Assembly (NCBI GenBank): GCA_028823145.1 | Contig: JAPKCA010000002.1 | Span: forward strand, 1 to 55,145 | DNA: 55,145 nucleotides | Direction of reading: 5' to 3' | From: Flavobacteriales bacterium | GTDB taxonomy: Bacteria > Bacteroidota > Bacteroidia > Flavobacteriales_D > Sanyastnellaceae | Shown: piece after piece, positions 1 to 55,145 of the stretch | How the letters are laid out: each line of letters begins with the position of its first letter | Position numbering within the stretch: position 1 is the first letter of the stretch | The notes under the pieces: model-generated | What the model saw: only the letters and a program-made list of their open reading frames with translations | What the model was told of the DNA's origin: nothing | Database searches by the model: none | Made by a program: the position numbers and the translations under genes

Positions 1-35
1 AGCAGCACTCCGCTTAGGGGTTTTAGAGGGTTCAT
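1..35 (-). CDS. Possible 5' end of a gene leaving the window on the left
   Basis: On the minus strand an ATG at 35-33 opens a frame reading MNPLKPLSGVLL up to the window edge. It is preceded by an A-rich leader, typical of Bacteroidota translation starts, and by a TACATTTA box at 67-60. Only 11-12 codons are visible, so neither coding status nor function can be judged. Confidence 0.3.
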   Translation of the reverse strand, partial: MNPLKPLSGVL

Positions 36-59
36 TGTGTTTTTGTTTTTTTCGGCCCT

Positions 60-67
60 TAAATGTA
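60..67 (-). promoter_or_regulatory. Possible -7 promoter box (TACATTTA)
   Basis: Minus-strand TACATTTA differs from the Bacteroidota -7 consensus TANNTTTG in its last base. A TTG lies about 20 nt further upstream, the spacing expected for a -33 element. It would drive the partial gene starting at 35. Confidence 0.3.
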
Positions 68-373
68 CAAGAATCCTGCTTGCTTATCAAGTCAAATAAG
101 TGTTTTCAACCTATGAAGGGTTGTTTTATCTCGCTGAATTTGTTATATCGCTCAAGAAAGTTGGGGGTGATCGATCCCTATATGATTTAGGTATTCCAAC
201 TTCACTAGGTGGGGTTTTCTTGCTTTTTTAAAGCATCAGAATGCGGAAGGCTTTGTTGGTAACAGGATCCCCTTGTTTCCATCAATGTTCAGAAAGGCCC
301 GTAGTTCGTAGAGTTTAGCAAATTCCTCGAACACTTGGTTCGAGATAAGTCCAAGAGGAGGAGCTTTAAAAAC

Positions 374-403
374 GAAAAACCACGCATGACCGCGTGGTTT
401 TTC
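374..403 (-). terminator. Strong intrinsic terminator, probably bidirectional
   Basis: A perfect 12-bp stem (GAAAAACCACGC / GCGTGGTTTTTC) closes on a 6-nt loop. On either strand the descending arm ends in a run of T, so it can stop transcription both ways. It lies 43 bp past the stop codon of the DoxX-like gene at 447-785. Confidence 0.8.
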
Positions 404-446
404 CCCCCGAATAAAATGCAGTTTCAATCAACAGATCGAAAGATCA

Positions 447-785
447 CTACGTGATTGAGTTGTAAAATATGATCAAGTTGATGACCACGTAAAGGATTGC
501 GGGCAACATTTTAACTGCGCTTTCCTTTATTCTTATTCGCACAAAAACTGCAGTAAGCATCATGCACATTAGCAAAAAAGAAGCGACTGAAAGTAACAAG
601 GGAATCGCCAATCCAACGAGCAGGCCGAGCCCTCCTAACAATTGACAACTGGCGAGTATGTTTCGTTGGTTTTTGAAACCCCACCTCTCGTATTCCGAAA
701 TCATCCTCTTGGAAAAGAAGGAGTTTATTCCGTAGACGATAAAAGAAGTTGCTGAAAAGAGAAGAAAAGCCAGGTGAATATCCAT
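447..785 (-). CDS. DoxX-like small membrane protein (copy 1)
   Basis: A 112-residue protein that is almost entirely hydrophobic, with four predicted membrane helices (about residues 5-22, 44-62, 66-85 and 92-108). A short polar segment after the first helix (YERWGFKNQRN) matches the pattern of DoxX-like families, where a helix is followed by a Y/F-x-R-x-G stretch. The molecular role of these small proteins is not established. It starts 3 bp after the stop of a second protein of the same length and topology (789-1133), so the two are co-transcribed tandem relatives and could form a heteromer. Family assignment rests on topology and pattern only. Confidence 0.65.
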   Translation of the reverse strand: MDIHLAFLLFSATSFIVYGINSFFSKRMISEYERWGFKNQRNILASCQLLGGLGLLVGLAIPLLLSVASFLLMCMMLTAVFVRIRIKESAVKMLPAILYVVINLIIFYNSIT

Positions 786-788
786 TGT

Positions 789-1133
789 TTAAATCAGCTC
801 GTGATGAAAGGCTGCAATGAACAAGGACAACAATAAAAGAAAAGCCGAAGGCACGTATTTTTTTAGCGGATTTCTCACTTTTACGTGAAACGCTTGAGCG
901 CAAATCATCAAGAATGCCATGGACAATGCGGCCGCTATCACAGGCACTTCATACCAAACATCCAAAGCGAGGATGGTTGCGAGAATAATTTTAGAGGCGC
1001 CAACAATGTTTCTGATCGTATCTGAGAGACCGTATTGCTTAAACTCTGAAACAATGTTGTCGTAGCGAAACACCCAAACAATGATGATTGACGCTGACAC
1101 GATAAGCTGAGCTATGATTGATATGTTTTCCAT
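789..1133 (-). CDS. DoxX-like small membrane protein (copy 2)
   Basis: A 114-residue four-helix membrane protein with the same layout as the downstream neighbour. The polar motif after helix 1 (EFKQYGLSDTIRNIVGASK) aligns with EYERWGFKNQRNILASCQ in copy 1, supporting an old tandem duplication. The start ATG at 1133 is preceded by an A-rich leader and no clear Shine-Dalgarno site. Only 12 bp separate it from the end of the decayed hydrolase upstream, so it may be transcribed from that gene's old promoter. Function is unknown beyond the DoxX-like fold. Confidence 0.65.
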   Translation of the reverse strand: MENISIIAQLIVSASIIIVWVFRYDNIVSEFKQYGLSDTIRNIVGASKIILATILALDVWYEVPVIAAALSMAFLMICAQAFHVKVRNPLKKYVPSAFLLLLSLFIAAFHHELI

Positions 1134-1145
1134 TTTGTGTGGTTG

Positions 1146-1637
1146 TTAAGGGAGTAAATCTGGGTATTGAACACGAACGACTGCAGCGACTGCGGATGGG
1201 TTGGTTTCGGCCGGCGCAAAGGCAACAACTGCGTCGATCAAGGGATTCGTTGACGCCGCCAGCCAAGTAGCCCCACCGCCCATGCTGTGTCCTGCAATGG
1301 CCGCATGCGGTTGGAGCCATCCGTCAAGAATTCCGGTAGCACCATTCTGAACCATTTCATTGGCCACAAAAGCCAGGTCCAATCCGAAATTTTGATGAGA
1401 CGGCGCAAAGGTTTGTGCGGTGGCCACCAAGGGGAAAGGGCCGTTATCGGGAGCAGCTTCAGCAGTGTCCGAAACGCCCGGATACCGAACGTCACATTCG
1501 ATTTCTCGTCCTCCTCAAGTGTCATCTATGAGCAACCAACTTGTCGTGCCAATCGGTTGTTGCGCCTGCATAACAGACCAACTGCACATCGCAATCAGAC
1601 TGAAAATTACGCAACTACTTTTCCTGCCGTTTTTCAC
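1146..1637 (-). pseudogene. Decayed secreted alpha/beta hydrolase (chlorophyllase/cutinase-like)
   Basis: Read from a GTG at 1637, the frame begins with a clear signal peptide (MKNGRKSSCVIF..., ending VMQAQQ), then meets an in-frame TGA at 1517-1515. Beyond it the same frame continues as good hydrolase sequence: REIECDVRYPG, a GPFPLV strand and the nucleophile elbow GHSMGGG. It ends at a TAA at 1148-1146, shortly after FAPAETNPS. The family is normally about 300 residues; here the part carrying the catalytic Asp and His is missing and the DoxX-like gene starts 12 bp later. Both a nonsense codon and loss of the 3' half therefore mark this as a pseudogene. A CGA-to-TGA change would explain the stop (inference). 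A downstream restart is conceivable, but the product would lack the catalytic triad. Confidence 0.75.
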
Positions 1638-1819
1638 TTTACGGTGTAGCAAAAAGGCTCAGAAAGAGTAGGGAGAACTGATGGCTTTTCATTCTATGCA
1701 GAGTTTTGTAGAAAGTTAATGATTTCGCTTGAGGGTATCCGAAATTTAACGCTTGTCGCAGTTATTCGTTAGGATTCATTGGTTTTTGTTTTAGCTAAGG
1801 AGGGTCGATTTTTACAGGA

Positions 1820-2320
1820 ATGAACCAGTTTCGCAACTTAAATCGAGGAGAAATAATCCAACGACAGGGGGATGAAGCGAAGTTTGTTTTCAAAGTGCAA
1901 AGTGGTTTGCTGCGCTCTTTTTTTGTGGACGAAATGGGGAAGGAGCATGTGTTTATGTTTGCTCCGGAACAGTGGATTCTAGCGGATCTTGATGCCATCG
2001 GATTTGACGTGCTATGTACTTTGAGTATTCAAGCGTTGGAACCATCGCGTATCGAGGTGGTGCCTCTTAAAAAAGGAGGGAAATTGATTTTGGATTTCGA
2101 GGGTAGTCAAATCGAATGGATGCGGTTGGTGCGCCGGGCAGGAAGTTTGCAGCGACGGGTTCTTATGATGATGAGTACAAGCGCATTGGAGCGTTATGAA
2201 TATTTTTTGAAGACCTATCCAGATTTGAGTCCGCGTTTGACGCAAAAGCAAATCGCTTCGTATCTCGGCATTACGCCTCAACGTCTGAGTAAATTAAGAG
2301 CGGAAAGAGTGGGTAAATGA
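1820..2320 (+). CDS. Crp/Fnr-family transcriptional regulator
   Basis: A 166-residue protein with a cyclic-nucleotide-binding-type beta-roll (about residues 8-90; FKVQSGLLRSFFVDEMGKEH is the usual V-x-x-G-x-x-R stretch) and a C-terminal winged helix-turn-helix (LTQKQIASYLGITPQRLSKLR, about 139-160). An in-frame TAA 24 nt upstream limits the N-terminus, so it lacks about 20 residues found in many relatives. A good Shine-Dalgarno sequence (AAGGAGG, 1798-1804) sits 15 nt before the ATG, further than usual. The YceI and CDGSH genes follow on the same strand and are plausible targets or operon partners. The effector is unknown; the cAMP-binding arginine-serine pocket is not recognisable. Confidence 0.85.
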   Translation: MNQFRNLNRGEIIQRQGDEAKFVFKVQSGLLRSFFVDEMGKEHVFMFAPEQWILADLDAIGFDVLCTLSIQALEPSRIEVVPLKKGGKLILDFEGSQIEWMRLVRRAGSLQRRVLMMMSTSALERYEYFLKTYPDLSPRLTQKQIASYLGITPQRLSKLRAERVGK

Positions 2321-2379
2321 AGTTGTCGAAATGAATCTATGTGAAGCATTGTCCGAGACAAAATGGAGATGTTTGCAGG

Positions 2380-2961
2380 ATGAAAAACATCACCATGAAC
2401 AAACTCTTATCGAGTGTAGCATTGCACCTGTTGCTTCTCGCACCTATTTGTGCTCAAACATTGACTGTTGATGCTGGCAAGTCCAACATTCGCTGGGAAG
2501 CCGGTAAAGTCATTGGAGACCCGCATTACGGATCGCTGCAGTTGGCCGAAGGAGAAATTACATTGCAGGATAACAAAATCGCATCAGGAGATTTTGCAAT
2601 CGACATGACGACCATTACCAATGAGGACCTCGGTGCTGAATATGGTGATAAGCTTGTGGGTCATTTGAATTCGGACGATTTCTTTAGCGTTGCTAAATTC
2701 CCTCAAGCACGTTTGGTTTTGCTCAGCAGCACGTCCTTTAAGAAACGGAAGGCAACAGTACAGGCGGAATTGACAATCAAAGGCCACTCGGAATCCATTG
2801 AGTTTGTGGTAGAAAAAAAGGGCAATGCGTTTGATGCCACGCTCAACATTGACCGTTCCAAGTTCGATGTGCGATACGGTTCGCCTTCATTCTTCAATGA
2901 TCTTGGTGACGGCGCGATCAAAGATGTTTTTGCTCTGGCTGTTCACCTCGAAATTCAGTAA
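2380..2961 (+). CDS. YceI-like lipid-binding periplasmic protein
   Basis: About 193 residues from the ATG at 2380 (a second ATG at 2395 is also possible; the in-frame GTG at 2341 would put a charged stretch before the signal peptide). A signal peptide ends near ICAQ. The mature part is a YceI-type lipocalin-like barrel: it opens with the typical V-D-x-x-x-S-x-I-x-W pattern (VDAGKSNIRWEAGKV), includes HLNSDDFFSVAKFPQA, and ends with DRSKFDVRYGSPSFF. YceI proteins bind isoprenoid-type lipids in the periplasm. Five bp separate it from the CDGSH gene, so they are co-transcribed, and the Crp-like gene is just upstream. Confidence 0.9.
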   Translation: MKNITMNKLLSSVALHLLLLAPICAQTLTVDAGKSNIRWEAGKVIGDPHYGSLQLAEGEITLQDNKIASGDFAIDMTTITNEDLGAEYGDKLVGHLNSDDFFSVAKFPQARLVLLSSTSFKKRKATVQAELTIKGHSESIEFVVEKKGNAFDATLNIDRSKFDVRYGSPSFFNDLGDGAIKDVFALAVHLEIQ

Positions 2962-2966
2962 AGATC

Positions 2967-3206
2967 ATGGATCAGCCAAAGTCAGCCGGAAGTGCTCCGC
3001 AAATGGAGCCGTTAGAAGAAGGGAAGACATACGCTTGGTGCTCTTGTGGACTGTCTGAAAACCAACCGTGGTGCAATGGAGCGCACTCCGGCACTTCGTT
3101 TCAGCCCAAGGTCTTCAAAGCAGAAGAATCCAAGCAGGCTGCCATGTGCACCTGTAAGTTGACAAAGAATCCCCCATTTTGCGATGGATCACATCGTGCG
3201 ATGTGA
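2967..3206 (+). CDS. Double CDGSH-type iron-sulfur protein
   Basis: A 79-residue protein with two CDGSH-type [2Fe-2S] binding segments. Segment 1 is WCSCGLSENQPWCNGAH (about 24-40), segment 2 is MCTCKLTKNPPFCDGSH (about 60-76); each supplies the C-x-C ... C ... H ligand set. Segment 1 reads CNGAH rather than CDGSH. Tandem-CDGSH proteins of this size are common in bacteria and are thought to transfer electrons or clusters in the cytoplasm. No signal peptide is present. It follows the YceI gene by 5 bp. Confidence 0.9.
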   Translation: MDQPKSAGSAPQMEPLEEGKTYAWCSCGLSENQPWCNGAHSGTSFQPKVFKAEESKQAAMCTCKLTKNPPFCDGSHRAM

Positions 3207-3238
3207 TGGCATAGCATTGCCAAACGGATAACTACACG

Positions 3239-3278
3239 GAAGGGCGGTAGGCTAATTTATTTAGTCTTACCGCCCTTC
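3239..3278. terminator. GC-rich hairpin after the Crp-YceI-CDGSH cluster
   Basis: An 11-bp perfect inverted repeat (GAAGGGCGGTA / TACCGCCCTTC) with an AT-rich loop. It lies 33 bp past the CDGSH stop codon. There is no T-run on either strand, so it is not a canonical intrinsic terminator; it may protect mRNA 3' ends or terminate weakly. Confidence 0.45.
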
Positions 3279-3479
3279 GACGTGAAGGACACGTGAGTAA
3301 CGCTTCAGACTGCGCAGCACGATAAAGACCACAAATGCCCCAGCGGTACTCCACATCCAAAAGGGATTGAGAAGGTCATTGACTGTCGTTGCATCCTGAT
3401 GGACGAAGTTCTTGCTTATCGAAACAGCTGTGAGGCTCACGAATACGGCGAAGAAGCCATTGTATTCGCGTTTCAACAC
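3267..3479 (-). CDS. Possible small two-helix membrane protein
   Basis: A minus-strand frame of about 70 codons from GTG at 3479 (TTG at 3476 or 3488 also possible) with two hydrophobic segments (GFFAVFVSLTAVSI and WSTAGAFVVFIVL) and a basic tail (RSLKRYSRVLHVEGR). The stop codon lies in the hairpin at 3239-3278. I recognise no family. It overlaps another orphan frame to its right, and the region may instead be a remnant of a longer gene. Confidence 0.35.
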   Translation of the reverse strand: MLKREYNGFFAVFVSLTAVSISKNFVHQDATTVNDLLNPFWMWSTAGAFVVFIVLRSLKRYSRVLHVEGR

Positions 3480-3488
3480 ATTGCGCAA

Positions 3489-3781
3489 GGAGAAGGATTA
3501 TTCCATTTTCATCGAAAGACCAGTCCTCAGAAAAGGGGATGCTGTTATACGAACCACTCTGCCAGTTATTACCAAAAAAACCGTCTGCCGCAAGATCTGA
3601 ATTGTAAAGTGCCCAGTTAGCCATTGAGAACTCATATGTCCCCGAGTTACTGGAATATTGGCAATTTATAGCTATGTCATCCATGCCATTGGAGCCAGAG
3701 GCGCCAAAATTATAGTTTAAATTTTGCCAAACTTGAGTGAGCATCGAATAACCTGCGAAAACAACGGTGTCAGTCACAGGA
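3489..3781 (-). other. Orphan reading frame, possible remnant of an exported protein
   Basis: Between the small membrane frame and the DUF3299 gene, one minus-strand frame stays open for over 100 codons. It is rich in N, S, G and Y (for example NYNFGASGSNGMDDI and FFGNNWQSGSYNS), a composition typical of exported Bacteroidota proteins. It has no signal peptide or convincing start (an ATG at 3744 is internal), and overlaps its neighbours on both sides. It could be a decayed gene fragment or chance. Confidence 0.3.
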
Positions 3782-4363
3782 TCAGGGTATCCTGTACTCA
3801 ACTGCGCCGTCCAGAATGTAATTCATCTGGTAAACGTCATCAGAGTTCAGTCGGAACTTACCGGCGAAGGTGAGTCGTTCATCCGTTTGGTATACCCGGG
3901 GAGATTTTCCATCAAAGCGTAAATCCACGACGGATTCAGGCCCTGCTCCTCCGCAGAAAAAACAATTGGCAAAGGGATACCGGCTCAAAACGTAAAAGTC
4001 TTCGTCCAAATCCACGGGGATGATGTAGCCCGAAACATACACGTCTTGCCCTTCCAAGTCCTGCACGGATTGGCCAAAAGAGGGCTTCCAATAATAGGCG
4101 TCGAGCTCCTCCACATACACATCCTTGAACTCGACATCCTCCAGAGTCCTCCAAGTCAATTCGGACCAGGATCCTTCGGACAGGGCAGATTCACTTCGGG
4201 CTTCTGTTTCTGTCCTTGTCTGGCTTGCGCTCTTCAGCGTGGAGGTCAACTGGGCAGTTTCTTCGCTGGGATGACAAAATGAACTGAAGTCTACGACACA
4301 CAAAGCGACCAGACCAATGAGGCCTGCCATCCAAGAAGAGCGAAACACGGGAAGGGATTTCAT
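3782..4363 (-). CDS. DUF3299-type exported protein linked to an ABC exporter
   Basis: A 193-residue protein with an N-terminal signal anchor (about residues 12-30), a Ser/Thr/Glu-rich linker (about 34-66) and a conserved domain (about 67-193). The domain has the signature of DUF3299: GQDVYVSGYIIPVDLDED, a CFFCGGAGPES segment and a C-terminal strand-rich part. The CxxC pair may bind metal or form a disulfide. It is the last gene of a three-gene unit, 8 bp after the permease. DUF3299 proteins recur next to FtsX/LolD-type ABC systems, so it probably works with this exporter at the outer face of the inner membrane (inference). Confidence 0.8.
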   Translation of the reverse strand: MKSLPVFRSSWMAGLIGLVALCVVDFSSFCHPSEETAQLTSTLKSASQTRTETEARSESALSEGSWSELTWRTLEDVEFKDVYVEELDAYYWKPSFGQSVQDLEGQDVYVSGYIIPVDLDEDFYVLSRYPFANCFFCGGAGPESVVDLRFDGKSPRVYQTDERLTFAGKFRLNSDDVYQMNYILDGAVEYRIP

Positions 4364-4371
4364 TGGAACAA

Positions 4372-5550
4372 TTACGAGTCAGAGAGTGTGCGTGAAATAT
4401 CGATTCTCAAAGCGGAAATGCCAGGGATCGCCGCTGCAATCAATCCCACAAAGATAGCCATTGCTGCGAGAGCCCATTCCATGGGCAGCAACCCCAATGA
4501 CTCCCAATCATACCGGAATTTATCCTCCACCATTTGTGCTAGAATCACCATGCCCCCTCGGCTGATGGCTAAACCTAGAAGAGTGCCTCCCAAGCTCAGT
4601 AATCCACCTTCCAAAAGCAGCAGCAAGTACAAGCCCACCGGCGAGGCCCCCATGGTGCGCATCAAGGCCAATTCGTAACGACGGGCCAGCAAGCTATCGT
4701 AAACGGAAATGAAAATACTCGCGAAACTGAGGAACATAATGAGCAGGGCAATGGTCCGCAAAGTGGTCATCCCTATGCCAAAATTTTGAGTCAATCGATT
4801 GATTTCAATGGACGGCAAGGCCACCTGCATGTTGGTGTCGCGGATGGTATTTGGGATGGTGAGCACGGCCAGTGGGTTCCGTTTTTTTAGCAACACAGCT
4901 GTGATTTCGCGATCCGCATCCGCCACAGTTTCATCGTCACCGTGCACTTGCCAAATGGTTTCGATATTGCAAAGGATCAATTGATCCATGACGGAGCGGC
5001 TTTCTTGAAGCACGCCTTTGACGACAAATGTTTTGTCGGTGTGGACATCCGTTTCATCCTGAAGGCCATGAGCGCTAAAAAAGGTGTCGCCCAAGCCCAG
5101 GCCGGCCTCTTCGGCAACCTTGGAGCCCACAACCACTTCAAAGGGCAACTCCCAAAGGGTTCCTTCCGCAAGTTCAGCATGATAATGTGCTGGATAGGCT
5201 GGAGTGCTTCCGACGATGCGGAAACCCCGGTAATTGTCTCCATAGGCGAGCGGAATGCCTTCTGCGATATATGGATGGCGCATCACCTTTTCGGCATCGG
5301 CCAAACGGATGTTGCCTGTGGGTGCGTCAATGTGGTAGACGTTAGCGAGGATGAGTTGCAACGGGCTGCCTTTGGCTCCGAGGACCAAGTCAATGTCCTG
5401 GATATTGCGATCGAACGTGTCGCGCAACTGCTTTTCAGATAGCATCAAGAGGCTGACCATTCCCACCCCGAAAGCGAGGAGTATTAAACTCAGGGAAGTC
5501 TGGAGTTTTTTGGCTCCGAGGTTGCGCCAAGCGATGTAGAACCAATTCAT
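4372..5550 (-). CDS. ABC transporter permease, FtsX/MacB/LolE type
   Basis: A 392-residue permease: one N-terminal helix (about 15-38, LSLILLAFGVGMVSLLML), a large extracytoplasmic domain (about 40-255), then three C-terminal helices (about 268-290, 312-338, 355-380) with the FtsX-like cytoplasmic motif RRYELALMRTMGAS. This is the MacB/LolC architecture of exporters that act on periplasmic substrates or lipoproteins rather than moving solutes across the membrane. Its start overlaps the ATPase stop by 4 bp, so the two are translationally coupled. The substrate is unknown. Confidence 0.9.
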   Translation of the reverse strand: MNWFYIAWRNLGAKKLQTSLSLILLAFGVGMVSLLMLSEKQLRDTFDRNIQDIDLVLGAKGSPLQLILANVYHIDAPTGNIRLADAEKVMRHPYIAEGIPLAYGDNYRGFRIVGSTPAYPAHYHAELAEGTLWELPFEVVVGSKVAEEAGLGLGDTFFSAHGLQDETDVHTDKTFVVKGVLQESRSVMDQLILCNIETIWQVHGDDETVADADREITAVLLKKRNPLAVLTIPNTIRDTNMQVALPSIEINRLTQNFGIGMTTLRTIALLIMFLSFASIFISVYDSLLARRYELALMRTMGASPVGLYLLLLLEGGLLSLGGTLLGLAISRGGMVILAQMVEDKFRYDWESLGLLPMEWALAAMAIFVGLIAAAIPGISALRIDISRTLSDS

Positions 5551-6200
5551 CGGGCAGTGGTTGCTAGAGGGTTCAACTCGACACGGCGACTATAACGGTC
5601 CTTGAGCCGTTGATCGTGTGTGACAATGATTAAGGTCGCTCCCACCTCTGCCGCCTGTTGTTCAAGCAAGTCCATGACGGCTAGGGTGGATCGGTCATCC
5701 AGCGCACTTGTAGGCTCATCCGCGAGCACAATGGAAGGTCGGTGAATCAATGCACGTGCAATGCTCGCCCTCTGTTGCTCACCAACGCTCAACTCTTGAG
5801 GCCGGTTATGGGCCTTGTGTCCTACACCCAAATTATCGAGCAATGCCTGTGCTCGCTCCGAGCTGGCTTGTTGTCCGGTCAAAAAATGAGGCAAAGCCAG
5901 ATTCTCTAGGACCGTTAAGCTCTGAACGAAATGAGCTTTTTGAAAGACCATTCCCATTTGAGAACCGCGGAAACGGTCCAACGTCCGGCCATTGAGTTGA
6001 CTCAAATCTTGTCCGTTGATGTGGATGGTTCCCTGCGTTGGGCGCAGCAACCCGCAAAGGAGATGAAGCAAGGTGGTTTTTCCGGATCCTGAATCGCCAA
6101 GCAGGAGCAATTGCTCTCCATCGGGACAGGTCAAATCGGGGAAATGCATTTCCACCTGGTCGGGCCCATATCGAAAGGCCATTTGTTGAGTCGCAATCAT
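5547..6200 (-). CDS. ABC transporter ATP-binding protein, LolD/MacB-like
   Basis: A 217-residue ATPase with a Walker A (GDSGSGKTT, about 36-44), the Q-loop (MGMVFQKAHF), the ABC signature LSVGEQQRASIARAL (about 138-152), Walker B (SIVLADEPTSALDD) and the H-loop (IVTHDQR). It pairs with the FtsX-like permease that overlaps its stop by 4 bp and heads the ATPase-permease-DUF3299 unit. A TAACTTCG box lies 8 nt before the ATG. Confidence 0.92.
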   Translation of the reverse strand: MIATQQMAFRYGPDQVEMHFPDLTCPDGEQLLLLGDSGSGKTTLLHLLCGLLRPTQGTIHINGQDLSQLNGRTLDRFRGSQMGMVFQKAHFVQSLTVLENLALPHFLTGQQASSERAQALLDNLGVGHKAHNRPQELSVGEQQRASIARALIHRPSIVLADEPTSALDDRSTLAVMDLLEQQAAEVGATLIIVTHDQRLKDRYSRRVELNPLATTAR

Positions 6201-6208
6201 TGGGTATT

Positions 6209-6216
6209 CGAAGTTA
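6209..6216 (-). promoter_or_regulatory. Possible -7 box (TAACTTCG) for the ABC exporter
   Basis: Minus-strand TAACTTCG, one mismatch from TANNTTTG, 8 nt before the ATPase start codon. No clear -33 TTTG at the right distance. If real, the 5' leader would be very short. Confidence 0.4.
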
Positions 6217-6247
6217 CAACGAGGTTCCGCAGCTTCCTGAACAGAAC

Positions 6248-6255
6248 TACCTTTG
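6248..6255 (+). promoter_or_regulatory. -7 box (TACCTTTG) 4 nt before a GTG start
   Basis: TACCTTTG matches TANNTTTG perfectly and ends 4 nt before the GTG at 6260. Transcription would begin at or next to the start codon, implying a leaderless mRNA. A TTC rather than TTG lies 20 nt upstream. Confidence 0.6.
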
Positions 6256-6259
6256 AAAC

Positions 6260-6673
6260 GTGAATTTAAAACAACGCTTGCTTCGATATGGGATAGGGAT
6301 CTTCATTGGTGTCCTATTAAGCTTGGCTTTTTTCAGTGGTCGTGGCTGCAATGATTGGTTGCCAGAAAAACGCATCAAGGCCCGCATGCAATTGGATGGC
6401 ATTCGCCCAGACTCAACAGTCGCATGCATCATACGCTGCCATCAAAACACCACCCACGATGCCTCGTCGTTGGAGTCTTGGCTCGTGGAAGCAGAAATCG
6501 ATTGGTCAGAAAGTGGACCGAGGGAAACCCCTCAGCGCTTTGTCTTTTTGATGCCCGCCGCTGCTCCATTTGTTAAATTGGAGTGTCATTTTAAGGAAGA
6601 CATTGGCTGGATTACGTCACCTGAATTCCGCGATGGAATCAAAATGTGCTCTTGCGTTACGGACGCACGTTGA
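6260..6673 (+). CDS. Membrane-anchored conserved protein of unknown function
   Basis: A 137-residue protein beginning MNLKQRLLRYGIGIFIG with one membrane helix (about 9-27), then a short basic loop (CNDWLPEKRIKARM) and a soluble domain facing the periplasm. The N-terminal pattern (KQRLLRYGIG, GRGCNDWLPEKRI) recalls a small conserved Bacteroidota family that I remember from other genomes but cannot name. The start is chosen as GTG because the hydrophobic segment follows directly and a perfect -7 box sits 4 nt before it. It converges with the sugar dehydrogenase, with only 2 bp between stop codons. Confidence 0.7.
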   Translation: MNLKQRLLRYGIGIFIGVLLSLAFFSGRGCNDWLPEKRIKARMQLDGIRPDSTVACIIRCHQNTTHDASSLESWLVEAEIDWSESGPRETPQRFVFLMPAAAPFVKLECHFKEDIGWITSPEFRDGIKMCSCVTDAR

Positions 6674-6675
6674 TT

Positions 6676-8238
6676 TTAGCGGATGATGGCAATGCGACCG
6701 CGCGTTGGCTTTTCATCACCGACTTTCCAGGCTTCTACGATGTACGTCCCGGGAATCATCCCCGTCGTATTCCAGGTATAGGGAGTTGAAGCAATTGAGA
6801 GTGAGGCATCGTGGACAATCCTTCCGCTCATGTCGATGATGCGGATGCGTTCCAAAGAAAATTCTCCACCCATATCAAGCACGACGTTATGGCCTATCCC
6901 CGCTGGATTTGGCGACAATAACAACGATTCAAAGGAAGGGTTTTCGCCACCAGACGCGGGGTCATAGCTCAAGCGGTAGACGTGCAACTGGGTGCACAAG
7001 TACAGCTCACCCGCATTGTTTTCACTGAATGCAAAACGGGTCTCTTCCCATGGCACAAAACCTCCAGGAACCTGGATTTCTAAGGGCGCGTCGCTCCATG
7101 TGCCATCTGTCTGTTCTGTCAGCGTCCAGAATTTGACATCATAGAAACCACAGGCATCGGTGAAAACATACAAGCCATACAAGCTTTCAATGGGCCCGCG
7201 GTAGCGGTAACCACCAATGACAGAGCACCATCCGTTGTCGTGGGGATAAGCAAAGATGGGAAGCTCAAGTGTTTCGTCAGGGTTGCAATCGACGATGGGC
7301 TCATAGCACATGTTGCCCTCCATCAAGCGCCAGCCAAAATTCAGTCCACCAGGAGAATCCGCCGATTCCATGTTAATCTCTTCCCAATCTACTTCTCCGA
7401 CATCCCCAATGAATTTGTCGCCTGTAAGGCGATCGAAACTCCAGCGCCAAGGATTGCGAAATCCGTAGGCCCAGATTTCATCCAATGCCAAGGGGTCACC
7501 AACGAATGGATTGCTCTCTGGAATGGTATATGGAGCCAATCCGTGCACATCGATGCGCAATAGTTTGCCTAGGAGCGTTTCCAAATTCTGACCATTTCCA
7601 ATGGCCCCGTGTTCGTCTCCTCCGCTTCCACCTCCCGTTTCGCCAGTCCCTGTGCCTCCGCCATCGCCTGTGCTGATGTAAAGGTGTCCATCCTGCGGTC
7701 CGAAATGCAATTGTCCTCCGTTGTGTCCACGCGCCGGTTGGACCAATTCGAGCAACTCATACCAGCTGGTCGGATCAGCAACGGTATGGTCTCCATTGGT
7801 TCCAAAGCACATCAATCGTTCATCAATGAATGTGCCTGTTCCATCGGGGCGGTATCCATTGTAGATGATATAGAAAAGACCGTTCTCTTCAAAGTTCGGA
7901 TCGAGGATGAGGTCGTTGAGGCCCTGTTCGCTCATGATGCCGAAATCCACCAAGTCCAGCCCGGCTTCACTCAAATCCAAAAAGGGTTCTTCTCGGATCT
8001 CTTCCGTTTCCTCATTGTACCACATGACCAAGCCACTGTGGCAAACGATGAGGAGGTTTTTTTCATCCACCGCATGAGAAGCAGGTCGCATGGCCACGGG
8101 CCATTCGGCTTCTAATAACCGCTCAGCAACAATGGCATCAGGGGCCGTTTGTCCCCAATTGGATCCAGGGAACAACGCACACATCGTAGCGGTTAACCAG
8201 AAAAAGCGGATTAAAATCGAAGATGGAATGAATCGCAT
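6676..8238 (-). CDS. PQQ-dependent sugar (glucose/sorbosone-type) dehydrogenase with T9SS tail
   Basis: A 520-residue protein from the ATG at 8238; the frame is open further upstream, but the signal peptide (ending about SNWGQ, residue 30) fixes this start. Residues 40-420 form a six-bladed beta-propeller of the soluble glucose/sorbosone dehydrogenase family: GHNGGQLHFGP (171-181, with the proposed catalytic His172), LYISTGDGG, LLGKLLRIDV, AYGFRNPWRWSFD and DVGEVDWEEIN. Such enzymes oxidise sugars or other alcohols with PQQ and pass electrons to a cytochrome or quinone. The last 85 residues (from LLLSPNPAG, ending GRIAIIR) form a type A T9SS sorting domain, so the product is predicted at the cell surface or outside. 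It is divergent from a multiheme cytochrome c, a plausible electron acceptor (inference). Confidence 0.88.
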   Translation of the reverse strand: MRFIPSSILIRFFWLTATMCALFPGSNWGQTAPDAIVAERLLEAEWPVAMRPASHAVDEKNLLIVCHSGLVMWYNEETEEIREEPFLDLSEAGLDLVDFGIMSEQGLNDLILDPNFEENGLFYIIYNGYRPDGTGTFIDERLMCFGTNGDHTVADPTSWYELLELVQPARGHNGGQLHFGPQDGHLYISTGDGGGTGTGETGGGSGGDEHGAIGNGQNLETLLGKLLRIDVHGLAPYTIPESNPFVGDPLALDEIWAYGFRNPWRWSFDRLTGDKFIGDVGEVDWEEINMESADSPGGLNFGWRLMEGNMCYEPIVDCNPDETLELPIFAYPHDNGWCSVIGGYRYRGPIESLYGLYVFTDACGFYDVKFWTLTEQTDGTWSDAPLEIQVPGGFVPWEETRFAFSENNAGELYLCTQLHVYRLSYDPASGGENPSFESLLLSPNPAGIGHNVVLDMGGEFSLERIRIIDMSGRIVHDASLSIASTPYTWNTTGMIPGTYIVEAWKVGDEKPTRGRIAIIR

Positions 8239-8255
8239 GGGAATCTCTTGCAGAC

Positions 8256-8263
8256 TAACTTTG
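8256..8263 (+). promoter_or_regulatory. -7 box (TAACTTTG) for the multiheme cytochrome gene
   Basis: Perfect TANNTTTG match, 47 nt before the ATG at 8311. It is half of a CTTTGA-GGT-TCAAAG inverted repeat whose other half belongs to the opposing box at 8269-8276. No clear -33 element. Confidence 0.55.
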
Positions 8264-8268
8264 AGGTT

Positions 8269-8276
8269 CAAAGATA
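8269..8276 (-). promoter_or_regulatory. -7 box (TATCTTTG) for the sugar dehydrogenase gene
   Basis: Perfect TANNTTTG match on the minus strand, 30 nt before the ATG at 8238. It lies 5 bp from the opposing box at 8256-8263, so RNA polymerase footprints of the two promoters must overlap. A TTTG lies 24 nt upstream, slightly too far for a standard -33 element. Confidence 0.55.
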
Positions 8277-8310
8277 CCGCTCGAACCCACCTGCTGTGAC
8301 CAAAAACTGG

Positions 8311-10296
8311 ATGCGTCATCGAACCACATTTGCTCTGCTGCTCTCTATGGGAGCTGTAGGATTGGGATTGTTGGTTTCGGGAGCGAACGATCCGGAAGTT
8401 GCATTTCATGGAAATGATTTTGATGAAATGCGTTGGCGGATGGGAGAATTGTGCACGGAGGAGGGGGCGTTTTTTTCGGGATCGGGCAATTGCGTGAATT
8501 GCCATGCACCAGATCCTGAGGGCCATGCTATGGTTGACGAAAATGGGCAGAGTGTTAGTCCTGTGGTCGATTGGCAGGCGACGATGATGGCCAACAGCGC
8601 CAAGGACCCTTTTTGGCGCGCTAAAGTCGCACACGAGGGTTTGGTGAATCCGGATCATCGAGAGTCCATTGAAAACCTTTGCACGGCTTGCCATGCACCA
8701 CAAGGATTTCATGAAGCCCATTTGACGGGAAAAGTCGGACCGAATGGATACACCATGTCCGACTTACTGGAAGATGAGTTGGGGCTGGATGGCGTGGGGT
8801 GCACAACATGCCATGGCATTGATGACATCGGATTGGCTGGCCGGTCCAACGGCGATTTACCCATCAACCCGGAAAAGGTGTCCTGGGGTGGGTTTGAAGA
8901 CCCTTGGGATGGCCTGATGAGTGGGCAAACAGGCTTCATCCCGGTCTATGGAGAGCATATGCGAAACAGCGAAGTATGTGCGAGCTGCCATTCGTTGTAC
9001 ACGCACACCCAAGATTTGGAAGGCGAGGAAACGGGCCAGGTTTTTTTTGAGCAAACAACGTATTTGGAGTGGGTAAACTCGGCATACAATGCAGAGAATG
9101 TCCAATGCCAGTCCTGCCATATGCCTTTGGTGGAAGGAGGTGCCATCGCTGCGACACAGCCGAATTGGCTTTTCAACCAGCGATTTGGGAAACACCATCT
9201 GGTGGGCGGAAATGCCTTCATGTTGCAGTTGATGCGAGACCAAGCTGTCGAATTGGAATTGAGTGCTACGGAAGCACAATTTGACACCACCATTGCACGA
9301 ACGAAACGCTTGCTACAATATGAAACGGCTCAATTGGAAATTCGCCAAATCAATGGAGCGTTCACATCGGGAGGTGGGGCGCAACCTCCTGGGCAGAATG
9401 AATGGGCCTTTGAAGTGGAAGTGAAGAATTTGGCCGGACATAAGTTCCCAAGTGGCTATCCCTCGCGTGTGGCGTTTTTAGAATTTGTGTTGCAAAGTGT
9501 GGATGGAGACACCTTGTATCATAGCGGAGGATGGTCTCATGCTACGGGAATCATGGGCAGAGATGAAGGATGGGAGCCGCACTGGGAAGTGATTGATTCA
9601 GAGGGTCAGGTTCAGATATACGAAATGGTGGTGGGGGATGTGATGGGCGAGCCAACCCAAGTTTTGGAGAGGGCGTCCGTGCTTTTGAAAGACAATCGCT
9701 TGCCACCTCGTGGGTTTTACAAGGCGCATGCAGCGTATGACACAGTTCGATTCGGGCCGATGGCGGCTTTGGATGTCAATTTTAACCACGACGCTTTGAC
9801 GGAAGATGAGGGTTCAGGAAGTGATCGCTTGGAGTACCGTGTTTTTTTACCTGCCGGGATGAGTTCTGTGCAAGCTCGTGTGCGGTTGCATTATTTGTCC
9901 GTCCCTGCACTTTGGGTCGAAAATATGTTTGAGTATGCGAATGAATCGGTCGAAATCGAATCATTTCAGTTCATGTTTGAATCAGCTGATCGGACTCCGG
10001 TTGTGGTGGCTGAGCAATCGACATGGGCATGGCTGGGTTTTGACGATTCCGCCGAAGATTGGAAACTCGCTCCCAACCCGGTTTCTGACGGAGGCTTGAC
10101 GCGGTTGATTCCTCCAAGCACGATGCAACCTCTCGAGGTGTGGTTGCTGGATGCTCAAGGTCGCACAGTTCAGAACATTCCGGTGCTCCTTGCAATGCAA
10201 GGGTTTGGTTTGGAGGATGTCGCAGTGGGACCATTTTTCATCCGCATCCAAACAGAGGAAGGATGGAGGATGGTGCGCGGTGTCAAAGCCCCATAA
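8311..10296 (+). CDS. Pentaheme c-type cytochrome with T9SS sorting tail
   Basis: A 661-residue protein from the ATG at 8311, which directly precedes the signal peptide (MRHRTTFALLLSMG). Five CxxCH heme motifs are visible: CVNCH (61-65), CTACH (124-128), CTTCH (164-168), CASCH (223-227) and CQSCH (266-270), followed by histidine-rich stretches (FGKHHLVGG) that may supply distal ligands. A middle domain has NLAGHKFPSGYPSRVAFLEF, a segment typical of cytochrome c554-like multiheme families. The C-terminus (from about KLAPNPVSDGG) looks like a T9SS sorting domain ending VRGVKAP. The product would be a heme protein carried across the outer membrane. It is divergent from the PQQ-type dehydrogenase with a 72-bp spacer. 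Confidence 0.85.
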   Translation: MRHRTTFALLLSMGAVGLGLLVSGANDPEVAFHGNDFDEMRWRMGELCTEEGAFFSGSGNCVNCHAPDPEGHAMVDENGQSVSPVVDWQATMMANSAKDPFWRAKVAHEGLVNPDHRESIENLCTACHAPQGFHEAHLTGKVGPNGYTMSDLLEDELGLDGVGCTTCHGIDDIGLAGRSNGDLPINPEKVSWGGFEDPWDGLMSGQTGFIPVYGEHMRNSEVCASCHSLYTHTQDLEGEETGQVFFEQTTYLEWVNSAYNAENVQCQSCHMPLVEGGAIAATQPNWLFNQRFGKHHLVGGNAFMLQLMRDQAVELELSATEAQFDTTIARTKRLLQYETAQLEIRQINGAFTSGGGAQPPGQNEWAFEVEVKNLAGHKFPSGYPSRVAFLEFVLQSVDGDTLYHSGGWSHATGIMGRDEGWEPHWEVIDSEGQVQIYEMVVGDVMGEPTQVLERASVLLKDNRLPPRGFYKAHAAYDTVRFGPMAALDVNFNHDALTEDEGSGSDRLEYRVFLPAGMSSVQARVRLHYLSVPALWVENMFEYANESVEIESFQFMFESADRTPVVVAEQSTWAWLGFDDSAEDWKLAPNPVSDGGLTRLIPPSTMQPLEVWLLDAQGRTVQNIPVLLAMQGFGLEDVAVGPFFIRIQTEEGWRMVRGVKAP

Positions 10297-10305
10297 TAAC
10301 CGCGT

Positions 10306-11511
10306 TCATTTCTCTTGTTTGCGACGCAACACCTCTTTTCGAATCAGTTCCAATTCGCGGGAGGACTGTCCAGCAGTCGCAGAATTTTCTTCAGCACGGC
10401 GAATCAAATAGGGGATGGTTTCCCTGATTGGACCGTACGGAACATATTTCGCAACGTTGTATCCCGCACGCGCCAAATTAAAACTGATGGGGTCGCTCAT
10501 CCCTAGGAGTTGGGCAAACCATACCCGACGATCGGAAGGATTGATTTGTCGTTCAGCCATGAGTTGGCAAAGCAGTTCGTTGCTCGCCTCATTGTGACTT
10601 CCCGCGCAAAGTGACAAGCGGTCTAAATGATCCACACACCAGCGCAATGCGGCATCGTAATCGCGATCGGTTTCTATTTTGCTCGGTTGAATTGGAGAAG
10701 GGGCCCCCCTTTCGGATGCCCGCGACCGCTCTTTTTCCATATAAGCTCCACGAACCAATTTAACCCCCAATCGAAATCCTTGTGATTCGGCTCGTGCGGT
10801 CAAGTCTTTCAAATAAGCAAGGCGATCAAGGCGATAGAGTTGGATGGTTTGATAGACGATGGCTTCCTGTTGATTGTGAATCCGCATCTGTTGTTCTGCC
10901 AATTCATCGATTGCAAGTTGCATCCAGGATTCTTCAGCATCGATAAAAATGGGTGTTTGGACAGCGGCGGCTTCGGAGCACAACGCTGCGACACGGTTTG
11001 CAACGCTCTCCCATTCCTTGGACCCATGTTCATCAAGGGGTTTGCCAGCTGAAACGGCTTCTAATATGGCAGTTGGTGCAATGCCGGTGACTTTGAAAAC
11101 ACCGAATGCATGGCGTTCGTCGTTTCTCGTAGCGCGAATGGCGGTGAGGATTTCATGTGCCGTTTTATCTAATTCTGACTCAAGCTCCTTCCCTTCGGCA
11201 CTGTAATCCAAAATGGTGTGCACCTTTGATGTGGCCAACTTGGCGACAGTCTCTTCGGATTCGTCGATGGACTCTCCGCCACAAAACTGGCTGTACACCG
11301 TAGGTCGAATGATCCAACCAACAGGGATACGGAGGGCCAAGGCCCACTGCATGGCATGCTTTCCCAATCGGACCAACGTTGAACTTCCGACCAAGCGAAA
11401 AAGCCAAAACGACTTGCTCAGTTCGCCAGAAGACAGATGCGCATACGCTTGTTCCGTATTCGAGAAGTCTGGAAGAGAGTGGCGATGATCGGGTTGGGTC
11501 GGCGCGGCCAT
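10306..11511 (-). CDS. Proline dehydrogenase (flavoenzyme)
   Basis: A 401-residue protein of the proline dehydrogenase family, which oxidises L-proline to pyrroline-5-carboxylate using FAD and feeds electrons to the quinone pool. Visible motifs are GVKLVRGAYMEKER (flavin/substrate-binding strand), LCAGSHNEAS, FAQLLGMSD, VAKYVPYGP and the C-terminal proline-carboxylate-binding motif YLIRRAEENS. Length fits monofunctional bacterial enzymes. No pyrroline-5-carboxylate dehydrogenase gene is next to it. It converges on the cytochrome gene with 9 bp between stops; a TATATTCG box lies 29 nt before the start. Confidence 0.93.
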   Translation of the reverse strand: MAAPTQPDHRHSLPDFSNTEQAYAHLSSGELSKSFWLFRLVGSSTLVRLGKHAMQWALALRIPVGWIIRPTVYSQFCGGESIDESEETVAKLATSKVHTILDYSAEGKELESELDKTAHEILTAIRATRNDERHAFGVFKVTGIAPTAILEAVSAGKPLDEHGSKEWESVANRVAALCSEAAAVQTPIFIDAEESWMQLAIDELAEQQMRIHNQQEAIVYQTIQLYRLDRLAYLKDLTARAESQGFRLGVKLVRGAYMEKERSRASERGAPSPIQPSKIETDRDYDAALRWCVDHLDRLSLCAGSHNEASNELLCQLMAERQINPSDRRVWFAQLLGMSDPISFNLARAGYNVAKYVPYGPIRETIPYLIRRAEENSATAGQSSRELELIRKEVLRRKQEK

Positions 11512-11540
11512 GGTTAGAAAGCCAGTATTTTGCTGGTTCG

Positions 11541-11548
11541 CGAATATA
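11541..11548 (-). promoter_or_regulatory. Possible -7 box (TATATTCG) for proline dehydrogenase
   Basis: One mismatch to TANNTTTG, 29 nt before the ATG at 11511. No -33 element at the usual distance. Confidence 0.35.
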
Positions 11549-11595
11549 CGATGTTGACCTAGTCAGATGATTCTAATTCCCCTTTGGGAAGGATG

Positions 11596-11603
11596 TATAT
11601 TCG
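11596..11603 (+). promoter_or_regulatory. Possible -7 box (TATATTCG) for the M20 dipeptidase operon
   Basis: Same octamer as the opposing box at 11541-11548, 18 nt before the ATG at 11622. No clear -33 element. Confidence 0.35.
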
Positions 11604-11621
11604 TCATTCAAAGCCAAGACC

Positions 11622-13013
11622 ATGAGCGATTGCAACGCATACATTCAAGAAAACCGAGATCGATTTTTAGAAGAATTGGTTGAATTACTGCGAATCCCTT
11701 CAGTTTCGGCCGATCCTGAGTTTGCTTCTGACGTGCTGAGATGTGCGGAAAAAGTAGCGGGGTATCTAAAAGCAGCGGGGGCCGAAAATGTTGAGATTAT
11801 TTCGACTGAAGGGTATCCTGTGGTTTTCGGTGAACGTCACGTTTCAGATGATGTGCCGACCATCTTGGTTTATGGTCACTACGATGTGCAACCGGCTGAC
11901 CCATTGGAATTATGGGATAGTCCGGCTTTTGAACCCGTGATTAAAACGACTCCATTGCATCCGGAGGGAGCGATTTTTGCACGGGGGGCTTGCGATGACA
12001 AGGGCCAAATGTTTATGCATATCAAGGCTTTTGAGGCCATGGTGCAATCCGATTCGCTGGCTTGCAATGTCAAGTTTATGATCGAAGGGGAGGAAGAAGT
12101 GGGGTCGGCCCATTTGGAGCCATTTTTGGAGAAACACAAAGAGAAACTATCGGCGGACGTCGTGCTGGTGAGTGACACAGGCATCATTGCCAATGACATT
12201 CCTTCCATTACGGTTGGCCTTCGGGGAATGAGTTATGTGGAAGTAGAAATCACGGGACCTAACCGCGATCTGCATAGTGGGCTGTATGGAGGTGCGGCAC
12301 CCAATCCCATCAACATCCTTTGTGAGATGATCGCCTCTTTAAAGGACGAGGACCAGCGCATCACGGTCGATGGATTTTATGATGATGTGGTTGAGCTTTC
12401 TGACAAAGAACGTGCAGCCATGGCTGAAGCTCCATTCGATGAAGAGGAATACAAAGCAAGCATTGGGATTGGAGCGACGGAAGGCGAGCCGGCCTATACC
12501 GCTCCGGAGCGAATGAGCATCCGACCAACTTTGGATCTCAATGGCATCTGGGGAGGGTATACCGGCAACGGAGCGAAGACGGTCATCGCCAGTAAGGCCA
12601 CGGCTAAAATCTCCATGCGTTTGGTCCCCAATCAGGACCCTGAGAAAATCACGGAATTATTCTTGCGTCATTTTCACGCCATAGCACCTCCTTCCATCCA
12701 AGTGAAGATCACGCCCATGCATGGTGGGAAACCGGCAGTGACACCGACAGATTCGGTGGCCTATCGGGCGGCTTCGGATGCCATGGAAGAGTCGTTTGGC
12801 CGTAAACCCATTCCGTTTCGGGGCGGGGGATCCATTCCCATTGTCGCAATCTTTGAGCAAATCTTAGGATTGAAAACGGTTTTGATGGGATTCGGTTTGG
12901 ACAGCGACGCCATTCATTCCCCCAACGAACATTACGGGGTGTTCAATTACTTCAAGGGCATTGAGACCATTCCTCTGTTCCATAAAAACTTTGCTGAATT
13001 GAACCGATCGTGA
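11622..13013 (+). CDS. M20-family dipeptidase/metallopeptidase
   Basis: A 463-residue cytoplasmic zinc peptidase of the M20 dipeptidase (carnosinase-like) group. The metal ligands and catalytic residues are visible: VYGHYDVQP (His and Asp), GACDDKGQ (bridging Asp), MIEGEEEVGS (catalytic Glu pair), VLVSDTG, and the C-terminal HSPNEH. The dimerisation lid lies between about residues 195 and 380 and contains DLHSGLYGG. It probably cleaves dipeptides taken up or made by proteolysis. The next gene begins with a GTG overlapping this stop codon by 4 bp, so the operon continues. Confidence 0.93.
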   Translation: MSDCNAYIQENRDRFLEELVELLRIPSVSADPEFASDVLRCAEKVAGYLKAAGAENVEIISTEGYPVVFGERHVSDDVPTILVYGHYDVQPADPLELWDSPAFEPVIKTTPLHPEGAIFARGACDDKGQMFMHIKAFEAMVQSDSLACNVKFMIEGEEEVGSAHLEPFLEKHKEKLSADVVLVSDTGIIANDIPSITVGLRGMSYVEVEITGPNRDLHSGLYGGAAPNPINILCEMIASLKDEDQRITVDGFYDDVVELSDKERAAMAEAPFDEEEYKASIGIGATEGEPAYTAPERMSIRPTLDLNGIWGGYTGNGAKTVIASKATAKISMRLVPNQDPEKITELFLRHFHAIAPPSIQVKITPMHGGKPAVTPTDSVAYRAASDAMEESFGRKPIPFRGGGSIPIVAIFEQILGLKTVLMGFGLDSDAIHSPNEHYGVFNYFKGIETIPLFHKNFAELNRS

Positions 13014-13462
13014 AGTTCGCATTGGCTTTTGCTTCCGTTTTCTTTTTGATCGGGTGCCAATGGTACCAGGATCTCGAAGTGCGTTCGGTCGAGGGACTTG
13101 CTGATGCCGCTTGGACGTTGAATGGCTTTGAGGGTGAGATGCGAGTCAAAGTATACAATCCCAACAGATTTGCAATCCAGGCATCGGATGTGGACATTGT
13201 TCTTTATGCCGAAGAGGAGCGCATCGGATCGGTCTCCTTGCGGGGGGCTCAAAAACTTCAAGGGAGGAGTGAAACGCTGGTTTCACTATATGTGGTCAGT
13301 GATCCAGGAGCCTTGCGCAAACTCTTTCAAAACCAAGTGTTCCAGTTCATCAGTGGCGGTGAGGTGGAATTGCGTGCGGTGGGAGAAGTGACCGGCCGTG
13401 CTTTTGGATTGAACGTTAAGATTCCTGTAGAAGCCACAGAACAAATTCAATTTCAACTTTGA
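13010..13462 (+). CDS. LEA14-like lipoprotein
   Basis: A 150-residue protein with a short lipoprotein signal peptide (lipobox FLIGC, Cys16) and one LEA type 2 domain (about 35-145): LNGFEGEMRVKVYNPNRFAIQASDVDIVLY is the typical N-x-N-P opening of this immunoglobulin-like fold. LEA2 proteins bind or shield hydrophobic ligands; the role in Bacteroidota is unknown. The GTG start overlaps the dipeptidase stop (GTGA), and the next gene's ATG overlaps this stop (ATGA), giving tight translational coupling on both sides. Confidence 0.82.
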   Translation: MKFALAFASVFFLIGCQWYQDLEVRSVEGLADAAWTLNGFEGEMRVKVYNPNRFAIQASDVDIVLYAEEERIGSVSLRGAQKLQGRSETLVSLYVVSDPGALRKLFQNQVFQFISGGEVELRAVGEVTGRAFGLNVKIPVEATEQIQFQL

Positions 13463-16400
13463 TGAAAATGCTGAATCGTTTTTCCACGTTGCTGTCTCTT
13501 TTCGTGTTCACCTTGATGCATGCGCTCCTCTTTGGGCAGGATGTTGACAGCTTTATCGAAGGGATGAATGTTCGGCACATTGGGCCGGGAGCCATGAGTG
13601 GTCGTGTCACCACCATTGATGTTCAACGCAACCGTCCTGAAGTTATTTATATCGGTACAGCAAGTGGAGGACTTTGGCGCAGTGAAACAGCCGGGGTTCA
13701 ATGGGAACCGTTGTTCGATGATCAGCCAACGCAAAGTATTGGGGCCCTTGCGCTTTCTCCATCCAATCCGGATGTCATTTGGGTCGGAACAGGCGAGGGC
13801 AACCCCCGAAACTCACACTCCAGTGGTCGCGGGGTATTCCGCAGCATCGATGGCGGTGCGACCTGGGAGATGATGGGATTGGAAGAAACCCATAACATTC
13901 ACCGCATTATCATTCATCCGAACGATTCTAAAACCGTTTGGGTGGGGGCGACAGGCACGGCTTGGGGCGATAGTCCCCATCGCGGTGTCTATAAAACAAC
14001 GGATGGAGGAATATCCTGGAACCAAGTCTTGTATACCGATGAACGCACCGGCGTCGCGGATATGATTATCGATCCATCCAATCCGGACAAACTTTTGGTG
14101 GCCATGTGGTCACATCGCCGAGAACCATGGTTCTTTACCAGTGGCGGGGAAGGCAGTGCGTTGCATATCACCTATGACGGAGGCGAAAAGTGGAAGAAAT
14201 TGACATCGGAAGAGGGAATGCCAGAAGGAGAAATGGGCCGCATAGGATTGGCCATCAGTGCTGCCAACCCCGATGTGATTTATGGGTTGATTGAATCCAA
14301 TTCCACGGCATTGTATCATTCCATGGATGGCGGATTGTCGTGGTCGGTGATCCAACAGGATAACATCGGCAACAGACCTTTTTACTATGCCGATATCTAC
14401 GCCGACCCTTCGGATGAAAAGCGGTTGTTCAACCTCTATAGCATGGTTGACCTCAGTGAGGATGGCGGAAAGACTTTCTCGACGATTTTACCGTACAGTG
14501 GGGTGCACCCAGACCACCATGCATTCTATATCCATCCAGATGATCCGAATTTTCTCATCGACGGCAATGATGGGGGATTGAATATTAGCCGGGATGGAGG
14601 CAATTCATGGACATTCGTCAACAATTTGCCTTTAGGTCAATTCTATCATATCGCGGTAGACATGGCCATCCCATACCGCATTTATGGAGGGATGCAAGAC
14701 AATGGCTCGTGGGTTGGAGCGAGTGAGGCATGGCATGTGGGAGGCATCCGAAATGAAGATTGGCAGGAAATCATGTTTGGTGACGGTTTTGATGTTCAGC
14801 CAACTCCAGGAGATTTGAACACGGCCTATGCCATGTATCAGGGGGGTGCCGTCGCTCGAGTGGATTTGCGCTCTGGAAATCAAACGGCCATTCAACCAGT
14901 GCAGCCTGATACCATCCCATTGCGATTTGCGTGGAATGCGGCTATTGCGATAGATCCGGCCAATGAAAATGGCGTGTATTTTGGATCGCAAATGGTTCAC
15001 TACAGCGCGGACCGAGGAGCTTCATGGCGGACCATTAGCCCGGATTTGACTACAAACGACCCGGAAAAACAAAACCAAGCGGAGTCTGGAGGACTGACCA
15101 TCGACGCGACGCAAGCAGAAAACCACTGCACCATCTTATGCATTTCACCGAATCCTCATCGTCCAGAAGAGCTATGGGTGGGAACCGATGATGGACGGAT
15201 TCAGCACAGCGATGATGGCGGTGCTACATGGAAAGATCACGCGCTTGGAATCAAACGATTCCCCGTTGGCGCATGGATTCCTCAGATACACGTGAGTCCG
15301 CACGATCCGAATGAAGTGTATGTCGTCGTCAATGATTATCGCCGCAATAATTGGCAACCGTATTTGTATCGGACAACGGATGGAGGCAGCACATGGGTGC
15401 GCTTGGTCATGGAAGGAGGTGAGGTGACAGGTCATGCGCTATCGGTGGTACAAGATCCTGTTGAACCATCCTTGTTGTTCTTGGGGACCGAAGAGGGTTT
15501 GTTTGTCAGTTTTGACCGGGGTGCCAATTGGAAACGTTGGACCCATGAAATTCCATCGGTTCCCGTGCGCGACATGGTGATCCATCCGCGTGACGGAGAT
15601 TTGGTATTGGGGACCTTTGGCCGGGCGGCATACGTCATGGATGATTTGGCGCCGTTGCGTGCCTTGGCTGGAGATGGCAATGCGGTATTGCAAGAATCCT
15701 TGATGGTTTTTCAAGCTGCTGATGCCTACGATGTGGATTACCGAAGACCCGCTGGAGCACGATTTGGCGCAGACCATTTGTGGCAGGGAGACAACCGATC
15801 TGCAGGCGCATTGATTCAATTGTATATCCATCCAGACTCAGCGAAAGCTGCCGAAGAGGACGCATTGCAGTGGGCTGTGATTGATGCCGCGGGTGATACC
15901 ATTCGTCAAGCTGCGATGGATGCGGAAGAAGGACTTCAATCCATTCGCTGGCGGTTTGACTCGAATGGAACCGATTGGCCTCGGCGTGAAGTGAAGAAAA
16001 AGAAATCGCATCCGTCAGGCGGCGGTCCATCCGTGTTGCCTGGGATATACACTTTCACGGTGCAAATGGGAGAAAACCACGCCATCACGCCTGTAACGAT
16101 TCGTCCTGATCCACGCGTTCCATACAATCGAGCCGCACATGAAGAACGGAACGCTTTTCAGCGTGAGGTGATGGAAGAAGTGCAACCCATAGCGGACGCT
16201 ATGGATATCATTCAACGTGGCTTGGCCACCATTGGCCTGGTGAAAGAGGAAATGGGGTTTTTGCCCGACACCTTGACCGAAGAAGTGATGGAGTTGACCG
16301 ATTCACTTCGAACTTCTTTGCTAGATGTCGAGGCCTTGTACACGGAACCCAAAGACTTCAAGGGCATCGAAAGTGTCACCGAGCGTTTAAGTTCGGTGAT

Positions 16401-16605
16401 GTGGAATGCATTTTCTCTCAATGGGGGTGACGGTCGTCCGGGAGGGAATTCTCAACGAGCGTTGGAACGATTGCGCGAAGAAGGAGCCGGTTTTATTGCT
16501 GCGGTGGATACCGTCATGGAAGGAGTGTGGACAGAATGGATTCGGCAAGTACAAGCCATTGATCGTTCCCCTCAACGTATTTTCGACGAAGCGGGAAAGG
16601 ATTGA
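13462..16605 (+). CDS. Exported VPS10/sortilin-like BNR-repeat propeller protein
   Basis: 1047 residues from the ATG at 13462, chosen because it overlaps the preceding TGA; a TTG one codon upstream is less likely. After a signal peptide (ending LFGQ) come two seven-bladed propeller units with repeated Asp-box motifs (SIDGGATW, TTDGGISW, SMDGGLSW, SDDGGATW, TTDGGSTW), as in sortilin/glycosyl-hydrolase-like proteins. The C-terminal 250 residues are an Ig-like segment and a helical region (about 850-1040). No T9SS tail is seen, so a periplasmic or outer-membrane-attached location is likely. No sialidase active site is evident; a binding or peptide-processing role alongside the M20 dipeptidase is only a guess. 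Confidence 0.85.
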   Translation: MKMLNRFSTLLSLFVFTLMHALLFGQDVDSFIEGMNVRHIGPGAMSGRVTTIDVQRNRPEVIYIGTASGGLWRSETAGVQWEPLFDDQPTQSIGALALSPSNPDVIWVGTGEGNPRNSHSSGRGVFRSIDGGATWEMMGLEETHNIHRIIIHPNDSKTVWVGATGTAWGDSPHRGVYKTTDGGISWNQVLYTDERTGVADMIIDPSNPDKLLVAMWSHRREPWFFTSGGEGSALHITYDGGEKWKKLTSEEGMPEGEMGRIGLAISAANPDVIYGLIESNSTALYHSMDGGLSWSVIQQDNIGNRPFYYADIYADPSDEKRLFNLYSMVDLSEDGGKTFSTILPYSGVHPDHHAFYIHPDDPNFLIDGNDGGLNISRDGGNSWTFVNNLPLGQFYHIAVDMAIPYRIYGGMQDNGSWVGASEAWHVGGIRNEDWQEIMFGDGFDVQPTPGDLNTAYAMYQGGAVARVDLRSGNQTAIQPVQPDTIPLRFAWNAAIAIDPANENGVYFGSQMVHYSADRGASWRTISPDLTTNDPEKQNQAESGGLTIDATQAENHCTILCISPNPHRPEELWVGTDDGRIQHSDDGGATWKDHALGIKRFPVGAWIPQIHVSPHDPNEVYVVVNDYRRNNWQPYLYRTTDGGSTWVRLVMEGGEVTGHALSVVQDPVEPSLLFLGTEEGLFVSFDRGANWKRWTHEIPSVPVRDMVIHPRDGDLVLGTFGRAAYVMDDLAPLRALAGDGNAVLQESLMVFQAADAYDVDYRRPAGARFGADHLWQGDNRSAGALIQLYIHPDSAKAAEEDALQWAVIDAAGDTIRQAAMDAEEGLQSIRWRFDSNGTDWPRREVKKKKSHPSGGGPSVLPGIYTFTVQMGENHAITPVTIRPDPRVPYNRAAHEERNAFQREVMEEVQPIADAMDIIQRGLATIGLVKEEMGFLPDTLTEEVMELTDSLRTSLLDVEALYTEPKDFKGIESVTERLSSVMWNAFSLNGGDGRPGGNSQRALERLREEGAGFIAAVDTVMEGVWTEWIRQVQAIDRSPQRIFDEAGKD

Positions 16606-16606
16606 T

Positions 16607-17242
16607 TCAGAGCCGCCACGTGGCCATCCATTGGATGGTCATGTTCATCATGTAATCGATTCTTCCTTGGACGGGTTGTTCGGGTTGCGGACTAATGGGC
16701 AACAGACTTTGCCCAACACGAACTTCTAACCCCAAATGATCGGTGACCTCGTATCCTGCAGCAAGAATCCCACTGACATCGAACGGGTTGAGGTCGAAGG
16801 AAAGCACGTCATAGGTGCCATAAAAATCTTCTTCAGCTTTAATCAGGATGCTGGTTTGGATGCCTGCCGCGAACCACCAAACGGTTGGATTGGGATTCCA
16901 AACCCGCAGCAATGGAATATCGAAATACGTGAATTGGTAACGCCAGGTTGTGTAATCTAAATTCTTGGGATTCGGTGGACGTCGGCTTCCTTTCTGTGTC
17001 CAAATCAATCCTCCCTGTATGCCTTTGAAAGCACCTCGGCGAATATCCAAAACTGCTCCGGCGGTCCATCCAAATTTGTCAAAACCTGAGACTTGATCTC
17101 CGTGCACTTGTGAAGTGCAGAAGCCTAGAATGGGCCTCGCCGAAAAGTGAAGAGCCTGTTCCTCGGACTGTCCAAAACCTGGTGTTGCGCAGGAGAGTAA
17201 AACAGCCACCATCACGTCTCGAAGCTGAGGCGAGCGATTCAT
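16607..17242 (-). CDS. Outer-membrane beta-barrel protein, PorT-like
   Basis: A 211-residue protein with an N-terminal signal peptide (ending PGFGQ) and repeated amphipathic strands ending in aromatic residues (FKGIQGGLIWTQKGS, YQFTYFDIPLLRVW, VWWFAAGIQTSILIKA), the pattern of the small eight-stranded barrels often annotated as porin-family or PorT-like. The last strand ends MTIQWMATWRL. Its start overlaps the Omp28-like gene's stop by 4 bp. The stop codon lies one base from that of the VPS10-like gene. Confidence 0.8.
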   Translation of the reverse strand: MNRSPQLRDVMVAVLLSCATPGFGQSEEQALHFSARPILGFCTSQVHGDQVSGFDKFGWTAGAVLDIRRGAFKGIQGGLIWTQKGSRRPPNPKNLDYTTWRYQFTYFDIPLLRVWNPNPTVWWFAAGIQTSILIKAEEDFYGTYDVLSFDLNPFDVSGILAAGYEVTDHLGLEVRVGQSLLPISPQPEQPVQGRIDYMMNMTIQWMATWRL

Positions 17243-18120
17243 TCCGGCAGGTGCAACTCAAGGCAGTTTACAACCTGCCCCAACCCGTCCGTAACGACCG
17301 CCAAAACAGTTGAATTGTCCATGACCCAGTCATTCTCCCATTCATATGTGACCGAATGCATGGCTTCATCCCCTGCCTGAGCGCCTGCCCCAGCATCGCC
17401 AAATTCCAGTCCGAAAGCCCCATGAACGGATCCGCGCAGCACATGATTGAATTCGAAGTCTTCTACCAATTCGGGATCACTATCGTAATCGAGTTGGTAA
17501 TCGATTATGTGCGACTCCAAAACCAGCAATGCGACTTTCACCGGCCCGGTGACATCGCCAAAAAAGGTGCCGTGGACGTGAATGTTCAGGTGGTTGTTTT
17601 CTGGAATCCAGGTATGGTTAGCCTGCAATCCGAGCACTGGGTTATTGGCAAGTTCAGCGGTGGTCAGTTCCGCCCATTGAGCGGGAGCCCAAAAATTTCC
17701 AGGAACTTCACTGCGGTTGACCCGACCGACTGGATTGGCTTGAAAATCGAGCTGATTCCAAAACAAATCACCTTCCACGGTCGTCCAATCGGTATCAAAA
17801 TGGTCATCGTCGGTATTGGCAAGGTTCCCTGCGTGGACAGCCATCACCGAAACCAATTCTCCGTTTGATTCGCCGATCGCTGCCGCAATTAAACCAGCTG
17901 CAGGGCAATTCCCGCATTGATGTGCCGTGAAATCTTCTAACAACACGCGATGCACAGCATCGGTGGCAAGAAGGGCGTCAAACTCAGGCGCGTCCCCATA
18001 GACAGCATCTTGGTAATTTGTGGTTACCTCGATGATTGGGTCTTGAATCTCATCGCATCCCCACAGATGAATGGATGCGATAAAAAGGATGAAATACAGG
18101 GACGGTCGATTGAAACGCAT
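17239..18120 (-). CDS. Omp28-related lipoprotein with thioredoxin-like CxxC
   Basis: A 293-residue protein with a lipoprotein signal peptide (HLWGC, Cys22) and an Omp28-family domain. Near the N-terminus is VLLEDFTAHQCGNCPAAG with Cys69 and Cys72, the redox-type CxxC found in this family. A C-terminal beta-rich domain follows (about 180-290). Omp28-like proteins are surface or periplasmic lipoproteins typical of Bacteroidota. The gene is flanked by a beta-barrel downstream (4-bp overlap) and a thioredoxin-T9SS protein upstream (5 bp), which suggests an envelope thiol-redox role. Substrates are unknown. Confidence 0.85.
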   Translation of the reverse strand: MRFNRPSLYFILFIASIHLWGCDEIQDPIIEVTTNYQDAVYGDAPEFDALLATDAVHRVLLEDFTAHQCGNCPAAGLIAAAIGESNGELVSVMAVHAGNLANTDDDHFDTDWTTVEGDLFWNQLDFQANPVGRVNRSEVPGNFWAPAQWAELTTAELANNPVLGLQANHTWIPENNHLNIHVHGTFFGDVTGPVKVALLVLESHIIDYQLDYDSDPELVEDFEFNHVLRGSVHGAFGLEFGDAGAGAQAGDEAMHSVTYEWENDWVMDNSTVLAVVTDGLGQVVNCLELHLPE

Positions 18121-18125
18121 CGCCG

Positions 18126-19577
18126 TTACTTTTTAATCATGCGAATACTCTCAATCCCCTGCGGCGACTGGGCGCTTAATAAATAGACTCCGGGGGCCAA
18201 ATCACTGACATCGATCGTAGCATTGCTCCGAATGCCTTTGAGAGAAATATGTTTCACCAAGCCTCCCGTTGTGTGGTAAATTAAGATTTCGGTCGTCCCG
18301 TCTGCCCAACCTTGCACATTTACTGAACCGTGATTGGGGTTGGGTTGAATGCTCAATGTCGGCACGGCAACGGTGCCTTCAGCAATGGATAGGTTGATTT
18401 CGTTGACAAGGAAGCCCTTGTTGAGGTTGGACCAAAAACCACTGTTGTTGGCGGTGAAGATGGTATTGATGTTTTCCAAGGCCTCATTGAACGTACTGAT
18501 GTCGCATGCAATAGCCCCTCCATTCCCAGTCTGGTCGTAGAGATCAAATTTGTAACATCCCGTGGTCGGGAGGTTTACCCACCACGTATAATCGCTATTT
18601 GAATCCGTCATTTCACCGAACCCAATACCAGCGACTTCAGCTCCACTCCCGTCGGAAATAGCCCAACGATTGTCGGCGGGCGTACCATCAGATGAAAATT
18701 GAACACGAACCAAACTGGTAGCGGTTTGCGAGCTCAAATTCATCGTAGTTGAGACGCTGTTGTTTCCTTCGTATCCGTCTTCAGAGATAATATCGACAAA
18801 GAAAAAAGAGGTCGTTGCAAAAGAAGCATCACCTAGTTCTACATCAATGATTTCATAGGTGTCGAGATTCCCGGTCCATTCATAGGTCAACAAGTCAGTA
18901 CCAAACAACGTACTGGCTTGAAAGGTGCATGAAGTCAACGGCTCAAGGCCATTGTTGATGATGCGAACACTCAAGGGAGTGGGCACACCTGGGCAACTGT
19001 TGGTGGAGCCGGTGTATGACAATATTCCAGCATCCAACGGAAGACTTGCTGGCGCACAACTCATCGATTGTATATAATTCGAATGAGATTCGAAACTAGC
19101 CTGACCTGTTTGGTCCAAAATACGGTTGGGACAAATAGTGAAAATGGTAGGGTAATACGTGCACTCATACGTATTGAAAATACTGCCTCCGTTATCGATG
19201 ATGCCATAATCCACTCCATCGGTCCAGTCACCCCAAGTGTTGGATCCTGTCCCATGCAAATCATCATCGGTTGTCGAGTCGTCGGACTCAATCATGAATA
19301 CCCGAACGGTGTTGGTCCCGTCAGGCCCATGGGTTGCATGGAGGTCTTCTAGTACACCGGCAGTATGATAATTCCAGCACGGCCCACACCATGTGGCAGA
19401 CATATCCATGATGACCGCATAGCCAGAATCGAGGTAGCTATAAAGGTTGTGCTCAATACCGTTGATGTCAGTAGCGGTCCAATCGGGAGCAATGCTTCCA
19501 TCAGGCAATTGAGCTGTGGAAATTGTTGCATAGGATAAGAAGGCGCAGCAGCAGAAAAAAGAGACAAGCGATTTCAT
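18126..19577 (-). CDS. Secreted thioredoxin-fold protein with T9SS tail (paralogue 2)
   Basis: 483 residues. After a signal peptide (ending TAQ, about 23) comes a TlpA/redoxin domain (25-180) opening LPDGSIAPDWTATDINGIEH with the active-site motif ATWCGPCWNYH (WCGPC, 63-67). A middle Ig/CARDB-like region (about 185-290) and a further beta-domain (about 290-400) follow, and a type A T9SS sorting domain closes the protein (from about LSIQPNPNHGS, ending RMIKK). The same architecture is found in the upstream gene 19692-21167, so these are tandem paralogues. An active disulfide motif on a T9SS cargo implies redox chemistry at or outside the cell surface. Confidence 0.88.
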   Translation of the reverse strand: MKSLVSFFCCCAFLSYATISTAQLPDGSIAPDWTATDINGIEHNLYSYLDSGYAVIMDMSATWCGPCWNYHTAGVLEDLHATHGPDGTNTVRVFMIESDDSTTDDDLHGTGSNTWGDWTDGVDYGIIDNGGSIFNTYECTYYPTIFTICPNRILDQTGQASFESHSNYIQSMSCAPASLPLDAGILSYTGSTNSCPGVPTPLSVRIINNGLEPLTSCTFQASTLFGTDLLTYEWTGNLDTYEIIDVELGDASFATTSFFFVDIISEDGYEGNNSVSTTMNLSSQTATSLVRVQFSSDGTPADNRWAISDGSGAEVAGIGFGEMTDSNSDYTWWVNLPTTGCYKFDLYDQTGNGGAIACDISTFNEALENINTIFTANNSGFWSNLNKGFLVNEINLSIAEGTVAVPTLSIQPNPNHGSVNVQGWADGTTEILIYHTTGGLVKHISLKGIRSNATIDVSDLAPGVYLLSAQSPQGIESIRMIKK

Positions 19578-19592
19578 TCGAAGTTGTGCTAA

Positions 19593-19603
19593 AGGTTAAC
19601 TAG
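19593..19603. promoter_or_regulatory. CTAGTTAACCT motif upstream of thioredoxin-T9SS paralogue 2
   Basis: The 11-mer CTAGTTAACCT (minus strand), 16-26 nt before the ATG at 19577, recurs in opposite orientation at 21264-21274 upstream of the other paralogue. Candidate shared regulator site. No TANNTTTG box is evident here. Confidence 0.35.
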
Positions 19604-19629
19604 AGTAAAGGACGGTAGCTAGAATAAGA

Positions 19630-19662
19630 AAATCCGCACCACCCATTGGATGATGCGGATTT
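19630..19662 (-). terminator. Intrinsic terminator after thioredoxin-T9SS paralogue 1
   Basis: On the minus strand AAATCCGCA pairs with TGCGGATTT across a 15-nt loop, followed by TTCTTATT. It lies 30 bp after the stop of the gene at 19692-21167 and separates the two paralogues transcriptionally. Confidence 0.7.
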
Positions 19663-19691
19663 AAATAATTTCACGTAGAATCCAAGTAGGA

Positions 19692-21167
19692 TTAGTTGAG
19701 CGTCACGCGCAACGTTGTGGTTTCGTTCCCAGCTGTGAGAGCTACCAAGTAGACACCTGCCGAGATTCCAGCGAAGTTCAACACGTGGTTGTGCTCCCCT
19801 GCTTGCAATGTGCCCAGGTCCAAATTCACGACCTGCTCACCTACCAAGTTGTAGGCAACGATTCCTGCTTTCGCAGCAACGGTCGTGCTAAACTGAAGAT
19901 TGGTCTGGCCAGTGAATGGGTTGGGAAATACGTTGGTCACCTCGTTCAGCGTTTGCTCTGTGATTCCTGTATTCATCGAGGTAACGGCCATTCCGGCTTG
20001 CTCAGAGGCAAAATCGTATGAACCGTCGTAATCATAGACCGTAGAAACATAAACGAGGTCATCATTGTATGTCTTCACGGTACAATATCCATCAATCGAT
20101 CCCCACTGAGATCCATAAAGGCCATCTCCGTAGGAGTCTCCAATCTCGAATGTATAGCAGCCTTCAGATGGAACACTTACCCACCACGCGACTACGTCGC
20201 CTTCGTCACCGGCAATGTCTCCAGCAGACATCGATTCAACAACAGAGCCAGAGGCATCGGTGATGGACCAAGAAGTTTCTTGTGGCCAGTTGTCAATCAT
20301 GATTTCCACATGGATCAACGATGTGCCATCTGTAGCCAAAATCACAGAACCGGAAGAACTGTTGTTTGCAGTGTTTTCGTCATCTGACGTGATTTCAATG
20401 GTAAAGTCCGTATTCGATTCGAAGACGGCCGTTCCCAATTCAACGTTTTCGACGGCATACGTACCGAGGTCACCTGACCAGTCGTAGCTCAATAACTCAG
20501 TAGCACCATCCATGACGGCAATGGTGCAGTAACCTAGATTGGAGAGGCCCAAGTTCATCAAATCAACGCTTATGTTCACAGGTTCACCAGGGCAAGCGGT
20601 TGTTCCTCCGGTGTATCCCAAAAGAGCGGGATCGTTCATCAAAGAAGCTGCTTGACATGAATTCGCTTGGAAAATCGCGGTATGACCCGCAGCATCTAAT
20701 TGCCCAGACTCCGTTATAAGACGGTTCGGACAAACCGTATAAATGGTCGGATAGTAAGCGCCACCAAAGTCAGTGAAAATACTCCCACCATCGTCGATTA
20801 TTGGGAAGTGTACAACCGAAGTCCAATCACCTACCGTTGCAGATCCTGTTCCTTGCAAATCCTCCAGGGTAGTGGTGTCATCAGCTTCAATGTAAAATAC
20901 ACGAATTTCGTCGGTTCCATCAGGTCCGTACATTTCATGCAATTCATCCAAAGCACCACTTATGGCATAGTTCCAACAAGGGCCACACCATGTGGCAGAG
21001 AACTCGAGGATGACCTGCTTGCCTTCGTCTAGAAGATCGTACAGGTTGTGCTCAACACCGTCGAGATCAGTAGCTGTAAAGTCCGGAGCGACGCTGCCAT
21101 CGGGCAACTGCGCGAATGTGGCAAGGGAGAAAAACAGCCCTGCAATCAAAGCGTAAATGTGCTTCAT
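19692..21167 (-). CDS. Secreted thioredoxin-fold protein with T9SS tail (paralogue 1)
   Basis: 491 residues from the ATG at 21167 (MKHIYALIAG); a TTG three codons upstream is less likely. Signal peptide ends TFAQ. The redoxin domain opens LPDGSVAPDFTATDLDGVEH and carries ATWCGPCWNY (WCGPC, 60-64), followed by YYPTIYTVCPNRL as in paralogue 2. Middle beta-domains and a type A T9SS sorting domain (VFPNPFTGQTNLQF, ending TTLRVTLN) complete it. It has its own promoter (21212-21244) and terminator (19630-19662), so it is probably monocistronic. A 14-bp palindrome lies just upstream of the promoter. Confidence 0.9.
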   Translation of the reverse strand: MKHIYALIAGLFFSLATFAQLPDGSVAPDFTATDLDGVEHNLYDLLDEGKQVILEFSATWCGPCWNYAISGALDELHEMYGPDGTDEIRVFYIEADDTTTLEDLQGTGSATVGDWTSVVHFPIIDDGGSIFTDFGGAYYPTIYTVCPNRLITESGQLDAAGHTAIFQANSCQAASLMNDPALLGYTGGTTACPGEPVNISVDLMNLGLSNLGYCTIAVMDGATELLSYDWSGDLGTYAVENVELGTAVFESNTDFTIEITSDDENTANNSSSGSVILATDGTSLIHVEIMIDNWPQETSWSITDASGSVVESMSAGDIAGDEGDVVAWWVSVPSEGCYTFEIGDSYGDGLYGSQWGSIDGYCTVKTYNDDLVYVSTVYDYDGSYDFASEQAGMAVTSMNTGITEQTLNEVTNVFPNPFTGQTNLQFSTTVAAKAGIVAYNLVGEQVVNLDLGTLQAGEHNHVLNFAGISAGVYLVALTAGNETTTLRVTLN

Positions 21168-21211
21168 GAGATTCAATGTTTTGGTTGGTTCAATTTTTTA
21201 TTAAGACAAAT

Positions 21212-21244
21212 CAAATGTATGATAAAAACCGTCTTTTGTGACAA
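21212..21244 (-). promoter_or_regulatory. Promoter (TTG-N22-TACATTTG) of thioredoxin-T9SS paralogue 1
   Basis: Minus-strand TACATTTG (21219-21212) is a perfect -7 box; TTG (21244-21242) lies 22 nt upstream as a -33 element. The predicted start site leaves a leader of about 40 nt before the ATG at 21167. Confidence 0.65.
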
Positions 21245-21263
21245 CTGAAGCGTGGTATATCAA

Positions 21264-21281
21264 CTAGTTAACCTAGGTTAA
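21264..21281. promoter_or_regulatory. Perfect 14-bp palindrome, candidate operator
   Basis: TTAACCTAGGTTAA (21268-21281) is a perfect palindrome about 24 bp upstream of the -33 element of the gene at 19692-21167. The overlapping CTAGTTAACCT (21264-21274) recurs upstream of the sister gene. A dimeric regulator could bind here. Confidence 0.45.
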
Positions 21282-21399
21282 TTATGTGCAAACAAATACA
21301 CCCTTACTGGTAGCTCCTCTTATTGAGCTTGAAAGAGGGCGGAAATGGACCTTGAAATTCGTTGAAAAATGGAGCAACTTGGCTCGCGCCTACCAGCAA

Positions 21400-23082
21400 T
21401 CAGAAAGTGGTGGTGAAAGAAAAATTAATACCATTGGAGGCAGGGACGACTCGGCAAACTCCACCAATGCATAAAAGCCCTTCCCGCATTCTTCCATACG
21501 TCACGACGAATCGATGAGCTCCTTCAATTCTCCCAATAGAAACGTACGCGTAATGCTCGCGCTTTGATGCGATAGGATTGCCGTAATTGTAACCATCAGC
21601 TACCGTCACGAACCAATGAGGGCTCCAGGTGTATTCGGCCATTGCAAAAAGCCAATCACCTTTGTCTTGTTTGGTTTTCAAGATCTGAAACTCTGTTCTA
21701 AGGCTTTCGCGTGTACCGGTTTTTATCTGGGTTTCTAGGACATGAATATCAGCATAAATCATCCCTTTGGCGGTCGTGGTGACTGGCGTGACAAGGGCGT
21801 TGAACTCCAGGTTTAAAAAAGTGTATTTCCACTTGAAATACTTCGATTCCTTTCGGCTGATTTGAATGTTCAAATCTCTGACAAATTTGACGCTGCCGAA
21901 CCCCCAAGAGTTCCGCTCATATCCATAAACAACCTCATCAACACCGCTTAAGTTTGTTGTGTCGAGCCCATTGGCACCCGCAAAACTGATGCTCACATTC
22001 GTCCCGTAAGCCCCCCCCAAGAATGTTCCTTTAGGAATGGTGTACAACAAATCAGCACTGATACTTGATTCACCAGCAATAACAGTTGCGTACGGATACA
22101 AGGTGGCTGCCAAGTTGTAGGTATGTTGTTTTGTAATCGCGGGAATAAAATTGATGGGCATGTCGAATAACGAAAGGTCACGGTCTGAACGAAAGCTCAT
22201 GTTATCCACCATTTTGGCGCTCAAAGTGGCACCCAGCCCTCGTTTTGAATAGCCCAAGTTCGCCAGCAACGCTTCTCCTCTTCGGTAGGTGTATCCATTG
22301 TCGGCACTCGGGTCGTTGATTTTGGCGGCATACTCCAAACCAGCAGTCCATTTTCCCCGCATCGCTTCAATGCGATAAGACCATGCTCCAATGTTCTCTG
22401 GAAGTTCCAGCAATAAGGTGTCTTGATTGATGGTGCCACCGGTTTGAAACTTGCTCACAAAATTCGCCCCCAAGGAAACCTTTGTTTTCCAATCTAGGGC
22501 TCCTTTCGCAGCAAGAAGGGAGTTTAAATCCAACGTCCCGTCCACGGCTCGGACAATGCCCGCCCCATTGATCAAGCCATCGTCGAAATCCAAGCGCTGC
22601 TTGCCATAAAGGAATTTGATTTCAAGTCCACCTACCGGGCGAAGGATCAGGCGCACGCCATCCATGGCATTGTCGATGCCCAAGCCGGGTTCTACATATG
22701 ACCTGAATATGATTCCACTGCCGAATTGCTCGTAATAATTGCCCAAAGTAACATCCACTTTCCCGCTGGAATCGACATAGCGCATGTACCGAGAACCGAT
22801 GCCATTGCCTTTGAACCTTCCTGGGAATCCTTGAAGCGCATTGAGGTAGGACTCGTATCGAATACCTGCGCTGAAGCCGCCTTTGGTGTAAATTAAATTG
22901 GAGGCGGCGGAAAAACCTGCTTTTTCTGGTGGCGCAACGGCTCCAATGCTTTCGTCATCCGCGTAACTACTAAAGACAATCTGAACGTTTCCGCTCACGT
23001 TCCCACCACTTGATTCCTCCTGGCCAAAAAGAAATGGGCTGGATAGGATAACGAAGAAAAAAGCGAGCGGAAAGTGCTTCAT
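21400..23082 (-). CDS. DUF6029-type outer-membrane protein
   Basis: 560 residues with a signal peptide (ending LFGQ). The body is rich in amphipathic beta-strands, as in a large outer-membrane barrel. The N-terminal part matches the pattern of DUF6029 proteins: SGNVQIVFSSYADDESIGA, RYESYLNALQGFPGR and GNYYEQFGSGIIFRSYVE followed by LGIDNAMDGVRL. The C-terminal residue is Phe, as in many barrels. The ATG overlaps the stop of the TlpA-like gene by 4 bp. DUF6029 genes often accompany Omp28 or TlpA genes, in line with this neighbourhood; a redox-partner or transport role is inference. Confidence 0.82.
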   Translation of the reverse strand: MKHFPLAFFFVILSSPFLFGQEESSGGNVSGNVQIVFSSYADDESIGAVAPPEKAGFSAASNLIYTKGGFSAGIRYESYLNALQGFPGRFKGNGIGSRYMRYVDSSGKVDVTLGNYYEQFGSGIIFRSYVEPGLGIDNAMDGVRLILRPVGGLEIKFLYGKQRLDFDDGLINGAGIVRAVDGTLDLNSLLAAKGALDWKTKVSLGANFVSKFQTGGTINQDTLLLELPENIGAWSYRIEAMRGKWTAGLEYAAKINDPSADNGYTYRRGEALLANLGYSKRGLGATLSAKMVDNMSFRSDRDLSLFDMPINFIPAITKQHTYNLAATLYPYATVIAGESSISADLLYTIPKGTFLGGAYGTNVSISFAGANGLDTTNLSGVDEVVYGYERNSWGFGSVKFVRDLNIQISRKESKYFKWKYTFLNLEFNALVTPVTTTAKGMIYADIHVLETQIKTGTRESLRTEFQILKTKQDKGDWLFAMAEYTWSPHWFVTVADGYNYGNPIASKREHYAYVSIGRIEGAHRFVVTYGRMREGLLCIGGVCRVVPASNGINFSFTTTF

Positions 23083-23591
23083 TCGACCAATTTCAAAAGC
23101 TGCTCATACACCTCATATTCATCTCCTGTGGAATAGTTGCTGTGCTGCCAAACGATGTTTCCGTTCCCATCGACTAGGAATGTGTGAGGAACGTTGATGA
23201 CCGACATGGCACGAGCAAAGTCTTTGTTCGGGTCAAGCAAGATGGTGTAATCCCAAAGGACGCTGTTGACATAGGGTGTGACGCGTCGGATACTTCGTTG
23301 GTCATCGATGCTCACCGCCACGATTTCCACCCCTGTTTCTTCTTGCCAATCTTCGTACAATTCAGCGTAATTGTTGAGTTCTCGTTTGCAGGGACTGCAC
23401 CAGGTTGCCCAAAAACAAAAGAGAGTCGGATGGCCAGCTGTGCTGATTTCGCCTGTTGAAATCAAGTTGCCCTCCATGTCCTTTAATTGAAGATCTGGAA
23501 TAGACTTAACGTCAACATCTACCGAGAAGCTCAAGAAGATGAGGCCAATAAGGGCCATGCTCTTTGGGAAATGTGGGAGGGATTTCATCAT
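23079..23591 (-). CDS. TlpA-like thioredoxin-fold protein
   Basis: 170 residues with an N-terminal membrane segment or signal peptide (about 11-26), then a TlpA/ResA-type domain: FCFWATWCSPCKREL (WCSPC, 64-68), IVAVSIDDQRS, and the cis-Pro loop NVPHTFLVDGNG. Such proteins reduce or oxidise disulfides outside the cytoplasm. It is translationally coupled to the DUF6029 barrel and has a good promoter upstream. A second ATG one codon in (23588) is equally possible. Confidence 0.9.
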   Translation of the reverse strand: MMKSLPHFPKSMALIGLIFLSFSVDVDVKSIPDLQLKDMEGNLISTGEISTAGHPTLFCFWATWCSPCKRELNNYAELYEDWQEETGVEIVAVSIDDQRSIRRVTPYVNSVLWDYTILLDPNKDFARAMSVINVPHTFLVDGNGNIVWQHSNYSTGDEYEVYEQLLKLVE

Positions 23592-23627
23592 TTACAAGCT
23601 TATGTTCTTGACCAGACCGAATCTCGT

Positions 23628-23659
23628 CAAACCTATACAAAGGGTGACCAAAATCACAA
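23628..23659 (-). promoter_or_regulatory. Promoter (TTG-N21-TAGGTTTG) of the TlpA-DUF6029 operon
   Basis: Minus-strand TAGGTTTG (23635-23628) is a perfect -7 box with TTG (23659-23657) 21 nt upstream. Leader of about 30 nt to the ATG at 23591. Confidence 0.6.
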
Positions 23660-23778
23660 TCATATATGGGGATTAACAATGATAAACACATTCAAACTCC
23701 CGTTTGCGAGTCGCGCAAGATAGGATATTCTATTCTGAGGGCTCTATTTGTAGCATACAACTTCCGATGGAAGATGGG

Positions 23779-23786
23779 TATCTTCG
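23779..23786 (+). promoter_or_regulatory. -7-like box (TATCTTCG) 4 nt before an ATG start
   Basis: TATCTTCG, one mismatch to TANNTTTG, ends 4 nt before the ATG at 23791. The same octamer and spacing occur before nadC. A leaderless transcript is implied. The nearest TTTG is 28 nt upstream, too far for a standard -33. Confidence 0.5.
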
Positions 23787-23790
23787 CCCT

Positions 23791-24570
23791 ATGAAAAGGA
23801 TAAAATTGATTCAATTGGCTTTGCCCTTACTGTTTGTGGTCGCACTTCAAAATGTTTGGGCGCAAGCGACTTTGCTTGATCCGATTGACGTGATCGAGGG
23901 AACGCTATCTGACCCTGAATTTGATGAAATTGGATTCCAATGGGATGTAGCCAACTTCACATCTGACACGTTGGTCCTTTGGGTGAGCCGGGATTTAGAT
24001 CAGAATGTAGAGCCATATAACTGCCCGTACGTGAAAGAGGGAGAGGGAGCCTATGATCGTTTTTGTTGGGGGCCTCTTTGTTATGATTATTGCGCGGTTA
24101 ATTCGAACTTGCAAGGCAATTTTTTGGTGACGATTTCACCTGGTGACACGAATTCCACGTTTTTTGCTGATTACTATCATTCAGGGGTCCCTGGTGTGAC
24201 CGCATTGCGTTATTCCTTTCGAGTACTTAGCAACCCCGATGCGACAGTTCAGCATACGGTACTTGTTTGTTTAGACGCTGAAAATTGTGCCGTGGGAACC
24301 AATGAGATTTCGGTCGAGATGGATTTGGGGCGAATTTCTCCTCAGCCCATCCGCGGTATCTCGGCACTCTCGTACCGATTGGGCGAAGGCCAAAGGGGTT
24401 TAGTACAGATTTACAATGCCGTTGGGCAAGTCATGAAGTCCCGCCAGGTGAATCAATCACAGGGAATCCTTTACATCAATGGAGACGAGTTTGCTGAAGG
24501 CGCATACATCTTGCGTGTTGAGTCGAGCACGGGAGAATCTAAATCCCATCATTTTATTGTCCAACATTGA
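23791..24570 (+). CDS. Secreted T9SS cargo protein of unknown function
   Basis: 259 residues from the ATG at 23791, which begins a clean signal peptide (MKRIKLIQLALPLL, ending VWAQ); upstream in-frame codons do not resemble one. The middle (about 27-175) is an Ig-like domain with several cysteines (NCPYVKEG, FCWGPLCYDYC). The end (about 180-259; ISPQPIRGISALSY, ending SHHFIVQH) fits a type A T9SS sorting domain with its G-Q-x-x-x-x-x-x-N-x-x-G-Q-V pattern. I recognise no enzyme domain. Confidence 0.78.
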   Translation: MKRIKLIQLALPLLFVVALQNVWAQATLLDPIDVIEGTLSDPEFDEIGFQWDVANFTSDTLVLWVSRDLDQNVEPYNCPYVKEGEGAYDRFCWGPLCYDYCAVNSNLQGNFLVTISPGDTNSTFFADYYHSGVPGVTALRYSFRVLSNPDATVQHTVLVCLDAENCAVGTNEISVEMDLGRISPQPIRGISALSYRLGEGQRGLVQIYNAVGQVMKSRQVNQSQGILYINGDEFAEGAYILRVESSTGESKSHHFIVQH

Positions 24571-24654
24571 AGTTGCGCATCAGGAAGATGCCCTTGGTTT
24601 ATTGACCTTTGGCAGCGTCTTTGACGGCTTAAATCATATACTGGAAATTTCGCA

Positions 24655-26928
24655 ATGAGTTCATCTGCCAAGCAAGAAGCGCTGGATTACCACAGCAGGA
24701 GGAGAAAGGGAAAAATTGAAGTTATTCCGACGAAGCCATACAGTTCTCAAAAGGATCTGTCATTGGCCTATAGCCCTGGAGTGGCAGAGCCCTGCTTGGC
24801 CATTTCGCAGCGTCCAGAAGACGTATATAAGTATACCGCGAAGGGCAATTTGGTGGCAGTCATAACCAATGGAACAGCGGTTTTGGGGCTTGGTGATATT
24901 GGCCCAGAAGCCAGCAAGCCCGTGATGGAAGGCAAAGCCGTTCTATTCAAAGTCTTTGCTGACATTGACGTTTTCGACATTGAAGTGGATGCGACGGATG
25001 TCGAACATTTTGTTGCCACTGTTAAGGCCATTGCACCCACATTTGGAGGCATCAATTTGGAAGACATCAAGGCCCCGGAAGCTTTTGAGATTGAAAAGCG
25101 CTTGAAACAGGAATTGAACATTCCGGTGATGCATGACGACCAGCATGGCACGGCAATCATTTCGTCTGCGGCATTGCTCAACGCGTTGGAATTGGCAGAG
25201 AAATCCATTCAAGACATTCGGATGGTGGTGAGTGGCGCAGGGGCTGCCGCCATGAGTTGCATTGACTTGTATGAGCGATTGGGGATGGGAGTGCATCAGG
25301 TGGATGTCTTTGATAGCAAGGGACACATTCATGCGGGTCGTGAGGGGTTGGATGAATCGAAGCAGAAATATGCGGGCGAACGATATTTTGAGGATATCGG
25401 CGCTGCGCTGCTTGGAGCAGACGTGTTTTTGGGATTGAGCAAAGGAGGGTTAATTACGGCGGAAATGGTGAAGGGCATGGCCGACAACCCCATCGTTTTT
25501 GCGTTGGCAAATCCAGATCCGGAAATTGGATATGAGTTGGCCATGGGTGTTCGTCCAGATATTATCATGGCGACGGGGCGATCGGACCATCCCAACCAAG
25601 TCAATAACGTCTTGGGCTTTCCCTTCATTTTTAGAGGAGCGTTGGATGTTCGCGCCACCGGTATCAACGATGCCATGAAATTGGCGGCTGTTCGTGCCAT
25701 TGCAGAATTGGCAAAGGAGAACGTGCCAGATGAAGTTGCGGAAGCGTATGGCCATCAGTCCTTTGTTTTCGGGCGGGAACTGATTATTCCCAAACCGTTA
25801 GACCCCCGGCTCATTACGTATATCGCTCCAGCGGTTGCTCGCGCTGCCATGGAATCGGGAGTCGCACAAGAACCGATCGGCGATTGGGATGCCTATGAGA
25901 AAGAGTTGCTCGATCGGTTGGGGTATGACAGTGGATTCTCCCGAACCATTGCTGAGCGCGCTCGCAAATCACCTAAACGTGTTGTCTTCGCGGAGGCGGA
26001 ACAATACCGAGTGCTCAAGGCAGCGGAACAGGCCTATGAAGAAGGCATTGCAAAACCAATTTTACTCGGACGTCGCTCGGTGATTGAGGGAGTGATTGAA
26101 GAGCATAAACTCGAATTGCCTGACGTGGAGATCATCAATCCACAATCCAATGAAATGTTGGAACGACGCGAAACGTTTGGGGCAGAATTGTTCCAACTGC
26201 GGATGCGTCATGGCCTGACCTCCCGTGAAGGGGAGCGCCTAATGCGCCAGCGGAATTACTTCGGTGCCATGATGGTTAGAACTGGACTAGCTGATGCGTT
26301 GATTTCGGGATTGACCCGAACATACCCCAGCGTCATCCGACCGGCTCTTCAGGTCATCGGCAAGGCTGATGGAGTGGACAAGGTCGCGGGGATGTATATC
26401 CTGGAGACAAAACGGGGCCCGATGTTTTTTGCCGATACAACAGTGAATGTCAATCCAACGGCAGAAGAAATCGCGGCGATAACGGTGCTCACTGCTGATG
26501 CTGTGAGAAAGCTTCGGATTGTGCCTCGCATTGCCTTGTTAAGTTACTCAAACTTTGGCTCTGCAGAGGGTGCTGATGCTGAGAAAATGGCAAAAGCAGC
26601 AAGGATTTTGAAGGATAATCACCCCGACCTCATTGTCGATGGAGAGATTCAAGCCAACTTTGCGCTGAACAGTGATTTGCTTTCGGAGTCTTTCCCATTC
26701 TCGACCTTGCACAACAAACGCGTGAACACCCTGATATTTCCCAATCTGTCGGCCGGTAATATTGCGTATAAATTGCTGCAGGAAATGGCGGGAATCGAAG
26801 CGCAAGGACCTGTTCTGTTGGGAATGCGCAAATCGTTTCACATTTTGCAAATGGGCTCTTCGGTCCGGGAAATTCATGACATGGTTCGTTTGGCCGTGGT
26901 CGATGCACAAACCAAAAATCCCACATGA
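24655..26928 (+). CDS. maeB: NADP-dependent malic enzyme (MaeB type, with phosphotransacetylase-like domain)
   Basis: 757 residues. The malic enzyme domain (about 1-420) has YSPGVAEPC, the substrate and metal loop [10 protein letters not shown], a Rossmann motif [12 protein letters not shown] and ALANPDPEI. It is followed by a phosphate-acetyltransferase-like domain (about 430-757) that is thought to act in allosteric control by acyl-CoA. The enzyme decarboxylates malate to pyruvate and makes NADPH. Length is typical of the family (about 760). ruvA starts 4 bp inside its stop codon, the first step of the malic enzyme-ruvA-sprA arrangement seen in many Bacteroidota. Confidence 0.95.
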
Positions 26929-27521
26929 TTCATCATTTGCGCGGAAGACTGGTTGAAAAAACCCCCACATATGCCGTTGTAGAATGCGGAGGGGTCGGCT
27001 ACCAGGTTCACATCAGCTTGACCACTTTCGAGCAAATCGGTTCCGATGAGAACATCATGATCCATACCCATTTGGTGGTCCGGGAGGATGCACAATTGCT
27101 ATATGGGTTTGCTCAGCCAGAAGAACGGCAGTTGTTCCTTGCGCTGATTGGTGTGAGTGGAGTAGGTGCCAATACGGCCCGTATGATTTTGAGTGCAATG
27201 AACGCGGATACGGCGTGCCAAGCCATCCAGCAAGGCGACGTGGATGCCATGAAACGGGTCAAAGGAATTGGGGCGAAAACAGCGCAGCGAATCATCATAG
27301 ATTTACAAGATAAATTGGGGGCGATATCGGTTGCTGGGTCGAATGCAGTTTCAGGAGCTTCAGGCGCGAACAATAAAGTGCGCCAGGATGCGTTAATTGC
27401 CCTCACCACCTTGGGCTTTGACAGAGCCCGATGTGAGAAAACGTTGGACCAAATTCTTGGTGAATCGACAGAATCAAACCCTGTGGAAACACTGATTAAA
27501 ATAGCATTGAAGCGGTTGTGA
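26925..27521 (+). CDS. ruvA: Holliday junction branch-migration protein RuvA
   Basis: 198 residues, the usual length. N-terminal OB-fold (about 1-62: [28 protein letters not shown]), two helix-hairpin-helix motifs (LIGVSGVGANTARMIL and VKGIGAKTAQRIIIDL), an acidic-to-glycine/serine linker (SVAGSNAVSGASGANNK) and the C-terminal RuvB-binding domain (about 150-198). RuvA tetramers hold Holliday junctions for the RuvB motor. The ATG overlaps the malic enzyme TGA; sprA begins one base after its stop. Confidence 0.96.
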   Translation: MIHHLRGRLVEKTPTYAVVECGGVGYQVHISLTTFEQIGSDENIMIHTHLVVREDAQLLYGFAQPEERQLFLALIGVSGVGANTARMILSAMNADTACQAIQQGDVDAMKRVKGIGAKTAQRIIIDLQDKLGAISVAGSNAVSGASGANNKVRQDALIALTTLGFDRARCEKTLDQILGESTESNPVETLIKIALKRL

Positions 27522-27522
27522 A

Positions 27523-30500
27523 ATGTCGGAGAGATTGACCATAGAGCGCATGTTGGGAAGGCTGCTAACGGCTGTGTTGCTAGCGATACTAGTCGTGTCG
27601 GTAGCGTTTGGCCAAAATCCGGACACGGGCTCATCATCCGACTCGATTGTCATTGATTTGCCATTTCCTTTTGGCGGTGAGAATCCGTTCAATCCAGTAG
27701 AAAATCCAGCGGGTTTTGATTTGGATTGGCCGAGCAATTTTCAATACGAAATGGTCTACGACGATGCTACCGGGCTTTACAGTATTCGCCAGACCATTGG
27801 AGATACTTTGGAATACCGTCCGACCACATTTTTCACCTTGGATGAGTTCCTCGAATACGACATGCAAGGCAACCTGTCTGAATATTGGAATGACCTCCAA
27901 GTAGAAGACGATGAAGCCGATCGCGCATTTGCTCCAAAACTGACCGTTGACAGCAAATTATTTGAATCCATTTTTGGGAGCAATACGATTGAAATTAAGC
28001 CCCAAGGTTCAGCAGAACTGACATTTGGGCTAAACATTTCTAATACAGAAAATCCGAGAATTCCGGAACGCCAGCGGCAGATTACCACCTTTGATTTTGA
28101 TCAGCGGATTCAACTCAATATTGGCGGAAAAATTGGGGACAAGATTGAGCTAGGAACCAATTACAATACCGAAGCTCTGTTTGATTTTGAGAATCAAATG
28201 AACATCGGTTTTCAGGGAGAAGAGGATGATATTCTAAAAAACTTTGAAGCGGGGCACATCTCCATGCCTCTGCCGGGAACGTTGATTACAGGTAGCCAGA
28301 GTTTGTTTGGTGTGAAGCTCGAGACCCAATGGGGACGTTTATACAACACCACCGTTTTTTCGCAACAAAAAGGGGAACGGAAGGAGATCGAAGTGGAGGG
28401 AGGAGCGCAAACGCAAGAATTTGACATCCGAGCGGATGATTACGAGGCCAACCGTCACTATTTCATTTCACGGTATTTCAGGAATCAGTATGATCAGGCC
28501 ATGAGGAGTTTGCCTGTGCCGAACTCTGGAGTGAATATCACCCGAATCGAAGTATGGGTAGTCAATACCCAAGCCAACACGCAAGACATCCGAAACGTCA
28601 TTGGATTTACTGATTTAGGCGAGCACCCAAACTACATCTCCTCGAATTTGCCAGTCGCGGACTTGGTGGATGGCCCGGACTTAGAAATCACTGAAGTCCT
28701 TAACCCGAGCAACCGAAACAACGAGTTGTACGATCTCATGGTAAACTCACCGGAGGTCTTGTCGTTTACGGGAGCCAATGGCGCTATCGCTGCTTTGAAT
28801 TTGGGCTTGACCCAAGGGGTGCACTATGAACGGGTAGGAAATGCTCGAAAGTTGGCGACGACGGAATACACGTACAACTCCCGTCTCGGATTCATTTCGC
28901 TACGCCAAGCATTGAACAATGCAGAAGTTTTGGCAGTGGCATATGAGTATACCCTGAACGGAGAGGCTTACCAAGTGGGTACCTTATCCCAAGACGGGTT
29001 CAGTGCTCCTAGTGCGTTGATGTTAAAGATGCTGAAATCGAGCATCACGCAGTTGAAATTGAGCAACGGTGACCCTTCTCCTCTGTGGCAAATCATGATG
29101 AAGAACGTCTACTCCATGCAGGCGTTTGGACTGAGTCAAGAAAATTTCCGACTGAATCTTTGGTACAACGATCCGGCCACTGGAGTTGATCTCAATTACA
29201 TCCCGCGTGCACCACTCGATGGAACCTTGCTGCTCCAATTATTGGGGATGGACCGGTTGGACATAAATGGGATGACTCAGCCAGATGGCGTTTTCGACTT
29301 TGTTGACAATGCTGCGACTTTGGGTGGAACCATTCACAGCCAGAATGGACGAATTTTCTTCCCTTCCATTGAACCGTTTGGTTCCAACTTAAAAAATGAA
29401 ATTGAGGCCAGGGTGGATGACCCCAACTTGGCTCAAAATCTGATTTCGAGCATTGTATTTCAGCCACTTTATGACTCGACAAAAACGGCGGCCCAGCAAA
29501 TTCCTTCCTTGAATCGCTTTAGAATTAAAGGAGAATTCCAAAGCCAAACGAGCAGTGAAATCAGCTTGAATGCAATGAATGTTCCGGAAGGGTCAGTAAC
29601 CGTGACCGCAGGAGGAGTGCGATTGATCGAAAACCAAGACTACACGGTGGACTACCTCTCAGGTCGTGTCCGGATTATCAACGATGGTTTATTGGAATCG
29701 GGACGGAACATCAAGGTTTCTTTGGAAAGCAATTCTCTCTTCAGCATTCAAACCAAGACCATGATGGGGACCAGGTTTGATTATGTGTTGAGCGATAAGT
29801 TCAACATCGGGGCGACCTTTCTGAACCTTCGTGAGCGACCGCTGACGCAAAAGGTCAATGTTGGCAATGAACCGATTAACAACTCCATCGTTGGAGCTGA
29901 TTTTGCATGGCAGACCGAGAGCCAGCTTTTGACAGATTTGGTGGATTTGTTGCCATTTTATGAGACCACGGCGAAATCGAGCATTGATATTTCCGCCGAA
30001 GCAGCCTACCTCATTCCGGGGCACAGTCGAGCCATCGGCGATGATGGAAATGCGTACGTCGATGATTTCGAGGGAAGCCAATCGGCCATCGACATCCGTT
30101 CGGTGACTCGTTGGTTCTTAGCCTCTACTCCCAAACTTCAGTCAGCACTATTCCCCGAGGGAAATCTAGAAGATAGCCTGACATACAATTACAATCGGGC
30201 GGCTTTGAGCTGGTATACCGTGGACCCGCAGTTTTTCCGTGGTTCAGGCTTGGAGGATGGACAAGTTTCGGCAGAAGTGAAAAGCGACCACCGAAGCCGT
30301 GAAGTTTTGGAGGGCGAGGTGTTTCCCAACCGGGAATTGCCGACCGGAACACCACCCAACATTCCGACCCTTGACCTCACCTTCCGACCGAATGAACGCG
30401 GACCGTACAATTATGAGCTACCAGAGGGAGCAGGGGGTCTTTCTTCAGGATTAAATCCAGAGGGGTCGTTGGCTGATCCGGCATCTCGATGGGGAGGCAT

Positions 30501-33500
30501 CCAACGGGCCCTCACAACGACAGATTTTGAAGCGGCGAACATCGAATACCTCCAATTTTGGATGATGGATCCGTTCAACGAGGATTCTGAAAACCTCTCA
30601 GGCGGGGATTTGTATTTCAATCTGGGCAATGTTTCGGAGGACGTTTTGAACGACAGCCAATTGAGCTATGAAAACGGCCTTCCTTCTGCCAACAACTCGG
30701 ACCTGCCTACGTTGGAGAGTGTGTGGGGGATCTACCCCGACCCAGCGACGTTCAATGTGGTTAATGCCTTTGACAATACCTCAGGCAACTATGATTTGCA
30801 AGACGTCGGATTGGATGGATTACCCGACAACCAGGAGCAAACGTTTTTTGGTGAATGGCTCAACGAGCTATCGGGATGGCTAGATAACACGGCATATCAG
30901 AAATTTCTAGCGGATCCATCGGCAGACAACTTCCGTTATTTTAGGGATCCGGAGGCCCAACAAAACGATGAGACGATCTTGGATCGCTACAAACGTTACA
31001 ATGGGAACGAAGGCAACTCGAATACCGAATCACCGAATGGTTACCCGGTCACTTCGACAACGATTCCAAACACGGAGGATATCAACCAGGACATCACCTT
31101 GTCCACGATTGAGAGTTATTTCCAATACAAGGTATCGCTCCGTCCCCAGGATATGGGGGAGGTGAACATCGGCAACAACTATATCACGGATACGTTTGAG
31201 ACGGTGCGAGAAACGGCCGATGGTCAGGAACGAACCATCCGCTGGTACCAATTCAAAATTCCGGTTCGGGAATTCGAATCGCGTGTCGGGGGCATCACAG
31301 ATTTTCGATCCGTTCGGTTTATTCGGATGTTCATGAAGGGTTGGTCAGAACCCGTAACGTTGCGTTTTGCTCGTTTAGAATTGATCCGAGGGGAATGGAG
31401 ACGTTACCTAAATTCGTTGGCAGGACCGCAAGAGATTGAGCCAGATGATCCATCATCGACTTCATTCAATATCAGCGCCGTCAACATTGAAGAAAATGGA
31501 AATCGGGAGCCCGTTCCATACGTGACACCACCGGGAATCATCCGAGAAATTGACGTGGGTACCGCCAATCAACGCCGATTGAATGAACAATCGTTGGAGC
31601 TCGCCGTTTGTGGGCTGAGTGATGGAGATGCTAGAGGAGCGTACAGAAACATAAACTTCGATATGCGTATGTACAAGCGTTTGCGGATGTATGTGCACGC
31701 GGAAGCGGGCCCTGACGGGACATCACTTGACGACAATGAGTTGACATGTTTTGTTCGATTGGGCAACGACTTTGAGTCGAATTACTACGAATTCGAAATC
31801 CCCTTAACCGTGACGCCATGGAACACAGGGGACGAGGATTTGATTTGGCCGTTGGAGAACAACATCGACATTGAATTTCGCAAGTTGCAGAACTTGAAAA
31901 TTGAGCGTCCTGCAGGTTACCCCCTATTCGATGAATACCATACCATGGACGGTTCGTCCCGCTTGGCGGTGAAGGGAAACCCGAATTTGGCCAACGTGGT
32001 TATGGTGATGGTGGGGGTGCGAAATCCGGATAAGGATGACAATGAGTTTGAGGCCGATGATGACGGGTTGGATAAATGTGGCATTGTTTGGGTGAATGAA
32101 ATGCGTTTGGCAGATTTCAATGAGCAGGGTGGCTGGGCGGCCATCGCGCAAATGAATGCGAAGCTTGCGGATTTGGGCAATATTTCGGTTGCTGCAAATA
32201 TGTCTGTACCTGGTTTTGGTGGTTTGGAACAGCGCTTACAGGCTCGACAGCGTGAAACCATCCAAGGGATTGATGCCTCAGGGACGGTGCAATTAGGCAA
32301 GCTGCTGCCCAAGCAATTGGGAATAACCCTCCCCATGTATTTGGGCTGGAGCGAGCAAGTTTCTACGCCGCAATTTGATCCACTCTCTCCGGACATTGAA
32401 ATGGCTTCTCAAGAAGGCCTTTCGCCAGAACGTCGAGAAAATGCCAAGAGCGTAAGTCGATTGAGATCGGTGAACTTCTCCAACATTAAAATTGACCCAA
32501 AAGTGGGGGGAAGTGGCGGAAGTCGTGACCGCAATCGCGGAGATGATGGTGCGGGTGGCATTGGATTGGAATCAGGAGGCGGCGGAAAGGATGGCGGAAA
32601 GGATAGTGGCGGCAAAGGCGGTTCGGCCCGCGGTGGTTCGGCCCGCGGTGGAGGCGGGTCAGGAAGCGGATTTGCTTCCAATTTTGGGCTGTTCAAAATG
32701 CTGCGTCCAGGAAACTTCTCAGGAAACTTTAGCTTCAACGAACGATTCGAGCGGGATGTCAACACTGAATTCCAAATCAACCAGGAATACCGTGGCGGAC
32801 TCACCTACAACTTCTCTCACTCTCCAAAGCAGTTCAAGCCATTTAGCAAAATCGGCTTTTTGAGGAAACATGACTTTATGAAATGGCTGACGGAGTTCAA
32901 TTTTTATTTGGGCATCAAGCAATTGACAGTCGGTTCTCAAATGAATCGGGTATACGAAACGAGTCGGGTACGGAACAACACCGAGGAATTGCTCGGGATT
33001 GAAACGAATTTGCTGATCAACACCCAGGTCATGAAGACCTGGCAGTGGAACAGGAATTATGCCGTCAAGTACGACCTGACCAAGGCTTTGAAGTTTGATT
33101 ACAATGGAACGACTCAGGCACTGGTCGGAGAACCTGCGGGGGTCATTGATCGCAGCGACGAAATGGGCTACCAAACGTACCGGGATTCGGTCATCGGCAA
33201 TTTGCGAAACGCAGGTGAGGTGACGAGCTATAACCACAATGTGACGGGGAGCTATAAGTTGCCTTTGGATAAACTTCCCCTGATTAACTTCATTTCAAGT
33301 GACATCCGCTACCAGGGAATGTTCCGGTGGGATCGGGCGCCTTTCTCCCAGGATTCAATTGGTCACACCATTCAGAATTCGCGAAACGTCAGCATCAATG
33401 CACAGGCGAACTTCACAAAGTTGTACTCCAAAGTTTCAGCCATCAATGACCTTTTGAACCCTCCGCGGAAGTCTCCCCGGAGGAACGATGTTAGAAATGA

Positions 33501-34986
33501 AGACAGGGATGGTTTTGGCAATGCAGAAGAGGAAAAGATCAAATTGAAAATCAACCCACTGGCCACCATTGTGCGTTTGATTGCGAGTGTTCAAAATGTA
33601 TCTGGAACGTTTTCGCGCAATGAAGGCATGATTTTACCGGGCTACGATCAGCGAGCGAGATACGGGGGCTTCGATGATGATTTCTTGGCTCCTGGCGCAC
33701 CGTTTTTGTTGGGCCATCAAAACACGAATATTCTGGGTGAAAGGGTGGGCGATTTTGCTGGAGATGCAGCAGAAGCAGGATGGTTAGTCGCGCAGCCATT
33801 TCAAAACCAACAATACACCGAAACGTTCCAAGAGACGTTCAACGTCCGAGCGAATCTGGAACCCATCAAGTATCTCAAAATCGAACTGACCGCGAACCGC
33901 AATTCCTCACGTAACTACACCAGTTTCTTCCGCTTCGATGAGGACTTGAATGAATTCGTGTACGAATCGCCCAACGAAACGGGTCAGTTCTCTGCCACGG
34001 TATTGAGTTGGAACACCGCGTTTGAAAAGGACGATGTGGATGATGAATTTAACTCTTCTATTTGGGATCAATTCCTGCAAGTCAATCGCTTAGAAATATC
34101 CGAGAGATTAAATGCCGCAACGCACAACGATGAGGTTCCTGAAGTCACAGGATATTATGCGGGCTGGGGAGCGTTGAGTCAAGATGTTGCGATTCCCGCG
34201 TTCGTAGCGGCGTACTTGGGAATGGACGCTGCGAGTGTGCCATTGGATGTGTTTAAAACACCTGTGGCCCCGAACTGGAGGGTGACGTACGATGGTTTGA
34301 CCAAATCTGATTTCTTCAAGCAGTATTTCAAGCGATTTAATTTGAGCCACAGTTACCGCTCAACGTTGACCACGAATTACATCACCAATTTGAACTACGA
34401 AGACGATGATTTGGGCAATCCTGTTGGCATCGATCAAAGTGAATTTGGAAACTACATTTCCGAGCGCCAATTCAATGTGGTGAGTTTGAGTGAGCAGTTG
34501 TCACCATTGATTGGCGTGGATATGACCTTCAATACCGCGTCTGAGAATGAGCCGCAATTAAAGGTGGAGCTCAAGCGCGATCGAAATGTAGCCTTTGGTT
34601 TAACCAACTATCAGATTACAGAAACCAAGAGCAATGCGTTGGTGGTTGGCCTTGGATATAAATTCAAGAATGTCCCCAACCCTTTCATCAAAACATACGG
34701 AAAGCTGCCGATTAAGATGTTGAAAGAAACGGATTTGGTCTTGCGTGCGGATTTAAACATTCGAGACAACCGGACCATCATCCGAAAAATAGAAGAGCGA
34801 CAAAACCAGGTGACAGCGGGACAAAAGTTGATTTCCATCAAGGTTTCTGCTGACTTGGAGATTTCGGATAAGATTACCATGCGGGCGTTTTACGATCATC
34901 AAATCACGGATCCATATATCTCGACATCTTTTGCAACGTCGAACATCCGTTCGGGAGTAGCTTTGCGCTTTAGTTTGAATCAATAA
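27523..34986 (+). CDS. sprA: SprA, T9SS outer-membrane translocon
   Basis: 2487 residues, near the usual 2300-2500. After a signal peptide (about 10-30, ending AFGQ) lie the repeated SprA modules with long beta-strands, ending in a membrane strand SGVALRFSLNQ. SprA (Sov in Porphyromonas) is the very large beta-barrel through which T9SS cargo crosses the outer membrane; it also supports gliding. N-terminal landmarks are TTFFTLDEFLEYDM and GTNYNTEALFDFENQM; later AYLIPGHSRAIGDDGNAYVD and IVWVNEMRLADF. A glycine-rich insertion occupies about residues 1660-1720. The gene sits one base after ruvA and 13 bp before gcvH. Confidence 0.96.
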   Translation: MSERLTIERMLGRLLTAVLLAILVVSVAFGQNPDTGSSSDSIVIDLPFPFGGENPFNPVENPAGFDLDWPSNFQYEMVYDDATGLYSIRQTIGDTLEYRPTTFFTLDEFLEYDMQGNLSEYWNDLQVEDDEADRAFAPKLTVDSKLFESIFGSNTIEIKPQGSAELTFGLNISNTENPRIPERQRQITTFDFDQRIQLNIGGKIGDKIELGTNYNTEALFDFENQMNIGFQGEEDDILKNFEAGHISMPLPGTLITGSQSLFGVKLETQWGRLYNTTVFSQQKGERKEIEVEGGAQTQEFDIRADDYEANRHYFISRYFRNQYDQAMRSLPVPNSGVNITRIEVWVVNTQANTQDIRNVIGFTDLGEHPNYISSNLPVADLVDGPDLEITEVLNPSNRNNELYDLMVNSPEVLSFTGANGAIAALNLGLTQGVHYERVGNARKLATTEYTYNSRLGFISLRQALNNAEVLAVAYEYTLNGEAYQVGTLSQDGFSAPSALMLKMLKSSITQLKLSNGDPSPLWQIMMKNVYSMQAFGLSQENFRLNLWYNDPATGVDLNYIPRAPLDGTLLLQLLGMDRLDINGMTQPDGVFDFVDNAATLGGTIHSQNGRIFFPSIEPFGSNLKNEIEARVDDPNLAQNLISSIVFQPLYDSTKTAAQQIPSLNRFRIKGEFQSQTSSEISLNAMNVPEGSVTVTAGGVRLIENQDYTVDYLSGRVRIINDGLLESGRNIKVSLESNSLFSIQTKTMMGTRFDYVLSDKFNIGATFLNLRERPLTQKVNVGNEPINNSIVGADFAWQTESQLLTDLVDLLPFYETTAKSSIDISAEAAYLIPGHSRAIGDDGNAYVDDFEGSQSAIDIRSVTRWFLASTPKLQSALFPEGNLEDSLTYNYNRAALSWYTVDPQFFRGSGLEDGQVSAEVKSDHRSREVLEGEVFPNRELPTGTPPNIPTLDLTFRPNERGPYNYELPEGAGGLSSGLNPEGSLADPASRWGGIQRALTTTDFEAANIEYLQFWMMDPFNEDSENLSGGDLYFNLGNVSEDVLNDSQLSYENGLPSANNSDLPTLESVWGIYPDPATFNVVNAFDNTSGNYDLQDVGLDGLPDNQEQTFFGEWLNELSGWLDNTAYQKFLADPSADNFRYFRDPEAQQNDETILDRYKRYNGNEGNSNTESPNGYPVTSTTIPNTEDINQDITLSTIESYFQYKVSLRPQDMGEVNIGNNYITDTFETVRETADGQERTIRWYQFKIPVREFESRVGGITDFRSVRFIRMFMKGWSEPVTLRFARLELIRGEWRRYLNSLAGPQEIEPDDPSSTSFNISAVNIEENGNREPVPYVTPPGIIREIDVGTANQRRLNEQSLELAVCGLSDGDARGAYRNINFDMRMYKRLRMYVHAEAGPDGTSLDDNELTCFVRLGNDFESNYYEFEIPLTVTPWNTGDEDLIWPLENNIDIEFRKLQNLKIERPAGYPLFDEYHTMDGSSRLAVKGNPNLANVVMVMVGVRNPDKDDNEFEADDDGLDKCGIVWVNEMRLADFNEQGGWAAIAQMNAKLADLGNISVAANMSVPGFGGLEQRLQARQRETIQGIDASGTVQLGKLLPKQLGITLPMYLGWSEQVSTPQFDPLSPDIEMASQEGLSPERRENAKSVSRLRSVNFSNIKIDPKVGGSGGSRDRNRGDDGAGGIGLESGGGGKDGGKDSGGKGGSARGGSARGGGGSGSGFASNFGLFKMLRPGNFSGNFSFNERFERDVNTEFQINQEYRGGLTYNFSHSPKQFKPFSKIGFLRKHDFMKWLTEFNFYLGIKQLTVGSQMNRVYETSRVRNNTEELLGIETNLLINTQVMKTWQWNRNYAVKYDLTKALKFDYNGTTQALVGEPAGVIDRSDEMGYQTYRDSVIGNLRNAGEVTSYNHNVTGSYKLPLDKLPLINFISSDIRYQGMFRWDRAPFSQDSIGHTIQNSRNVSINAQANFTKLYSKVSAINDLLNPPRKSPRRNDVRNEDRDGFGNAEEEKIKLKINPLATIVRLIASVQNVSGTFSRNEGMILPGYDQRARYGGFDDDFLAPGAPFLLGHQNTNILGERVGDFAGDAAEAGWLVAQPFQNQQYTETFQETFNVRANLEPIKYLKIELTANRNSSRNYTSFFRFDEDLNEFVYESPNETGQFSATVLSWNTAFEKDDVDDEFNSSIWDQFLQVNRLEISERLNAATHNDEVPEVTGYYAGWGALSQDVAIPAFVAAYLGMDAASVPLDVFKTPVAPNWRVTYDGLTKSDFFKQYFKRFNLSHSYRSTLTTNYITNLNYEDDDLGNPVGIDQSEFGNYISERQFNVVSLSEQLSPLIGVDMTFNTASENEPQLKVELKRDRNVAFGLTNYQITETKSNALVVGLGYKFKNVPNPFIKTYGKLPIKMLKETDLVLRADLNIRDNRTIIRKIEERQNQVTAGQKLISIKVSADLEISDKITMRAFYDHQITDPYISTSFATSNIRSGVALRFSLNQ
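32621..32650 (+). repeat. 15-bp perfect tandem repeat in sprA
   Basis: gttcggcccgcggtg occurs twice in direct succession (32621-32635 and 32636-32650), encoding two GSARG-type units in the glycine-rich insertion of SprA. The in-frame unit could expand or contract by slippage. Confidence 0.9.
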
Positions 34987-34999
34987 GAAGATATTCCGC

Positions 35000-35377
35000 A
35001 TGAATATTCCGCAGGACCTCCGTTACACCAGGGAGCACGAATGGGTGCGTTTGGAAGGTGATATCGCCACCATTGGTATTACGGATTACGCTCAAGGCGA
35101 ATTGGGCGATATCGTGTTTATAGAAGTCGAGACCGTCGGGGACGAAATAGCGGTAGGCGAAGTTTTTGGTACGATGGAAGCGGTGAAGACGGTGAATGAT
35201 TTGTTTTCACCCCTTGCAGGCGAAGTCACTGCCTTCAATGAAGGGTTAGAAGATGACCCAGAAGCGGTCAACAATGATCCGTATGGCAACGGTTGGATTG
35301 TCCGAATGAAGCTCAGCAACCCATCGGACTTCAAGGGGCTGTTGACTGCTGAGGAATACTCGGATTTGATTCGATAA
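35000..35377 (+). CDS. gcvH: Glycine cleavage system H protein
   Basis: 125 residues, typical length. It opens RYTREHEWVRLEGD, contains GITDYAQGELGDIVFIE, and carries the lipoylated lysine in GTMEAVKTVNDLFSP (Lys63). It shuttles the aminomethyl group between P, T and L proteins. Other glycine-cleavage genes are not in the window. The position directly after sprA and before a VanZ-like gene is a conserved arrangement in Flavobacteriia. Confidence 0.96.
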   Translation: MNIPQDLRYTREHEWVRLEGDIATIGITDYAQGELGDIVFIEVETVGDEIAVGEVFGTMEAVKTVNDLFSPLAGEVTAFNEGLEDDPEAVNNDPYGNGWIVRMKLSNPSDFKGLLTAEEYSDLIR

Positions 35378-35388
35378 TTGGGACTCGA

Positions 35389-35796
35389 ATGGGCCAGGAC
35401 CTGAACGCTACAGGCATTGATCGTGCATTTCCTTGGCGGGATGCGCTGACTCCCTTGGTTTTAAGTCTACTCATCTTTTGGCTTCATGCTGTACCGGGCA
35501 CGGATTTGGGGCCAGTTAATTGGACAGCGTTTTTTCATGTCGATAAATGGGTGCACGCGCTGATGTTTTGCATTTTGTCAACCAGTTCCTTCATAGCACT
35601 GGGAAAGTCTGGAAATGTTCGACGGTATAAAGTGTATACGATGGTTGGTATCATCTTGTACGGGATTGGTTTGGAGTTCGCTCAGGGACTTTGGTTCGTC
35701 GATCGCTATGCCAGCTGGGGTGACATCCTAGCAGATGTAGTTGGCGTATTTATTGGGCGTGTGGCGTTCCGATTGATCTATGGAGTTTGGAATTGA
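35389..35796 (+). CDS. VanZ-like membrane protein
   Basis: 135 residues with four predicted helices (about 20-37, 50-68, 77-98, 105-128) and VanZ-type motifs: DKWVHALMFCIL and GIGLEFAQGLWFVDRYASWGDILADVVGVFIG. VanZ-like proteins were named after a teicoplanin-resistance gene, but most have no known function. It is placed between gcvH and tonB, as in related genomes. Confidence 0.9.
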   Translation: MGQDLNATGIDRAFPWRDALTPLVLSLLIFWLHAVPGTDLGPVNWTAFFHVDKWVHALMFCILSTSSFIALGKSGNVRRYKVYTMVGIILYGIGLEFAQGLWFVDRYASWGDILADVVGVFIGRVAFRLIYGVWN

Positions 35797-35850
35797 ATGG
35801 GTGAAACTGTTAAGTTGTACATGTGTTCGCTGAGATAAAGGTTCTTACCT

Positions 35851-35858
35851 TAATTTCG
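35851..35858 (+). promoter_or_regulatory. Possible -7 box (TAATTTCG) for tonB
   Basis: One mismatch to TANNTTTG, 20 nt before the ATG at 35879. No -33 element at the usual distance. Confidence 0.3.
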
Positions 35859-35878
35859 AAGTCCAATTAGCGAATCAT

Positions 35879-36580
35879 ATGCTCAGTAGGAAAACTCCAG
35901 AAGCAAATCTTGAAAATAAGCGCTCGGCCTGGCGGGCTTTGGGCTTTGTAGCCTCGTTGTCGTTATTGTTGAGCGCGCTGGCTTGGACTTCGTACGATGT
36001 CGCCATTACCCGATCGTTGGGTTTTGAAGCGGACTTGCTCGAAGACGAGGAAATCCCAGTGAATATTGTTCAGCCGCCCCCTCCACCACCTCCCCCTCAA
36101 CAAACGACGGTCATTGAGATTGTAGATGACGAGGAGGAAATCGAGGAGGAGTTGGAAATTGAGGACATCGAGTTGGATGAAGACACCGAAATCGAAATCA
36201 TTGATGATTACGAGGAGGAGGATGATGATGTGCCTTTCATGATTGTGGAGAACATGCCTGCGATGGGGGATTGCAAAAAAATGCGTGGAGATGAACGTCA
36301 CCAGTGCACGCAGATGGAAATCATCCGGTACGTTTCCAAGAACACGAAATACCCGCCGATTGCAAAAGATGCGGGAATTCAAGGAACGGTTTTCGTCTAC
36401 TTCGTCGTGGGAAGAGACGGCAAAGTGAAAGATGTCCGTGTCCTCCGAGAGGTGGATTCAAGATTGGACAAGGAAGCCGCGAGGGTGGTAGCGAGCTTGC
36501 CGGATTTTGAACCCGGAGAACAACGGGGAAAGGCGGTGAGTGTTCAGTACACCATCCCCGTAAAATTTATCATTCGCTGA
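35879..36580 (+). CDS. tonB: TonB-family energy transducer
   Basis: 233 residues: cytoplasmic N-terminus, one membrane helix (about 20-37), a proline run (about 66-73) and a strongly acidic linker (EEIEEELEIEDIELDEDTEI, about 85-115), then a TonB C-terminal domain (about 145-233; KYPPIAKDAGIQGTVFVYF, VLREVDSRLDKEAARVV). It transmits proton-motive force from ExbB/ExbD to outer-membrane receptors. An acidic linker in place of the classical Pro-Lys repeats is common in Bacteroidota. The stop codon TGA abuts the opposing nadR-like stop to form TGATCA. Confidence 0.93.
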   Translation: MLSRKTPEANLENKRSAWRALGFVASLSLLLSALAWTSYDVAITRSLGFEADLLEDEEIPVNIVQPPPPPPPPQQTTVIEIVDDEEEIEEELEIEDIELDEDTEIEIIDDYEEEDDDVPFMIVENMPAMGDCKKMRGDERHQCTQMEIIRYVSKNTKYPPIAKDAGIQGTVFVYFVVGRDGKVKDVRVLREVDSRLDKEAARVVASLPDFEPGEQRGKAVSVQYTIPVKFIIR

Positions 36581-37138
36581 TCACGTATTTACGTTGTCCG
36601 AAAGGACGTGCTCTATGGCTCGAACAGCTTGCAGGAAGCGCTCATCATGGGCGCTTCCTTGCGTTTGGGCCCACCGATGTTGCCTCGTCGTTAAGCATTG
36701 CACATACACTTGATTCAAGCGCACGCGATCTTCCAGATGGGGCAATGAACGCAATGCATCTGGCTCCCAGGGGATTTCTGGGGTGCAAAGAAGGTGCAAA
36801 TCAAACCAAGATTGAAGGGATAAGCATCCTTCCGGACGTTGCTTGAACACTTCCATCCCCCACATTTCTAGCACCAGACCCCCTGTATCTGAAATCATCC
36901 CTCGGGCTTCGGTCTTCAAGGCAGATTTATAGGCGTCCATGGCAGCGGCTTGTTGCTCTATGACCAACCGATTCAAATCGGAAATCGCCAAAGGTCCCTG
37001 GGCGACCCGCACATCAGACCGAGCAATTTCGGCGGCAAGCGGGAAATTAAAATGCTGGGCAAGTCTTTTAGATAAAGTAGACTTGCCGGTCGATTCAACA
37101 CCGGTAATGACGATGCGTAATGGTCGACTTAGATCCAT
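36581..37138 (-). CDS. NadR-like AAA ATPase (nicotinamide riboside kinase type)
   Basis: 185 residues with a P-loop GVESTGKST (13-21) and the AAA_28/NadR-kinase pattern (AAEIARSDV, ISDTGGLVLEMW, LLCTPEIPWEPDALR). The NadR kinase domain phosphorylates nicotinamide riboside to NMN. The adenylyltransferase and repressor domains of enterobacterial NadR are absent. The gene overlaps the PnuC-like gene by 10 bp, and PnuC imports nicotinamide riboside, which strongly supports the assignment. Last gene of the ribF-LRR-pnuC-nadR unit. Confidence 0.88.
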   Translation of the reverse strand: MDLSRPLRIVITGVESTGKSTLSKRLAQHFNFPLAAEIARSDVRVAQGPLAISDLNRLVIEQQAAAMDAYKSALKTEARGMISDTGGLVLEMWGMEVFKQRPEGCLSLQSWFDLHLLCTPEIPWEPDALRSLPHLEDRVRLNQVYVQCLTTRQHRWAQTQGSAHDERFLQAVRAIEHVLSDNVNT

Positions 37139-37719
37139 GACAAAAAGTCAAACCAACCTTCGATGGCTAGAAGGGTGTAAATGAAGTAGAGTCCTGCACC
37201 CCAACGAAGAAATTTGCGCGCGTAGAGAACAATGGCCACAGCGTTGATGACCATCCAGTACAACCAATTCGCTTCAACAAATGCGAACATCCAGTAGGTC
37301 GCAACCAAGCTGCCAATGGTGGTGAATGAATCCATCCAAGGAGAAGTTGCATCGGAATATTTCTGGAGCAATCCGGCAGTGATCATCCACACTCCAATTC
37401 CAATTCCAATCGAAATACCATGAGCGAACATCGTTGCTGTTGGAAGTGGGTTGGGCCATGCATCTTGAACTACCCAGGCTCCGTACGCGGCCATTCCTAC
37501 ATAAAAAAGCCAGAGCGCTGATTCAGCGAGAAGCCTTCTTTGCCAGCAAATTTGGACGAGTATAGCCGCCCCCAATCCTCCACATGCGAATGCCCACCAA
37601 GCTCCTTGCATGTACCCAATGGTGTATGCAAGACTCAAGGCAACGGCCAAGGGTTCGCCCCAAGCATGCCATCGCTGCATGGCGGGTCGGAAAACGGTGG
37701 ATGAAGAAGAGTTAGTCAT
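37129..37719 (-). CDS. pnuC: PnuC-family nicotinamide riboside transporter
   Basis: 196 residues from the ATG at 37719, which overlaps the LRR stop by 8 bp (a GTG at 37728 is possible). Seven hydrophobic segments fit the PnuC fold. Conserved aromatic-rich motifs include WAFACGGLGAA, ESALWLFYVGMAAYGAW, SIGIGIGVWMI and a W-x-x-x-x-N pair (NWLYWMVINAVAIVLY). PnuC facilitates uptake of nicotinamide riboside, trapped by phosphorylation by the kinase encoded next. Confidence 0.9.
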   Translation of the reverse strand: MTNSSSSTVFRPAMQRWHAWGEPLAVALSLAYTIGYMQGAWWAFACGGLGAAILVQICWQRRLLAESALWLFYVGMAAYGAWVVQDAWPNPLPTATMFAHGISIGIGIGVWMITAGLLQKYSDATSPWMDSFTTIGSLVATYWMFAFVEANWLYWMVINAVAIVLYARKFLRWGAGLYFIYTLLAIEGWFDFLSWI

Positions 37720-38362
37720 CGAATTCACACCGACACGGAGGGGAAAGCAATAATTCCACGCCGGGAGAAATCCAAGATTGCAAAGTGGATTGCTCGTCTT
37801 CTGTCATGTCATTTTGTTTGAGATCGAGCAATTCTAGTTGCTTCAGATTACTGAGCGATGCGGGGAATTGGGCAATCACATTCGACCATAAACTGAGCGT
37901 TTTCAAGGCTGACAATTGATCGATGTGAATAGGAATGGCGTCAATGAGGTTGTCACCCAAGTCGAGGTGGGTCAGGTTGATCCACCCCAAGATGACTTGC
38001 GGAAATTCAGCGATCTGATTGGATTTCGCTGAGAAATGCTCCAACTGCTTCAGTGCACTGAGGGACGCAGGTAATTCAGAAAGCTTATTTCGATCTAAAA
38101 TGAGCTCCTTTAACTCCGGTAGACCGCCGATTTTTTCGGGAAGCATCCTCAGTCTTTTGCGACTTAGGTCAAGGCGCAAAACAGGCATTCCACTTTCCTG
38201 AGCTGTGACAGCGGCATCTAAATCATAGAAAATGGAAGCATTGACCCATGGAGGATTGATTGAATCGTTCTGGTTGAATGCACAGCTGTCCGAGGAATTC
38301 CACAGCATGGCAAAAGCGGCAATTGCTTTCAAGGTGAATGGGATGCTCCAACGTGCCATCAT
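37712..38362 (-). CDS. Exported leucine-rich-repeat protein
   Basis: 216 residues with a signal peptide (about 1-29) and about six leucine-rich repeats of the L-x-x-L-P type (RLDLSRKRLRMLPEKIGG, LILDRNKLSELPASLSA, HLDLGDNLIDAIPIHID, LSLWSNVIAQFPASLSN), spanning about residues 60-195. The C-terminus is CRCEFDD. LRRs usually mediate protein contacts. It is encoded between ribF (4-bp overlap) and pnuC (8-bp overlap), an unexpected position in a cofactor operon. No partner can be named. Confidence 0.82.
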   Translation of the reverse strand: MMARWSIPFTLKAIAAFAMLWNSSDSCAFNQNDSINPPWVNASIFYDLDAAVTAQESGMPVLRLDLSRKRLRMLPEKIGGLPELKELILDRNKLSELPASLSALKQLEHFSAKSNQIAEFPQVILGWINLTHLDLGDNLIDAIPIHIDQLSALKTLSLWSNVIAQFPASLSNLKQLELLDLKQNDMTEDEQSTLQSWISPGVELLLSPPCRCEFDD

Positions 38363-39327
38363 GAAGCCGTAGGTTTTTCGGTGGCACGAGCCTCCAAGAC
38401 TTGGACTGTCTGAATTGCATCTTGTTGCAATTGCAACCGCAGGTTGTCCAAGTTGTCAAAAGCCTTTTCATCACGTAGACGTTGGACGAAACGGATCTGC
38501 ACTTTTTCACCATAGCACTTTTTCCCGCCTTCTAGAAAATGCACTTCCACTTGGGTTTCATGAGAAATCGGCTGGACTGTCGGGCGGGTTCCGATGTTGA
38601 CCATAGCAGGGTACCAAGTCAAATCCGACTCCATTTGAGCAAACGCAGCGTATACCCCTGTTCCTGGGATCAACTTGAGGGCATCGGAAACAGTGAGATT
38701 GGCAGTGGGAAATCCCAAGGTGCGGCCTAATTGCTGGCCTTTTATGACCGTTCCAGTGAGTGGAAAGGGGGCTTCCAACCAACGATTTGCCAGAGCTATT
38801 TGTCCTTGATTCAAGGCCTCTCTTACTTTCGTTGAACTGACTTGGGTTTCTTCAAGGGTATGCGCTGGGATCGATTCCACACTGAAACCGAAAACCTTGC
38901 CGAGGTTTTCCAAGCTTTCGAAAGACCCTTCACGATTTCTGCCAAAACGGTGGTCGTATCCGATAATGACCGCTTGTGGTTTAATTCCTTCACCAAACAA
39001 TTCCCTCACATATTCGAGCGGAGTCATTCGTGACAATGCTTCGGTGAATGGATGGACAACCAAGTGGTCTAAACCGGCATCTTTGAGTAACATTTCACGC
39101 TCCTCTATGGAGTTGATCAAGCGCAATTGATGCTGGTTGGGATGTAGGACTGTTCGAGGATGCGGCTCGAAAGTCAGGAGTACAGTCGTGCCATTCATTT
39201 CCTGCGCTCGCTGCTTCAGCAGTTTGATCACCGCGCGATGCCCCACATGCACCCCATCAAAGGTGCCAATGGTTAATACCACAGGCACATCAGCTGAAAA
39301 TTCAAGAGCGTTTTGATAGACTTTCAC
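38359..39327 (-). CDS. ribF: Bifunctional riboflavin kinase/FAD synthetase
   Basis: 322 residues from the GTG at 39327. N-terminal FMN adenylyltransferase domain (LTIGTFDGVHVGH, about 17-29; LLTFEPHPRTVL; VIIGYDHRFGRNREG; STKVREALNQG) and C-terminal flavokinase (GTVIKGQQLGRTLGFPTANL, MVNIGTRPTV, VEVHFLEG). It makes FMN and FAD from riboflavin. The GTG aligns with usual RibF N-termini (VKVYQNALEF); the frame is open further upstream but that part is not RibF-like. A perfect -7 box ends 5 nt before the GTG. Confidence 0.94.
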   Translation of the reverse strand: MKVYQNALEFSADVPVVLTIGTFDGVHVGHRAVIKLLKQRAQEMNGTTVLLTFEPHPRTVLHPNQHQLRLINSIEEREMLLKDAGLDHLVVHPFTEALSRMTPLEYVRELFGEGIKPQAVIIGYDHRFGRNREGSFESLENLGKVFGFSVESIPAHTLEETQVSSTKVREALNQGQIALANRWLEAPFPLTGTVIKGQQLGRTLGFPTANLTVSDALKLIPGTGVYAAFAQMESDLTWYPAMVNIGTRPTVQPISHETQVEVHFLEGGKKCYGEKVQIRFVQRLRDEKAFDNLDNLRLQLQQDAIQTVQVLEARATEKPTAS

Positions 39328-39332
39328 TTTTG

Positions 39333-39340
39333 CAAAGATA
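39333..39340 (-). promoter_or_regulatory. -7 box (TATCTTTG) 5 nt before the ribF GTG
   Basis: Perfect TANNTTTG match on the minus strand ending 5 nt before the start codon at 39327. It suggests a leaderless ribF operon mRNA starting with GUG. No clear -33. Confidence 0.5.
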
Positions 39341-39341
39341 G

Positions 39342-40910
<1,569 letters not shown>

Positions 40911-40918
40911 CTGCAGCG

Positions 40919-41152
40919 ATGACGGTTCATATTTTAACCCCCGATGCAACCTTATTCTCTGGGGAGGCCACGTATGTTGGTTTGCCAGGTTCTGATGGAA
41001 GCATGGGCATCATGGATCGCCATGCTGCGTTGATTACGACCTTGAATGCAGGAGATGTTTTGGTTCGTGTAGAGGGAGTCGAGCAAACATTTGCTGTGAC
41101 AGGAGGCACGGTGGAGGTGTTGAACAACGTGGTGACTATTCTGGCAGCGTAA
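40919..41152 (+). CDS. atpC: F1Fo ATP synthase subunit epsilon (short form)
   Basis: 77 residues, only the N-terminal beta-sandwich of epsilon (MTVHILTPDATLFSGEATYVGLPGSDGSMGI, HAALITTLNAGDV, FAVTGGTVEVLNN). The C-terminal helical hairpin that inhibits ATP hydrolysis in many bacteria (family usually 130-140 residues) is absent. Short forms are known in Bacteroidota. It starts 8 bp after atpD and is followed by a strong terminator. Confidence 0.93.
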   Translation: MTVHILTPDATLFSGEATYVGLPGSDGSMGIMDRHAALITTLNAGDVLVRVEGVEQTFAVTGGTVEVLNNVVTILAA

Positions 41153-41168
41153 GGAAAGCATTTGAGAT

Positions 41169-41205
41169 AAAAAAAAGCCTGGCGATTGTGTCAGGCTTTT
41201 TTTTT
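41169..41205 (+). terminator. Intrinsic terminator after atpC, bidirectional with rlmH
   Basis: A-run, AGCCTG, 10-nt loop, CAGGCT, then nine T. It works for atpD-atpC on the plus strand; the A-run gives T on the minus strand, so it can also end rlmH transcripts. Confidence 0.9.
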
Positions 41206-41220
41206 GACATCCTGTGATCT

Positions 41221-41697
41221 CTACTCGTGGTGATAGGGCTCGCCCCTCAAAATGGTGTGCGCCCGGTACAATTGCTCAAGAGCGAAGGGTCGAATCATTT
41301 GGTGAGAAAAGGTCATGGGACCAAGGCTCCACTGGGCATCAGCACGGGTTTGAATGCGTGGGTCGAAGCCGTATGGCCCTCCGATCACCCACACCACATG
41401 CCTCAAACCCCGGACCTGGAGTTTTTCAATGTGTTTGGAAAAAGCCAAAGAATTGAAGGACTTTCCGCGCTCATCCAAAAGCACCAAATGGTCAACACCT
41501 GACAGGTGTTTTTCCAAGATTTTCGCTTCTTCTTGCATGACCCAATTGCGGTCTGGCTTACCGGACCGAGATTTGATATCGGGCGTTTCAATAAATTGAA
41601 ATTTTCCATAGTGCTTCAGTCGGCCAACGTATTCGTCAATGCCTTCTCGAATCCATCGAGATTGCGTTTTTCCCAGAGCGATGAGGGTCATTTGCAT
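41221..41697 (-). CDS. rlmH: 23S rRNA (pseudouridine1915-N3)-methyltransferase RlmH
   Basis: 158 residues, the usual length. SPOUT-type features: LVLLDERGKSFNSLAFSKHI, the knot WVIGGPYGFDP, and the invariant end LGPMTFSHQMIRPFALEQLYRAHTILRGEPYHH. It methylates a pseudouridine in helix 69 of 23S rRNA. Two starts are possible: ATG 41697 (MQMTLIALGK) or ATG 41691; a perfect -7 box ends 4 nt before 41697. Confidence 0.95.
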   Translation of the reverse strand: MQMTLIALGKTQSRWIREGIDEYVGRLKHYGKFQFIETPDIKSRSGKPDRNWVMQEEAKILEKHLSGVDHLVLLDERGKSFNSLAFSKHIEKLQVRGLRHVVWVIGGPYGFDPRIQTRADAQWSLGPMTFSHQMIRPFALEQLYRAHTILRGEPYHHE

Positions 41698-41701
41698 ACC
41701 A

Positions 41702-41709
41702 CAAAGTTA
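41702..41709 (-). promoter_or_regulatory. -7 box (TAACTTTG) 4 nt before the rlmH ATG
   Basis: Perfect TANNTTTG match on the minus strand ending 4 nt before ATG 41697, implying an mRNA with no leader (or 6 nt if ATG 41691 is used). Confidence 0.55.
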
Positions 41710-41735
41710 GTAGCACAAATGATGGCCCCTCGAAC

Positions 41736-41743
41736 TATCTTCG
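41736..41743 (+). promoter_or_regulatory. -7-like box (TATCTTCG) 4 nt before the nadC ATG
   Basis: One mismatch to TANNTTTG; ends 4 nt before ATG 41748. Identical octamer and spacing to the site at 23779-23786. Divergent from the rlmH promoter 27 bp away. Confidence 0.5.
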
Positions 41744-41747
41744 CAAC

Positions 41748-42644
41748 ATGTTGACCAGCGACATGCAGCGGCTCATTGTTTTCGCTTTGGAAGAAGACTT
41801 GGGCAACGGTGACCACACGTCAGCCTCATCTGTGCCGGATGGATTGCAGAGAGAGGGTTTTATATTGGCGAAGGAAGAAGGGTTGGTTGCGGGATTGGAG
41901 GTGGCAACAGAAGTTTTTCGCCGAGTGGATGCCGAATTGAACTGTGAACTTTTGATGAGAGATGGGGATCGGGTATGGCCCGGAAGTAAGGTGATGCGCA
42001 TCTCTGGTTCAGCCCGTAGGATTTTAGAAGCAGAACGTTTGGCTCTCAATTTCATTCAACGCATGAGCGGCATTGCAACGAGGACAGCAGAGGTAGTTGA
42101 ATCCTTGAAAGGGACGAATTGTCACGTGTTGGATACACGGAAAACGACGCCGGGAATGCGTGCTTTTGAAAAATGGGCTGTGCGAATTGGGGGTGGTGTC
42201 AACCACAGGATGGGCTTGCATGACATGATTTTGATCAAAGACAATCACGTGGATTACGCCGGGTCGATGCTTCGAGCATTGGAAGGAGTCGCGCAGTATT
42301 TGGAATCGAAGTCACTCAATATTCCGGTGGTCGTTGAGGTACGCGATGCCAACGAAGCGATGGAGGCCATGGAAGCGCAAGGATTGTGGAGAAAGCCGGC
42401 AGGAACTCCTTTGATTGATCGTTTGTTATTGGACAATCATTCCCCAGAAGAGACAGCGCGTGCGGTGACGGATTGGGGGGCTAAAATCCCTCTGGAGGCT
42501 TCAGGAGGCATTCATCCGGGCAACGCAAGAGCCTATGCAGAAGCTGGGGTGGATTTCATTTCTATGGGATGGTTGACCCACAGCGTTCCAGGATTGGACT
42601 TCAGTTTGAAGAGTACGGATCAAATTCATTCGGTGCATGAGTGA
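41748..42644 (+). CDS. nadC: Nicotinate-nucleotide pyrophosphorylase (carboxylating)
   Basis: 298 residues, typical. Motifs: EDLGNGDHTSAS near the N-terminus, LNFIQRMSGIATRTAEVV, LDTRKTTPGMRAFEKWAVRIGGGVNHR trimmed to its core DTRKTTPG and GGGVNHR, HDMILIKDNHV, and LEASGGIHPGNA. It converts quinolinate and PRPP to nicotinate mononucleotide in de novo NAD synthesis. The yihY-like gene starts 8 bp inside its end. The window also has NAD salvage genes (pnuC, nadR-like) 4 kb away. Confidence 0.95.
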   Translation: MLTSDMQRLIVFALEEDLGNGDHTSASSVPDGLQREGFILAKEEGLVAGLEVATEVFRRVDAELNCELLMRDGDRVWPGSKVMRISGSARRILEAERLALNFIQRMSGIATRTAEVVESLKGTNCHVLDTRKTTPGMRAFEKWAVRIGGGVNHRMGLHDMILIKDNHVDYAGSMLRALEGVAQYLESKSLNIPVVVEVRDANEAMEAMEAQGLWRKPAGTPLIDRLLLDNHSPEETARAVTDWGAKIPLEASGGIHPGNARAYAEAGVDFISMGWLTHSVPGLDFSLKSTDQIHSVHE

Positions 42645-43593
42645 GTTAAAACCGCCTCCGGTTCCGGATGGCCCTTTGTTTAAATGGATTCAGGGCCTCA
42701 ATATTTTTGATCGATTCAGAAAGGGACTGCGCGGGTTCAAGCCTTGGTCGAACAAGGAATTGAACGTGTATGATGTTCTTCGATTTTTTGTTTTGGGGTT
42801 GGTAAATGGATCGGTGGCCACCCGCTCTGCGGCCATCAGTTTCCGCTTATTTGTGGCGTTTTTCCCAGCGATGATTTTCTTGCTGAGTATCATTCCTTTT
42901 ACTCCATTGGAAACGGAAGAGGTGCTCGCCAGCTTGGAATTGTTCTTCCCGAGTCAAACCGTAGAGTTGTTCGAACAAACTGTCTCAGATTTAATCGATC
43001 AAAGGCAGGGGACCCTACTTTCGGTAGGTGTAATTCTTCTCTTGTATTATGCGTCGAGTAGTGTGAATAGCATTCTCATTGGGTTTGGAGAAAGCCCGCA
43101 TGTCCCAGGAAAGCCAAATTGGCTCCTCGATAGAGTCTTGTCCGTTGGTTTGATGCTTGGCCTTTCCGTTTTGTTGGGCATAGCGGTGTTTCTGATTGGA
43201 TTTGCGGGGGACGTTATCATGTGGGCAGATTTGCAAGGCTGGCTGGATTCTGAAGCCATTCCGTGGCTTACCGGTGCACGTTGGGCTTTGTCCTTCGCTA
43301 TGATCTATTCTACGGTGAGCATCTTGTACAACATAGGGCATCGCACAAAAAAATTATGGGCTCTTTACAGCATAGGCGCGACCGGCGCGACCCTCTTATT
43401 GATTTTAATGACATGGGGGTTTTCCTGGTTTATCGGCCAGTTTGCGTCGTACAACACGCTCTATGGATCTCTTGGAACATTAATGGTCACCTTGGTGTGG
43501 TTGAATATTAACAGCTCTATTCTATTATTGGGATTCGAATTAAATGCTGCGGTGAATCGCGCGCAAATGGATGTCAATAAAACAATCGTTTAA
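42637..43593 (+). CDS. YihY/BrkB-family membrane protein
   Basis: 318 residues with six membrane helices (from about 55 to 310) and the family pattern ATRSAAISFRLFVAFFPAMIFLLSI, shown here by AAISFRLFVAFFPA, then LIDQRQGTLLSVGVILLLYYASSS and YGSLGTLMVTLVWLNINSSILLLG. The old label ribonuclease BN is wrong for this family, whose function is unknown (possibly transport). The ATG overlaps the nadC end by 8 bp. A 3-bp gap precedes the DUF2147 gene. Confidence 0.9.
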   Translation: MSELKPPPVPDGPLFKWIQGLNIFDRFRKGLRGFKPWSNKELNVYDVLRFFVLGLVNGSVATRSAAISFRLFVAFFPAMIFLLSIIPFTPLETEEVLASLELFFPSQTVELFEQTVSDLIDQRQGTLLSVGVILLLYYASSSVNSILIGFGESPHVPGKPNWLLDRVLSVGLMLGLSVLLGIAVFLIGFAGDVIMWADLQGWLDSEAIPWLTGARWALSFAMIYSTVSILYNIGHRTKKLWALYSIGATGATLLLILMTWGFSWFIGQFASYNTLYGSLGTLMVTLVWLNINSSILLLGFELNAAVNRAQMDVNKTIV

Positions 43594-43596
43594 CTC

Positions 43597-44049
43597 ATGA
43601 AGATTTTTACAACCCTCTTTTCACTTTGCATCTTAACGGTTTCGTTGCATGCACAAACGAGCGCAAACCCCTTGTTGGGCCAATGGCGAACCATCGATGA
43701 CGAGACCGGACGTGTGAAGAGCATCGTAGAAATTACTGAACGCGATGGAAAGTTCTTCGGTCAGATCATTGAGTTGTTCCGGTTGCCCGACGAGGATCAG
43801 CATCCCATTTGTACTGAATGCAAGGATGACCGAAAGGATCAACTTAGCTTGGGAATGGAAATTGTCCGGGATATGGGACAGTCTGGAGAAAAGTGGGAAT
43901 GGGAAGACGGGACCATTTGCGACCCTAAAAACGGCAAAATTTACGACTGTGAAATGTGGATTGAGAAGGATGAACCTGGCGTGTTGAAAGTGCGGGGATA
44001 CATCTATTTCTTGTTTCGTACTCAGACGTGGAACCGCGTAAAGGGTTGA
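43597..44049 (+). CDS. DUF2147-family exported protein
   Basis: 150 residues with a signal peptide (ending LHAQ, about 20) and a DUF2147 domain: NPLLGQWRTIDDETGRVKSI, FFGQIIEL, a CTECKDDRKDQ segment, WEDGTICDPKNGKIYDCEMW, and VRGYIYFLFRTQTW. This is a small lipocalin-like beta-barrel of the periplasm, function unknown. Two Cys pairs may form disulfides. It is the third gene of the nadC unit and converges with the flippase gene. Confidence 0.9.
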   Translation: MKIFTTLFSLCILTVSLHAQTSANPLLGQWRTIDDETGRVKSIVEITERDGKFFGQIIELFRLPDEDQHPICTECKDDRKDQLSLGMEIVRDMGQSGEKWEWEDGTICDPKNGKIYDCEMWIEKDEPGVLKVRGYIYFLFRTQTWNRVKG

Positions 44050-44061
44050 GTCATTGTAGGC

Positions 44062-45537
44062 TTATGGCCACCAAGAGAGCTGGCGTTTGAGGCCCTCTCT
44101 TAGTTCGGGAAAACAACCCAGCACATAGCACAACCCAAAAGTGGTGGTTGACGCTAGAATGCCTTGTGAGATCGCGCCGACTATTGGATGCCCCATGGTC
44201 CCGACGGGCCAGTGAAAGGAATAGGCGCTAATGATGCTGATGGCTGAAATCAGCAATAAGTTCCAAGAAAATGGATGCGTTTGAAAACGTCTCCAAACAA
44301 TCCAAAGGCGCCATGAGTTGTTCCAAATAGCCGTGCCAAGGGTTGCCAGTGCTGCACCAAGAAGCCCCCATTCAAAGACCACAAGGAAAAGGTAATTGGT
44401 CGCCACGGTGACGAGGACTAAGCCCAAATTTAAAGGGAGCACAATTCGATAAGCATCACTGTATCCTAGGATTTGATTGTTGACCAGATTGAAGCTGGTG
44501 ATCAAACGGTGCAAACCGATGCAAATAAAAATGGCTTCAATTCCGCGATAACCAGCGGGTAAAAGCATTTCAAAGGGTTGGAATCCTGCCCATATTCCCG
44601 CCATAATTGAAGCGGAGAGCAAGAAGTTTACCCGAGCGCTGGCTCGGTTCAAGGCTTTCAATTCGCTCTTCTTGGGAGAGTGGATTTTGTCGGCGGTTAC
44701 GGCACCTAAAATCTTCTGTGTGGCTCTTCCCGGCATGCCAACGACGGATCCCACAAAGTAACCAATGGTATATATGGGCACCTCGGCCAAGCCGAGGAAC
44801 ATCCCAATCATGACGTAATCTAGGTGCGTTGCAATGATGGCTGCTGCTCCGGCAAGCACACTGAAACTGCTGAAGTTGACGATGCTCTTCCATTGATCCC
44901 ATCTGTATTTCCCCGCGACTCGCATGGGCATTTGAAGGGCTTGGATGAACAAAATGATCGAGCTAACCCCCCAACTGGCGATGTATCCCCATATAAATAA
45001 TTGAAAATCAATGATCTTATTTAACAAGAGGATTCCAAGAATGAGGTAACTCCCTTTTTGCCAAAATTCATCGACCCAAGCGATGATGGCAGATTTTAGT
45101 TGCTGGTTGACGATGGCCCGGATGATGTGCAAGCAGCACATGCTGGTGGTTATGGCCATAAATCCGAACAGATGTTGGCTCAGCAGTTTGCCACGTTCGG
45201 CATCCATGAGCGGCAGTATTCGGTCTCCTGCAACCAGCATCACCGCTAGCATGATTGCTAAACCACCTGCAGGAAGCAGGAGCATGGTTTTGAGAATGCC
45301 AGGGCGCTCTTCCGATGGGAAGCGGGACAAAAAACGCATAATGGCACTCGGAGCTCCAAGCACAGCCAAGGAGCTTAAAATCATACCCCAAGACGTCAGG
45401 ATGCGGATGAGTCCCCACTGCGCTTCAGCCCCTTCAAATGCGCGCGGCAAAACCACCATGGTATTGACCGCTCCTAAAACGAGCCCCGCACCAATTGCCA
45501 CAGAGGCCCATCCCGATTGTTTGGCGATGACCCCCAT
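44062..45537 (-). CDS. Polysaccharide/oligosaccharide flippase (MATE-like, Wzx type)
   Basis: 491 residues with 12-14 predicted membrane helices across the whole length and the general pattern of polysaccharide biosynthesis export proteins (GWASVAIGAGLVLGAVNTMVVLPR at the N-terminus, shown by the Gly-rich first helix; VLAGAAAIIATHLDYVMIG; AEVPIYTIGYFVG). It would flip lipid-linked sugars across the inner membrane. No glycosyltransferase genes are adjacent. The start is one base after the AddB-like stop, so it is the third gene of the TPR-nuclease-flippase unit, a combination without obvious logic. Confidence 0.82.
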   Translation of the reverse strand: MGVIAKQSGWASVAIGAGLVLGAVNTMVVLPRAFEGAEAQWGLIRILTSWGMILSSLAVLGAPSAIMRFLSRFPSEERPGILKTMLLLPAGGLAIMLAVMLVAGDRILPLMDAERGKLLSQHLFGFMAITTSMCCLHIIRAIVNQQLKSAIIAWVDEFWQKGSYLILGILLLNKIIDFQLFIWGYIASWGVSSIILFIQALQMPMRVAGKYRWDQWKSIVNFSSFSVLAGAAAIIATHLDYVMIGMFLGLAEVPIYTIGYFVGSVVGMPGRATQKILGAVTADKIHSPKKSELKALNRASARVNFLLSASIMAGIWAGFQPFEMLLPAGYRGIEAIFICIGLHRLITSFNLVNNQILGYSDAYRIVLPLNLGLVLVTVATNYLFLVVFEWGLLGAALATLGTAIWNNSWRLWIVWRRFQTHPFSWNLLLISAISIISAYSFHWPVGTMGHPIVGAISQGILASTTTFGLCYVLGCFPELREGLKRQLSWWP

Positions 45538-45538
45538 C

Positions 45539-48379
45539 TCAGAAATAATCAGGTATGGGGTCTAGGATGGCACAATACGCGCAATACTTCGCATCGTGTT
45601 CATGCTGGACATTTGGCGTGTCATTGTGAAGGGTTTCAAGGGTGGCTTGGATCCATCCCAAAAGGGCTTGGACGTCCGAAGCCTGGATGTCATTTCGCTT
45701 GTCCAACTTGAGCTCCAACAAACCAGCCCGGGCATTTTTCCCAGAGCGAATGCCCGCCCGCACACTTGATAGAGGAAGGGATTGGTCCGTCTTGGCTTGT
45801 GCGGTGGTATCCAGCATTTCCAATGCGAGGGCAGCATAAATGAGCAATTGCAAGGCTTTGCCAGACTTCCCTAAGGCGACTTTTTCTTCCCATTCTTTGG
45901 GGAGCGCGAGCTCTCCGGGCTTGACGGCCCCGGTTTTATAATCCGTGACCACCACGTCTATGCCTTCTTGTTCGATGCGATCCGCTTTGCCATGCAGACG
46001 AATGCTACCCATGGGACCACCCACATTGAAGGTGTGAGAGAGGGAAAGCTCTAGGCTTCGAATGGTGCGTTCTAGCCCGTCATCCAATTCTTTGATTTCA
46101 GTGGAAAGGAGCTTCTTTAATGTGGCTTCCGCCATGGTGACTTGCAAGTAGTTTTCACCAAAATCGACTTGACCTGAATGGGAGTTATCTTTTATCGCTA
46201 GCGGCAACAACTGGTCTACTTTGGCCCTCAAGTCCTTCAGTTTTTGTGACGTCAATGGTTGGTCCTTAATTTCCCTTAGACCATCTTCTAAAACTTGGTG
46301 GACGATCGATCCAAACGTACTCACGGCCATCTCTTCTTGAATCTCTGGGGGCTCGTGCAGCCGGAGCATGTATTGATAAAAGAAGTTTCGACGGCAAGCG
46401 AGAAGGGTGTTCATCGCAGATGGACTGATGCCATTTTGAGCCCATTGAACCAATCGACCGTTTGCTTCTGCGGTCCATTCCAAAGCGGGGATTTCAGGTC
46501 GAGGACCAGGCAAAGGGGCTTGTATTGCCGAAATTTCATAAGGCAACAAATCGATTCCATTGGGCTTAAAAGCTTGTTCGATTTGAAGGAGATAGCGACT
46601 TTTTTCCGAACCATCGTCTTGGGCACGGTACAAAAAAGTCACTTCTTCAGCGCGGTTGAGCAGTCGGTAGGTATAGTAGGCGTATATGGCTTCGCGTTCA
46701 TGCCGGCCGGGCAATCCCCAACGCGCCCGAAGGTCGAAAGGAATGTAGCTTTCTGGTATAGCGGTCTTGGGCAGAACCCCTTCATTGCAATCCAGAACAA
46801 TGACCCGTTTGAAGTCCAAAGCCCTCGTTTCAATCAGACCCATGATTTGCAGCCCTTGCTCGGGTTCGCCTAAAAGATCGATGCGCTCGGAAGAAAGACA
46901 GGTGTCCAACATGGCCCAAACCTCTTCGGGGCTAGCTAAGAGGTGATGATTTTCTTGAAATCGACGGACGACTGAAATGGCACGCATCACGCGTTGCCAA
47001 CTGGCCATTACCCATGGGTCAGCATTGTCTTTGCCCTCCATGCGGTGGCCGATTTGTCCTGACCAATGCTCCATAGCCATGAGCAAGGCCAATGGATCGG
47101 TTAACTTGAGTGGAATCAATTCGCCGGTCAGTTGAGCCAGCGTTCCTTTGGAAAGGACTTCCAATTGGTCTTGTTTGACCCAGGCCATATGGCTTTTTGC
47201 CAATCCCTTCATGACCAATGAACCATCTTCGAGAAGCGCGTCGCGCCCGCTAGCTGCAAGAGCCAAATGGTCGCTGATCAACAAACGAAGATCTACATGG
47301 TGCCAACTGCTGCCCCGTTTGATGACCATGCGTTTTACGCAATCCAAAAATCGGAAAGCAGGTGTTTCGGACCAATTCAGCCCCATGGTTACATTGTATC
47401 CTCCATGCTTCGTTGAAGGTAAACTCTGCAGCAGCATGGACAGGGACTTTCCATCAGGGAGGATGACCCCCGTTTTGGCCTGTTCCTCTGCAGGCAAAGA
47501 CTGGACGATTTCCCGGACGGCTTGGGCTTGGTAAACGGAGCTGCTACAACCCTTAATGTGAATTTTTGGCGCTGACTCAGCGAGTCGTCGAGGCAATTTT
47601 TGGATGGCATCCTTCGTGGCCTGTTTCCGAATGAAAATCCCGGCTTCCATGATGGGGTCATCGACATAGCTTGCATCCGCATCCCAGAGCCAGGTGAGCC
47701 GAGATTGTTTTTCAAATCGACCCAAGAAAGTTTTTTCGGCAGGTGTCAAGACACTGAGGCCGGCAACAAATACATGTGCATAGGGTTTTAACTCCGGCGA
47801 AGCGATGGCGGCTTTGGCCATGCTTCCGGCATATCCCCAATTTTGGGCTTTGAGCCTTTCTTGAAAAGCGAAATATAGGGGTCCGAGCTCGAGATATTGT
47901 CGGAGAAACTGGAGTTGACCAGGCTTGAGATTCTCTTCTGAATCAAAGCTCCATTCCTCAATATCTTCAATGTCGCATAGGTTTTGAAAGACTTGGTTCG
48001 CGTCCAGCAAATGTTGATCAATTTCATTGAAATCGCGAAGAGCCATCTTTCCCCAATGCATGAATGATTGAAACCCCAATTTCGAGGCCACCGCTTCATT
48101 TTTATCTTTGCTTTTGAGCGATTTCCAAACGAGGTACAATTCCGCGAGTCCTTCCAAGGGGTCCATCGGAACCAATTCCGTGTGCTCCTGTAAAAGCTGC
48201 CCCAAGGTGCACGTTCGTGGCAACCACGCTGGCTTTTCCAAGCGCTCGGCGAAAACCTTTCGAAACCTGCTAGCGGCACGCTGACTGGGCAACACGACCA
48301 AGCAATCAGAGGGATGGGCATGAGCAGCTACCGTGTTTGCAACGGTGTGAAGAAAGGATGGGGACGGAGGATGGGTCAC
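45539..48379 (-). CDS. AddB-like PD-(D/E)XK nuclease/helicase-fold protein
   Basis: 946 residues. An N-terminal UvrD-like helicase fold without a good Walker A (VVLPSQRAASRFRKVF), a central region with GLIETRALDFKRVIVLDCNEGVLP and ATPase-like traits, and a C-terminal RecB-type nuclease domain (about 640-946): GKADRIEQ, VVVTDYKTGAVKPGE and LQLLIYAALALE. AddB pairs with AddA for double-strand break processing; AddA is not in this window. The Fe-S staple of AddB needs four Cys; I find LLACRRNFF and YCAYC near the end, only three, the protein stopping 11 residues later (AILDPIPDYF). Confidence 0.85.
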   Translation of the reverse strand: MTHPPSPSFLHTVANTVAAHAHPSDCLVVLPSQRAASRFRKVFAERLEKPAWLPRTCTLGQLLQEHTELVPMDPLEGLAELYLVWKSLKSKDKNEAVASKLGFQSFMHWGKMALRDFNEIDQHLLDANQVFQNLCDIEDIEEWSFDSEENLKPGQLQFLRQYLELGPLYFAFQERLKAQNWGYAGSMAKAAIASPELKPYAHVFVAGLSVLTPAEKTFLGRFEKQSRLTWLWDADASYVDDPIMEAGIFIRKQATKDAIQKLPRRLAESAPKIHIKGCSSSVYQAQAVREIVQSLPAEEQAKTGVILPDGKSLSMLLQSLPSTKHGGYNVTMGLNWSETPAFRFLDCVKRMVIKRGSSWHHVDLRLLISDHLALAASGRDALLEDGSLVMKGLAKSHMAWVKQDQLEVLSKGTLAQLTGELIPLKLTDPLALLMAMEHWSGQIGHRMEGKDNADPWVMASWQRVMRAISVVRRFQENHHLLASPEEVWAMLDTCLSSERIDLLGEPEQGLQIMGLIETRALDFKRVIVLDCNEGVLPKTAIPESYIPFDLRARWGLPGRHEREAIYAYYTYRLLNRAEEVTFLYRAQDDGSEKSRYLLQIEQAFKPNGIDLLPYEISAIQAPLPGPRPEIPALEWTAEANGRLVQWAQNGISPSAMNTLLACRRNFFYQYMLRLHEPPEIQEEMAVSTFGSIVHQVLEDGLREIKDQPLTSQKLKDLRAKVDQLLPLAIKDNSHSGQVDFGENYLQVTMAEATLKKLLSTEIKELDDGLERTIRSLELSLSHTFNVGGPMGSIRLHGKADRIEQEGIDVVVTDYKTGAVKPGELALPKEWEEKVALGKSGKALQLLIYAALALEMLDTTAQAKTDQSLPLSSVRAGIRSGKNARAGLLELKLDKRNDIQASDVQALLGWIQATLETLHNDTPNVQHEHDAKYCAYCAILDPIPDYF

Positions 48380-48389
48380 AGGGTCATGT

Positions 48390-49028
48390 TCAGCGATTCA
48401 ATTTAAACCCGTTGCGGATGAAACCAAGAAATTCTTTTCTTCCATCGGGATTCCCCAACGCTCGCTTTATTTCTTGCCAAGACGACTTGGGCTTTGGTTC
48501 TGGCTCGTTTTCGGTTTCCTGCTTTGGGAAAGGGGGGGCTGACGTGACTTCACCGGTGGTTGAAATGGATTTGTTTTCCAGAATTCCAGCCAGTTCATCT
48601 GCAACGGCGAATCGTTCTTTCGCTACTTTGTGGTAACCCAATTGCTCTTCCAGTAAGCCTAAACTATTGTGTGAAATAGCGTCCTCTGGATCCAATTCGA
48701 GGGCTCTTTGGTAATCGGAAATGGCGCCGTTGTAGTCTTTCAGGGCTTGTTTCATCCATCCACGGGCGGCATAACGGTAACCGTAATCGGGCTGCAGTTC
48801 AACGGCCTTATCCAGCTCTACCAAAGCTTCAGCGGCCTGCCCATTGTGGAACATGGCAATGGCACGGTCGTGTATGAAATCAACATTTTCCCGCCAGTCG
48901 GTATCGGTTGCAAGGGCTTGGTCGTATGCAATCAAGGCGCTGGTCCACTGATTCGCTTTAGCGGATTCTCTTGCAGATTGCACCTGCAGTTGGCCTTTAG
49001 CGGGGATGTTTAGAGGAGATGAGAGCAT
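48390..49028 (-). CDS. TPR-repeat protein
   Basis: 212 residues without a signal peptide. Three to four tetratricopeptide repeats between about residues 18 and 150, e.g. SALIAYDQALATD, EALVELDKAVELQPDYG and GAISDYQRALELDPEDA. The tail is acidic and Pro/Lys-rich, then a helical end (WQEIKRALGNPDGRKEFLGF). TPRs serve as protein-interaction scaffolds. It precedes the AddB-like gene by 10 bp and is head of that unit; TATTTTTG lies 13 nt before its ATG. Confidence 0.88.
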   Translation of the reverse strand: MLSSPLNIPAKGQLQVQSARESAKANQWTSALIAYDQALATDTDWRENVDFIHDRAIAMFHNGQAAEALVELDKAVELQPDYGYRYAARGWMKQALKDYNGAISDYQRALELDPEDAISHNSLGLLEEQLGYHKVAKERFAVADELAGILENKSISTTGEVTSAPPFPKQETENEPEPKPKSSWQEIKRALGNPDGRKEFLGFIRNGFKLNR

Positions 49029-49041
49029 GATGAGGGTTGTT

Positions 49042-49049
49042 CAAAAATA
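49042..49049 (-). promoter_or_regulatory. -7 box (TATTTTTG) for the TPR-AddB-flippase unit
   Basis: Perfect TANNTTTG match on the minus strand, 13 nt before the ATG at 49028. No clear -33. Confidence 0.45.
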
Positions 49050-49106
49050 CAACCCGATGCTTTCGCGTTTGTTTCTTCAGTAGGCCCGAAATTGTCCGCT
49101 GAAAGC

Positions 49107-50417
49107 ATGTCCCTCATTTATCCTCAATACCGTGCCTTGAAAGGCTCCAATACGTTGTATCGGATCGATGGTCCGCTGCACTTTTTAGAATGGCAGGGAT
49201 TGGGGGAGAATCGATGGCTAGCTCATGCTCATTATGCAGAGATCTATCCAACGCGGGTGCTGCTCCAAGAGCTGCTTGAAGCAAAGGACTCTTTTGAAAA
49301 ACTCCATGCAGAAGAATGGAATGAGCGCTTTGAAAAAAGAGAAGCGAATGCTTTAAGCGGTTCGGTTAGTCAGGTTCGTGTCTCGTCGGATTCTCAGAGA
49401 ATTCGAAATTCTGTGGATTTGACAGATTGGACCACATTTGGGGTCCCGGCGCTTGCGAAGAAATGGATGAGTGCGACTTCCGATGATGAGGTCCGGGCGG
49501 CGCTGACGTATGCAGAAGATCAGGGCTTGCCCCTGTTGATTATGGGAGGAGGTTCCAACATGCTCTTGCATCGGGATTGGCCTGGGTTGGCGCTACATAT
49601 CGGTTTAAAAGGGTTTCAGGTCTTGCGGGAAAATGGAGATGAGGTGGACGTCGTGGTTGGGGCAGGGGAGAATTGGCATGATTGGGTGATGGTTTCTTTG
49701 GAAATGGGCTGGAATGGGTTGGAAAACTTGGCTTTGATTCCAGGCAATGTCGGGGCGTCTCCCATGCAAAATATCGGCGCATATGGTGTTGAGGTCAAGG
49801 ACCGATTCCTCTGGTTGGAGGCCATAAACATCCAAACTGGAGCCTTGCACCGATTCGATGCAGCAGCATGCGAATTTGATTACCGGGAAAGTATTTTTAA
49901 ATCTGCAGCGAAAGGCCATTGGGTAATTGTTCGTGTGGCCTTTTCGCTCCAACGGAAGGCGCCATTGAATACGGAATACGGTTCGATCCAGAAAGAATTG
50001 GAAGGCCTTCCTCAGGAAACATGGACCCATCGTGACGTGGCAGATGCTGTCATGCGGATTCGCTCCTCAAAATTGCCCGACCCCAAGGAGCTGGGAAATG
50101 CGGGGAGTTTCTTTAAGAATCCAATTCTGTCTGCTGCGGATTTTGCTGCCTTGCGAGTGCAACATCCGGAAGTTGCCCACTTTGTTCAAGGAGATGGAAA
50201 TATCAAAATCGCTGCAGGATGGTTGATTGAACACGCTGGCTGGAAAGGAAAGCGCCGTGGGACCCATGGAGTGCACGAAAAGCAAGCATTGGTATTGGTC
50301 CACTATGGTGGAGCTTCAGGAAAGGAAATCTGGAAATTGGCGCAGGATGTGATGGCCGATGTCTTTGAAAAATTCGGGGTTCAACTTCAAACTGAAGTCA
50401 ATCAAATTGGTCTTTAA
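49107..50417 (+). CDS. murB: UDP-N-acetylenolpyruvoylglucosamine reductase (MurB) with extra N-terminal domain
   Basis: 436 residues from ATG 49107 (in-frame alternative at 49092). The MurB part (about 101-436) has WTTFGVPALA, the FAD loop MGGGSNMLL, LALIPGNVGASPMQNIGAYG, the catalytic-Ser segment NAGSFFKNP and GWLIEHAGWKGKR, all typical of type I MurB. It reduces UDP-GlcNAc-enolpyruvate to UDP-MurNAc in peptidoglycan synthesis. MurB alone is about 340 residues; here residues 1-78 form a separate domain (MSLIYPQYRALKGSNTLYRI, FLEWQGLGENRW), then a linker to about 100. There is no stop between the parts, so they are one frame. A later GTG (near 49415) could start MurB alone but has no ribosome-binding site. 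Confidence 0.93.
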   Translation: MSLIYPQYRALKGSNTLYRIDGPLHFLEWQGLGENRWLAHAHYAEIYPTRVLLQELLEAKDSFEKLHAEEWNERFEKREANALSGSVSQVRVSSDSQRIRNSVDLTDWTTFGVPALAKKWMSATSDDEVRAALTYAEDQGLPLLIMGGGSNMLLHRDWPGLALHIGLKGFQVLRENGDEVDVVVGAGENWHDWVMVSLEMGWNGLENLALIPGNVGASPMQNIGAYGVEVKDRFLWLEAINIQTGALHRFDAAACEFDYRESIFKSAAKGHWVIVRVAFSLQRKAPLNTEYGSIQKELEGLPQETWTHRDVADAVMRIRSSKLPDPKELGNAGSFFKNPILSAADFAALRVQHPEVAHFVQGDGNIKIAAGWLIEHAGWKGKRRGTHGVHEKQALVLVHYGGASGKEIWKLAQDVMADVFEKFGVQLQTEVNQIGL

Positions 50418-50454
50418 AGGACATAGGCCCTACGCAAGTATTCTAGCTTAATTC

Positions 50455-51486
50455 TCAGAAAGTGGCGCACGGCACGTAGCGTGGCATCTGTGGCTTATTC
50501 CGCCTTTCAGTTTGCCAAGTGTAGCTAAGGACGATTTCATGGCTTCCGCCGGTCGTCGCCAAGCCTAACTTATTCAGAGTCATGTCATAGCTATATCCGA
50601 CTTTCCAGTCATTGGCTCCGTAACCCAATAAAAGACTTACGGCATCCACATCGGCCCCACCTTCTATGGTGTGTCCAAAGGGCAAGCCTTTGTACCACAG
50701 TCCGATACTTAGTGGTTTGGTGTCATAATAAACACCCAAATCCAATTGATCAAACTGATCTTGCTTCATATAATTGAACGCAATAACCATGTCTCCGTAA
50801 TTCACATTTCTCAGGTGATCGACTAGTGGCATGCGGAATCCGCCATGTACGGAAGTGAGGACATCCATCGGGTCGATAAACATAGGGTTGAGGCTTTCAT
50901 CGGGTGTATTCAAGTGATCGAATGAAACTCCCAGCCAGGTGTATTCTCCAAGCAAAAGCATGCCAGTCCCGAAGTCAAAATAATTCTGTGCGACACTGGG
51001 GCGATCTTCCAATGTGGACACGTTGTCTCCACGAATCAATTGATCACCGAAGGTCAATCGCTGCATATCGATGGATCGGTTGCCCATTCCGGCTTGCAAT
51101 GCAGGACGCAAGCGCCATCCATTTCCAAGTGGAATTTCATAGGCATATTGAGCTGAAAAGCGTGTAGTGTTTAAACCACCTGCGCCCGCTTCTTCTTGAC
51201 TGAATAGAATTCCAAAGCCACTGTTCAAATCGCGGTTGTACCAATCGTGCGCAACGTGCCATCCGACATACGAACCGGGCATGCTGGCCCATTGGTTGCG
51301 GTACACGCTGACCAACCGAGCTTTGTCCATCGAACCGGCAAAGGCAGGATTCACAGAGGTGGGAATGGCATTGTACTGGGTGAAACGCAAATCTTGTGCT
51401 TCACTTTCGCAGGCAAGGACTCCAACCATAACGGCGAAGATGAGGATCGCTTGAATGAAGCGAGGGGGATGCAAAATATATTTCAT
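50455..51486 (-). CDS. PorP/SprF-family T9SS membrane protein
   Basis: 343 residues from ATG 51486 (MKYILHPPRF); the in-frame ATG at 51501 overlaps the upstream stop and is possible. Signal peptide ends ESEAQ. The mature N-terminus DLRFTQYNAIPTSVNPAFAGS is the hallmark of PorP/SprF proteins, followed by amphipathic strands and a C-terminal Phe. Members anchor or help export T9SS cargo with type B (gliding-type) C-terminal domains, and that is what the adjacent upstream gene encodes. The pair is co-transcribed. Confidence 0.93.
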   Translation of the reverse strand: MKYILHPPRFIQAILIFAVMVGVLACESEAQDLRFTQYNAIPTSVNPAFAGSMDKARLVSVYRNQWASMPGSYVGWHVAHDWYNRDLNSGFGILFSQEEAGAGGLNTTRFSAQYAYEIPLGNGWRLRPALQAGMGNRSIDMQRLTFGDQLIRGDNVSTLEDRPSVAQNYFDFGTGMLLLGEYTWLGVSFDHLNTPDESLNPMFIDPMDVLTSVHGGFRMPLVDHLRNVNYGDMVIAFNYMKQDQFDQLDLGVYYDTKPLSIGLWYKGLPFGHTIEGGADVDAVSLLLGYGANDWKVGYSYDMTLNKLGLATTGGSHEIVLSYTWQTERRNKPQMPRYVPCATF

Positions 51487-51497
51487 AGTTATTGGAA

Positions 51498-54400
51498 TCA
51501 TTGGATGATAAGGGTGACATCTCCCGCTTTGGTAATGCGGTGTCCGTTGCTAAACTGGGCGGTTGCTCTCCAAGCGTAAACGTCTTGGCGTGCAATGCGG
51601 CCATGGAAGTATCCGTCCCAGCCGATATTGGCATCGGTCGAGCGGAAGATTAACTCGCCCCATTTGTTGAAGATGACGAGTTCATACTCGACGATTCCCA
51701 AGTGATAGGGGTGAAATACATCGTTGTCGTAACTGCCGGGATCATATCCACCACCGGTGGATCCGCCATTGTTAGGAGTAAATCCGGTAGGGAATTTCAT
51801 GAATCCTCCTGCAATGGCTTCTACTGCTTGTTCCATGGTGAACGTGCTTGGGCAGTTGAATGCATTGTTGGCTGTCAAAGTGACGTCGTATACACCGGGC
51901 TCAGCATACGTGTAAATAGGGTTTTCCTCCGTGCTTACCATGCCATCGCCGAAAGTCCATAGAAATTCTGTGGCTCCCGGAGGAGACAAGTTCACAAATT
52001 CAACAGGTTCGTCGGGAGCAACGACTTGAGATGGACTGAAAACGAATGCGGCTTCAGCTGTAGGGAATACTTCCACGGTTGAATAATGCACCATTTCGTG
52101 TTCTTGCCCTTCGTGTCCGATGACGGTCAAAGAAACATTGTAAACGCCGGGTTGTGTGTAGACATGTACCGGAGATTCCTCGGATGTCATGTAGTCATCG
52201 CCGAAGTCCCAGACATATCCAGCGCCGTGGTTGGATTCATTTTCGAACACGACCAAAAGAGGTGCGCATCCGGCTCCACCACCCGTGAAATCTGCTACAG
52301 GGTTAGGGGATAAAATCTGAATTTCTTGGGTGTGTGCATCGGCACAGTAACCATTGTCTACCAACAAGGTGATGTTGTAGGTTCCCCACGTGTTGTAGGT
52401 GTGGAATACCGGTTGATCAGTCGCAATTTCTGCACCATCACCGAAGCTCCAGTATTGAATCGCTGACTCAGAAGCTGCACTCATGTTGTTGATGCCAACC
52501 GTGGTGTTGGGGAACGTCTGTGTCATTGGAGTCACAGAGAATTCGGCTGATGGCATGGGGTAGACGTCTACACCAATCGTCAGAGTGTCCAGGCAACCAT
52601 AAGCCGATAGCGCGATCAACTCGACCTCGAAAGTCAGGTCTTCATTCGTGTTGTTCACGAAAATGTGATCTGGATTTATCTCATTTGAGAGGAGAGACCC
52701 GTCGTTGAAATTCCATTCAAACGAAGCCGCGCCGACTGATTGATTGATCAATTGAGCATCGACCGGAGAACATCCTTGGGAAACAACATCAAATGCAGCA
52801 TTCAAATGAGGAGCTACATCGAATGATGCAAATGCTTCTGCGCTGCAACCGCTCTCGTTCAATACGGTCATCGTTGTTGTGTAAGTCAGCAAATCGGAAG
52901 TTGGGTTGAAGAATACCTTGCTGTGCAAGCTATCGCTCACGCTACTGGTCTCGCCATTTCCATAACTCCAAGAAGTTTGTGTATGTCCTTCGCTCTGATT
53001 GGCATAGGTCACTTCAACCGGATAACATCCGCTCAAAGAATCCAAAGAAAGGTGGGCCTCAGGGGTGCCAAACACGGTCACTTGAGTCGATGTTGTGTCG
53101 GTGCATCCTGCAGTACTCATGGCAATCAAGGATACAGTATAGATTTCATCTGATGTGCTTCCGCTATCGAAGACGTGCTCAGGAGCAAAGTCATTGGAAA
53201 AGGTCCCGTCTCCAAAGCTCCAAGCAAATCCATCATTTGCGTGGATGGATTGGTTTTCAAATAATGCTAAAGTAGGGGTGCATGCCGCCTCAGGTCCCTG
53301 GAATGCAGCGGTCACTTTTGGATGAACCGTATGCTGAATCGAAGCAAAAGCGGAACAGCCAAAATCGGTAAACACTTCTTGAGAAATCAAGAATGAGATA
53401 TCCCCAGAGGTTTCATTTTCAAATTCCACAGCAATGGGACTCAATGCTGAATTGATGAAAACATCACCATTGCCCAAATGGAGGATGACACTATCTGCAA
53501 AGGTTGACTCATTGAAAACCAATACTTCAGTCTCAGCACATGAGCTGTTTTCGCTCACAGCCAATCCAGTCAATGGAGCAGGGTGAACCACGATCTCTAC
53601 GTTGGTCATATCCGAACATCCATACTCTGACATCACGCCCAAACCAACCGTGTAAACAGCATCGTTGCCGGATTGACCATTGTAAGTTGTCGCGACTACG
53701 GGTGAGTTGATGTACTCACCGTTCCCCATATCCCATTGGATAAGCTCGATGTTGTTTCCAACGTATTCTAAAGTTGTTTCGAAAGGAGCGCATCCTTCAA
53801 CAGATCCAGTCCATGCGGCAAACACTTCAGGAAACACGCTAATTGAATCCGTCTTAACATCGCTGCATCCCAAGTTGTGGGTTGCTGTGAGTGAAATGGA
53901 GTAGGTGTGTATGACATTCTGACCTTCGAAGGTGTAGTCGTGATCGCTGGTGTTGTCGAATACGTTGGTTTGTCCATCACCGTAATCCCAATCGAAGGTG
54001 TCCGCGCGAATACTTTCGTTACTCAGTACGACAGCCAATGGTGCACATCCCTCGTCCAGGTTCGTTGAGAAATCTGCCACAGGTTGAGGCTTTACGGCAA
54101 TCGAAGTGCTGGTAGTATTGAAGCAACCGTAGGCGTTGGACCCTTGGAATTCAATGATGTGATTGGCCAAGTCGTTGGTGTTGTTGGTCCAGCTATGAGC
54201 AGGGGTGACCTCGTTGGACATGGTGCCATCGCCGAAAATCCAAAACGAAGTCATGGCATCTTCCATCGCGGGCATCACAGCTGTGTAGGGTGAGCAAGAT
54301 TCGCTCTCCTCAAGTTGAATGACATAGGCAGGTGTTGGAAGAACCTCGACGGTTGCGACCTGTTCGTCCGTGCAACCCAATGCGTCAATGGCAACCAAGG

Positions 54401-55145
54401 TGATTTCATACGCAGTAGGTTCACCGTTGGCATCGAATGTCATGGCCACATCTTCTGTGGTAGGAAAGCTCACAGGAGCTTGTCCGTTTCCGAAACTCCA
54501 CACGAATAAATCGGCGTTTTCACTGTTGTTGATCAACGTCGTGTTCAACGGCTCACATCCTTGGTCAACTGTCATCTCGAAAGCAGCGGTAGGCTGTGGT
54601 TTGATGTGCACGGTAGCAGAAGCCGTTCCGATACAGCCATCAATGGTTTGTCCTTCGAATGAAACAACTGCGCTCATAAGTTCATCGGAGAGATTCTCCC
54701 ATGTGTGAACCGGCGTCAATTCATTGGAAGACGTTCCGTCCCCGAAGTTCCAGGTGACGTTTTGTGCACCTGCAATTTCCGGCATGGTGATCACCAATGG
54801 CGAGCACACGGAATCGACGGTCAATGCCAAGTTGAAGTCAGCTGCTGGGAATACGGTTACGCTTTCGGTAGCGGTATCTGAACAACCGAGTGCATCGATA
54901 GCCGTTAGGGTTACGTTGTAGTTGGCGGTTGCATCAACTGCATTGAAGTCATGGGTGATGGCACCGTCCAAAGCGATTTCCTCGGATCCGTCCCCGAAGT
55001 TCCAGATGTAGGTATCTCCGTTTGTGCTGTTGTTATCAAAAGCAACATTGAAAGGAGCACAACCGACTTCCGCACTCGCAAAGGCGATATCAGCGGTAGG
55101 CTGTGGTTTGATGTGCACGGTAGCAGAAGCCGTTCCGATACAGCC
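51498..55145 (-). CDS. Giant PKD-repeat surface protein with gliding-type C-terminal domain (N-terminus outside window)
   Basis: More than 1200 residues, open to the window edge; the true start lies beyond 55145. It consists of some 13 or more PKD-like domains (WNFGDGT, WSFGNGQ, WIFGDGT, WTFGDGMVSTEENP), many with paired Cys in GC-x-P and a later GCxD motif. The last ~100 residues (KFPTGFTPNNGG, NDVFHPYHLGIVEYELVIFN, KWGELIFRS, WDGYFHGR, ending GDVTLIIQ) are a CHU_C/gliding-motility-type domain, the type B T9SS signal. It is probably an adhesin-like surface protein, handled by the PorP/SprF protein encoded 4 bp overlapping its stop. Confidence 0.92.
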   Translation of the reverse strand, partial: GCIGTASATVHIKPQPTADIAFASAEVGCAPFNVAFDNNSTNGDTYIWNFGDGSEEIALDGAITHDFNAVDATANYNVTLTAIDALGCSDTATESVTVFPAADFNLALTVDSVCSPLVITMPEIAGAQNVTWNFGDGTSSNELTPVHTWENLSDELMSAVVSFEGQTIDGCIGTASATVHIKPQPTAAFEMTVDQGCEPLNTTLINNSENADLFVWSFGNGQAPVSFPTTEDVAMTFDANGEPTAYEITLVAIDALGCTDEQVATVEVLPTPAYVIQLEESESCSPYTAVMPAMEDAMTSFWIFGDGTMSNEVTPAHSWTNNTNDLANHIIEFQGSNAYGCFNTTSTSIAVKPQPVADFSTNLDEGCAPLAVVLSNESIRADTFDWDYGDGQTNVFDNTSDHDYTFEGQNVIHTYSISLTATHNLGCSDVKTDSISVFPEVFAAWTGSVEGCAPFETTLEYVGNNIELIQWDMGNGEYINSPVVATTYNGQSGNDAVYTVGLGVMSEYGCSDMTNVEIVVHPAPLTGLAVSENSSCAETEVLVFNESTFADSVILHLGNGDVFINSALSPIAVEFENETSGDISFLISQEVFTDFGCSAFASIQHTVHPKVTAAFQGPEAACTPTLALFENQSIHANDGFAWSFGDGTFSNDFAPEHVFDSGSTSDEIYTVSLIAMSTAGCTDTTSTQVTVFGTPEAHLSLDSLSGCYPVEVTYANQSEGHTQTSWSYGNGETSSVSDSLHSKVFFNPTSDLLTYTTTMTVLNESGCSAEAFASFDVAPHLNAAFDVVSQGCSPVDAQLINQSVGAASFEWNFNDGSLLSNEINPDHIFVNNTNEDLTFEVELIALSAYGCLDTLTIGVDVYPMPSAEFSVTPMTQTFPNTTVGINNMSAASESAIQYWSFGDGAEIATDQPVFHTYNTWGTYNITLLVDNGYCADAHTQEIQILSPNPVADFTGGGAGCAPLLVVFENESNHGAGYVWDFGDDYMTSEESPVHVYTQPGVYNVSLTVIGHEGQEHEMVHYSTVEVFPTAEAAFVFSPSQVVAPDEPVEFVNLSPPGATEFLWTFGDGMVSTEENPIYTYAEPGVYDVTLTANNAFNCPSTFTMEQAVEAIAGGFMKFPTGFTPNNGGSTGGGYDPGSYDNDVFHPYHLGIVEYELVIFNKWGELIFRSTDANIGWDGYFHGRIARQDVYAWRATAQFSNGHRITKAGDVTLIIQ
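54584..54638 (-). repeat. 55-bp direct repeat in the PKD gene, copy 1
   Basis: This 55-bp segment is identical to 55091-55145, 507 bp (169 codons) away. It encodes the junction around GCIGTASATVHIKPQPTA. The second copy touches the window edge, so the identity may continue beyond it. Confidence 0.95.
55091..55145 (-). repeat. 55-bp direct repeat in the PKD gene, copy 2 (cut by window edge)
   Basis: Identical to 54584-54638 over the visible 55 bp. The 507-bp period equals two PKD domains, pointing to tandem duplication or gene conversion of a two-domain unit. Confidence 0.95.

Follow-up and report, generated by a model that had tools for sequence, protein, structure and literature searches.

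A GSDH-fold protein and a pentaheme cytochrome from families with T9SS sorting domains: a possible co-expressed cell-surface redox pair in a Flavobacteriales bacterium

Introduction

The PHC family of pentaheme cytochromes is described in PMC11976967. ExtKL and Gsu2801 of Geobacter sulfurreducens, the PHCs of cable bacteria and c552 of Thermochromatium tepidum have in common with the cytochrome studied here five CxxCH motifs and, after them, a beta domain. According to PMC6148476, ExtKL is periplasmic, and deletion of the Geobacter cluster that contains it lowers Fe(III) citrate reduction.

On the side of the GSDH fold, YliI/Asd (2g8s), the aldose dehydrogenase 3a9g and the soluble GdhB (1c9u) share with our second protein the PF07995 domain, the catalytic His and an Arg-Asn pair. 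HHIP (2wfx) is a member of this fold that is not an enzyme. Two TonB-dependent receptors (TBDTs) are also relevant: FecA, which imports Fe(III) chelates, and PqqU. The latter (6v81, 9c4o; PMC12124388) imports PQQ into E. coli in a TonB-dependent manner.

Here we analyse a pair of genes from a Flavobacteriales bacterium. "The window" denotes the whole stretch of DNA analysed, 55,145 nucleotides long.

Results and Discussion

The original prediction had described a divergent gene pair transcribed from one 72-bp region, with five CxxCH motifs in the cytochrome and signal peptides on both products. The intergenic region lies at 8239-8310, all five motifs were located (protein positions 61, 124, 164, 223 and 266), and each N-terminus has a hydrophobic stretch of signal-peptide type, as read from the sequence. 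The features are as follows.

6676..8238, minus strand: GSDH-fold (PF07995) protein, 520 aa; signal-like N-terminus, GSDH propeller, T9SS type A-like sorting domain at residues ~437-519
8239..8310, no strand: intergenic region common to the GSDH and cytochrome genes, 72 bp
8256..8276, no strand: overlapping face-to-face promoter-like boxes TAACTTTG (+) and TATCTTTG (-), TAnnTTTG
8311..10296, plus strand: PHC-type pentaheme cytochrome, 661 aa; signal-like N-terminus, five CxxCH (residues 61-270), beta domain at ~330-573, T9SS type A-like tail at ~588-661
27523..34986, plus strand: sprA (Sov), T9SS translocon gene, in the same window as the pair; TIGR04189, 1860 + 497 bits

The GSDH gene is read from the ATG at 8238, the start that aligns with orthologues and gives 520 aa. 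A program-listed frame of 681 aa begins at 8721, within the cytochrome gene.

The cytochrome resembles the PHC family in its heme motifs and in its beta domain. All five CxxCH are invariant in 19 aligned rows from several phyla, and likewise in alignments A5 (which omits one truncated cytochrome, L100) and A8. The ExtKL model NF040886 is matched at E 0.01 by 38 of 39 relatives from the order (best 1.3e-11); as an equivalog it gives the window's cytochrome 18.7 bits, below the curated cut-off of 250. In a fold comparison of the predicted model, the beta domain matched the penta-heme c552 5ze8 (Z 11.9, 161 residues, 3.4 A); the AlphaFold model has a pLDDT of 48, its heme part is of low confidence and modelled without heme, and the beta domain was the only part that matched. 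The window's cytochrome differs from its relatives at the C-terminus. The non-Bacteroidota PHCs examined have 411-508 residues, whereas this protein has 661 and carries a C-terminal T9SS-like domain; ExtKL, by comparison, is described as a periplasmic protein.

The original prediction assigned T9SS tails to both proteins. Against TIGR04183, the model of the T9SS type A sorting domain (cut-off 23 bits), the GSDH tail scored 19.9 bits (E 5.5e-4) and the cytochrome tail 12.2 bits (E 0.14), both under the cut-off; these values came from a GSDH query 25 residues short and a cytochrome query one codon long, and the NCBIfam scan was repeated with the right ends. Since the window's own tails fall below the cut-off, the assignment rests on relatives and, for the GSDH, also on fold. 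At E 0.01 the model was matched by 35/39 cytochrome relatives from the order and by 28/28 from a second aligned set (63/67 together), and by 18 of 26 GSDH relatives. None of the 12 non-Bacteroidota PHC relatives examined, out of 16 loci found, has a tail of T9SS length. The predicted fold of the GSDH tail resembles T9SS tails (8glk, Z 9.7; 8qb1, Z 9.1; PorZ 5m11, Z 8.6). T9SS cargo or PorZ tails make up five of the best eight matches (Z 8.3-9.7) and rank first and second, by a narrow margin, with Z values of up to 8.7 for unrelated Ig-like sandwiches. The cytochrome tail has beta strands in the predicted model; no T9SS tail was among the 50 matches listed in its fold search, which mostly span residues 334-605. 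Tail residues including PNP and GR are retained in both window proteins. At the level of families the prediction is supported, as T9SS sorting domains occur in the family of each protein. The genome itself encodes 60 T9SS tails above the TIGR04183 cut-off.

These data also bear on an alternative in which the tails have degenerated and neither protein crosses the outer membrane, so that electrons would go to the ordinary respiratory chain. The sub-threshold scores of the two tails would agree with such a periplasmic pair, which we nevertheless consider very improbable in view of the GSDH tail fold, the family-wide tails and the retained PNP and GR residues. We think that both proteins are most probably exported by Sec, that the five hemes are added in the periplasm, and that T9SS moves both across the outer membrane via their C-terminal domains, as their homology and the fold of the GSDH tail suggest. 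A search for the MtrB-type porin TIGR03509 found none in 40 genomes; as the control genomes gave nothing either, this result is uninformative. The original prediction had called a T9SS-exported multiheme cytochrome unusual. This has to be corrected, as the protein is not a one-off: PHCs with a T9SS tail occur in 53 of 247 Bacteroidia genomes.

As for conservation in relatives, by which the original prediction wanted the pair to be judged, the two genes are adjacent and divergent in 19/22 genomes of the genus. The remaining three have neither gene, and no genome has one alone (0/22). Alignment A2 covers 18 of the 22 loci (L071, L076, L078 and L080 left out), A6 omits two truncated GSDHs (L085, L095) and A3 omits two partial rows of A1. 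Outside the genus, 15 genomes of the same family were compared: 5 have the pair, one (G034) has this GSDH alone and 9 have neither gene. The pair is embedded in a conserved block, with proline dehydrogenase on one side and an ABC transporter on the other, within the genus as well as in G025, G029 and G032. That the pair had left its block in G029 was considered and withdrawn, as tblastn shows the ABC-transporter flank next to the pair there too. Linkage alone is consequently a weak argument, and the block in G029 slightly lowered our confidence in joint action and in the reading overall. Moreover, in G014 short 3' ends of both genes remain and nothing more, so that joint loss may be a single deletion.

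The spacer provides a second line of evidence. It contains two overlapping promoter-like boxes facing each other that fit TAnnTTTG, the Bacteroidota -7 consensus. Of 25 GSDH-PHC spacers 21 contain the double motif; the rest of the 973,811 bases scanned (the window and 57 loci; expected 0.67) has none. Its gap-5 form occurs at two places in the organism's own genome, the pair spacer and C179, and at none in the control. The boxes are retained even where the gap between them and their spacing from the start codons differ. The double motif is missing from 4/25 pairs of the window's lineage and from the pair spacers of G036 and G104, two genomes discussed below. This pattern supports a conserved divergent control motif common to both genes, and motif conservation makes it very likely that both proteins would be made together from overlapping divergent promoters.

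Other PHC neighbourhoods were also compared. In two further lineages a PHC gene adjoins one for a GSDH from a different subfamily, divergently in G036 and G104 and in tandem in G046. The four proteins of G036 and G046 all carry T9SS tails that score above the TIGR04183 cut-off (25.9-33.6 bits), and the GSDHs of these lineages score higher with PF07995 than the window's (242 and 245 bits; 177 bits). PHC-GSDH adjacency was seen in 13 genomes of three lineages, against ~0.1-0.3 expected among the 46 order genomes holding both; the expectation is a rough one, with gene numbers and genome sizes taken by eye, and adjacency was judged by eye as well. The paired group requires two changes in the cytochrome tree, so a single origin is not established by it. 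In the class, where 53 genomes gave a match, 28 loci were tested over as much as 1.5 kb to either side of the PHC; none has a GSDH there, and the pairing is therefore not general. An FG-GAP protein lies beside the PHC in 12 of these 28 loci, and FG-GAP/UnbV_ASPIC proteins also adjoin it at five loci of the order.

Two independent surface proteins kept adjacent by synteny, with the common promoter as mere head-to-head packing, would explain the conserved flanking block, the class loci without a GSDH neighbour and the loss of one partner only in G034. We regard this explanation as improbable, because PHC and GSDH occur in three separate pairings, the boxes persist despite shifting gaps and start-codon distances, and no genome of the genus has one gene alone. 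That the GSDH and the cytochrome work together is fairly likely, considering their shared control, their joint presence and the two further pairings.

The original prediction named the GSDH a PQQ sugar dehydrogenase. The fold stood: the motifs it quoted (GHNGGQLHFGP, STGDGG) are present, and PF07995 is matched at 92.3 bits (gathering cut-off 25), with a query 25 residues short at its start. PQQ use is doubtful on sequence grounds. The PQQ-dependent subfamily model TIGR03606 gives 31.8 bits, far below its curated cut-off of 434.55, and PqqE was over cut-off in 0/36 genomes, the window's own included, with control genomes likewise at 0. The AlphaFold model of the GSDH, built from five sequences, has a mean pLDDT of 35, and this model and that of the cytochrome are poor except in their beta domains. 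PQQ contacts were assigned from the sGDH positions, mapped through YliI. The equivalents of His144, Arg228 and Asn229 are retained in 24/24 pair-member GSDHs, while those of Lys377 and Arg406 are not; that of Gln231 is Trp, and the assignment of Arg408 varies with the alignment. Compared with YliI/Asd, 3a9g and GdhB, the window's GSDH adds a T9SS tail, lacks the Lys377 and Arg406 equivalents and comes from a genome without PqqE over cut-off.

The closest solved relative of the GSDH is HHIP (E 1.8e-17, compared with 1.5e-12 for 3a9g). This similarity is one reason to ask whether the GSDH is a non-enzymatic beta-propeller, like HHIP, and partners the surface cytochrome by binding or docking, with a glycan, another ligand or the cytochrome itself as what it binds. 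The missing contact Lys and one Arg and the PqqE result would agree with this, as would the FG-GAP/UnbV_ASPIC neighbours of other PHCs, another propeller-type family. However, HHIP has His-Asp where all pair GSDHs keep Arg-Asn along with the catalytic His, and two other lineages pair the PHC with higher-scoring GSDHs. We hold a non-enzymatic role to be unlikely. An enzymatic GSDH might oxidise a small substrate outside the cell, probably a sugar, using external PQQ or a PQQ-like cofactor and pass the electrons to the cytochrome, a proposal that falls a little short of evenly balanced.

A FecA-like TBDT gene follows the PHC directly in 12 of the 19 genus genomes with the pair (in G004 split over two contigs), and FecA is the best solved match of this cluster (83.5 bits). 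It has been rejected as a PQQ importer on the PqqU signature and the better FecA match: at the positions of Y/F/W99, R304 and R365, all 12 rows of alignment A4 have a gap, Phe and Leu/Phe, with loops that align poorly. By contrast with this FecA-like receptor of the window's own genus, a PqqU-like TBDT lies behind the GSDH in G036 and G104. Among solved structures PqqU matched the G036 receptor much better than any other (E 1.7e-36; best non-PqqU 3.7e-7), but two of the three signature residues, R304 and R365, do not stand at the aligned places.

The FecA-like neighbour could instead mean that the pair reduces a metal, Fe(III) or some other, on the cell surface so that a TonB-dependent receptor can take it up, and not for energy gain, in line with the effect of the ExtKL-containing Geobacter cluster on Fe(III) citrate. 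The receptor is, however, missing in 7/19 pair genomes, including the window's, and present in the block without the pair in G014 and G023, which weakens it as a fixed third part; besides, the Fe(III) chelates that FecA imports need no reduction. Metal acquisition also appears unlikely to us. With the receptor downstream in 12/19 pair genomes, transfer from the cytochrome to an extracellular acceptor, possibly Fe(III), is conceivable, if rather doubtful.

Taken together, export, joint expression, joint action and substrate oxidation would make the GSDH and the cytochrome a co-expressed cell-surface redox pair, a reading that we put forward tentatively, and in which we infer the electron transfer, the substrate and the acceptor. 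Of the coupled surface electron-transfer pair originally proposed, the T9SS-tail families, the genus conservation and the shared control motif have gained support; electron transfer remains conjectural and PQQ use doubtful.

Conclusions

Among the papers listed in our literature searches, which left subscription journals and preprints outside, we found no report of T9SS-linked multiheme cytochromes or of T9SS-linked PQQ-dependent dehydrogenases. Compared with the GSDH-cytochrome pair, the T9SS-tailed pentaheme family is the more novel part. It is tempting to propose, in what is almost an even call, that Bacteroidia have their own route for external multiheme cytochromes, by which a T9SS-tailed PHC would be exported as a folded holo-protein instead of using a lipoprotein and porin conduit, and that in the window's lineage it would join a T9SS-exported dehydrogenase, expressed from a mirror-image promoter, in a redox chain lying wholly outside the cell. 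In our view, the Bacteroidota are not usually linked with extracellular electron transfer. If the proposal is true, T9SS would be a means of building it, with dehydrogenase and acceptor both outside the cell, and the family-wide tail would provide a simple marker for locating such cytochromes in other genomes.

The gene pair and the nature of the cytochrome

The window carries, head to head and separated by 72 bp, the genes of a PF07995 sugar-dehydrogenase-like protein (GSDH) and a pentaheme cytochrome. A proline dehydrogenase gene directly follows the cytochrome gene.

8238 (ATG) down to 6676, - strand: GSDH gene, PF07995 at 92.3 bits
8256-8276, in the 72-bp spacer: two TAnnTTTG boxes facing each other, TAACTTTGAGGTTCAAAGATA
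8311-10296, + strand: pentaheme cytochrome gene, five CxxCH motifs
27523-34986, + strand: sprA, T9SS translocon gene

Adjoining GSDH, a conserved 137-aa protein (6260-6673, + strand) is present in most pair loci and has no Pfam match at E 1.

Against Pfam, the cytochrome narrowly passes for MtrC/MtrF domains II/IV (30.7; cut-off 30) and also passes for Cytochrom_C (22.8; cut-off 21.3); its matches to other multiheme models are weak. The five heme motifs, together with two more histidines (295, 377), are invariant across 19 rows from several phyla, and the modelled beta domain resembles 5ze8, the T. tepidum penta-heme cytochrome c552 (Z 11.9, 161 residues). The ExtKL model is matched at E 0.01 by 38 of 39 relatives; the window's cytochrome, at 18.7 bits, is below that model's cut-off of 250. 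In a cable-bacteria paper (PMC11976967), ExtKL, Gsu2801 and the cable-bacteria pentaheme proteins form one pentaheme cytochrome (PHC) family, structurally like T. tepidum c552, and a suggested tie to the archaeal AvECN nanowire is repeated. Because of the heme motifs, the beta-domain fold, the ExtKL-model matches and this published grouping, the window's cytochrome is best described as a PHC to which a T9SS domain has been added. PMC6148476 describes ExtKL itself as pentaheme and periplasmic, and reports that a strain without its gene cluster reduced Fe(III) citrate to 66% of wild type. Of 140 genomes surveyed in the order, 48 have a PHC of the window's form; for the class the figure is 53 of 247, two of the 53 being from the window's family. 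The window's genome (G000) has a second PHC copy on contig C192.

Sorting domains and export

T9SS tails had been predicted on both proteins. In the window's own proteins they fall below the cut-off of the type A sorting-domain model TIGR04183 (19.9 bits for GSDH, 12.2 for the cytochrome; cut-off 23), whereas both families match it at E 0.01: 35 of 39 cytochromes from the order (the window's own not among them), 28 of 28 from the rest of the class, and 18 of 26 GSDHs. The predicted GSDH structure is poor overall, with a folded C-terminal end (block pLDDT 65-82 at residues 451-510). The predicted fold of residues 437-519 resembles the T9SS tails of the NucA complex (8glk, Z 9.7), mirolase (8qb1, Z 9.1), PorZ (5m11, Z 8.6), RemA (8.5) and RemZ (8.3), in a search where unrelated Ig-like domains score up to Z 8.7. 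Cytochrome relatives from outside Bacteroidota have 411-508 residues and, out of 82 tail columns, fill only 15 to 35 (12 rows aligned, out of 16 such loci found). The window's genome, a 2.26 Mb, 85%-complete assembly, encodes 60 T9SS tails over the cut-off. We consider surface export of GSDH and cytochrome likely.

Besides sprA, the window encodes three T9SS tails that exceed the cut-off, as well as the pair's two. Two adjacent genes (18126-19577 and 19692-21176, - strand) encode T9SS-tailed proteins of AhpC/TSA or thioredoxin-like type (tail matches to PF18962 of 37 and 41 bits), the AhpC/TSA match of the former being below its cut-off; from sequence, both are putative exported redoxin-like proteins. 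A 288-aa protein (23704-24570, + strand) has a T9SS tail at 31 bits by TIGR04183, over the cut-off, and 24 by PF18962, below it.

Conservation and the shared control region

The pair is conserved in the genus. Both genes are adjacent and divergent in 19 of the 22 genomes of the genus, neither is present in 3, and one alone in 0; in compared genome G014 short ends of both remain, the pattern expected from one deletion. Fifteen further family genomes include 5 with the divergent pair, 1 with GSDH of the pair type alone (G034) and 9 with neither. The pair is embedded in a longer block, lying between proline dehydrogenase and an ABC transporter; the block is conserved in the genus and in other genera (in G029, visible on the ABC-transporter side only). 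Linkage and joint loss inside the pair's lineage therefore prove little. In G034 (locus L106:4303-7637), a DUF4249 protein and a second TonB receptor occupy the cytochrome's place beside GSDH.

TAnnTTTG is the consensus of the Bacteroidota -7 element. Double boxes (gap 0-8) occur 21 times in 973,811 bases (the window and 57 fetched loci), against 0.67 in shuffles. All 21 lie in GSDH-PHC spacers, 21 of 25 such spacers have one, and it is retained despite gaps of 0 to 5 and a shifting distance to the start codons. It is missing from the pair spacers of G009, G012, G025 and G029, and from those of the separate GSDH-PHC pairs of G036 and G104. Single boxes in the window are at chance level (21 found, 25 expected). 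Co-expression of GSDH and cytochrome is strongly suggested. In the window's genome, the gap-5 double box occurs at one other place only (C179:23605-23625). In G035 and G032 (L102, L103) the end of the box lies about 7 bases upstream of the cytochrome's likely ATG; this points to leaderless transcripts, provided that translation starts there.

The cofactor question

Equivalents of the His, Arg and Asn that bind PQQ and carry out catalysis in solved enzymes are present in 24 of 24 pair members, which do not conserve the residues equivalent to Lys377 and Arg406. The solved protein closest to the window's GSDH is hedgehog-interacting protein, a non-enzymatic member of the fold. PqqE was found over the cut-off in 0 of 36 genomes, in a search without a positive control. 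Among bacteria with the PQQ importer PqqU, synthesis of PQQ is commonly missing: 23% of them encode it (PMC12124388).

A second GSDH of the window's genome (L133:6637-8136, contig C58) has a cytochrome c-type stretch with CxxCH at its N-terminus; judged by eye, it lacks a T9SS-like end. A FecA-like TonB receptor occurs in 13 of the 22 genus genomes, just downstream of the cytochrome in all 12 of these 13 that have the pair, and was not found in the window's own; judged by its signature residues it is not PqqU.

Pairing and neighbours elsewhere

In the order, the two families stand side by side in 13 of 46 genomes with both (adjacency read by eye), 10 of the 13 being of the window's lineage. 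In G036 and G104, a T9SS-tailed GSDH from a different subfamily (242 and 245 bits) is divergent from a PHC, with 61-103 bp between longest frames and a PqqU-like TonB receptor after GSDH; the G104 cytochrome is cut at the contig end. G046 has a tandem arrangement of PHC and a third GSDH kind (177 bits). In G036 and G046, GSDH and PHC alike carry T9SS tails that exceed the cut-off. In the wider class, GSDH lies within 1.5 kb at 0 of 28 PHC loci tested, and an FG-GAP protein stands beside PHC at 12 of the 28 (3 of the 12 Pfam-checked); GSDH is thus one among several PHC neighbours and not a constant one. The more usual partner is perhaps the FG-GAP/UnbV_ASPIC protein.

Such proteins adjoin PHC at class loci L155, L157, L158, L160 and L165 to L172 and at five order loci (L112:9793-12528, L120, L138:9628-12369, L142, L109); both full-length ones scanned have a T9SS tail. 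PqqU/YncD-like TonB receptors lie directly behind GSDH at L138:3703-6024, L139:3314-5632 and L141:2743-4956, and by coordinates adjoin GSDHs in G024, G025, G031 and G034 too.

A possible route for the electrons

A working partnership of GSDH and cytochrome is probable, and its chemistry is what we infer for the pair. Given T9SS export, electrons released outside would have to end outside or return through a putative conduit. A search for the MtrB-type porin model TIGR03509 gave matches in 0 of 40 genomes, with control genomes equally empty. Since export would place the release of electrons outside, the simplest end point would be an acceptor outside the cell, for example Fe(III).
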